This document shows positions 1-37,307 of a stretch of 37,307 bases of DNA, piece after piece. Made by a program: the position numbers and the translations under genes. The first letter of the stretch is position 1, and the number at the start of each line of letters is the position of its first letter. The notes beneath the pieces were generated by a model, which was not told where the DNA came from, ran no database searches, and saw only the letters and a list, made by a program, of their open reading frames with translations. Source of the stretch: Methanococcoides seepicolus. Its GTDB lineage: Archaea > Halobacteriota > Methanosarcinia > Methanosarcinales > Methanosarcinaceae. The stretch is taken from contig NZ_JAGSOI010000021.1 of assembly GCF_023684405.1 (NCBI RefSeq), forward strand, positions 1-37,307. The letters are read 5' to 3'.

Positions 1-722
1 TATTGTGCGTTCCTGGCCTTCCTTCCGATAAGCATCTTTTTTATCTTCTTTCCTCTTCTTACAACAGGAGTTATATGAGGAATCTTTTTATTTTGCAAGA
101 ACTCAAACACATCTACTGAATAGAACTCCCTGTCTAAACAAAGGACTTTGACCTTGAAGTTCAGTTTTTTTATGCAATCAATGAAGTAACTGAGGTAATC
201 TACCTTTGTTTTATTCTTTTCTACTGGAAGAACTGATACAGTAAATCGATTGTTTTTGGTTATGATGGAAAGGGAGATGTATGAATAAAATGAGTTTGTT
301 GACTTCTTAGACTGACTGCGTATCACATAGTTTTCGTTAGATGAATCAGTATCTCCATAATAAGGGTCATTAGTAAAATCGATAGCGAATACATATTTCT
401 TTCCTTTTTCCAAAATCTTAAGAGCCTCTTGAAGTAGAATCTTTTCATTTATTCGAATAAGATTATCAAGATCCAGTTTTTGGAAATGATGTCGTATCGA
501 TGTCTCACATACTACTTTTTGGTAGTTTTTTGAAATGGAATGAACCGATCCCTTATCTACTGCCATACATACTGCAGTATGAAAAATATCTTTACAGGTA
601 AGTGAACCATTGATCTTGATTTTAATATTATCTGTAAGTGGTTTTAGAACAGTGTCAATACATTCTTTTGATCTTAGTTCTACTCTGGGAATGTTCTTGG
701 AATTGGGAAGTTGAAATGACAT
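1..722 (-). mobile_element. ISH3/IS4-like DDE transposase, C-terminus cut by window edge
   Basis: An open frame of about 240 codons runs on the minus strand from ATG at 722 off the left edge of the window. It starts MSFQLPNSKNIPRVELRSKE and has no internal stop. Two acidic motifs fit the first two DDE catalytic aspartates: AIDFTNDPYYG near residue 115 and LCLDREFYS near residue 195. The D-x-T-x-x-P-Y-Y-G form is typical, as I recall, of archaeal ISH3-type transposases in the IS4 superfamily. The third acidic residue would lie beyond the window. A GC-rich hairpin sits directly upstream of the start codon. I could not fix a terminal inverted repeat, so the right end of the element is unknown; it should lie between 745 and about 1000. 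Intact as far as visible. Confidence 0.75.
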
Positions 723-745
723 ATGGCGGCGTTTTCGCCGCATAT
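721..745. repeat. GC-rich hairpin next to transposase start codon
   Basis: GCGGCG at 726-731 pairs with CGCCGC at 736-741 around a TTTT loop, with flanking ATAT/ATAT sequence extending the dyad. It lies immediately upstream of the minus-strand start codon at 720-722. A stem here in the mRNA could limit translation of the transposase; that role is inference. Confidence 0.55.
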
Positions 746-1009
746 ATAGCTATCGAATGACATTATTTCATGCTGATAGTAAAATTAGCGAAGTACTGAA
801 ATTGCCTGTATTTTTGAAGATGTTCCGGACCTTTATGATGATCGGGAGTGCAGAGATCTGTGGAAACCCGTGACTTTGGTCATGGGCGGAACAATCCTCA
901 CCTCTTTTTGTGACCTCTCGGGAATAATCTTGGAGTCCAAGATCTTCTTTTAATTTCTCGTGCTGCAAAGGTCTGTTACCGATAGCCTTTGACCGCTCAA
1001 TATCTTCGA
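746..1009. other. Intergenic, no convincing gene
   Basis: About 260 bases between the transposase start and the radical SAM gene. A 66-codon minus-strand frame (768-968) is open, but I recognise no family in it. The missing right end of the insertion element must lie here. Confidence 0.4.
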
Positions 1010-2104
1010 ATGCAGGAAGATCAACATGGGACCGTAAACTTTTCAGCCGAAGCTATCAAATCTACCTATATGGGGGATCCAACATTTTTAAACCGCTATT
1101 TCAAAGTAGAAAAGGATGAATTGCCAGCTCGTTTCAGGATCGTTAAGAGCATTCAGGTAAACTTCGATTCATCGGCTTCTGTTGAAGATCTCTGGAAGGT
1201 CCATGATAGTGCAATTGGAAAGTATAGGGATTTATTGGAAAGTATCGATTCAAATGAAAAAGATATTGAACTCCCTGAAGCCACACATTCTCTTCTTGAT
1301 CTGAAGATCGAGATCGCTGAACGGATACTTGAAAATTGTCATATGTGCGAGCGAAGATGTGGTATAAATCGTAGAGAGGGTGAAAAAGGATTCTGCAGAT
1401 TGCTTGAAACCTCCCGATACGCCTCTGAATTCTTACATATGGGAGAGGAACCAGAACTTGTACCCTCACATACGATCTTCTTCACAGGGTGTGTTTTTGC
1501 CTGTGTTTATTGTCAGAACTGGGACATATCCACCCATCCTGAAAGTGGGAACGAGGCCGACCCTGAAAATTTGGCCAGGATCATAAGAGAGCGACGTTAT
1601 GAAGGTGCAAGGAATGTTAATTTTGTGACCCCTACACCCCATGCCCATTCCATTTTGAAGATCATTGATCGGGTTCTTGTGAACACTCCCATGGTGTGGA
1701 ACTCAAATATGTACCATTCCAAGGAAGTGGCAAAACTACTCGAAGGTGTGATCGATGTATATCTTGCCGACTTCAAATATGGTAATGATAACTGTGCAAG
1801 AAAGTATTCCAAAGTGGAAGATTATCTTGAGGTGGTCAAAAGAGATCATGAGATTGCCTATAAGGACGCAGAGATCATAATCAGGCACCTGGTATTGCCG
1901 GATCATCTGGAATGCTGCACAAGACCAATCGCAGAATGGGTAGCAAATCACATTCCGGAAGTGAGATTCAATCTGATGTTCCAGTACACGCCCTATCCTA
2001 GGGCTTCAAAATACCCGGAAATAGATCGTCGACTCACATCTGAGGAGAAGAGACGTGCAATAGAGATAGTAGAGGAAGCAGGTCTTGAAGATGTCTTGAT
2101 CTGA
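1010..2104 (+). CDS. Radical SAM protein, PflA/PflX-like (COG1313 type)
   Basis: A protein of about 364 residues. The cluster motif is GCVFACVYCQNW (C-x3-C-x2-C) in the middle, which binds the [4Fe-4S]-SAM cofactor. It is preceded by a second cysteine group, CHMCERRCGINR...GFC, seen in PflX/COG1313-type proteins related to pyruvate formate-lyase activating enzymes. The C-terminal half carries barrel elements such as NFVTPTPHAH and YLADFKYGN. The family's substrate is not known to me; it probably generates a 5'-deoxyadenosyl radical on a protein or small molecule. The frame opens after a stop at 983; TTG 989, ATG 1010 and ATG 1070 are all possible starts, none with a clear ribosome site. I chose 1010. 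It stands alone between the insertion element and the acyl-CoA synthetase. Confidence 0.82.
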   Translation: MQEDQHGTVNFSAEAIKSTYMGDPTFLNRYFKVEKDELPARFRIVKSIQVNFDSSASVEDLWKVHDSAIGKYRDLLESIDSNEKDIELPEATHSLLDLKIEIAERILENCHMCERRCGINRREGEKGFCRLLETSRYASEFLHMGEEPELVPSHTIFFTGCVFACVYCQNWDISTHPESGNEADPENLARIIRERRYEGARNVNFVTPTPHAHSILKIIDRVLVNTPMVWNSNMYHSKEVAKLLEGVIDVYLADFKYGNDNCARKYSKVEDYLEVVKRDHEIAYKDAEIIIRHLVLPDHLECCTRPIAEWVANHIPEVRFNLMFQYTPYPRASKYPEIDRRLTSEEKRRAIEIVEEAGLEDVLI

Positions 2105-2362
2105 TAGAGCTCAGGTTCAGATCATACCTAGCTCTTTTCCAATAGCTCTGACTTCTTAATAGGGAGAATGGGTAGCTCCATGAATAATGATCATATGGAA
2201 TTTATTTTCTTTTTCTGAAATAGTCTTCAAGTAGTAAATGCCAGAGCAGATGGACATGAGGAAAAGATGCTAAAACGAGAAGAAACAAAGATTGAATGGG
2301 GATAAAGAAAGGTGGCAAGTCATACTTCGAATGGGCGTATCCGCCAACAGGGGGATAATTAA

Positions 2363-4036
2363 ATGGGGAAAGAGATAGCAGCATTCGATTACGAAGAGGA
2401 GAGAAGGAAGTTCAATTGGGATATTCCTGAAGATTACAATTTTGTTGATATCCTGAGGGCATGGGCAAAGGATAGGACCAAGTTGCTGGCAATCACCGAG
2501 CATCCGGACGGGAGGGTTGAGAAAGCAGCATACTGGGAGGTATGGGACAATGCCATGAGGTTTGGAAATGTCCTTCAGGGGTCAGGCATCCATAAAGGGG
2601 ATCGGGTCCTGGCAATACTTCCCAGGGGAACGGATGTTTATGAGGTCAGTCTCGGTATCTGGGCAATAGGCGGCGTTGTCGTTCCCGGCACGATTATGCT
2701 CAGGGGTAAAGATATAGAATACAGGATAAGGGATGCCGGGGTCAGGGCTTTGATAACAAACGACCCGGCAGTTGCTGATGAGGTGGATGCGATAAGAGAC
2801 AAGATCCCAGTTATCGAGCTTTTCTTTTCAGGTCAGAGGGAGGGATGGAGAGACTATCAACAGGAAATTTGTTCTGCATCGAGAGATCTAAGAATTGAAC
2901 CGCTCACTGCAAGTGATCCTTTGGCCATCAACTACACCTCCGGGACCACGGGCGCACCAAAGGGGGTATTGCATACCCATTCATTGATGTACTGCTTCGA
3001 CAGGCTGAACAGATACTATTGGTGGAATACCCGATCAGACGAGCTATGCTGGGCGACAACAGAACCCGGGTGGGCAAAATGGTATTGGGGACCATTCGGA
3101 GCTGTTTTGAATGCAGGGGCCACCAACTTCCATTACTCGGGTAGATTTGAACCTGAAAAATGGTTCGAGCTGCTTGAGAGATGGAAGATAAACAGGGCAT
3201 GTCTGACCCCAACTGAACTCAGGGCCATGACAACGATCGAGGATGCGGACCTAAGATACGATCTGAAGGACCTGAAGGTTATTTTAACTGCCGGGGAGCC
3301 CTGCACACCAGGTATCGTTAACTTCTTCGCGGAAAAGTTCGGGATATCCGTGCGAGAGGGGTACGGACAAACGGAAACCTGTGTCATCGCCTGCAATTTG
3401 CCCGGAATGGACATAAAACCCGGATCCATGGGCAGGTTTACACCCGGGGTCCAGGGGACAATTGTAGATCCTGATACGGGTGAAAAGTTACCCCCAGGTG
3501 AAAAGGGAACAATTGCTGTTGCAAGGGATCATCCCATGCTTTTCAAAGGATATCACAACAAACCAGAAAAAACGGCAGAATGCTTCCTTGGAAACTGGTA
3601 TTTGACCGGAGACCTTGCAATGATGGATGAGGCCGGATATATATGGTTCGAATCAAGGGCGGATGATGTCTGTATAAGCTCGGGGTACAGGATCGGCCCC
3701 TTTGAGGTTGAAAGTGCAGTGGATTCGCATGAGGCGGTCCTTGAATCTGCCATGATCCCAAGTCCGGACCCGATAAGAGGGGAGGTTGTTAAGGTTTTTG
3801 TTGTCCTGAGAAAGGGTTACGAACCCTCTGAAGAACTCATTAAGGATATCCAGCAGCATGTCAAAGGGATGACCGCCCCATATAAATATCCACGGGAGGT
3901 TGAGTTTGTCAGGGAACTTCCAAAGACCATCAGTGGCAAGATCAAGCGCAAAGAGCTCAGGATAACCGAGTTTGAGATGAAAAGGGATGTTATCGAAAAG
4001 CTAAAGGAAAGGGACCTCTGGCAGAGAGCGGATTAA
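2363..4036 (+). CDS. AMP-forming acyl-CoA synthetase (acetyl-/medium-chain type)
   Basis: 557 residues, normal length for the ANL adenylating superfamily. It activates a carboxylic acid with ATP and CoA to acyl-CoA, AMP and PPi. The phosphate-binding motif YTSGTTGAPKG is at 191-201. GYGQTE near 335, the YLTGDLAMMDE hinge region, a RADDVCISSGYRIGP motif and the catalytic-lysine motif PKTISGKIKRKE near the C-terminus are all present, so the enzyme should be active. A GGGGGAT ribosome site precedes the ATG. The sequence resembles archaeal medium-chain/2-methylbutyryl or aryl acid synthetases more than strict acetate enzymes (inference). It lies upstream of an amino acid dehydrogenase and opposite a 2-oxoacid:ferredoxin oxidoreductase operon, which points to branched-chain or aryl acids as substrate. 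GC content is visibly higher than in the right part of the window. Confidence 0.88.
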   Translation: MGKEIAAFDYEEERRKFNWDIPEDYNFVDILRAWAKDRTKLLAITEHPDGRVEKAAYWEVWDNAMRFGNVLQGSGIHKGDRVLAILPRGTDVYEVSLGIWAIGGVVVPGTIMLRGKDIEYRIRDAGVRALITNDPAVADEVDAIRDKIPVIELFFSGQREGWRDYQQEICSASRDLRIEPLTASDPLAINYTSGTTGAPKGVLHTHSLMYCFDRLNRYYWWNTRSDELCWATTEPGWAKWYWGPFGAVLNAGATNFHYSGRFEPEKWFELLERWKINRACLTPTELRAMTTIEDADLRYDLKDLKVILTAGEPCTPGIVNFFAEKFGISVREGYGQTETCVIACNLPGMDIKPGSMGRFTPGVQGTIVDPDTGEKLPPGEKGTIAVARDHPMLFKGYHNKPEKTAECFLGNWYLTGDLAMMDEAGYIWFESRADDVCISSGYRIGPFEVESAVDSHEAVLESAMIPSPDPIRGEVVKVFVVLRKGYEPSEELIKDIQQHVKGMTAPYKYPREVEFVRELPKTISGKIKRKELRITEFEMKRDVIEKLKERDLWQRAD

Positions 4037-4140
4037 AATAAAGATTGGAAAGGCAGTCGATAGACAAATATTATTAATTCAGTAGCGTGAAAATACATAT
4101 CATGTCGTGTGGATCAGGAGACTCTTAGGGAGGGGTTGAT

Positions 4141-5274
4141 ATGGAAGATATCTTTCGATTTGCGGATGAGCTTGGACCGAGCAAGATCATCCATATATAC
4201 GAGCCTTCTGTTGGATTGAAGGCGGTGTTGGTGGTGGATAATGTGGCGGCCGGACCTTCCATAGGAGGGGTGCGCATGGCTCCGGATGTTAGCACAGAGG
4301 AATGTTTCCGTCTGGCAAGGGCCATGACCCTGAAGAATGCTGCCGCAGGTATTCCATATGGTGGGGGAAAGGCGGTTGTCTATGGTGACCCGAAGATGGC
4401 CCCGGAAAAAAAGATCAAACTTATGAGGGCTCTGGCTTCCTCACTGAGGGAGATCAAGGAGTACATCTTTGCTCCGGACATGGGTACGAATGAGGATTGC
4501 ATGGCCTGTGTGAAGGATGAGATCGGCAGGGCTGTGGGGCTGCCCAGGGTGATCGGTGGGATCCCACTGGACGAGATTGGAGCTACCGGATGGGGTATCA
4601 GGCATGCCACTGAAGTGGCCCTGGAATTCTGTGACTTCAAACTGGAAGGTGCCCGAATTGTGGTCCAGGGTTTTGGTGCAGTGGGTAAGAATGCAGCCCG
4701 CTTCCTTACGGATAATGGGGCCGTACTGGTGGCAGTGTCGGATTCCCTTGGCACCATATACAACCCTGAGGGGCTTGATGTTGATGCATTGATCACCTTG
4801 AAGGAGGCCGGAGGAAGTGTGGTCGATCATCCTGATGGAGAGAGGCTTGGATGCGATTCGGTCATAGACATTGATTGTGACATATGGATCCCGGCAGCCC
4901 GTCCGGATGTTCTGAATGAGGAAAATGTGCATCGCCTTAGGGCAAAGCTTGTGGTCGAGGGTGCCAACATCCCCATCACCCATGATGCGGAAAAATACCT
5001 TCACGAAAAAGGGATCATCTGTGTCCCGGACTTTATTGCCAATGCAGGAGGGGTGATCTGCGCTGCCATGGAGTATGAGGGAGCCAGCGAATGTGCAGCC
5101 CTCCAGGCCATAGGAGAGAATGTTCGTATCAATACCAGACTGGTGATGAAGGAATCGTCATGCAAATGTATACTTCCCAGGGAAGCCGCCATGGATCTTG
5201 CCCTGCAAAGGATTCGCAAAGCCATGGGTTATAGACGATGGTCCCTGTTCTCGTCCGCTCCGGGATTCGTATAA
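4141..5274 (+). CDS. Glu/Leu/Phe/Val-type amino acid dehydrogenase
   Basis: 377 residues, closer to bacterial leucine/valine dehydrogenases (about 360) than to archaeal glutamate dehydrogenases (about 415). It should catalyse reversible oxidative deamination of an amino acid to a 2-oxoacid with NAD(P). Visible are GPSIGGVRMAP, the substrate/catalytic lysines in MTLKNAAAGIPYGGGKAVV, APDMGTNED with the catalytic aspartate, the Rossmann motif GFGAVGKN near 180, and VVEGANIPIT...IANAGGV. A strong GGGAGGGG ribosome site precedes the ATG, and an AT-rich TATA-like stretch near 4068-4080 suggests its own promoter. It is convergent with the oxidoreductase operon, which could act on the same 2-oxoacid. 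Whether the substrate is Leu/Val/Ile, Phe or Glu cannot be read from the sequence alone. Confidence 0.82.
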   Translation: MEDIFRFADELGPSKIIHIYEPSVGLKAVLVVDNVAAGPSIGGVRMAPDVSTEECFRLARAMTLKNAAAGIPYGGGKAVVYGDPKMAPEKKIKLMRALASSLREIKEYIFAPDMGTNEDCMACVKDEIGRAVGLPRVIGGIPLDEIGATGWGIRHATEVALEFCDFKLEGARIVVQGFGAVGKNAARFLTDNGAVLVAVSDSLGTIYNPEGLDVDALITLKEAGGSVVDHPDGERLGCDSVIDIDCDIWIPAARPDVLNEENVHRLRAKLVVEGANIPITHDAEKYLHEKGIICVPDFIANAGGVICAAMEYEGASECAALQAIGENVRINTRLVMKESSCKCILPREAAMDLALQRIRKAMGYRRWSLFSSAPGFV

Positions 5275-5338
5275 TGACTAAATGAGGTGACCGGATTCCT
5301 ATCGGGAAAGGAAATATGCTATGACAATGGGTATGGAG

Positions 5339-6274
5339 TTAAGGAAGAAGCTTGTATTTCCTCCAGTACTCATCCACCATCCCCTGGATACTTTTCAGGA
5401 TATCCTCCTGTCTTACCGGTTTAAAAAGATGGGCGAATCTTTCCTGCTCTTTCAGGTAGTCTTCCACAGGCTTGAATTTCTTTGGAACGAATGTATGTTC
5501 CACCTTGCCATGGACAGACTCCTTTAATGGCCAGATCCCTGTCTCAACAGACAGCTTTGCAAGACTGACGGATTGGGAGGGGTCGAATCCCCATCCTGGT
5601 GGGCAGGAGGAATGGGATATGAAGAGTTTTGGACCCTTATACTGTTCAGCTTTTCTGAACTTGTTCATCAGGTCAACCGGATAGGCAGGGGAGATGGTTG
5701 CAAGGTAGGGGGGATTGTGACTGTTCCATATCTCGAACAGATCCTTCTTTTGAAGCTGTGTACCAGCTGGTCTTACCCCTCCTGGCGGGCTTGTTGCTGT
5801 CCTTGATCCAAAGGGTGTGGCCCCTGATTGCTGGAATCCGGTATTTCCATATGCCTCATTGTCATAACAGATATAATAGAAGTCCAGGTTGCGGTAAAGG
5901 GCTCCGGATGTGGACGACAGGCCCATGTCATATGCAGAACCATCCCCGGTCAGCACGACCACCTTTAGGTTCTCTTCCGGATCCAGCTTGCCCTTTTTGA
6001 TCAATATATCCAGAGCATCCCGGACCCCCTGGGCCCCGGCAGGTGCACAGGCCATTGCAGTATAAAGCCAGGAATTCTTGAAAGGTGTGAAGGGATATAT
6101 GGAAAGGAGGGTAAAACAGCTTGCAGCATTTACAATAACGATCTTTTCCCCCAGTGCCTTCAGGCAATGCCTCAGGGTCAGGAGCCCACCACAACCTGCA
6201 CATGCAGGGGTTCCTGATAGTACGTTCTCTTCAGGGGGTATTTCCCTGATGGATCTGATGGGTGCTGTATCCAT
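5339..6274 (-). CDS. 2-oxoacid:ferredoxin oxidoreductase, beta (TPP-binding) subunit
   Basis: About 311 residues. It carries the thiamine diphosphate/Mg site GDGSAYDMGLSS...YDNEAYGNTG and an N-terminal CAGCGG motif whose cysteines bind an iron-sulfur cluster in PorB/VorB proteins. Together with the alpha and gamma-delta subunits it would oxidatively decarboxylate a 2-oxoacid to acyl-CoA and reduced ferredoxin, or run in reverse. I place the start at ATG 6274, after GGAAGGGATAAAG; an upstream in-frame TTG at 6295 would overlap the alpha gene. It is the last gene of the operon gammadelta-alpha-beta. The subunit names fit POR, VOR or an aryl-pyruvate enzyme; context favours a branched-chain or aryl 2-oxoacid over pyruvate (inference). 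Confidence 0.85.
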   Translation of the reverse strand: MDTAPIRSIREIPPEENVLSGTPACAGCGGLLTLRHCLKALGEKIVIVNAASCFTLLSIYPFTPFKNSWLYTAMACAPAGAQGVRDALDILIKKGKLDPEENLKVVVLTGDGSAYDMGLSSTSGALYRNLDFYYICYDNEAYGNTGFQQSGATPFGSRTATSPPGGVRPAGTQLQKKDLFEIWNSHNPPYLATISPAYPVDLMNKFRKAEQYKGPKLFISHSSCPPGWGFDPSQSVSLAKLSVETGIWPLKESVHGKVEHTFVPKKFKPVEDYLKEQERFAHLFKPVRQEDILKSIQGMVDEYWRKYKLLP

Positions 6275-6278
6275 ATCT

Positions 6279-7499
6279 TTATCCCTTCCCTGCAATTTCC
6301 TTCAATCCTGCCATTTCTTTCCACTCATTCTCTGTATACAGGAGATGGGGCGTTTCCACAATTCCAGTATCCTCAGCCGTGGTCATTTTATCAAAGATAA
6401 ACTCGAATTCTTCCGGGCTGATGTTCTTTCCCCCAAGCCCTCCAATGAAGGATAGTAAAAGGGGCCTGTTTATCTCATTGTACAGGCAACCGGCCATCTC
6501 TGAATATATGATCCCTCCCTTGCCTACGCTGATGTTCTGGTCTATGACAGCCACTGCCCTTTTCCCTTTCAATGCATTCTTTATATCAGGGTCCGGAAAT
6601 GGTCTCAATACCCTCAGCCTCAGTAACCCGGCCTTGAGCCCTTTCTCCCGTGCTCTTTTCACGGCAGCTTTCCCGAGGGTGGAAAATGAGTTTGTCATGA
6701 CAAGGACATATTCGGCATCTTCCAGCATATATTCTTCAATGGCCCTGTATTTTCTGCCAAATTTCTGTTCGAAGTCCCCGCACACCTCCTTGTAGACCTC
6801 CAGGGCATTCTTACTTGCAAGGTGCATCTGGTATTTGAAATAGGAATAGAACTCCCCGCCAAGGACCGCAACGCCCTGGGCCATGGGCTGAGCTGGCTTG
6901 AAAAAGGCATGTTCCGGCTGGTATTCTGGCAGGAAACTTCTGACAGTCTCCACATCCGGGATCTCCACGGGTTCTCTGGTAAATGAGAGGTAAAAACCGT
7001 CCATGTTCACAATGACAGGCAAGAGCACCCGTTCATCCTCAGCCAGTTTGTATGCCATCAGGATCGAATCAAATACTTCCTGGCAGGTCTCGCAATGGAT
7101 CTGTAAGAATCCCGAATCCCTGATCGCCAGAATATCGTTGTGGTCCGGCCCCAGGGTGATCGGTGAGGACAATCCCCTTGATACATTTACCATCACCAGA
7201 GGGACTCTCCATCCTGCCACTGTATATATCATCTCAAATCCATACAACAGGCCCTGGCTGGATGTGGCCGTGAAGGTCCTGACCCCTGTGGCGGAAGCAG
7301 CACCTGCTGCCGTTACCATGGAATGCTCCGAGTCCATGGTAACAAAACTCGCATCCATGGCCCCGTCGGATATCCACTTTGCAATTGTCTCGATGATCTC
7401 CGTCTGGGGAGTTATAGGATAGGCCGGAATATAATCCACTTCTGCCAGCCGCACCCCCCAGGCAGCGGCACCATTGCCGGTTAGCATCTCTTTTCCCAT
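6279..7499 (-). CDS. 2-oxoacid:ferredoxin oxidoreductase, alpha subunit
   Basis: 406 residues, the usual length for PorA/VorA. Typical motifs are GNGAAAWGVRLAEVDYIPAYPITPQTE at the start (split here: GNGAAAWG and PAYPITPQTE), MDSEHSMVTAAGAASATG, ATSSQGLLYG and LGPDHNDILAIRDSG, which form the pyrimidine-binding half of the TPP site and the active-site wall. The start codon overlaps the stop of the gamma-delta gene by one base (TAATG), so the two are translationally coupled. Substrate specificity cannot be assigned from the motifs; PorA-, VorA- and phenylglyoxylate-type alpha subunits all share them. Confidence 0.86.
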   Translation of the reverse strand: MGKEMLTGNGAAAWGVRLAEVDYIPAYPITPQTEIIETIAKWISDGAMDASFVTMDSEHSMVTAAGAASATGVRTFTATSSQGLLYGFEMIYTVAGWRVPLVMVNVSRGLSSPITLGPDHNDILAIRDSGFLQIHCETCQEVFDSILMAYKLAEDERVLLPVIVNMDGFYLSFTREPVEIPDVETVRSFLPEYQPEHAFFKPAQPMAQGVAVLGGEFYSYFKYQMHLASKNALEVYKEVCGDFEQKFGRKYRAIEEYMLEDAEYVLVMTNSFSTLGKAAVKRAREKGLKAGLLRLRVLRPFPDPDIKNALKGKRAVAVIDQNISVGKGGIIYSEMAGCLYNEINRPLLLSFIGGLGGKNISPEEFEFIFDKMTTAEDTGIVETPHLLYTENEWKEMAGLKEIAGKG

Positions 7500-8410
7500 T
7501 ATAGTTCACCTTCTTCCGATTGGGAGTGCATCTCCCGCACGTCATTGATGGCCTTTACCGGACATTCCCTGGCGCATATGAGACAACCCTTACAGTTTTC
7601 GTAATCCGCATAAGGATAACCGTCTTCATTTACCTGGATACAACCCTCAGGACACCTGGCAACACAGGTCATGCACCTGGTACAAAGGTCATAATCCCAG
7701 ATAGGTCTGAATACCCGCCAGTTTCCCGTTCTTCGCAGGGGGGTATTGCCGGTGGCATTTATGGCAGGACTGGATACACGAGCTGTTTCGAAAGGTATGT
7801 TGATAACATTCTCCCCTTCCCGTATGGCCTCAGTAGTTTTCATTTGTACCGGGACCACTGCATCGTAACAATAAAGTGCAGCCTCTGCATTCTTTTCTAA
7901 AATTCCCCTGTCCGATATTATTCCGGATAGCTCCTTTTCCAGGGCATCCCTTAAGGCATCCTCTCCAATGCCGGCGATCCTAGAGGCAACAGCAGCTGCA
8001 AGGCTGCTGAGGACGGGCTTTCCGATCATATCAAGGCCGATCTTTGTAAGGTCCAGTGTTATCACGTGATCTGTGATACTGTACCTTTCCTGTGTTTCCA
8101 GAGGACTCTGGGGCGTGTTTACAAAAACGACACCCCCTTTTTTAAGTCCTGATAAAGGCATTGCCTTAGGATCTGACAGTAGCGTTTCATCTATAACTAT
8201 CACAATATCAGGATCTGAGATCACGCCCCGCTCCATGATGTTCTCTCTGGAGATGCGGGTAAAGGCAGTGATCGGCGCCCCCCTTTTCTCGGCACCATAT
8301 AATGGAAAATCCTGTACATTGTAGCCGTCCAGAAATGCAGCTGTCCCGAGCACTCTGCTGGCAACCTTCGCTCCCTGGCCACCCCTGCCGTGGAATCTCA
8401 ATCTGAGCAT
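7499..8410 (-). CDS. 2-oxoacid:ferredoxin oxidoreductase, fused gamma-delta subunit
   Basis: 303 residues. The N-terminal 180 residues are the gamma (CoA-binding) domain, starting RFHGRGGQGAKVASRVLG. A linker leads to a delta ferredoxin domain with two [4Fe-4S] motifs: CTRCMTCVARCPEGC and CKGCLICARECP. Gamma and delta are often separate genes; here they form one chain. It is the first gene of the operon, with a GGGGAG ribosome site at 8416-8421 and a TATA-like element at 8443-8450. The delta ferredoxin passes electrons to or from soluble ferredoxin, such as the 2[4Fe-4S] protein at 22722. Confidence 0.87.
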   Translation of the reverse strand: MLRLRFHGRGGQGAKVASRVLGTAAFLDGYNVQDFPLYGAEKRGAPITAFTRISRENIMERGVISDPDIVIVIDETLLSDPKAMPLSGLKKGGVVFVNTPQSPLETQERYSITDHVITLDLTKIGLDMIGKPVLSSLAAAVASRIAGIGEDALRDALEKELSGIISDRGILEKNAEAALYCYDAVVPVQMKTTEAIREGENVINIPFETARVSSPAINATGNTPLRRTGNWRVFRPIWDYDLCTRCMTCVARCPEGCIQVNEDGYPYADYENCKGCLICARECPVKAINDVREMHSQSEEGEL

Positions 8411-8442
8411 AAAAACTCCCCAATATCTTTAGGATTTTCTGT

Positions 8443-8450
8443 CTATAAAT
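8443..8450 (-). promoter_or_regulatory. TATA-like element of the oxidoreductase operon
   Basis: ATTTATAG on the minus strand, about 33 bases upstream of the gamma-delta start codon. With the usual 22-27 base spacing, transcripts would start just before the GGGGAG ribosome site, giving a very short leader. Confidence 0.4.
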
Positions 8451-8668
8451 ATCCTCTCATCCTTTATCTGAGTTATATGGGTCGATGGCATCCAGATATT
8501 TTGAACCGGCTGGCTGAACAATGGATTGGTTTCCATGAGAATGGTTGTGAAGATATCGTTTTTACTGGAATTTCAGGAAAAATCAAAGTTACAAAAAGGC
8601 TGGATATCCTGCGATTGACTGATAAGGACGAGAGTTTGCCATAGCATCCGTTATACGATTAGATGAGC

Positions 8669-8795
8669 AATGTAGTTCTTTTTTGTGATCTTACTCGAAG
8701 ACCAGTACGTCTTGCGCTGCGATATTCACGATGACACGTAATCCCATAGCATCATCCAGCAGCCTTGTCGGAACATCACAAAAAAGAACTACATT
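8669..8795. repeat. Perfect 21-bp inverted repeat straddling the modC stop codon
   Basis: Arm 8669-8689 (starts AATGTAGTTC, ends TTGTGAT) is an exact reverse complement of arm 8775-8795, with an 85-base spacer. The right arm lies inside modC and encodes VVLFCD; the left arm begins two bases beyond the modC stop codon. One mismatch further out, the match resumes briefly. The modC transcript could fold into a long stem enclosing its own stop codon and last codons. It may be a transcript-end or stability element, or the scar of a template-switch event. Confidence 0.85.
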
Positions 8796-9791
8796 ACTAC
8801 CATCAAGTTCCACAGCCATCAGCTTGCTGCTACCCTTATCAGTAACATCAAGAACAGTGCCTGCAAAGACATTACAGTCATCTGAAAGCAGATCCTTATC
8901 ATAGGCCATCAGATGTATGTTCTCCGGCCTTACCCCCCAGGAAACAGTATCTGAACCAGAAACATCCGAACCTGTGACAAATTGCAGACCTCTGCCTTCA
9001 AGAACAAAGCCTTCAGGAGAATTCCCGACAACAGCCCCATCCTCAAAGATATTGCTGACGCCCACAAGTTCTGCCACATCCCTGTCAACAGGAGAATAGA
9101 ACACTTGCCGCGGACTGCCTGACTGGTGAACCTTCCCTTCATGAAGGACCACGACCCTGTCTGCAAGCGAGAACGCTTCCTCTGGACTATGGGTGATGAA
9201 CAGTACAGGGATGCCAAGCTCCTTCTGAATAGTTTTTATCCTCTCCCTCAGTCGCATCCTGACCACCATATCAAGAGCAGAGAAAGGCTCATCCAACAAC
9301 AGGATATCGGGACTCGGTGCAAGGGCACGGGCAAGGGCTACCCTCTGTTTCTGCCCTCCCGACAACTGGGAAGGATACCGTCCCTCCAGTCCCTCTATAT
9401 GCAACAGACGAAGCATTTCGAATAATCGCGCCTCCTTCTTCACTGCATCCCACCCCTTAAGACCATAAACGATGTTCTTCCTCACATCCATATGCGGGAA
9501 AAGGGCATAGTTCTGGAAAACATATCCCGGCCTCCTGTACTGAGGCTGGAGATCGATACCCGAATCACTATCATAATACGTTTTTCCATTGACAACGATA
9601 CTTCCTCGGTCCGGAGCTTCCAGTCCTGCGATACATCGAAGTGTCGTGGTCTTGCCGGAACCGGAGCGACCAAAAAGGACAACCAGCTCATTCCCCACCT
9701 CAAAACTGACATCCAGAGAAAAAACATCATCTCTGCCACCCTTCCTACCGCGGGAACGATACTTCTTTGACAAGCTCACTTTTACGCCCAT
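8691..9791 (-). CDS. modC: Molybdate/tungstate ABC transporter, ATP-binding protein
   Basis: 366 residues. Walker A GRSGSGKTTT, Q-loop region YVFQNYALFPHM, signature LSGGQKQR and Walker B LLLDEPFSALD are all present, followed by the H-loop FITHSPEEA. The C-terminal 120 residues contain a TOBE/Mop-like domain (VFAGTVLDVTDKGSSKLMAVEL), which binds oxyanion in ModC/WtpC proteins. It powers uptake of molybdate or tungstate, needed for formylmethanofuran dehydrogenase and tungsten enzymes in methanogens. ATG 9791 follows a GAGGT ribosome site, nine bases after modB. The 3' end carries one arm of a perfect inverted repeat. ModC and the archaeal WtpC/TupC cannot be separated here; the bacterial-type ModA partner favours ModC. 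Confidence 0.86.
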   Translation of the reverse strand: MGVKVSLSKKYRSRGRKGGRDDVFSLDVSFEVGNELVVLFGRSGSGKTTTLRCIAGLEAPDRGSIVVNGKTYYDSDSGIDLQPQYRRPGYVFQNYALFPHMDVRKNIVYGLKGWDAVKKEARLFEMLRLLHIEGLEGRYPSQLSGGQKQRVALARALAPSPDILLLDEPFSALDMVVRMRLRERIKTIQKELGIPVLFITHSPEEAFSLADRVVVLHEGKVHQSGSPRQVFYSPVDRDVAELVGVSNIFEDGAVVGNSPEGFVLEGRGLQFVTGSDVSGSDTVSWGVRPENIHLMAYDKDLLSDDCNVFAGTVLDVTDKGSSKLMAVELDGSNVVLFCDVPTRLLDDAMGLRVIVNIAAQDVLVFE

Positions 9792-9800
9792 TTAAATACC

Positions 9801-10469
9801 TCACACGCTCCAACGATCTACGAACTTTGCAGCCAGTGCCATGGATAATAATGAAACAACGACCAGAGTGATGACAAGAATGTTCGCAAGAGCATCATTG
9901 CCTGACTGGAACGCCGTATATATGGACAAAGACATGGTATTCGTTTTCCCCGGAATATTACCCGCAACCATAAGGGTCGCACCGAACTCCCCCACAGCCC
10001 TTGCAAAACTTAACACGATGCCTGCAAGTATGCCTTTTTTAGCAAGGGGTAGGGTGACAAAGAGCATGGTCTCAAGCTCACTGTGCCCGAGGGTATAAGC
10101 CGCATACTCCAGTTCACGATCCACTGCACTGATAGCAGAAGCAGTGGTCTTCACCATGAGAGGAAGAGATACAACAAAAGCTGCTATCACCGCAGCATGC
10201 CATGTGAAAAGCAATGACCAACCCGTCATCTCAAAGAGAAAACTGCCTATTGCACCGTTCTTTCCCAACAGAACAACAAGAAGATAACCCGTAACCGTTG
10301 GCGGAAGCACGAGGGGAAGGGTCACAAGAATATCAGCCAGCCATTTCCCCCTGAAATCCCTCCTTGCAAGGGCATAGGATATGAGGATACCGAACACAGC
10401 AACAAGACAGGTGGACAGAACTGCCACCTTTAAAGTTATCGAGAGAGGGATCAAGGCATCTTCAAGCAT
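9801..10469 (-). CDS. modB: Molybdate/tungstate ABC transporter, permease
   Basis: About 222 residues with five or so hydrophobic membrane segments and the cytoplasmic coupling motif EYAAYTLGHSELETMLFVTLPLAKKGILAG (EAA loop; key residues E, A, G, LP). Length and motif match ModB/CysT-type permeases. The ATG at 10469 overlaps the modA stop as TGATG, so the two are coupled. An upstream TTG at 10472 is possible but not needed. The permease forms the membrane channel for the ModA substrate protein and the ModC ATPase. Confidence 0.86.
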   Translation of the reverse strand: MLEDALIPLSITLKVAVLSTCLVAVFGILISYALARRDFRGKWLADILVTLPLVLPPTVTGYLLVVLLGKNGAIGSFLFEMTGWSLLFTWHAAVIAAFVVSLPLMVKTTASAISAVDRELEYAAYTLGHSELETMLFVTLPLAKKGILAGIVLSFARAVGEFGATLMVAGNIPGKTNTMSLSIYTAFQSGNDALANILVITLVVVSLLSMALAAKFVDRWSV

Positions 10470-11287
10470 CAATTATCATCCATTACACTAAAGCCATATT
10501 TTACGAATATACCTTTTCCTTCATCCGAAATAACATAATCGATGAATTCCTGTGAGGCTTCCCTTTCATCTGAAGATGAAACGACTGCAATAGGATAGCT
10601 TATACTGGTACTTACCGGGATCTGAGCAACAACTTCTATCTTATCCATATCTGAGGCCATCGCATCGGTCATATAAACAAAACCCGCATCAACTTCCCCG
10701 CTCCCAACATAGACGAGCACTTGCTTCACACTCTCCGCATAAATGAGCTTACCACTAACATCGTCCCACAAAGAAGCTGCCTCAAGTGCACCTTTCGTAT
10801 ATCTACCCACAGGTGCGATCTCCGGGTCTCCAATAGCTATCTTTGTAATTGAAACATCCTCAAGATCTTCAAGGGACCTTATAGTATTCTCGCTTGACCT
10901 GGGAACTATCATCACAAGAGAGTTCTCAGCGAAATCATGCCTTGTGTCAGCATAGATCAAATCCTCGGACCCAAGGAGGTCCATGTGCTTCTGGGAAGCC
11001 GAAGCAAAAACATCGATGGGAGCACCGGCTTCTATCTGCATACGCAGGGTACCTGAACCCGCCAGATTGAGAATTATATCGATATCAGGATGCGTATCTT
11101 CAAACTTGCGTTCGACCTCAGTGAAACTTTCGGTCAAACTTGCCGCGGCAGAGACAATGACCTCAGAACTCACATCTGTATGAGATGATGATGACCCTAA
11201 AAAAGCACCCCACCCCATAACCAAAAACAATGCCATAGCCAGTACCAATATGATAGATATGACCATTAAAGAACGCTTTTTATCCAT
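10469..11287 (-). CDS. modA: Molybdate-binding protein
   Basis: 272 residues with an N-terminal uncleaved or signal-anchor helix (residues 8-30, hydrophobic, no lipobox cysteine). The mature part has the ModA pattern: VSAAASLTESF, then LAGSGTLRMQIEAGAPIDVFASAS, then AIGDPEIAPVGRYTKGAL and SGEVDAGFVYMTDA. These loops hold the oxyanion. It captures molybdate or tungstate at the cell surface. GGAGGT is at 11293-11298, directly before ATG 11287. A ModE-like palindrome lies just upstream, so the operon modABC is probably repressed when molybdate is plentiful. Bacterial-type ModA rather than the archaeal WtpA form (by motif impression). Confidence 0.88.
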   Translation of the reverse strand: MDKKRSLMVISIILVLAMALFLVMGWGAFLGSSSSHTDVSSEVIVSAAASLTESFTEVERKFEDTHPDIDIILNLAGSGTLRMQIEAGAPIDVFASASQKHMDLLGSEDLIYADTRHDFAENSLVMIVPRSSENTIRSLEDLEDVSITKIAIGDPEIAPVGRYTKGALEAASLWDDVSGKLIYAESVKQVLVYVGSGEVDAGFVYMTDAMASDMDKIEVVAQIPVSTSISYPIAVVSSSDEREASQEFIDYVISDEGKGIFVKYGFSVMDDN

Positions 11288-11312
11288 ACAATACCTCCGC
11301 TCACCATTATAC

Positions 11313-11336
11313 CGTTATGTTTAGTAGAACATAACG
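11313..11336. promoter_or_regulatory. ModE-like operator upstream of modABC
   Basis: CGTTATGTT (11313-11321) and AACATAACG (11328-11336) are perfect 9-bp inverted arms with a 6-base spacer. ModE sites, as I recall, are CGTTATAT-N6/7-ATATAACG-like palindromes before mod operons, including archaeal ones. The site lies 25-50 bases upstream of the modA start, where the transcription start should fall if the TATA-like TTTTTTATA at 11357-11365 is used, so bound repressor would block initiation. No modE gene is in the window. Confidence 0.7.
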
Positions 11337-11356
11337 AAATGAGATTAGATTGCTTG

Positions 11357-11365
11357 TATAAAAAA
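11357..11365 (-). promoter_or_regulatory. TATA-like element of modABC
   Basis: TTTTTTATA on the minus strand, about 70-78 bases before the modA start. The predicted transcription start near 11332 falls inside the ModE-like palindrome. Confidence 0.4.
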
Positions 11366-11397
11366 TTTATTGTCAAGCGGTAGATGAGAAGTAAAAC

Positions 11398-11820
11398 TTA
11401 ATATTGCCCGATCAGTTTTGCGACCATCCTATGAACACCATGCATGCTGAGATCCTTCCCAAGATACAGCATAGGACACCTTCCAGTGTAACATTGATGA
11501 TCTGCACAAAGTTCCCTCACAGCAGGAGTATCCGTTTTCCAGTGAACCCAGGTATTTACCACACCTTTCTCGAAAAGACCTTTCATGGCATCTGCCGGTT
11601 CGGTCTTTGTCAGACCTATCACCGCATTTTCCACACCTTCCGGAGCTTCACCGATAGATTTTATCGCATCCAGCTCGGGCCTATTGGAAAGGTCCACAAA
11701 ATGAACAGTTTTCCCTTTCTTCCTGAGTTCCTCGACCGCCCATTCCATTGCAGGCTTGGTCCCATCACTAACAAGAATGAATTCGTCTGCATCCCAAAAC
11801 TTCGAATAGGTATTTTCCAT
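11398..11820 (-). CDS. CoA-binding-like Rossmann protein
   Basis: 140 residues of the CoA_binding_2 (COG1832-like) type: ILVSDGTKPAMEWAVEELRKKG, then a strand-helix pattern with VHFVDLSNRPELD, APEGVENAVIGLTKTEPAD and VVNTWVHW. These are the Rossmann-fold features of predicted CoA-binding proteins of unknown substrate. The C-terminal part adds CADHQCYTGRCPMLYLG, three cysteines near a glycine-rich turn, which might bind metal or form a redox site; this is an observation, not a known function. TATAAATAT at 11853-11861 on the minus strand gives a promoter with a short leader, and GGGGGTC precedes the ATG. It is 110 bases upstream of modA, but modA appears to have its own promoter. Confidence 0.65.
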   Translation of the reverse strand: MENTYSKFWDADEFILVSDGTKPAMEWAVEELRKKGKTVHFVDLSNRPELDAIKSIGEAPEGVENAVIGLTKTEPADAMKGLFEKGVVNTWVHWKTDTPAVRELCADHQCYTGRCPMLYLGKDLSMHGVHRMVAKLIGQY

Positions 11821-11852
11821 TATAATGACCCCCGCAATTGAAAACGGTACAG

Positions 11853-11861
11853 ATATTTATA
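11853..11861 (-). promoter_or_regulatory. TATA box of the CoA-binding protein gene
   Basis: TATAAATAT on the minus strand, preceded by TTTGG, 33-41 bases from the start codon at 11820. It is a good match to the archaeal TATA consensus at the expected distance for a short leader. Confidence 0.5.
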
Positions 11862-11869
11862 CCAAACAA

Positions 11870-12193
11870 AATTATCTGAATAGAGCACCTTTAAGAATCA
11901 AGGATGTTGACACTTAAAAGACCTTCTATTTGTCTCATTATACACTTAAACTACGGATATTTGCCTATTTATCCATAGTCACCGTCGATCACACACGAAC
12001 AATATACACAATGAGATAACTCCACTGGAAATAAGGGGGTCTTCGCGCTAAAACCAGCCAATTCTCATTTATGAATAATGCTTACTTAAATGTCACACGT
12101 TCGCTTTATTAAAAACTACTTTCAGAGAAGGTAAGATATAGTGAATACTTAAAACATGCACATCCTATCAAAGAACTGAATGGATGCGATACA
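11870..12193. other. Divergent intergenic region
   Basis: AT-rich promoter space between the minus-strand CoA-binding gene and the plus-strand thioesterase. No open frame with family resemblance and no repeat array was seen. CTTTATTAAAA near 12105-12115 is a possible TATA-like element for the thioesterase. Confidence 0.4.
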
Positions 12194-12601
12194 ATGGAAA
12201 AGATAAAAGAATTCTTCAAAATGGATAAATTCGCCGAATACATCGATGTTAAGCTCCTGGAAGTCTCGGAAGGCTACGCAAAAGCGAAGATGGACATCCA
12301 CGAACATCACTTGAACGGGGTGGGTATCGTTCAGGGAGGAGCAATATTTACCCTTGCAGACTTCGCATTTGCCGCCGCTTCCAATTCTCATGGTACGGTT
12401 GCAGTCGCAATAAATGCCAATATATCCTTCGTAACTTCCACAACATCTGGGACCCTGTATGCCCAGGCGCGCGAAAATTCAAAAAACCCAAAGATAGCAA
12501 CATATACAGTAGACATTACGGACGAAGAAGGAAATGCCATAGCAATATTCCAGGGAATGGCATACAGGAAAAAAATGAGTGTAGATTCATTTATGAGCTG
12601 A
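12194..12601 (+). CDS. PaaI-type hotdog thioesterase
   Basis: 135 residues, the standard length for single-domain hotdog thioesterases. The active-site region reads HHLNGVGIVQGGAIFTLADFAFAAASNS: the N-x-x-G-x-x-x-G-G pattern of PaaI proteins, but the usual histidine of HGG is glutamine. The aspartate in TLAD sits where PaaI enzymes keep their catalytic acid. It would hydrolyse an acyl-CoA; the acyl group is not readable. It might recycle CoA from the aryl or branched acyl-CoAs made by the synthetase at 2363, but this is only inference. The last 15 bases overlap the convergent HAD gene. No clear ribosome site was seen before the ATG. Confidence 0.8.
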   Translation: MEKIKEFFKMDKFAEYIDVKLLEVSEGYAKAKMDIHEHHLNGVGIVQGGAIFTLADFAFAAASNSHGTVAVAINANISFVTSTTSGTLYAQARENSKNPKIATYTVDITDEEGNAIAIFQGMAYRKKMSVDSFMS

Positions 12602-13285
12602 ATAAAATTTCAGGCGTAAAGCCTCAACAGCTTCCTTTTCCAGATGGTCAAGTCCAAGAAGGAAATCCCTTAGCATTCGATGGTCATCCACTAAACGGTC
12701 TGCATTTTTCAGGCTTTCCTTACTGACATAGGTCGGAACAGCCAGACAGAACATACCTGCCCGATTGGCAGCTTCCACGCCCATTGCTGCATTTTCCACA
12801 ACAAGACATTCACTTGCATACAGCCCGAACATATCAGCAGCACTCAGGAAAGGATCAGGGGCAGGCTTACCATTTTCAACATCCTCCCCACTTATGACAA
12901 CATCGAAAATACCATCATAAAGATTAGTGATAATATCTTGCACTATATTCCGGTCAGCTCCGGAAACCACCGCAAACATAAAACGCTCTTTCAAAATTGG
13001 AAGACACTCGAGGACCTCACTAAAAGCCTTCAGTTCTACAATTCTGGCAAACTCATCCCGGTACCTGTGTATAAGCCCATCTAAATCAAAGTTCAGAAGA
13101 TCCACACCATCCTTTTCCAGCAGATAGCTTACGATATCCACTGTCTTTGAGCCTTCCATATTATAGACATCCTGAGCATCCATGGATAAACCCATATCAG
13201 CAAATACATGACTCAAAGCTTCGGTATGGTAAGGCATAGAATCCACCAGAACCCCATCCATATCAAATATCAGAGCTTTTAGCAC
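12587..13285 (-). CDS. HAD-superfamily phosphatase/phosphomutase, beta-PGM-like
   Basis: About 232 residues with a cap domain after motif I. Motif I is FDMDGVLVDS with both aspartates, motif II VVSGADR, motif III lysine in ENGKPAPDPF, and motif IV CLVVENAAMGVEAA. In motif IV the common ED pair is EN, so one Mg-supporting acid is missing. Family members are sugar phosphatases, phosphoglycolate phosphatases or beta-phosphoglucomutases; substrate not assignable. AGGGTG is six bases before GTG 13285, so I prefer that start over the in-frame GTG at 13294. Its 3' end overlaps the thioesterase gene on the other strand. Confidence 0.8.
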   Translation of the reverse strand: MLKALIFDMDGVLVDSMPYHTEALSHVFADMGLSMDAQDVYNMEGSKTVDIVSYLLEKDGVDLLNFDLDGLIHRYRDEFARIVELKAFSEVLECLPILKERFMFAVVSGADRNIVQDIITNLYDGIFDVVISGEDVENGKPAPDPFLSAADMFGLYASECLVVENAAMGVEAANRAGMFCLAVPTYVSKESLKNADRLVDDHRMLRDFLLGLDHLEKEAVEALRLKFYSAHK

Positions 13286-13396
13286 AATTAACACCCTATT
13301 AGAACCTTATTGCAGAACAACATATCCCGGAAATAGATACAAGAGAAAATATAATAGAACCGGAAAACGAAAAGCGATCAAACACCAACTGGGGAT

Positions 13397-13792
13397 TTAC
13401 TTTAACCTGAGCTCTTTTCCATGTTTGTGGAGTGCGATCTCAATATTGGATTTGAGGTCCTGTTCTTTGAACGGTTTAGATATGTAACCATAAGGTTCTG
13501 CGACCTTAGCTCTCTCAAGTGTCCTATCATCGGTATATGCTGTAAGGAAGATCACCGGAATATCGAATTTAATGCGGATCTCATTTGCAGCTTCAATGCC
13601 GTCCATATCGCCCCTCAGCATGATGTCCATCAACACAAGATCAGGGTAAAAAAGGTCTGCTTTAGTAATTGCATCCTCCCCGGATGAAGCGGTACTAGGC
13701 ACTGAATACCCCAAGCGAATGAGCTTGTTCTTAATACTCAACGCCACAATATTCTCGTCCTCGACGACTAAAATGCTTGTCTCTTTATTCAT
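13397..13792 (-). CDS. Stand-alone response regulator receiver domain
   Basis: About 131 residues, a single CheY-like domain with no output domain. The acidic pair is in [11 protein letters not shown], the phosphorylated aspartate in DLVLMDIML, the switch threonine in VIFLTAY and the conserved lysine in GYISKPFKE. Single-domain regulators of this kind are frequent in Methanosarcinaceae and act with multidomain sensor histidine kinases; no kinase is in the window. ATG 13792 follows GAAGGG; an upstream ATG at 13810 in frame would add six residues. Confidence 0.85.
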
Positions 13793-14145
13793 GCGCCCTT
13801 CATACCCCATCTTTTATCAAACGTGACCCTAAACGCTTTAACGTATGCATCATCCATGGAAATTGTGCACTTGCTACTAATAAGCGTATCCAATAACTGT
13901 GAACTTAATAAAGTAGTTTTTTTAACGTATATACTTTTTGAGAGAACTATAGTAATATCACTCACGATTAGTATAAATTTGTTTTCATTACCAGAATATA
14001 CACACATCAGATCATTACTAAATTCATCCACAAATTGATATTAATTGTATTGGTAACATATCATCAATAATAGTTCCAGAAAGAAAGGCTGCAAAATTCC
14101 TAGAATGGAACGTTCAGTTGTCAGAATATCTAAAACTTCTTTTTG
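13793..14145. other. AT-rich divergent intergenic region
   Basis: Promoter space between the response regulator and the carbonic anhydrase. A minus-strand frame at 13789-14031 and a plus-strand frame at 13823-14038 are open but look like composition effects in AT-rich DNA, with no recognisable family. Confidence 0.4.
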
Positions 14146-14214
14146 CGAAATTTGTATAAATAAGAGGACAAAGTCATTATTTTAAAGATGTTGACGAAAT
14201 TTGTATAAATAAGA
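14146..14214 (+). promoter_or_regulatory. Duplicated TATA promoter of the carbonic anhydrase gene
   Basis: CGAAATTTGTATAAATAAGA occurs at 14146-14165 and again, identically, at 14195-14214. Each copy holds a strong archaeal TATA box (TTTGTATAAATA). The downstream TATA ends about 23 bases before the start codon, giving a nearly leaderless message; the upstream copy would give a leader of about 50 bases. Confidence 0.7.
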
Positions 14215-14233
14215 AGTTCATCTGTAGATAACA

Positions 14234-14863
14234 ATGCCGGAAAATATAGAACACACCCCATTGACATCCTGGAATCCCGAGATGAAAGCTCCATCCATTG
14301 ACGATTCCGCATATATTCACCCACAAGCAATTGTGATCGGAGATGTAACCATTGGAAAACGAGTAATGGTGTCCCCCTTTGTATCCATAAGGGCCGATGA
14401 AGGTAGCCCCATCCATATTGACGACGACAGTAATGTTCAGGATGGAGTAATCATGCATGGCATGAAGACCATTGACATTAAAGGAAATCCAATTAAAGCA
14501 AATTAGGTGAATGTGGAAGGTAGACCATATTCAGTATATGTAGGAGAAAGAGTTTCAATTGCTCACCAATCACAGATACACGGCCCGGCTGCAGTCTGTG
14601 ATGATGCATTTCTCGCAATGCAGACACTGGTATTCAATGCAAATGTTGGCAAGGGCTCCGTGCTTGAACCCAAATCTGGTGCCTTTGGCGTGGACATTCC
14701 GGAGAACAGGTATGTCCCCGCAGGAATGATGATCACCAAACAAGAAGATGCAGACGCTCTGCCAGAAATATTCGAAGGATATTTCTTTGAAAAGACCAAC
14801 AGAGATGTAGTTTCCGTGAACATCGAGCTTGCTAAAGGATATAGGGAAAAGAGTGAAAAATAA
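14234..14863 (+). CDS. cam: Gamma-class carbonic anhydrase (Cam type) with in-frame TAG
   Basis: One continuous frame of 209 sense codons interrupted by a single TAG at 14504-14506; codon-for-codon homology to Methanosarcina thermophila Cam (recalled) continues on both sides. Left of the TAG are the hexapeptide beta-helix repeats, SIRADEG, SNVQDG and MHG; right of it are IAHQSQIHGPAAV and VSVNIELA. These match Cam residues Arg59, Asp61, Glu62, Gln75, His81, His117, His122 and Asn202, so the zinc/iron site would be complete only if the TAG is read through. In Methanosarcinaceae UAG encodes pyrrolysine, so a 210-residue Pyl protein is plausible. Otherwise it is a nonsense-disrupted gene, possibly restarting at GTG 14507. 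The acidic loop is replaced by basic residues (HGMKTIDIKGNP). No signal peptide is present, unlike M. thermophila Cam; an in-frame stop lies just upstream. Confidence 0.8.
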
Positions 14864-14870
14864 AAAGGGA

Positions 14871-15298
14871 TCAGCTTACGTAAGGATAACCTGCTGACAT
14901 CCAGGCAGTAATACCACCTTGCATATTATAGACATCCGTATAACCGGCGTTAACAAGTGTTTTACTTGCTCTGACACTTCTTACCCCGGTACGGCAATAG
15001 ACCAGAATGGCCTTGTCAGCTGGAACTTCATCCAGGCGGGACTCCAATTGTGAGACTTCGATATTTACTGCACCTTCGAGATGGCCTGAATTGAACTCAC
15101 TTTCCGTGCGCACATTCAGAAGGAAAACATCTCCCTCATCGGCATATCTTTAGCCTCATGAACGGATACATCCGTATAGCTCACATCTACCCCATTTTTA
15201 TTTGATACAAATTTATCATATCCAATAAATCCTAAAGCAATGCATGCAATCACCAGTAAGATCACCAGCATAGTGATATTATTTGAAAGAATGCTCAT
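14871..15298 (-). pseudogene. Membrane-anchored rhodanese-like protein, frameshifted
   Basis: The 5' part (ATG 15298) gives an N-terminal membrane helix (residues 8-26) and then DVSVHEAKDM. It runs into a stop at 15116. The 3' part continues in another frame as DEGDVFLLNVRTESEFNSGH and through the active loop YCRTGVRS to NMQGGITAWMSAGYP. Joining the two near 15138-15148, as if one base were lost, gives a normal single-domain rhodanese of about 142 residues with its active-site cysteine. No slippery heptamer is visible, so this is a decayed gene or a sequence error rather than programmed frameshifting. ATG 15298 overlaps the stop of the DUF2769 gene (ATGA), at the end of the Nop5-fibrillarin operon. 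Confidence 0.75.
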
Positions 15299-15537
15299 TT
15301 TACATCAACCCGGCAAAAGAAATCTCCTTCGAAACCAAACTGCTTGTAAACATAACATTCTCTGCAAAGACATTCCTTTTTTTCCGGAAGCGGGCGATCA
15401 TTGCCGCGTGCACAGAACATATAACCATCTCCGGGATATGAAGGACAGCGTTTGCAGTTGCAAGCTTTTGAATGGTGAAAAGAGGGGCATACCCCAAAAT
15501 ATTTCCCACCGGACAGTCTTTCCTCAGTATCTGACAT
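15295..15537 (-). CDS. Cysteine-rich DUF2769-type small protein
   Basis: 80 residues with nine cysteines in a regular pattern: CPSF, ACNCKRCPSYPG, MFCARGND, CLCRECYVYKQFG and FFCRVDVK. This resembles DUF2769, a family found mainly in Methanosarcinales and probably metal-binding; its function is unknown. A GGGGGG ribosome site precedes the ATG, 27 bases after the fibrillarin gene. Its stop codon overlaps the start of the rhodanese gene, suggesting coupled expression of a cysteine-rich protein with a sulfur-transfer domain. Confidence 0.7.
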   Translation of the reverse strand: MSDTEERLSGGKYFGVCPSFHHSKACNCKRCPSYPGDGYMFCARGNDRPLPEKKECLCRECYVYKQFGFEGDFFCRVDVK

Positions 15538-15564
15538 TCACAGCCCCCCATATAGAGAAAACAT

Positions 15565-16257
15565 TTAGTTTTCTTTAAGCTTCTTTTTCGCAACCAGTCC
15601 CAAATGGTCCTCATGGAACGGTGCAAGGTCGTGTTTCTTAATAACTTTGAATTGGGTATCGAAGTCCTTTTCCAGTTTGTTCACTTCCTCTTTGAAGACC
15701 TTGGAAGGATTCGCCACCGTATCGATACTTCTGGCCTTAATGGAAAGAAGCAGATGCCCATCATCCTTAAGGAACTGCTCCGCATTCACCGCAGCTATCT
15801 GCGCCTGATTAGGCTGGGCAACATCCTGAAAGATCACATCGACCTGCTCAACGATATGACCATAAAGCTTCGGACGGGAGGCATCTGCAAGTATTGGCAC
15901 GATATTGGACCTTGTATCACAGAGCTGGATCAGCTCCCGCATGGTACGTGGGGAGAACTCCACCGCATAGACGATACCATTGGGAAGCATATCTGAAACG
16001 TGGCTTACGGTGGTGCCGGATGCGGCTCCAAGATACAGGACCCGGGAATCACTTTTTATCGGCACCTTCATCTTCTTGAGGACCATTGCCGCGAGTTTGC
16101 TCCTGCGGGCATCCCAGGCACGATATTCCTCACCTTCTTCCTCCAGCAGATTCTCACCATAGACGTTCGAGCCGGGGTTGGCATTCTTTGTAGCCAATAT
16201 CTTCTTACCACCTTTTCGAACCTCGAATATGCCCTCTGATATCTCATTCACATCCAT
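15565..16257 (-). CDS. flpA: Fibrillarin-like RNA 2'-O-methyltransferase
   Basis: 230 residues, full length for archaeal fibrillarin. The SAM-binding loop is RVLYLGAASGTTVSHVSD, followed by VYAVEFSPRTMREL, ILADASRP and VDVIFQDVAQPNQA. It is the catalytic subunit of the C/D box ribonucleoprotein, methylating rRNA and tRNA riboses directed by guide RNAs. The gene starts immediately after the Nop5 stop codon, the classic archaeal pairing. Confidence 0.95.
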   Translation of the reverse strand: MDVNEISEGIFEVRKGGKKILATKNANPGSNVYGENLLEEEGEEYRAWDARRSKLAAMVLKKMKVPIKSDSRVLYLGAASGTTVSHVSDMLPNGIVYAVEFSPRTMRELIQLCDTRSNIVPILADASRPKLYGHIVEQVDVIFQDVAQPNQAQIAAVNAEQFLKDDGHLLLSIKARSIDTVANPSKVFKEEVNKLEKDFDTQFKVIKKHDLAPFHEDHLGLVAKKKLKEN

Positions 16258-17271
16258 TTATCTCTCGCCTCCTTTATTTTTACCCTTGTATCCTTTGCCA
16301 GCGGGTTTTTGTTTAACGGGAGGCTTGGGATTTGCAGCTTTTATGGAATTCACCTTTTTCTCAAGGTTAACCTTTATCTCAGAATGCAATTCACCGGAAT
16401 AAACATCCATACGTGCTGCCAGACTTATCTTTGCAGCCAGCGCACGTGCGATCTTACCCCTCTGCCACCAGGGGGAGTTCTTGACCAGAGGATTATTGAA
16501 TATAATACCGTGCTTTGGAGACGGTGCTCGCCCACGAAGATGTTTGAAAAGAGCCCTATTGGCACCCATGACCTGAACTGTGCTCGAGGGCAATTGAGAA
16601 AGCCTTGCGAGGCCACCGGTCATGCTGATAAGCCGGGCACCGATAAGAGAACCCGCGATCAATGTGACGTTCGGTGCCATTTTTTCCATGTTCCTTACTA
16701 TACTAGCTTCAATGCTGTGCCGACTGTCATAAAGCTCACAAGCATTGGAAGCAAAGCCCATTATAAGCTCCTCATTGGCAGAAGGGAGTTCAGAACCCAT
16801 GGAAGAGGTTGCCTTTTCGAACATAGGATGTTCGGCAGGAACGTTGTTGCGTGAACCGAACTCGCTAACGAAACGTGCAAGCGGTTCAGAACTTAGACCC
16901 AATTCCGGAAAATGCAGACCATACCATTCGGAAAGACGTTCGGAAAGCACGTTGACAACATCATCGATATCATCCAGCGCCTCTACCGCCTGAATTATTT
17001 GCATATCCGGAGTATTCGTCCTCGATATCTGTAACTTCGCAGCACGAATTGACACATCCCTTAACAGAGAATTGTATTCCTCATCGTTTTCCACGAACCC
17101 GCATTCAATGGCCACTGTACGTATATCGAAACCACTGCCGGGAGAATATGCGACAACGTCCTTCTGGAGCAGAAGTTCCGCAAGCTCATCAACATCTTTG
17201 TTGAAAGGTTCACATTCACTAACACCATCGTCACCAATGGTCAGTATACCATACCAAGTAATGATCTTCAA
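16258..17271 (-). CDS. nop5: C/D box RNP scaffold protein Nop5 (Nop56/58)
   Basis: 337 residues. The C-terminal NOP domain is clear: ISMTGGLARLSQLPSSTVQ, then VMGANRALFKHLRGRAPSPKHG and a lysine-rich tail (residues 310-337, PPVKQKPAGKGYKGKNKG). The middle holds the coiled-coil segment. It bridges L7Ae-bound guide RNA and fibrillarin. The start is TTG 17271, after AAGGATTGA, three bases beyond the stop of the beta-RFAP synthase gene; no nearby ATG is available. It is directly followed by fibrillarin. Confidence 0.93.
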   Translation of the reverse strand: MKIITWYGILTIGDDGVSECEPFNKDVDELAELLLQKDVVAYSPGSGFDIRTVAIECGFVENDEEYNSLLRDVSIRAAKLQISRTNTPDMQIIQAVEALDDIDDVVNVLSERLSEWYGLHFPELGLSSEPLARFVSEFGSRNNVPAEHPMFEKATSSMGSELPSANEELIMGFASNACELYDSRHSIEASIVRNMEKMAPNVTLIAGSLIGARLISMTGGLARLSQLPSSTVQVMGANRALFKHLRGRAPSPKHGIIFNNPLVKNSPWWQRGKIARALAAKISLAARMDVYSGELHSEIKVNLEKKVNSIKAANPKPPVKQKPAGKGYKGKNKGGER

Positions 17272-17272
17272 A

Positions 17273-18232
17273 TCAATCCTTCCATATCATTGCACCGGAA
17301 TTGTTCGCTTTAGTAAGGACAACGGTGCCGCCCCCTGTTTCATCAAGGAAATGTTGCACTTCATCCCTTATTTGTTCAGCCATACGTCTGTTATCAATAA
17401 ATCCAAATACCGCAGGACCAAAGGAGCTCATCCCTGCCCCGCATGTACCAAGGTCCTGCATAAGTTCCATAAGGTCCCTTACTTCCTGTGATTGCAAAGC
17501 AATTTCACGCTTCTTGAAACCAACATTCTGCAAATGATCCACGGCAAACCCGAAATTCTCGATATCGCCTTCGAGTATAGCAGGCAACATCTGCATCAGC
17601 ACCACATGACAGACTTCCTGTACTTCGCTCAAAGGTATAGGACATTCCTTTTTGAAAATATCGACCTCTTGCGAATCATGTGCACCAACAGAATCAGGAA
17701 TTGCGAGAATAATATCCCAATCCGGAAGATCATGCCTGAAAACGACAGGAGCAGGTGCTGCTTTGCTGGCAGAGGAAGGAGAGAAAGAACCTTTCTCACT
17801 GAACTTATGCCCGACATCCACAAGAAAGCCACCGCTTTCAAAGGAGGCGACTCCAATACCAGAAGTACCACCCCTGCCAACTGCGATAGCAAGCTCCCTC
17901 ACGGTCAGCCCGAGACCATAGAGTTCGTTCACTGCCGCTGCCGCACTCAACGCAGACTGTGTCCCGGAACCAAGACCCACATGGGCGGGCATATCTTCTT
18001 CGATATGTATGAGGACACCCTCGCCCTCAGGAAGAACAGCCTTTGCCGCTTCGACCATACGGCCTGCAAAACTGGAGTTACCCGTCACTTCGACCCCATC
18101 CGCCTTTTCAGCAGAGAGCACAATATTGGGATGGTAAAGGGTTATCCCTATACCGCCATCTATTCTGCCGATCTCTGCATTCAGATCTATCAATGATAGA
18201 TGCAATCTGGATGGAGACCTTATTTTGATCAT
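17273..18232 (-). CDS. Beta-ribofuranosylaminobenzene 5'-phosphate synthase
   Basis: 319 residues, a GHMP-kinase-fold protein. The N-terminus IRSPSRLHLSLIDLN with GRIDGGIGITL and the GHMP loop PAHVGLGSGTQSALSAA are characteristic of beta-RFAP synthase. The enzyme joins 4-hydroxy/4-aminobenzoate and PRPP with loss of CO2, the first committed step of (sarcina)methanopterin synthesis. TTTAATAAG on the minus strand near 18253-18264 is a TATA-like element about 25 bases from the start codon, and there is no ribosome site, so the message is probably leaderless. It heads the operon with Nop5, fibrillarin, DUF2769 and the rhodanese gene. Confidence 0.88.
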   Translation of the reverse strand: MIKIRSPSRLHLSLIDLNAEIGRIDGGIGITLYHPNIVLSAEKADGVEVTGNSSFAGRMVEAAKAVLPEGEGVLIHIEEDMPAHVGLGSGTQSALSAAAAVNELYGLGLTVRELAIAVGRGGTSGIGVASFESGGFLVDVGHKFSEKGSFSPSSASKAAPAPVVFRHDLPDWDIILAIPDSVGAHDSQEVDIFKKECPIPLSEVQEVCHVVLMQMLPAILEGDIENFGFAVDHLQNVGFKKREIALQSQEVRDLMELMQDLGTCGAGMSSFGPAVFGFIDNRRMAEQIRDEVQHFLDETGGGTVVLTKANNSGAMIWKD

Positions 18233-18252
18233 GGTCGGTTATCTGTGTTCAT

Positions 18253-18264
18253 CTTATTAAATAC
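18253..18264 (-). promoter_or_regulatory. TATA-like promoter of the RFAP synthase-nop5-flpA operon
   Basis: GTATTTAATAAG on the minus strand, 21-32 bases before the start codon at 18232. The distance predicts a leaderless transcript. Confidence 0.45.
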
Positions 18265-18288
18265 TAACACTATTGAAAAATGAGGCTG

Positions 18289-18933
18289 TTAAGCACCGGA
18301 AACTGAACCGGATGAGTATCTGTTTTTCGCAAACCACCAGCCGGTCTTCAGCACCTTTACATTGAATATGAACATCAAAAGCGGAGGAATAAAAGAACCT
18401 ATCCTGAAACGGATTGAACCTGACAGGTGCACATCGAACGCCTCTTCCATGAACACCGGATATAAAGAATAACTGAAACTTCGGGCCCTTCCCCGAACTA
18501 TGGAAGCCAGTGTATGCAGATAACCGCACATCATTCCCGTATCCGCAGGGTCAGGCAATCCATACGTAAGATCGAATGCGAGGTCCCTTATGTGTAACTG
18601 AAAAAGAAGACCCTTCATCAAATGGAGGAACTGCCCCTTTATAGCATACCCTTTCCTTGCCATTTCATACGTATTTTTCAGAGGATGATCTGTGTCCTCC
18701 TTTGTAGTGCCTTCCTCTGCCGAAGTTGTGCTATTCGTAACAGGAACCTCTTTTGCATCGGGCTGACCTGAAAAACTGTAAGACAGGAACATCCACTTCA
18801 AACTGACATTGCTTCGGACCCCGGAAAGACCACCATTAACATCAAATGCTACAGCTATAGGTGCCAGCAGGATCAGTGCCAGCAAGAAGATAATGATCAG
18901 AACTATTACGTAAAGGAAGAACATCAGTTCCAA
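18289..18933 (-). CDS. DUF2953 membrane protein (YtfI-like)
   Basis: 214 residues with a strong N-terminal membrane helix (residues 5-29), then a hydrophilic region with VNGGLSGVRSNVSLKWMFLSYSF and a C-terminal GSIRFRIGSFIPPLLMFIFNVKVLKTGWWF. The layout matches DUF2953. In Bacillus the gene ytfI of this type sits beside ytfJ (gerW), and the same pairing occurs here: the YtfJ-like gene is 32 bases upstream. Function unknown; probably acts at the membrane with its partner. Confidence 0.7.
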   Translation of the reverse strand: MELMFFLYVIVLIIIFLLALILLAPIAVAFDVNGGLSGVRSNVSLKWMFLSYSFSGQPDAKEVPVTNSTTSAEEGTTKEDTDHPLKNTYEMARKGYAIKGQFLHLMKGLLFQLHIRDLAFDLTYGLPDPADTGMMCGYLHTLASIVRGRARSFSYSLYPVFMEEAFDVHLSGSIRFRIGSFIPPLLMFIFNVKVLKTGWWFAKNRYSSGSVSGA

Positions 18934-18965
18934 ACTATCACTTGCCGATAAAAGAAAAAGGAAGT

Positions 18966-19358
18966 TTATTCAGCATCCTCAGATGCATCCTTATTTTTAT
19001 CGTCCTTTTTCATTTTGCCTTTTACAGACCTTATCTTTTCGTAAACTCCAGGAACTGCATCGAGGAGCTTGCCAAGATCACTCTTTCCGGAAAGGGTCAT
19101 CAGCCTTACACCTTCATCGGAGATCACGAGAAAAGCAACTGGCTCGATCTTCGCACCGCCTCCACCGCCACCTCCGAAACCGGATTCACCGCCATCTTTG
19201 GAGCCTTCCCCCCCGCCGCTTCCAAACCCAAAGGAAACCTTGGTGATAGGAAGGATGGTTTTATCCCCGGCAATGACCGGTTCACCAACAACTGTTTTAG
19301 CACTTACCAGACGTTCAAGTTCACTGGTAACCTCTTTCATAACATCTTCAAGACCCAT
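18966..19358 (-). CDS. YtfJ/GerW-like protein
   Basis: 130 residues. The family pattern is visible: KTVVGEPVIAGDKTILPITKVSFGFGSGGGEG, a long glycine-rich stretch, then KIEPVAFLVISDEGVRLMTL, with an acidic-lysine tail rich in D and K. The GerW/YtfJ family is needed for spore germination in Bacillus but is widespread in non-sporulating bacteria and archaea, where its role is unknown. GGGGGTTT lies just before the ATG. It forms a two-gene unit with the DUF2953 gene. Confidence 0.8.
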   Translation of the reverse strand: MGLEDVMKEVTSELERLVSAKTVVGEPVIAGDKTILPITKVSFGFGSGGGEGSKDGGESGFGGGGGGGAKIEPVAFLVISDEGVRLMTLSGKSDLGKLLDAVPGVYEKIRSVKGKMKKDDKNKDASEDAE

Positions 19359-19475
19359 ATATAAACCCCCATATTAGTTCTGAGAACGCACATATTCAAA
19401 TGAAAGATAACTATGAATATCTATGTTGATGAACAGTTAAAAAATTAGCCCCATGAGAAGGAAACAGAGCAGATT

Positions 19476-21656
19476 TTACTGCTCTTCGTTATCCATAAAG
19501 AAGTTCATGAGCGAATACTTCACTTTTTCAGGATCAACGTCCACGAACTCACTTCTCTCTGCCGGCGGGAACACTTCAAATACCGAGAACTTACCAAACC
19601 TCTTCTTTGAATCCGTGAGGAACCTGCCATCGAGAAGGATGCGAGCACCATAGTCGGTCGGAGAACGTACCACGCGACCCATTGCCTGTCTGATCTTACG
19701 GATCGTTGGGACCTGGATCGCAAACTCCCAGCCTGCACCATAACCGAAGACATGGTCATACGCAGACTCCACTGCATTCATCCTGTCATTGAGTGCAGGA
19801 TAGCCAACCCCTACAATTATAACTGTGCGCCCACGTCCGTCCCTATAATCAATTCCTTCGCTCAACGTACCCCACAGATATGAGAGCAACACCGCTTTAC
19901 CGTTGTCCTCTCCTATTGCGAAGAACTCTTCCCGCACATCCTGTGACGATACGCCTACCTCATCAAGGAATACAGGCACATTGACGAGGGGTTCGAGCTT
20001 TGAATAATAGCGTTTGGCCTCAAATGCACTCTGGAAAAAGAGAATGACATTACCCTTTGAATGTTCGATAGAATCCAGAATCACCTGTTCCAGAAGTTCA
20101 GTTACATGCCGGTCATCGCGGTTCTTGGCAAAGAGCGGAGGAATAGATACTGCGATTGAAAGCCTTTTTTCTTCAGGGAAGGAGGTTCCGTAGGACATCT
20201 CACACGTATCCCTCGTGATACCCAGGGTCTTCTTCACCATATCGAAAGGATGAAGCGTTGCTGACATGAGGATCACCGAGAATAGAGAATTGAAAAGCGG
20301 TTCGGTCACGTTTTTCGGGATACATGTGAAAAGCTCGATGCGCCCGTATATATCATCGTTCATATCCCTGCGGACGTTCAAAATGGGATAGTAGTTCAGA
20401 TTGTGGGATAGTTCGATATAAACTGAAATGAAATCCGCAACAGACCTGATATGTGAACGTTTCATGACACTGCTCAGGCCTTTTTTGTATTGGTCCCGAT
20501 ATGTCTCGTCCAGTTTGGCACCAAGCGCACTTGCTTCTGAAAGCAATATCTGTATATCGTCCTTCTCACCAAAATCTCCCTTGGCCTGACGGAGGAACTT
20601 ACCACGAACAATGTCATTGCGTTCATAAGGATCGCTTATGCGCATATCATACCAGTTCTTTCTGACACGTTCACGTTCACCGAACTTGAACCTTGAATTG
20701 TAGGTATCCGAGATTACCTCAAGGAAGATCTTGAAAAGATTATGTATATTATCATCTGCCAGAAGGTCAAGGTTAGCTTCGAGCTCAGCTATTGCTTTTT
20801 CAATTGAATGTTCGGTAAGGGATAAAGAGGAATGGGACCTTGCGGCGGCTTCGAGATTATGGGCCTCATCGAAAATGACAATGGTCTCCTGGGGCTCTTT
20901 TTCAATCCAACCAAGCACCGTTGAGAAAATATCCGGATTCAGGACATGATGGTAATTGCATATCAGCAGATCTGCGTGCTTTAACTCCCTTTTCACCAGC
21001 TCATATCCACACATGCCATCCTTGAGAGCATGGTCATTGACCTCCTCAGGGGAGCGTACTTCTTTGTAAAGCCATCCTCTGAACTTTTCACTATCTGAGC
21101 GTAAAACCTCATAAAGGTCATTGCACGCACGGTCGCGAAGTCCCCTTGCTTTCTCTTCCACAGCATCGATCTCTTTTGACAATTCATCCCGAAGTGTCAC
21201 GAATGCCGGGTCATGGGACTTTTTGTAATTGTCGCGTGCAGAGTTCAGTTCCTGCCTTTTAAGATATATCTCCCTCTCCGTCTCCATCAGCTCAAAGGTG
21301 TTCTCCCTTTTAACAGAACATTCCTCATAATCAGCTTCCTGGGGACACATCGCGGTCTTGCCTTTTATGACCGCAACCTTGACGTCCTGCTTCTTTTTTA
21401 TGTCACGTGCCTCATTAATGAACTGTACCATTTGCTGATGTACATTGGTAGCGATAATGACGGTCTTCCCTAACATTTTACCAACATGAAGTGCCGGAAC
21501 AAGTGCACTAAGTGTTTTTCCGGTCCCACAGGCTCCTTCGAACAGCACTAACTGTTGCTGCATAAGTGCACTGTGAATGCGGTCCATTGCTTCCTGTTGA
21601 TTCGGATAGCATGAATTTTGCGTAAAATATTTCATAAATGCAGGCTTGTCGCTCAT
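19476..21656 (-). CDS. XPD/Rad3-like DNA helicase
   Basis: 726 residues, superfamily 2, 5'-3' helicase type. Walker A is FEGACGTGKT (residues 40-48) and the Walker B/DEAH box IVIFDEAHNLEAAA (DEAH at 263-266). Further motifs are ILMSATLHPFD, the LLSYLWGTLSEGIDYRDGRGR region and the motif VI AMGRVVRSPTDYG. Four cysteines lie between Walker A and DEAH (104, 113, 178, 216), consistent with the XPD iron-sulfur domain. The long charged helical insert between the second and third is atypical. It unwinds DNA in repair or recombination. AGGAGAT precedes the ATG. It is alone on the minus strand between the pilin and YtfJ genes. Confidence 0.87.
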   Translation of the reverse strand: MSDKPAFMKYFTQNSCYPNQQEAMDRIHSALMQQQLVLFEGACGTGKTLSALVPALHVGKMLGKTVIIATNVHQQMVQFINEARDIKKKQDVKVAVIKGKTAMCPQEADYEECSVKRENTFELMETEREIYLKRQELNSARDNYKKSHDPAFVTLRDELSKEIDAVEEKARGLRDRACNDLYEVLRSDSEKFRGWLYKEVRSPEEVNDHALKDGMCGYELVKRELKHADLLICNYHHVLNPDIFSTVLGWIEKEPQETIVIFDEAHNLEAAARSHSSLSLTEHSIEKAIAELEANLDLLADDNIHNLFKIFLEVISDTYNSRFKFGERERVRKNWYDMRISDPYERNDIVRGKFLRQAKGDFGEKDDIQILLSEASALGAKLDETYRDQYKKGLSSVMKRSHIRSVADFISVYIELSHNLNYYPILNVRRDMNDDIYGRIELFTCIPKNVTEPLFNSLFSVILMSATLHPFDMVKKTLGITRDTCEMSYGTSFPEEKRLSIAVSIPPLFAKNRDDRHVTELLEQVILDSIEHSKGNVILFFQSAFEAKRYYSKLEPLVNVPVFLDEVGVSSQDVREEFFAIGEDNGKAVLLSYLWGTLSEGIDYRDGRGRTVIIVGVGYPALNDRMNAVESAYDHVFGYGAGWEFAIQVPTIRKIRQAMGRVVRSPTDYGARILLDGRFLTDSKKRFGKFSVFEVFPPAERSEFVDVDPEKVKYSLMNFFMDNEEQ

Positions 21657-21701
21657 CGCATCTCCTATGATGTTACCATACTTTAATAGTATTGATTGAA
21701 A

Positions 21702-22343
21702 TTATTCAGAAAGTTTTACTTTTACAGTGTCTTCACAAATAACACGATTTGTCAAACTATCGAATATCTTCACCGTGACAGTTTCCCCATCGTTGAAACC
21801 GTAATTGTTGGAAGTGTCGGAATAGCCATCTACACTGACATGAACATTAGAAGCATCCGTACCATTAATACTGTCATCCCCATCCAACACCAGAATTTCA
21901 CCTGCCGACCACAGCCCATCTTCAATACATGGATTGTTTCTTTTGTATGCAAGAAGCGAGCCCTCCGGAGTAAGGTCAAAATATTTTACTGTGACATGAC
22001 CATAGGCCATGAACCCCACATGTCCGACCTGACCGACCTGACCGACCTGACTGACATAGCTGCTACCCTCCCCACTGAGAACTATAAAAGTAGAATCAAG
22101 GTCAAGAGGATCTCCACCCTTGTGCTCAAGGCTCACAAAATTATTTTTGTACGAACTTGCATAGCCCACAACATCATTCACTTCGATCATCGCCACAGGA
22201 GTGGAAGAAGACAGGGATAGACCAGAACCATTGCTAAACACTATTACTGCCACTGCGCCTGCAAGGACAACTGTCAAGAGTACCAGCAGAACTGCTCCAA
22301 GTACGGGTGTCACTGCATTATTATTTTTTATGATCGCCACCAT
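21702..22343 (-). CDS. Archaeal type IV pilin-like protein
   Basis: About 213 residues from ATG 22343 (an upstream in-frame TTG at 22355 is less likely). The N-terminus KNNNAVTPVLGAVLLVLLTVV plus AGAVAVIVF is the archaeal pilin N-terminal domain (DUF1628/Pilin_N): a short charged leader, a prepilin-peptidase site near NNNAV and a hydrophobic assembly helix. The remaining 170 residues form a beta-rich extracellular domain. Residues about 98-110 contain the tandem tripeptide repeat SQVGQVGQVGHVG encoded by 9-bp repeats. It probably forms adhesion pili or a pseudopilus; no assembly ATPase is in the window. Confidence 0.78.
   Translation of the reverse strand: MVAIIKNNNAVTPVLGAVLLVLLTVVLAGAVAVIVFSNGSGLSLSSSTPVAMIEVNDVVGYASSYKNNFVSLEHKGGDPLDLDSTFIVLSGEGSSYVSQVGQVGQVGHVGFMAYGHVTVKYFDLTPEGSLLAYKRNNPCIEDGLWSAGEILVLDGDDSINGTDASNVHVSVDGYSDTSNNYGFNDGETVTVKIFDSLTNRVICEDTVKVKLSE
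22024..22050. repeat. 9-bp tandem repeat in the pilin gene
   Basis: CCGACCTGA occurs three times without error (22024-22032, 22033-22041, 22042-22050), with a degenerate fourth unit following. Units keep the reading frame and encode V-G-Q repeats, so copy-number change would alter pilin length without frameshift. Confidence 0.85.
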
Positions 22344-22682
22344 AGAATCTACCAAACTGCAAACATCTTGAATATATTAAACCATTTCGCCAAAAAATAA
22401 TCTTGTTTGGATAATTTTTCTGCAGAGTATTTATTTGAATAGATTGTGGGACAGAGACTGTTTTTACACGATCCCAAACAATGATGCATAGTCGAAAACA
22501 CCCACATAAATTACAGGAAGAAACGCAATTAGTAGTCCAAAGATTATAGACCGAATATTGCTCTTTGCTTTTGCATGATCAATTCAAGTCAATTGCCAGT
22601 TGTTCAAAAAATAGAAACCGTTTTTGGATAATCGATACCTTTTTATCTAACGTATTTAATGGGTATATTGCAAATTTTGCAC
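22344..22682. other. Divergent intergenic region
   Basis: AT-rich promoter space between pilin and ferredoxin genes. It contains a 39-codon minus-strand membrane-protein-like frame (22464-22583, listed separately) and no other recognisable feature. Confidence 0.4.
22464..22583 (-). other. Possible small membrane protein without a canonical start
   Basis: Between in-frame stops, the minus strand encodes 39 residues ending TAA: IDHAKAKSNIRSIIFGLL, then IAFLPVIYVGVFDYASLFGIV. This is a charged amphipathic start followed by one clear membrane helix. The frame has no ATG, GTG or TTG upstream of the helix; ATT 22583 would be the only early start. It may be a real micro-protein with a non-standard start, or a remnant. 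Confidence 0.25.
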
Positions 22683-22696
22683 TCATATAATTAAAT
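22683..22696 (+). promoter_or_regulatory. TATA-like element of the ferredoxin gene
   Basis: TCATATAATTAAAT lies 26-39 bases before the ferredoxin ATG; with standard spacing the transcript begins just before the AGGAGA ribosome site. Confidence 0.4.
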
Positions 22697-22721
22697 CCAA
22701 CTTTAATAGGAGAAATGAATA

Positions 22722-22898
22722 ATGGTAGCAGTAATTAACAGAGACGAATGTGTAGGATGCGGAACATGTGTAGATGATTGCCCATCTGAAGCAATCTCAA
22801 TGGACGGAGAGAACATCGCTGTCGTGAACGCTGACGAATGTATTGACTGTGGTTTATGTGTGGACAGTTGTCCAACAGATGCTATCTCAATGGAATAA
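22722..22898 (+). CDS. 2[4Fe-4S] ferredoxin
   Basis: 58 residues, the usual size of clostridial-type ferredoxins. Two intact cluster motifs are present: [12 protein letters not shown] and [12 protein letters not shown], each C-x2-C-x2-C-x3-CP, in a duplicated fold. It is a low-potential electron carrier, a likely partner for 2-oxoacid:ferredoxin oxidoreductases and other methanogen redox enzymes. An AGGAGA ribosome site is seven bases before ATG 22722; the ATG at 22715 is out of frame. The gene ends in a strong hairpin-plus-T terminator that overlaps its stop codon. Confidence 0.93.
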
Positions 22899-22931
22899 GC
22901 CCACTTATTCCATTACTGTTTTTATTTTTCA
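22889..22931 (+). terminator. Hairpin and T-tract terminator of the ferredoxin gene
   Basis: AATGGAATAAG (22889-22899) pairs perfectly with CTTATTCCATT (22904-22914) around a 4-base loop CCCA, followed by GTTTTTATTTTT. The stem includes the TAA stop codon. It looks like a bacterial-style intrinsic terminator; archaeal termination needs mainly the T-tracts. Confidence 0.75.
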
Positions 22932-23038
22932 TATTGATTCGTTCCTGATATCAGCATAAAGACTTAGCTATGCTTATCTATCTCCGACAGAGTGCCAATA
23001 GATTTAAACCATTGACAACGTTATGACTAAAGATCATC

Positions 23039-23743
23039 ATGTTAATCGTATTATCAGTAGGCGGGTCCATACTCGCAAAAGATCTTGACCCCAAGCATTT
23101 TACCGCATATGCTTCAGCATTGAAAGAACTGGCACATAAACATCAGATCGTGGTAGTCACTGGTGGCGGTGTTGCTGCAAGGAACTATATTGATGTTGCC
23201 CGAGGAGTCGGAGCCAATGAGGTGGTTTGTGATTTTATTGGAATTGACATCACACGCTTAAATGCACAACTTCTTATCGCCGCACTTGGAAGCACTGCAT
23301 ATCCAGAACCACCGACCACTTATAAGGAAGCAGAATCAGCCCTCGCTTCAGGAAAGATCGTTGTGATGGGAGGAGTGATACCCGGCCAGACCACTGATGC
23401 CGTATCAGCTATCCTTGCAGAATACCTGAACGCAGATATGATGGTAATTGCAACATCTGTTGACGGAGTCTATTCAAGTGACCCAAGAGAAGACCCACAA
23501 GCAAAAAAATTCGATATAATGACAGCAAAGGAACTTGTCGGTATTGTGATCTCAACAGAGATGAAAGCAGGCTCCAAATCGCCGGTAGACCCTCTTGCCT
23601 CAAAGATCATCGAACGCTGCAATATCGATACCATCATTATGGATGGAACCGATCCACAAGACGTTCTTGAAGTCGTACTTCAGGAAGCTGTCAAAACCGA
23701 AAAAGTAACAGGTGTTCGTCTGGGAACACGCATCATTGGATGA
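23039..23743 (+). CDS. pyrH: UMP kinase, archaeal type
   Basis: 234 residues of the amino acid kinase fold: VLSVGGSILAKD, VVVTGGGVAARNYI, GGVIPGQTTDAVSAILAEYL, ATSVDGVYSSDPREDP and STEMKAGSKSPVDPLASKII. It phosphorylates UMP to UDP with ATP. The archaeal form is slightly shorter than the bacterial one. ATTTAAA near 23002-23008 gives a promoter with a short leader and no clear ribosome site. UDP made here feeds UTP for GalU in the glycan region, in a general sense. Confidence 0.92.
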   Translation: MLIVLSVGGSILAKDLDPKHFTAYASALKELAHKHQIVVVTGGGVAARNYIDVARGVGANEVVCDFIGIDITRLNAQLLIAALGSTAYPEPPTTYKEAESALASGKIVVMGGVIPGQTTDAVSAILAEYLNADMMVIATSVDGVYSSDPREDPQAKKFDIMTAKELVGIVISTEMKAGSKSPVDPLASKIIERCNIDTIIMDGTDPQDVLEVVLQEAVKTEKVTGVRLGTRIIG

Positions 23744-24141
23744 AGGGAGACATATACTCTTTTTATCTTACCTACTTTTTTATAACATCTGCAAGATCAA
23801 AACGTTTAATTCATAAGTCCATCACAGGATGGCAGCAACTGATAACACTGAAGATGGACCTCCTGACTGTTGAAAACCATTATGATGTCTTGAACTTCAA
23901 CTCGATTTTCAGTAAACACAAAAATAAGTAACATAGATATGCTCTCTGCAATGATATTGCTCATTATGGTCGCGCACTCATTCATGTCAACTCTTCTCAT
24001 ACGCTTTGTTGATGGTGGACACCTTCTGCGTTCAGTGCGGTCTTCACAACTTCAGGAGTAGCAGCCTTGCTGTAAACTTCCTGAGAGGATATTTCAAAAA
24101 AGAGGAACCCCTTGGAAATAAGGGTGTTACGATTCTATTTT
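23744..24141. other. Intergenic, with possible degraded minus-strand coding sequence
   Basis: About 400 bases between two convergent genes. On the minus strand 24004-24117 reads LISKGFLFFEISSQEV, then YSKAATPEVVKTALNAEG and a stop, without its own start. A second frame begins at the overlapping ATGA (24000-23806, 64 codons, with one hydrophobic stretch). These may be the remains of a gene; I recognise no family. Confidence 0.35.
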
Positions 24142-25149
24142 TCAGAGATTGTTCCGAACGTGATCAGCGATCACTTTACCTACATCGGAAGTACTGGAGC
24201 TGCCACCAAGGTCAGGGGTGGTCAGGTTCTCCCTTATGCTGAATTCTACTGCACTCTCTACCAAGACCGCTTCCCTTTCATAGCCCATCCATTCAAGCAT
24301 CATCTTCATACTAAGGATAGCTGCAATTGGATTTGCGATCCCTTTTCCTGCGATATCCGGAGCACTGCCATGTACCGGTTCAAAAAAAGCATATTTGTCA
24401 CCGATGTTCGCACTGGGCACAAGACCAAGGCTACCTACAAGGGCTGCCGACATGTCACTGAGTATATCACCAAAAAGATTGGTGGTCACCACCACATCAT
24501 ACATTTCCGGATATGACATCAGACTATATGCCATCGCATCCACAAGCATATCCCCGTACTCCACGCCTTCAGAGGCAGCAACCTCCCGGCAAACACCAAG
24601 GAAAAGTGTATCGGATTTCAAAACGTTGGATTTGTGTACGATGGTAAGCTCATTCTTTCTCTCTTTTGCCAGTTTACAAGCACTTCTTGCAATACGCTCG
24701 GACCCTTTACGAGACACGACACGCTTTGTATATGCCACATCATCGTGTATCTCTTCGATGGAAGAATACATCCCTTCGGTGTTCTCCCTCACGATCACAA
24801 AATCAAAATCATTCTTTCCTGTCACACCGATCAGCCCGGGAAGCGGTTTTATCGGGCGGATATTAGCATACATATCAAGTTCTTTACGAATGGTAAGAAG
24901 AACACTTTTGTAATTCGGATCAGGAGGGGTGGTGATCGCACCGAATAGAACACAATCACAGCTTTTCAGTATTTCGAGATCGTTCTCATCAATGGCAACA
25001 CCACATTTTTCCCATTTACCATATCCAAGTTCAAGCGGAACCTTCTCAATGGGAAGGTCAAGCGCATCAAGAACCTCTACTGCCACAGGAATTACCTCTT
25101 TCCCGATACCATCGCCTTCAACTATCGCAACCCTCATTTTTTTAACCAT
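24142..25149 (-). CDS. 3-isopropylmalate / homoisocitrate dehydrogenase
   Basis: About 335 residues of the beta-decarboxylating dehydrogenase family: RVAIVEGDGIGKEVIPVAVEVL, AITTPPDPNYKS, YANIRPIKPLPG, VRENTEGMYSSIEE, VHKSNVLKSD and the C-terminal NLFGDILSDMSAALVGSLGLVPSANIG and EPVHGSAPDIAGKGIANP. It oxidatively decarboxylates 3-isopropylmalate (leucine) or homoisocitrate-type acids (coenzyme B suberate arm). ATG 25149 with AAAGGG upstream is chosen; the open frame extends 35 codons further but only into the neighbouring gene. It is in an operon with a YLRT-type dehydratase small subunit, which supports an AksF role over LeuB; not certain. Confidence 0.87.
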   Translation of the reverse strand: MVKKMRVAIVEGDGIGKEVIPVAVEVLDALDLPIEKVPLELGYGKWEKCGVAIDENDLEILKSCDCVLFGAITTPPDPNYKSVLLTIRKELDMYANIRPIKPLPGLIGVTGKNDFDFVIVRENTEGMYSSIEEIHDDVAYTKRVVSRKGSERIARSACKLAKERKNELTIVHKSNVLKSDTLFLGVCREVAASEGVEYGDMLVDAMAYSLMSYPEMYDVVVTTNLFGDILSDMSAALVGSLGLVPSANIGDKYAFFEPVHGSAPDIAGKGIANPIAAILSMKMMLEWMGYEREAVLVESAVEFSIRENLTTPDLGGSSSTSDVGKVIADHVRNNL

Positions 25150-25153
25150 AAGA

Positions 25154-26026
25154 TCATGCCCTTTTCTTTGCAATATCAAGCGCCAGGTCCCTGACAGCCT
25201 CTGAAACGAAATACTCCGAAGCACCCCAATGGACCACTGCCCCTTCCACCCCATTGATGGTGACCCTTCCTGATTTTTCCGAACGGCAACATCGGGTGAT
25301 GAAAGGCTTTGTCGGTTTGAAAATATCGGATTTGAAAGGACAGATGTTCACCATTGAATAGCTGATATCAGGAAAACGCGTCTCGAAAAGTTTTTTTGAG
25401 ATCTCACAGCCAACAAGCAATGCCCCATCTTCCATGACAGAATCGCAATCAAGGAACTTGCCCTTCAGACCGGAACATGAGCATGGGAACACAGTGTTCT
25501 CACCCTCGAACTGTGAAAGATCAATGACATTCTCGGTAAAACGAACTCCAAGGTCCCCGAAAATGCCACTCGTTTCGAGCCGTCTTATAACATGGGAAAG
25601 CCACGAAGGGACCGGAGGTATGACATCGACTATCTCGATCCCCACGATCTCAGATAATGACGGAGAGTGGACAAAGGTCACGTGGTTATCAACACCTGTG
25701 AAAATTACAGTGGTCACATCGCCTTTGCACAATTCCACTGCTGTATCGATAAGAAGTGTCCTGTCCTTTATGTTCAGTTGCCGTTCATATTTTATGACCT
25801 GTCCCTTCGAAGCGATAAGCTCAATGCTCTCAATTTCACGCAGAAGGTCAGTTCCTTTCTTATTCACATGATAAACGGAATATTCGATCTCAGACTCACT
25901 TATTTGATCTTCAACGATCATGTAGTCCGAAAGGAAATAGATGATATCCTCATGCACTTCATCAGGAGATATCCCGGTCACACCGACACACTTGTACTCA
26001 TCAGGAAATATCATGATATCATTCAT
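25154..26026 (-). CDS. Uncharacterised methanogen protein in the leu/aks operon
   Basis: 290 residues, function not recognised; I believe it belongs to a family confined to Methanosarcinales and relatives. It is soluble and mixed alpha/beta. Noted features are [15 protein letters not shown] with closely spaced cysteines, [22 protein letters not shown] and VNICPFKSD; six or more cysteines lie in the last 120 residues, so metal or cluster binding is possible. Its ATG overlaps the stop of the dehydratase small subunit gene (ATGA) and its stop is four bases before the dehydrogenase start. This tight placement implies a role connected with the same pathway, perhaps an accessory or regulatory protein. 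Confidence 0.6.
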
Positions 26027-26523
26027 TGGTCCTTTTTCTGCAGAGCCTTCCTGTGCTCTACAAGGCCACCATCGGTCAATATCTCAAGAAGGAAATCAGG
26101 AAGCTTGTTGCCTTTGAACACTTTACCGTTAACGGTAACCAATCCTTCCTGCAGATCGACCTCAACGGTATCACCTTCTTTGCACTCAATATCAGCCTCC
26201 ATGAGAGGAAGACCTACATTGATAGCATTACGGAAGAAGATACGACCAAAGAACTTCGCGATAACACAGGAAACACCCGCATATTTTAAAGCAAGAGCTG
26301 CCTGTTCCCTTGAAGAACCGCAACCAAAATTGCTTCCACCAACGACCACATCGCCTTTGTGGACCTTCTTCGAAAAATCAGGATCTATGCCCTCCATCGC
26401 ATGGTCAGCGAAAACCTGCATATCAGTTGTCCTGAGATACTTACCAGGGATAATGACATCAGTATCGACATCATCGCCAAATACCCAAGCTTTTCCTTTG
26501 ATCTTACTTTCCAATGTTGTCAC
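26023..26523 (-). CDS. 3-isopropylmalate dehydratase / homoaconitase small subunit
   Basis: 166 residues, the normal size of archaeal LeuD/AksE proteins. It has [40 protein letters not shown] and the C-terminal domain [11 protein letters not shown]. The loop reads YLRT. In Methanocaldococcus work on the two paralogues, YLRT marked the homoaconitase subunit and YLRM/V the isopropylmalate form, as I recall; this favours AksE, for chain elongation toward 7-mercaptoheptanoate of coenzyme B. The start is GTG 26523. The large subunit is not in the window. Confidence 0.87.
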
Positions 26524-26563
26524 CTGAAGAGTAGGTTTTACACAATGATATTAGTAAGTAGCG

Positions 26564-26579
26564 GAAAAAAAGAAAAAAA
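26564..26579 (-). terminator. T-tract terminator after galU
   Basis: On the minus strand two runs of seven T separated by one C follow the galU stop codon by about 25 bases. T-rich tracts terminate archaeal transcription. Confidence 0.45.
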
Positions 26580-26604
26580 GAATGGAAATGTTATAAGATG
26601 TTGA

Positions 26605-27471
26605 TCACATATCTGGAATGGTCTTCAGATAGTCCCTTACCTTAGGCCCGAAGTCCTCATTGCATAATGCAAAGTCAATGACCGCCTGAACATACCCGAA
26701 CTTGTCCCCGGTATCATATCGCTTCCCTGCAAACTTGTAAGCATAGACCTTCTGCATATCGTTTAGCATGCGTATACCGTCTGTGAGCTGGATCTCCCCA
26801 CCAACACCTGCTCCGGCATCCCTGATGCAATCGAATATCTCCGGAGTGAACACATACCTGCCTATGGCACCAATGTTCGAGGGTGCGTCTTCAATGGAAG
26901 GTTTTTCCACAATGTCTTCGAGAATGCTCAATGTCCCTTCCAGTGGTTTACCCTTAATGATACCATAACTGCTGACCTTCTCCCGTGGAACCTCTTCAAC
27001 TGCAATGGTGGAGCACCTGTATTTTTTAAAGACCTCGATGAGCTGCCTTATGCAAGGGGTATGGTTGACAATGATATCATCACCAAGAAGAACTGCGAAA
27101 GGATCTCCGCTAATGTGTTTCCTGGCGGTCATGATAGCATCCCCTAACCCTCTTGGCTCTTTCTGCCTGATGTAATGAATATCCACCATGGAAGAGATAT
27201 CCTCCACCATTTTCAGAAGATCATCCTTATGTTGCCCCTTAAGGTGCATCTCTAACTCAGGGGAACCATCAAAATAATCCTCAATGGAACGTTTGCTCCT
27301 CCCCGTAACAAAGATTATATCATCAATACCCGATGCAATAGCCTCCTCCACAACATAGTGTATCACCGGTTTGTCAATTATTGGAAGCATTTCTTTTGGC
27401 ATGGACTTTGTCACCGGCAGGAACCGGGTCCCAAGCCCTGCAACAGGAATTACAGCTTTTTTGATATCCAT
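26605..27471 (-). CDS. galU: UTP-glucose-1-phosphate uridylyltransferase
   Basis: 288 residues. The nucleotidyltransferase signature AVIPVAGLGTRFLPVTKSMPKEMLPI is at the start (glycine-rich loop with R and K), followed by ITSGRSKRSIEDYFD-like FVTGRSKRSIEDYFD, the metal-binding LLGDDII, VEKPSIEDAPSNIGAIGRYV and GEIQLTDGIRML. It makes UDP-glucose from UTP and glucose-1-phosphate. A GGGATG ribosome site precedes the ATG. It lies beside aglB and a glycan cassette, and so probably supplies nucleotide sugar for surface glycans. Confidence 0.93.
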   Translation of the reverse strand: MDIKKAVIPVAGLGTRFLPVTKSMPKEMLPIIDKPVIHYVVEEAIASGIDDIIFVTGRSKRSIEDYFDGSPELEMHLKGQHKDDLLKMVEDISSMVDIHYIRQKEPRGLGDAIMTARKHISGDPFAVLLGDDIIVNHTPCIRQLIEVFKKYRCSTIAVEEVPREKVSSYGIIKGKPLEGTLSILEDIVEKPSIEDAPSNIGAIGRYVFTPEIFDCIRDAGAGVGGEIQLTDGIRMLNDMQKVYAYKFAGKRYDTGDKFGYVQAVIDFALCNEDFGPKVRDYLKTIPDM

Positions 27472-27602
27472 TTAAACATCCCTTATAACGATTATAACAC
27501 AAATTCAGATCGGTCCTTCATAAACCTTCGTTGTCAGATAATGATAGTTGGCCCAGCAAACCACTAAAGATGCATTGCTGGAAGATGCACAACGCCTGTA
27601 CA

Positions 27603-30059
27603 TCAGATCTCTATTACATTTCCGTCCAGTACATCCCTTTCACTTACATCTACTTCTTCCACAAAGCTACCATAGGTGATCTTGTAAGCTCCAATCGGCA
27701 TGGTATCGAACTGTGTCTCCCCTTCGATTGGTCCTTGTGTGGAATATGGTACCGTAAAGGAGTAAGTTCCATCCGAAACGGCTGACTGGGAATATACGAA
27801 GGTCCTGCCAATGTTGGTCATTATGGTCGTGGAGATCACAACATCCTCACCATCAGGTGCTTCACCAACGATCTGTGCACCCTCAACATACTCGAATATC
27901 TTGACATATCCGGTATTTTCCAAAGCGAGATCTCCTTCAAAGAGCGCATTGTAAATGTTCTTGTAACCGATCTCGGCAGAGTTGCCAACAGGGGATTCAT
28001 ACACCATACGATATTGTTCAAGGCCCCTCGCATCAAAGATATGTAGCCGTGATTCCATGGAATTGAAATACCTTGGTCCCGGTACTGTCTGTGTGCCCAT
28101 ATCTGTCTGTACCGGAATGTAATAATCATTGGTATCAAGGGTCCATGCAGCCATTGCATAGAATTTACCGGTGGCCATCTCCACGTCAGAGACGATGTAT
28201 CGTGCACCGGCCTTATCCGGGTCAGGGTGTACTGCCTCAAGAACTGCAGTAGCTTCTTCTTCGGACTGTGCTGTGAAGAAAGTGGATGCACCCGGCCGGT
28301 TCTCTTCCTCGATGCTATTCCTGCGTCCTCCGACTCCCTGCTGGAACGGATTGGCATTTGGAATACGGTGTCCGATCACTTCTATCCAGTGACCGTAGTC
28401 CCACCAGGACATCACACCGTATGCAGTATCAGGATACTGGTAACTCTCACCTTTTGCAGGCACTTCATAGCTCTCATAATAATCTAGGCCAGGGTCAGGT
28501 GTGTTAGAGTTCAGCCACATTGTAGCTTCGATCCAGTATCCATTGGGACCACCTGTGTACTGGGACTGTTGCATTGACATATTGTAACTTGGATACATGA
28601 AGACAAGTATGATGACCAGAACTGAGACTACGGGCCAGATCTTGATGTTCTTAATGTCGAATTTATTCTTTGATCTGATATCCTCGAGCAAACCTTTCCA
28701 GCCTGCGAGCTCCATAAATTTAATACCGACGTAAGCAGACAGGATCGCAGCGTTTACTGAATAATAGTATGCGAAACGGTTCTGCTGGAGCATGGCCCAT
28801 ATGATCATGAAGGTCCAGACCAACAGGAATGTTCTTTCGGGGGAGGTGTTCTTCTTGAATGCTTCGTACCCTAGGAAGATTATTGCTAAGAGTGATATGT
28901 ATCCAAGGGTCGTGAAATTGCCCCAGAAAGGAGCGAGGGAAAACTGCCCACCCATGGAGAGAAGAGGGGATGCTTCGGCGATGGTGAGGCCACCGCCTGT
29001 ACGCATGAAGTAGCTGAAAACACTTGTTACAAGTGAATATGCAGAAGGTGAGACCTGTTTTGAAATTATGATCCCGCCTACAAAAAGAACTGCAGCTAAA
29101 CCGGGATAATAATATTTGTTGAATTTTTTCCGGCTCATAGCTATCGACATTCCAGTAAGGACAGGGAATGCAACGATACCTGCAAGCAACCCTTTAATGT
29201 GTAGTGCTTTTGTACCTCCCAGATGTGGTGTCAATAGAACAATAATAAGCGCGACAGCAAATATGACCATTCCACTGATAGCCAGATAATCGGTAGATCG
29301 ACCATTCAGATGATCCATTACATGCTGAATCGCTATGTAAACACCTATAATAAAACTGAAGAAGAGAGCTCCTTTCCATGCCAGTGAGTAGGCACCCAGT
29401 GCAATACCTGATAGTACAAGATATGGGAGAGCTGGTTTCAAGTTCTCAAATCTTGAGCCTTTTAGATCGTCAAAAAAGATTCCAGAATCATTTGCCTTTC
29501 TGATCGCCATTATGAGAAACATTGCTGTAATCGTACTCAACAGGGTTTCAGCAATGTGGTGATCATTGAATCCCAGAATTGATCTAGAGAGAAATTGGCC
29601 AGATGATATTGCAATGAGCAGTGATGCTAAAATTCCAGTCTCACGGTTGAATAACCATTTGGCAGCAAAGTATGTTGGAACTACAACCAAAGCTCCCAAA
29701 AATGCAGGGTAGTAAGCGGAAACTGTATAGATAAGATCCTGACTTGGATTTCCACCCCCAAGTATCCAGATAATGGTTCCGAGTACAAGGTCAAATAATG
29801 GTGCAAATACCTGATCAGTACCATTTGGATATTGGGTATATGCATCGAACCACAGCATATTCGGGAAATTATTCACAATTGATTCGACATTCCTGAGATG
29901 GTACCATGGATCATTACCCCCGAATCGAACAAAGCCGTTAGAGAGAAACACACTTGCTTTAGGGATAGTTCTTATGTACAGTGCTATTAGGAAAGCTAGG
30001 ATTACGCCTGCAAAATATGGAAGAATATTTATAATGTTGTCTTTGCCTTCATTGGTCAT
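27603..30059 (-). CDS. aglB: Archaeal oligosaccharyltransferase (STT3 type)
   Basis: About 818 residues. The N-terminal 450 residues hold many membrane helices, with the external-loop motifs VRFGGNDPWYHLRN (metal-binding D in the first loop) and ILGFNDHHIAE. The catalytic sequon-binding motif WWDYGHW is near residue 552, and GVGGRRNSIEEENRPGAS plus the C-terminal beta-rich domain follow. It moves the lipid-linked glycan onto Asn of Asn-X-Ser/Thr in S-layer proteins and archaellins. ATG 30059 is preferred; GTG 30068 is in frame. An 18-bp tandem repeat lies just upstream. Sugar supply (galU) and a glycan-building cluster flank it. Confidence 0.93.
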   Translation of the reverse strand: MTNEGKDNIINILPYFAGVILAFLIALYIRTIPKASVFLSNGFVRFGGNDPWYHLRNVESIVNNFPNMLWFDAYTQYPNGTDQVFAPLFDLVLGTIIWILGGGNPSQDLIYTVSAYYPAFLGALVVVPTYFAAKWLFNRETGILASLLIAISSGQFLSRSILGFNDHHIAETLLSTITAMFLIMAIRKANDSGIFFDDLKGSRFENLKPALPYLVLSGIALGAYSLAWKGALFFSFIIGVYIAIQHVMDHLNGRSTDYLAISGMVIFAVALIIVLLTPHLGGTKALHIKGLLAGIVAFPVLTGMSIAMSRKKFNKYYYPGLAAVLFVGGIIISKQVSPSAYSLVTSVFSYFMRTGGGLTIAEASPLLSMGGQFSLAPFWGNFTTLGYISLLAIIFLGYEAFKKNTSPERTFLLVWTFMIIWAMLQQNRFAYYYSVNAAILSAYVGIKFMELAGWKGLLEDIRSKNKFDIKNIKIWPVVSVLVIILVFMYPSYNMSMQQSQYTGGPNGYWIEATMWLNSNTPDPGLDYYESYEVPAKGESYQYPDTAYGVMSWWDYGHWIEVIGHRIPNANPFQQGVGGRRNSIEEENRPGASTFFTAQSEEEATAVLEAVHPDPDKAGARYIVSDVEMATGKFYAMAAWTLDTNDYYIPVQTDMGTQTVPGPRYFNSMESRLHIFDARGLEQYRMVYESPVGNSAEIGYKNIYNALFEGDLALENTGYVKIFEYVEGAQIVGEAPDGEDVVISTTIMTNIGRTFVYSQSAVSDGTYSFTVPYSTQGPIEGETQFDTMPIGAYKITYGSFVEEVDVSERDVLDGNVIEI

Positions 30060-30092
30060 GGGTTCCACTCATTATAGTTATTAATATTCGGA

Positions 30093-30134
30093 TCATAATA
30101 TTGTATTGTGTCATAATATTGTATTGTGTCATAA
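30093..30134. repeat. 18-bp tandem repeat upstream of aglB
   Basis: TCATAATATTGTATTGTG occurs at 30093-30110 and 30111-30128 with no mismatch, then TCATAA of a third unit. On the minus strand each unit carries AATATTATGA, a possible TATA-like element, so aglB may have repeated promoter boxes 34-75 bases before its start. Confidence 0.8.
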
Positions 30135-30273
30135 AATTTAAGCGTTTTGGATTTAATGTGTTTTAAGATTGAAATAACTATGCCAAATTTAATTTTCAAT
30201 CGTTTTTGTATGACAGTCCTATGATCACTTATAAGTTAACCGATATGAATCATGTAAAAATAATAAAAGATAA

Positions 30274-31191
30274 TTAATTTCTTTTTTGAAAGTATTTTTC
30301 ATAAATATAACCTGCAGGCTTTACTAATTTATTTGTTACATCTATCAAATACAAGCTAATTTTAGTGAAAATAGACAAATTACGCCATATTTCTCCTTCT
30401 TTGTTAAACGTAAACAGATTCCACGAGTTTTTTTGTGAATTTGAAACTGAGTTCGTTATGCCTCGATTCATCCTCTTATAAAGCTCAGGATTATAGTATG
30501 ACAGCTGATAGAATCCCCTGCCTATACGGAACGACTTTTTGAGAAGTTGTTTATATGACGTTCTCGCTGGATGCTTCATAATTATATCCAGATCATAGCC
30601 CAATTTAAGCCCAGAATTGTAAACCCTATTCCCAAATTCATAATCCCCGCTTGAAATCAAATTTGGATTAAACAAGCCTACTTTTTCAAAAACTGATTTA
30701 TTAACTGCCAAACAACAAGTCGGTGCAAAATGACGATTATTTATGTACTCTTCGATCGGGAAACCAGATAATCGGTTATATAACGAAGATAGAGAGTTGC
30801 TTTCCGAATAAATCTCCACTCCACAGGCAATAAAATCTGAATTTTGCTTTTTTAAGGATCGACTGATATTAGTAAGCCAATCATTTTCCACAGACATATC
30901 TGCATCTATAAAAGCAATTATTTGCCCTTTGGCAATTTTTACGGCTTTGTTGCGGGCAGCATAGGAACTTTGGATTGAATCCTCAATGACTATTTTTACT
31001 AACTCTGGGAATTCTTGGAGAAATGATTCTGCAACATCCAATGTTGTGTCTGTAGACCCGTTGTCAGCTACAATGATCTCGAAACAATCTCGGGGATAGT
31101 CCTGGATTACTAATGATTGTAACGTATCTTCAAGTCCTTGAGAATCATTGTATACAGGAGTAATTATGGATATGAATAAATTTCTTGTCAT
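30274..31191 (-). CDS. Family 2 glycosyltransferase
   Basis: 305 residues, GT-A fold. The N-terminus ISIITPVYNDSQGLEDTLQSL, the nucleotide-sugar site EIIVADNGSTDTT and the DXD motif IAFIDADMSVENDWL are all intact. ACGVEIYSESNS and KHPARTSYKQLLKKSFRIGRGFY follow. No membrane segments are obvious. It transfers a sugar to a growing lipid-linked or surface glycan; the sugar is unknown. AT-rich compared with galU and aglB, and transcribed on the opposite strand to the rest of the glycan cassette from a shared intergenic region. Confidence 0.88.
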   Translation of the reverse strand: MTRNLFISIITPVYNDSQGLEDTLQSLVIQDYPRDCFEIIVADNGSTDTTLDVAESFLQEFPELVKIVIEDSIQSSYAARNKAVKIAKGQIIAFIDADMSVENDWLTNISRSLKKQNSDFIACGVEIYSESNSLSSLYNRLSGFPIEEYINNRHFAPTCCLAVNKSVFEKVGLFNPNLISSGDYEFGNRVYNSGLKLGYDLDIIMKHPARTSYKQLLKKSFRIGRGFYQLSYYNPELYKRMNRGITNSVSNSQKNSWNLFTFNKEGEIWRNLSIFTKISLYLIDVTNKLVKPAGYIYEKYFQKRN

Positions 31192-31368
31192 ATTTGCACA
31201 TTTTATTTGTATTTTGTATTGTTTATTAGTGTCATCAATTTATAATTTGTTAAAGAAATTTAGATTTTATTTTTATACAACTTCAGAAAATTTGTAACAA
31301 CATGTAATCAATTTATTCAAAACAGATATCCTTATATATTGCTCTGAATGTTTAAATAATCGTTGTCT
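31192..31368. promoter_or_regulatory. Divergent promoter region of the glycan cassette
   Basis: AT-rich stretch between the GT2 gene and the plus-strand GT4 gene. CTTATATATTGC at 31331-31342 lies about 28-38 bases before ATG 31369 and is a TATA candidate for the plus-strand operon, giving a near-leaderless message. Confidence 0.4.
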
Positions 31369-32361
31369 ATGTTCACTAAAAATCACAAAATAGATAAGGA
31401 AAGTACAGATATAAAAATTGCATTTGTATATTATTCTCTACAATCTTTTGTTAAACAGGATTATGAAATATTATCCAGGCATTTTGTAACTAAAAAAGCT
31501 AATTATAGGAATATATGGGACACTTTTAAAATCTTTTTTGTTGTTTTAAGGACTGACGTCTCATTTTCATGGTTTGCAGGCGGACATAGCTTTTTAGCTG
31601 TTTTGTTTTGTAAGCTATTTAGAAAAACATCTGTTGTTATTCTAGGAGGAGGGGATGTGGCAGATGTTCCAGAAATTGATTACGGAGGTATGAGAAAACA
31701 TAAACGCAGCAGATATTTCACAAAATTTGTGTTGGAACATGCAGATTTACTCTTAGCAGTATCAAATTTTACTAAAACGGAAGCAGAAAAATATACTGAT
31801 TCAAATGTAATGCTTCTATATAATGGGATAGATGTGAATTATTTCAATTGCAGATCTAACAAAGAAGATATTGTTGTAACAATAGGTAATCGATATGTAT
31901 TGAAAGGAATTGAAACATTTATTGATGCTGCAAAAAAATTACCTCATATAAAGTTTGTAATTATAGGTAAGTTTGATGTTGAAATAACCAATATTCCCCA
32001 AAATGTCCTTTTAACAGGTTTTCTTTCTCGTAATGAAGTTGTCGATTGGTTATCAAAAGCAAAAGTGTATTGCCAATTATCATATTATGAATCATTTGGT
32101 ATGGCACTTAGTGAAGCAATGGCTTGTGAATGTGTTCCTGTTGTTACAAACATGGGTGCACTACCTGAAGTAGTTGGTGATACGGGAATGTATGTTCCTT
32201 ATGGTAATGCTGAGGAAACAGCTAATGCGATTAAAAAAGCTTTGCGAATGGAAGGAAAACTTGCAAAAGACAAGGTTTACAAATCATTTCCTTTTCAAAG
32301 AAGAGCAAATGAATTGGTTAATATTATATATAGTCTGTATGAATTTAGTAAGCTTACGTAA
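31369..32361 (+). CDS. Family 4 (GT-B) glycosyltransferase
   Basis: About 330 residues. The C-terminal GT-B domain is clear: VVTIGNRYVLKGIETFIDAA, VLLTGFLSRNEVVDWLSKAKVYCQLSYYESFGMALSEAMACE (E-x7-E motif ESFGMALSE) and VPVVTNMGALPEVVGDTG. N-terminal half includes VILGGGDVADVPEIDYGG. It transfers a sugar from a nucleotide donor. TTG 31363 is in frame, but ATG 31369 is preferred. It is the first gene of a four-gene plus-strand glycan operon of low GC. Confidence 0.86.
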   Translation: MFTKNHKIDKESTDIKIAFVYYSLQSFVKQDYEILSRHFVTKKANYRNIWDTFKIFFVVLRTDVSFSWFAGGHSFLAVLFCKLFRKTSVVILGGGDVADVPEIDYGGMRKHKRSRYFTKFVLEHADLLLAVSNFTKTEAEKYTDSNVMLLYNGIDVNYFNCRSNKEDIVVTIGNRYVLKGIETFIDAAKKLPHIKFVIIGKFDVEITNIPQNVLLTGFLSRNEVVDWLSKAKVYCQLSYYESFGMALSEAMACECVPVVTNMGALPEVVGDTGMYVPYGNAEETANAIKKALRMEGKLAKDKVYKSFPFQRRANELVNIIYSLYEFSKLT

Positions 32362-32423
32362 TTTGCGAATAACTTATTTAATAAATAATAAACTGTTTTT
32401 GAGAATTAATAGGGGAAGATATT

Positions 32424-33977
32424 TTGTCAGATTTTAAGATGTACCAAAAAAGTTTCAGTGACCAGCTACCCCAAAATATTGGGGCGAACGTCATATTTTT
32501 TTTAATAAATATTCTTATTGGTTTATTTTTGGTACCTTATTTTATTGATAATCTTGGAGTGGCTAGTTATGGACTTATACCTCTAGCAACTTCAATAACC
32601 AGTTATGTGGGTCTAGTTACACAATCAATTAATAGTTCTATTTCGAGATATTTAACTGTAGATTTACAGAGACAAGATTTTAAAAGAGCAAATATTACAT
32701 TCAATACATCTCTATTTGGAATTTTTGGAATTATTTTACTATTAATTCCAATCATTTTTATTTTATCGTATTACGCACCTGTTTTTTTTGAAATTCCATC
32801 AAACCAAATACATGATGCTTACCTGCTTTTTTTAGGAGTTATGGGTGCATTTTTAATAAAAGCATTAAGTGGTGTTTTTGGGATATCATTGTTTGCTTAT
32901 AATCGCTTGGATATTCAAAAATATATAAGTGTTGTCAATATACTTATCCAAGTGGGACTAATCATCCTCCTATTTTCTGTATTTTCTGCCAAATTGAGCT
33001 ATATTGGACTTTCTTACTTTCTAGGTGCACTAGTTGGGTTTGCATTGACGTTATATTTCTCTAAAAAAATAAATCCTCATTTCAGGGTAAATTATATTGA
33101 TTTTAAATTATCTTTTTTAAAAGAAATAGTTGGAATGGGAAATTGGATAATCATCAATCAGATTGGTGCTCTTTTGTTTCTTCAAATGGATTTGATTGTC
33201 GTAAATAAATTATTTGGATCTATTGCAGGTGGAGAATATGCTGCAATACTTATGTGGAGCACATTGTTAAGATCAATAGCTGGGATGTTATCTGGACTAC
33301 TTACACCGATTATTTTAACTTATTACGCAAATAATCAATTTGGAGATATAATAATTATTTCGAAAAGGGCTATAAAATTTATGGCCATTACAATGGCATT
33401 ACCGATAGGAATTATATGTGGTTTTGCTCCACAGATATTATCATTGTGGATTGGTCCAGAATTCGTGAAACTTTCACCTTTGATGTGGGTACTTTTGTCT
33501 CATCTTATAATCAATTTATCTGTACTTCCCCTTTTCTCTATTAATATATCTTTCAATAAAGTACGTATCCCAGGTTTAGTTACACTATTTATGGGAGTCG
33601 GAAATTTTTTGCTAGCTATAACATTATCACATATTCCTGGATGGGGATACTATGGAGTAGCAGTCGCAGGAGCTATTATGTTAACACTTAAAAATACATT
33701 ATTCATCCCTTGGTATGCAGCAAAAGTATTAGACGTTCCCAAAAATCTGTTTGCTAATTCAATGATTTATGGAATATTTTCAATAATCTTGGTTGTAAGT
33801 TTAACTGCTATAATCAATTTTTATTTTAATATTTCAACATTAATTACATTAGTGATTAGTTGCATACTAATTTCTTTGATTTATTCTTCAATGATTTGGT
33901 CTATAGGTTTGACTAGATCAGAATGTGATATGATAAAATCCTTTTTACCATTTTCAAAAGAGGAGGGTGAAGTTTGA
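32424..33977 (+). CDS. Wzx-like lipid-linked oligosaccharide flippase
   Basis: 517 residues with about 12-14 hydrophobic membrane helices spread along the chain, starting NIGANVIFFLINILIGLFLVPYF. This fits the MOP/PST (polysaccharide transport) superfamily. It would flip the undecaprenyl- or dolichol-linked glycan across the membrane for AglB or another ligase. The start is TTG 32424 with AGGGGA at 32411-32416; ATG 32439 is the alternative. The stop overlaps the start of the next gene. Confidence 0.85.
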   Translation: MSDFKMYQKSFSDQLPQNIGANVIFFLINILIGLFLVPYFIDNLGVASYGLIPLATSITSYVGLVTQSINSSISRYLTVDLQRQDFKRANITFNTSLFGIFGIILLLIPIIFILSYYAPVFFEIPSNQIHDAYLLFLGVMGAFLIKALSGVFGISLFAYNRLDIQKYISVVNILIQVGLIILLFSVFSAKLSYIGLSYFLGALVGFALTLYFSKKINPHFRVNYIDFKLSFLKEIVGMGNWIIINQIGALLFLQMDLIVVNKLFGSIAGGEYAAILMWSTLLRSIAGMLSGLLTPIILTYYANNQFGDIIIISKRAIKFMAITMALPIGIICGFAPQILSLWIGPEFVKLSPLMWVLLSHLIINLSVLPLFSINISFNKVRIPGLVTLFMGVGNFLLAITLSHIPGWGYYGVAVAGAIMLTLKNTLFIPWYAAKVLDVPKNLFANSMIYGIFSIILVVSLTAIINFYFNISTLITLVISCILISLIYSSMIWSIGLTRSECDMIKSFLPFSKEEGEV

Positions 33978-35347
33978 ACACCAATGTCATTGATGCAATT
34001 GCTAATAATGATATTTGTATTGGATGTGGAATATGTGCAGGTATATGTCCTCAAGGGGCACTGATAATGAAATTTAATAAATATGGAGAATATGTACCTT
34101 ATCAAGAAAAAGAATGTCCTGAAAAATGTGGATTTTGCTTAAATGTGTGCCCATTTTATGAAAAAGCTACAAACGAAAATGTATTGGGAGAAGAACTATT
34201 CAGTGGCATAGATAATAGTAAATATTTACCAGATGTGGGATATTATCTCGAATCTTATGTAGGCTATTCGTATCGTTTTAGGGAAAGTGGTGCATCGGGA
34301 GGAATGACAACTTGGCTTCTTACAACATTACTTGAAAAAAATGTTGTGGATTATGTTATATGTGTTACCCCACATAACAAATCCAATAAGCTATTTGTAT
34401 TTGAAATCTTTGATAATGCATCATCTGTAAGTTCCTCATCAGGGTCTGCATATTATCCTGTTGAGATGTCAAAAGTGATTAAAAAAATACTGGATGAGCC
34501 TGGTCGTTATGCTGTCACCGGGTTACCATGTTTTCTAAAAGGCTTAAAACTTGCTTCTAAAAAGAATAGAATATTGGATGAGAGGATTGCAGTCACTATT
34601 GGTCTTGTTTGTGGCCAAATGAAAAGTAAACATTATACAACTTATCTTTCAACATTAGCCCATGCAAATGGTAAACTTCAAAATGCCTATTATAGAGGAA
34701 AAAATCCTGACAACCCGGCAAATAATTATTACTTCCACTGTACAAATGAAGAAGGTGCCAAAGGTAAAATTTACTGGGATGAAGGTGTATCAGAAGCTTG
34801 GGTTAACCGCTGGTTTACCCAAAATGCCTGCAATTTCTGTGATGATATTTTTGCAGAACTGGCCGACATTACGTTTATGGATGCTTGGTTAAAAGAATAT
34901 TCATATGATAGCAGGGGTAACAATTTGCTTATTGTTAGGTCTAAATCTTTACAAAACTTGATATTTGATGGTATTAAAAGTGGTCAAATTAATGTGAGTG
35001 AAATTTTGATAAACAAGCTGATTGAAAGTCAGAAAGGAGTTATTGATCTCAAAAGAGATCAACTCCAATATAGATTATATCTTTCAGATAAATATGGATT
35101 GAAAATTCCTATTAAAAGAGTAAAAGCAGCTAATAATATCGATTTTTTTAAAAGAAAGGAGGTCGAACTGAAAAATAAAATGCAAATTATGAGTAAGAAG
35201 TATTTTGTTGATAATTTTGATGGAGAGTACCTTCATCTCAGTGAATTTCGGCGACAAATGAAACTCTACATATATATTTTATATTCTTGGAAATTAGTGC
35301 AAAAATATATTGCGATTCCAAAACAAATTAGAAACAAATATAGTTGA
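33974..35347 (+). CDS. FrhB-like iron-sulfur/flavin protein of a glycan cluster
   Basis: 457 residues of the coenzyme F420 hydrogenase/dehydrogenase beta-subunit family. The N-terminus carries two [4Fe-4S] motifs: CIGCGICAGICPQGAL and CPEKCGFCLNVCPF. ESGASGGMTTWLL, TGLPCFLKGLK and GLVCGQMKSKHY follow, with CNFCDDIFAELADITFMDAW in the C-terminal half. In methanogens FrhB homologues use FAD to pass electrons with F420; here the neighbours are a flippase and a pyruvyl transferase, so a redox step in sugar modification is more likely. Related proteins are common beside pyruvyl transferases in polysaccharide loci. The start is TTG 33974 behind GGAGGGTGA, overlapping the wzx stop. Confidence 0.82.
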   Translation: MNTNVIDAIANNDICIGCGICAGICPQGALIMKFNKYGEYVPYQEKECPEKCGFCLNVCPFYEKATNENVLGEELFSGIDNSKYLPDVGYYLESYVGYSYRFRESGASGGMTTWLLTTLLEKNVVDYVICVTPHNKSNKLFVFEIFDNASSVSSSSGSAYYPVEMSKVIKKILDEPGRYAVTGLPCFLKGLKLASKKNRILDERIAVTIGLVCGQMKSKHYTTYLSTLAHANGKLQNAYYRGKNPDNPANNYYFHCTNEEGAKGKIYWDEGVSEAWVNRWFTQNACNFCDDIFAELADITFMDAWLKEYSYDSRGNNLLIVRSKSLQNLIFDGIKSGQINVSEILINKLIESQKGVIDLKRDQLQYRLYLSDKYGLKIPIKRVKAANNIDFFKRKEVELKNKMQIMSKKYFVDNFDGEYLHLSEFRRQMKLYIYILYSWKLVQKYIAIPKQIRNKYS

Positions 35348-35365
35348 TATTTTGGATGAATTAAT

Positions 35366-36607
35366 ATGGGAAGTACCGAACCTTTTTTTATTCTAGCAGG
35401 TAATGGGCCTTATGAGAATAGAGGCTGTGAAGCCATTGTTAGAGGCACAGTAGAGATATTGCGAAATAATTACAATAACCCTAACTTTTTGTGTATTAGC
35501 CATTTTCATAACGATAATCAATTTAAAAAACAATGTCATGAAGAAATAGATCATTCGATACTTCACAAAAATACAAATCGACCTCTTAAAAAATATACAT
35601 TCCAGTGGTCTTATAATAAAATGTACGGAATTGTAAGTCCGACATCATACAAGGGATATATCTATCGGGAAATGACACCATATCTTAATGAAGCTGAAGC
35701 AGTATTGTCAATTGGAGGGGACAATTATTCTCTTGACTATGGAATCCCAAAATTATTTACAGGTTTAGATGATTTTGTTTTGAAAAAAGGAAAACCTTTA
35801 GTTATATGGGGTGCTTCTGTAGGTCCATTTGATAAAAATCCAAAATATGAAAAATATATGGTAAAGCATCTTCATGATGTAACTGCAGTTTTTGCAAGAG
35901 AAGATAATACAGTTGAGTACTTGGCTGAAAAAGGCTTAGTTGACAATGTATATAGGGTTTCCGATCCAGCTTTTCTTATGGAAATAAGAAGGCCTGAACA
36001 AAAAGATTTTAATTTAGATATCGAAAAAGATGCTATAGGAATTAATTTAAGTCCATTAATGGCTCGTTATACGACCAGAGGGGATATTGATGAATGGATC
36101 AAAATAGCTGCTAATATTATTTCCCAGATTAGTAAAAAAACTTCTTGCAAGATATATTTAATACCTCATGTCACAAGCAATAACGAAAATATATACATTA
36201 ATGATTATTTATTTTTAAGAAAGGTTTTAGAAACTATAAATTGTCAAGAAGCTTCAATTACTTTAATTCCTCCAATATATAATGCATCTGAAATCAAATG
36301 GATAATCAGCAAAATGTCTATATTTGCTGGTGCTAGAACACATTCAACAATTGCAGCTCTTTCATCAAGTGTACCAACATTGAGTTTTGCATATAGTATT
36401 AAGGCAAAAGGAATTAATGAAGATGTTTTTGGCCATAGTTTCTATTGCTTAAATCCAAACGATCTAAAACCAGATGTAGTTGCAAATAAAATTAAATATA
36501 TGCTAGATAATCGTAAAAAAATCAAAAATGAGTTGGATTCAAAAATTCCTTATGTCCAAAAAAATGCATTGATTGCAGGAAAATACCTTAAACAAATCCT
36601 AAGCTGA
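35366..36607 (+). CDS. Polysaccharide pyruvyl transferase family protein
   Basis: 413 residues. N-terminal GNGPYENRGCEAIVRGTVEIL, middle AVLSIGGDNYSLDYG and VIWGASVGPFDKNP, then AREDNTVEYLAEKG, VSDPAFLME and the C-terminal GARTHSTIAALSSSVPTLSFAYS are the usual landmarks of the PS_pyruv_trans (CsaB/WcaK-like) family. Such enzymes add ketal-linked pyruvate from phosphoenolpyruvate to a sugar, putting a negative charge on cell-surface glycan. It is the last gene of the operon, 18 bases after the FrhB-like gene and just before an IS1 element. Confidence 0.83.
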   Translation: MGSTEPFFILAGNGPYENRGCEAIVRGTVEILRNNYNNPNFLCISHFHNDNQFKKQCHEEIDHSILHKNTNRPLKKYTFQWSYNKMYGIVSPTSYKGYIYREMTPYLNEAEAVLSIGGDNYSLDYGIPKLFTGLDDFVLKKGKPLVIWGASVGPFDKNPKYEKYMVKHLHDVTAVFAREDNTVEYLAEKGLVDNVYRVSDPAFLMEIRRPEQKDFNLDIEKDAIGINLSPLMARYTTRGDIDEWIKIAANIISQISKKTSCKIYLIPHVTSNNENIYINDYLFLRKVLETINCQEASITLIPPIYNASEIKWIISKMSIFAGARTHSTIAALSSSVPTLSFAYSIKAKGINEDVFGHSFYCLNPNDLKPDVVANKIKYMLDNRKKIKNELDSKIPYVQKNALIAGKYLKQILS

Positions 36608-37006
36608 ACCGACTTTCTAAAAATGGAGTTCGAGCCCAAGTTTGACAGTTTTTACCCTTTTCTGAAGAGAATGTCTTCTCCTTCGTCCCATTTTTTCATT
36701 TTTTGTCAGGAAATCCTATTTGACAGTTTGATAAATTCGCACACATTGTCATGAAATTCCCCATTTATGACCCAAAATCAACGTATTTACCATCTCAAAA
36801 TTGGCATAAATGTATTTTTTGTTTTTCTCTTCCATGAATCCACGGTAACTGTCAAATTCGACATGGATTTTTTGATGAATTTTGTTGACGTATGTTCTTA
36901 GTTTCTTTTGCATTTTACCAAATCAAATAGAACTAAGAACACTTATATTAATTTTGGCATTGGTATTTAAGTAGAGTTTTTATGTTATTAGGACCTATAT
37001 TTATGC
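36608..37006. other. Intergenic region with repeated TTTGACAGTT motifs
   Basis: No gene seen. TTTGACAGTT is at 36641-36650 and 36719-36728, and its inverse AACTGTCAAA at 36847-36856. A perfect 10-bp inverted repeat GTTCTTAGTT / AACTAAGAAC lies at 36894-36903 and 36931-36940. The left end of the IS1 element should be inside this region; it may also hold the remains of an older insertion. Confidence 0.5.
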
Positions 37007-37307
37007 ATGAACTGTCCCAGGTGTAAGAGCTCTAATCACAAAAAGAATGGTAGAATAGATGGGCGCCAACGCTATAAATGCCATGATTGTGGGTACAACT
37101 ATTCAGTGGAGATTAAATCAACTGCTAGCCCTATGTCTGTTAAACGGCAGGCTTTACAACTCTATCTCGAAGGATTAGGTTTTCGTTCAATTGGACGTTT
37201 TTTAGGAGTTAGCCACGTTTCGGTCCAAAAATGGATAAAGAAGTTTGGTCGTGAATTAGAGGATCTAAAGAGCGAAAATGAAATATCGATTGTTGAATTA
37301 GACGAAA
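37007..37307 (+). mobile_element. IS1-family transposase, N-terminal part
   Basis: The frame opens at ATG 37007 and runs off the right edge after 100 codons. It begins MNCPRCKSSNHKKNGRIDG, a zinc finger of two C-x2-C pairs (CPRC and CHDC), then SPMSVKRQALQLYLEGLGF and a helix-turn-helix IGRFLGVSHVSVQKWIKKFG. This is the InsA-type DNA-binding domain of IS1; in this archaeal version it seems to continue in one frame into IVELDE, where the catalytic InsB part starts with its first acid. Very similar elements occur in Methanosarcina. Confidence 0.85.

Follow-up and report, generated by a model that had tools for sequence, protein, structure and literature searches.

The cam gene of Methanococcoides seepicolus very probably codes for a full-length carbonic anhydrase homologue of the gamma class with pyrrolysine at residue 97, inserted through ordinary decoding of an in-frame UAG by tRNAPyl. 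The gene lies in a stretch of 37,307 nucleotides (the window) from a 2.8 Mb assembly that is 99.97% complete with 4.4% contamination. As far as the genes tell, an ordinary non-methylamine enzyme appears to carry pyrrolysine through a whole Methanococcoides branch. The case bears on a wider question: is pyrrolysine in enzymes other than those of methylamine breakdown mere noise, or does evolution maintain it? Here, one codon can be compared at the same place in the genome between five TAG species, the cultured M. alaskense among them, and six CAG sisters. The importance of a pyrrolysine residue becomes testable in a well-understood family whose structures are solved. Routine annotation would end at the TAG and so break the gene.

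A sequence-only reading of the window had described a single ungapped Cam frame with one TAG and homology on both sides, and alignment and frame reading agree with it (Table 1). The read-through product aligns gaplessly to Methanosarcina thermophila Cam (PDB 3ow5/1qrf/1thj; residues 4-207 on chain residues 10-213, E ~1e-77), with ~58% identity across 204 residues. The codons for His81 before the TAG and for His117, His122 and Asn202 after it are where that reading had put them. The two proteins differ at residue 97, which is Ile in M. thermophila and TAG here, and the Methanococcoides protein has no N-terminal leader. It matches the NCBIfam equivalog NF040597 (carb_anhyd) with an E of 1e-100 over profile positions 43-247 of 248. 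At 336 bits the match falls short of the curated threshold for the family (380 bits), owing to the absent leader region.

Table 1. The cam reading frame and associated sites, in window positions
Feature	Position	Strand	Remarks
cam-type gamma-carbonic anhydrase CDS	14234..14863	+	209 codons, one internal TAG, terminal TAA
In-frame TAG, proposed pyrrolysine	14504..14506	+	codon 91; residue 97 as numbered in M. thermophila Cam
GTG adjoining the TAG	14507..14509	+	Val98 under read-through; obvious restart codon if the protein were split
Metal ligand His81 codon	14456..14458	+	codon 75, 5' of TAG; Cam alignment
Metal ligand His117 codon	14564..14566	+	codon 111, 3' of TAG; Cam alignment
Metal ligand His122 codon	14579..14581	+	codon 116, 3' of TAG; Cam alignment
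Asn202 codon	14819..14821	+	codon 196, 3' of TAG; Cam alignment
Counterpart of the acidic loop of Cam, KTIDIKGNPIKAN	14465..14503	+	Lys for Glu84; alignment, loop definition from PMC7199487 and PMC12648627
9-bp RNA hairpin just 3' of UAG	14508..14533	+	folding and shuffles; not taken as a conserved element
TATA-box-like TTTGTATAAATA	14200..14211	+	sequence; putative function

The host has the genes to make and use pyrrolysine. The sequence-only reading had called for a search for pylT, pylS and pylBCD, and all of them are found in one cluster, pylT-S-B-C-D, at ~35.9-40.3 kb of contig C1. PylRS (pylS) matches TIGR02367 with 431 bits (G000:C1:36598-37314). PylB (583 bits), PylC (587 bits) and PylD (403 bits, G000:C1:39479-40252) all score over their curated cut-offs. 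Just upstream of pylS, around GGACTCTAAATCC (locus L049), lies a tRNAPyl-like gene with the anticodon CTA, recognised from its anticodon-loop motif and its location rather than by a tRNA program. Three mtmB copies in the same genome carry an in-frame TAG.

TAG is rarely used as a terminator in this genome. A recount of 34 genes in the window gives 18 TAA stops, 16 TGA stops and not one TAG, as had been noticed before. In a sample of ~390 kb of the genome, window included, TAG terminates 11 of 359 open reading frames of at least 100 amino acids; its background share among the three stop trinucleotides is 18.5%. Three of the 11 are the internal TAGs of mtmB and several of the others resemble spurious antisense frames. 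Genuine terminal TAGs are therefore few. Every Methanococcoides examined has one full-length copy of aRF1, and therefore termination at some UAGs is possible. A census of internal stops by codon usage fails to discriminate, with TAA/TGA pairs of neighbouring genes scoring equally well. The pylB gene itself (L049:17268-18509) ends in TAG, followed by 42 open codons up to a TGA, and this extension overlaps the start of pylC. If UAG were always sense here, PylB would gain a pyrrolysine and a C-terminal extension.

The TAG at codon 91 is common to five Methanococcoides: M. seepicolus (G000), SMBSF15, SMBSF09, the single-contig genome G045 and the isolate M. alaskense DSM 17273. In all six other Methanococcoides species examined the codon is CAG (Gln), and Cam is found in each of the 11 genomes. 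The TAG is hence not a private mutation of one species, which was the point to be checked in sister species. Chance and sequencing or assembly error are ruled out, since the TAG is common to five genomes that include the single-contig genome and the cultured isolate. The locus is syntenic in 8/8 genomes compared, between a response regulator and a rhodanese/fibrillarin/Nop cluster, and this gene order, common across the genus, rules out horizontal replacement by a foreign Cam. Between the TAG and CAG clades, Cam is 62-64% identical and most neighbour genes 66-87%. A second intact cam copy was not found in the genome, where the sole other match is weak (31%), and we reject redundancy through a second copy for this reason. 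Taken together, the pyl cluster, the TAGs in mtmB and the TAG in five species favour cam as a candidate pyrrolysine gene, as first proposed.

Twenty-nine Cams align without an internal gap; at position 97 they have I, L, Q, T or TAG. In other Methanosarcinaceae it is Ile, Leu, Gln or Thr, and Gln is coded by CAG there too. Among 186 genomes of the order, a TAG at this codon is found in no other genus. The sequence-only reading had pyrrolysine take the place of Ile. This holds against M. thermophila-type Cams, which have Ile, but not against the sister species, which have Gln (CAG). From these codons, the residue replaced was probably Gln.

Both halves of the gene look constrained. Within the TAG clade there are 19 synonymous and 10 nonsynonymous changes before the TAG (p=5e-6), and 16 and 11 after it (p=3.3e-4). 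About one quarter of changes would be expected to be synonymous by chance. The counts, taken with the species as a star, are approximate. They indicate purifying selection upstream and downstream of the TAG. The TAG clade keeps 22 of the 23 residues before the TAG that are invariant in 24 TAG-free Cams, and 36 of the 37 after it; the exceptions, A to V and I to F, are both mild. The clade has diverged only modestly (dS ~0.03-0.29), and therefore keeping TAG rather than TAA or TGA is by itself weak evidence.

Alignment and structural model agree on a beta-helix with the zinc ligands His81, His117 and His122. The AlphaFold monomer model, in which Lys takes the place of pyrrolysine, reaches a pLDDT of 92.8 and a pTM of 0.89. 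It puts residue 91 at a loop end, immediately ahead of a short hairpin formed by strands 92-94 and 97-99, in a stretch of slightly lower confidence. The protein keeps Arg59, Glu62, Gln75, His81, His117, His122 and Asn202. It loses Glu84 (to Lys) and Tyr200 (to Ser), so carbonic anhydrase activity is not assured. The acidic loop of Cam comprises Glu84, Glu88 and Glu89, with Glu84 as the proton shuttle (PMC7199487, PMC12648627). The sequence-only reading placed the TAG at the end of this loop and called the loop acidic; here it reads KTIDIKGNPIKAN, is not acidic and has Lys84, and that part of the claim falls. A part in catalysis through an acidic loop is therefore unsupported. The loop is strongly remodelled in the TAG lineage; position 84 is Lys throughout the TAG clade and Gln in the remaining Methanococcoides. 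Judged by its residues, the product is not an assured Cam enzyme, and Cam homologue is the safer name for it: it lacks the Glu84 shuttle, which is also absent from the CamH subclass (PMC7199487).

Cam domains also occur in tandem. One frame of 729 amino acids (L101, G122:C151:20709-22571, minus strand) has three of them, together with a leader of twin-arginine-like character and a C-terminal tail of the PGF type; from its layout it is possibly a covalently linked gamma-CA trimer. Another locus (L102, in G111) has at least two Cam domains in a frame that runs off the contig.

The hairpin that follows the UAG has a z of -2.3 against shuffles for a 101-nt stretch. In SMBSF09 two of the nine pairs cannot form, and synonymous changes are only weakly depleted over the next 33 codons (p=0.09), so conservation is not convincing and the hairpin is not adopted as a PYLIS-type element. 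Upstream of cam, the TATA-like TTTGTATAAATA lies ~26 nt from the start codon and is identical in all five TAG species, and its position suggests that the mRNA may be leaderless or nearly so. Ahead of the gene (window 14149-14211), TTTGTATAAATAAGA is present twice, ~50 bp apart; the copy beside the start codon is identical in the five TAG species and the upstream copy is degenerate.

How could the TAG have arisen? With CAG in the sisters and TAG in the five species, the parsimonious event is one C-to-T transition, which would have turned the Gln97 codon CAG into TAG in the ancestor of the five. The UAG would then be read by Pyl-tRNAPyl without a special element, as in the methylamine methyltransferases. 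Pyrrolysine would be tolerated because position 97 is variable and lies at a loop end, and the codon would have been retained afterwards. We infer all three of pyrrolysine insertion, an active carbonic anhydrase as the product and a change that was near-neutral rather than adaptive. Full-length Cam in the TAG species would presumably depend on the pyrrolysine supply.

A variant of this explanation has pyrrolysine selected, either for a function in the loop or for coupling the Cam level to the pyrrolysine supply on methylamines. The TAG is fixed in five species, whereas an in-frame TAG in thiI of G045 (below) is private to that genome. The TAG lineage also has an extensively remodelled loop, and in Acetohalobium pyrrolysine decoding is known to be regulated by substrate (PMC8211752). 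But the position is variable and accepts I, L, Q and T elsewhere, one step from CAG to TAG explains the origin, no independent TAG occurs at the codon in the 186 genomes and no conserved RNA element is seen. We consider selection fairly unlikely and, from the variable position and the one-step origin, favour tolerated over selected pyrrolysine. It is likewise unlikely that pyrrolysine is functional in the specific sense that, together with the remodelled Lys loop lacking the acidic shuttle, it aids catalysis or makes the output of carbonic anhydrase depend on how much pyrrolysine is supplied. If true, selection would here act on a pyrrolysine enzyme that has no part in methylamine metabolism.

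The main rival to pyrrolysine is a split protein. Translation would stop at the UAG and restart at the adjoining GTG, and chains of 90 and 118 residues would assemble into one gamma-CA subunit. GTG directly follows the TAG in all five TAG species and GTA stands there in five of the six sisters, both halves are conserved and the break lies in the loop and hairpin region of the model. However, Val or Ile is normal at position 98 in all relatives, GTG is already present in one species of the CAG clade and the junction has no indel, overlap or stop-type change. The Shine-Dalgarno match upstream of the GTG is just 3 bases, in a crude test in which starts were crudely chosen and many window genes do no better. 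The cell also has pyl genes and TAG-containing mtmB, and on balance a split enzyme is very unlikely. Simple termination, with the N-terminal 90 residues or nothing useful made, fits the presence of aRF1 and the intact hexapeptide-repeat match of the N-terminal part alone. We reject it on the selection and invariant residues found 3' of the TAG, and five species share the TAG with no further disabling change. This contrasts with the Cam of a Methanosarcina-genus MAG (L100, G179:C447:5673-6281), which has two in-frame TAGs at an otherwise invariant Glu and Gln and lacks Arg59 and the Gly following His122; by these losses that cam is probably a decaying gene. A pseudogene in Methanococcoides is highly improbable. 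The sisters' Gln at the site would suit a near-cognate or other suppressor tRNA that reads UAG as a standard amino acid such as Gln. This has the slimmest chance of all, given a dedicated tRNAPyl/PylRS pair and complete biosynthesis genes in the cell, though the search for another CUA tRNA was not exhaustive.

Pyrrolysine decoding of the cam UAG would resemble known cases only in part. MtmB, MtbB and MttB show UAG decoding in the same cells. In contrast to Cam, where the residue would sit at a variable position in one clade only, their pyrrolysine is an active-site residue conserved in nearly all methanogen copies. A closer likeness is Thg1, the tRNAHis guanylyltransferase of Methanosarcina acetivorans, also a non-methylamine enzyme with an in-frame amber codon, in which pyrrolysine was observed but is not essential for activity (PMC2933860). 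The Thg1 TAG occurs in M. acetivorans only, whereas the Cam TAG is common to five species; pyrrolysine was seen in the Thg1 protein and the Cam case is known from genes. Thus pyrrolysine outside methylamine metabolism is already known, and conservation across a clade is what is unusual here. In their main text, surveys that predict pyrrolysine genes (PMC1242214, PMC3639795) do not mention carbonic anhydrase, apparently because their Methanococcoides genome is that of M. burtonii. A literature search turned up no earlier account of a carbonic anhydrase with pyrrolysine. A genome-wide code in which TAG means pyrrolysine would predict pyrrolysine at any internal TAG in Methanococcoides, but M. 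burtonii-type species carry CAG in cam. Such a code was reportedly described for some archaea, Methanococcoides among them, by Kivenson and colleagues in Science in 2025, and Cam is said not to have been singled out.

In-frame TAGs also occur in other genes. In G045, where MtbB has its expected TAG, the tRNA 4-thiouridine synthase ThiI has an in-frame TAG at codon 310 (G045:C1:1404526-1405695; L083:4523-5698, minus strand). In ten of ten sister species this codon is Tyr (TAT/TAC), which makes ThiI of G045 another candidate pyrrolysine protein, limited to a single species. So scattered TAGs do occur in ordinary genes; against them the Cam TAG stands out as older and common to several species. 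Another G045 protein, of unknown family and with no NCBIfam match, has in-frame TAGs at codons 334 and 408 (L084:1668-2894, minus strand). Finally, the M. seepicolus genome encodes an MtmB homologue without TAG, with Met at the pyrrolysine position (L004, G000:C104:4660-6009). It is possibly of the non-pyrrolysine kind reported for tetramethylammonium use in M. methylutens (PMC13044021).
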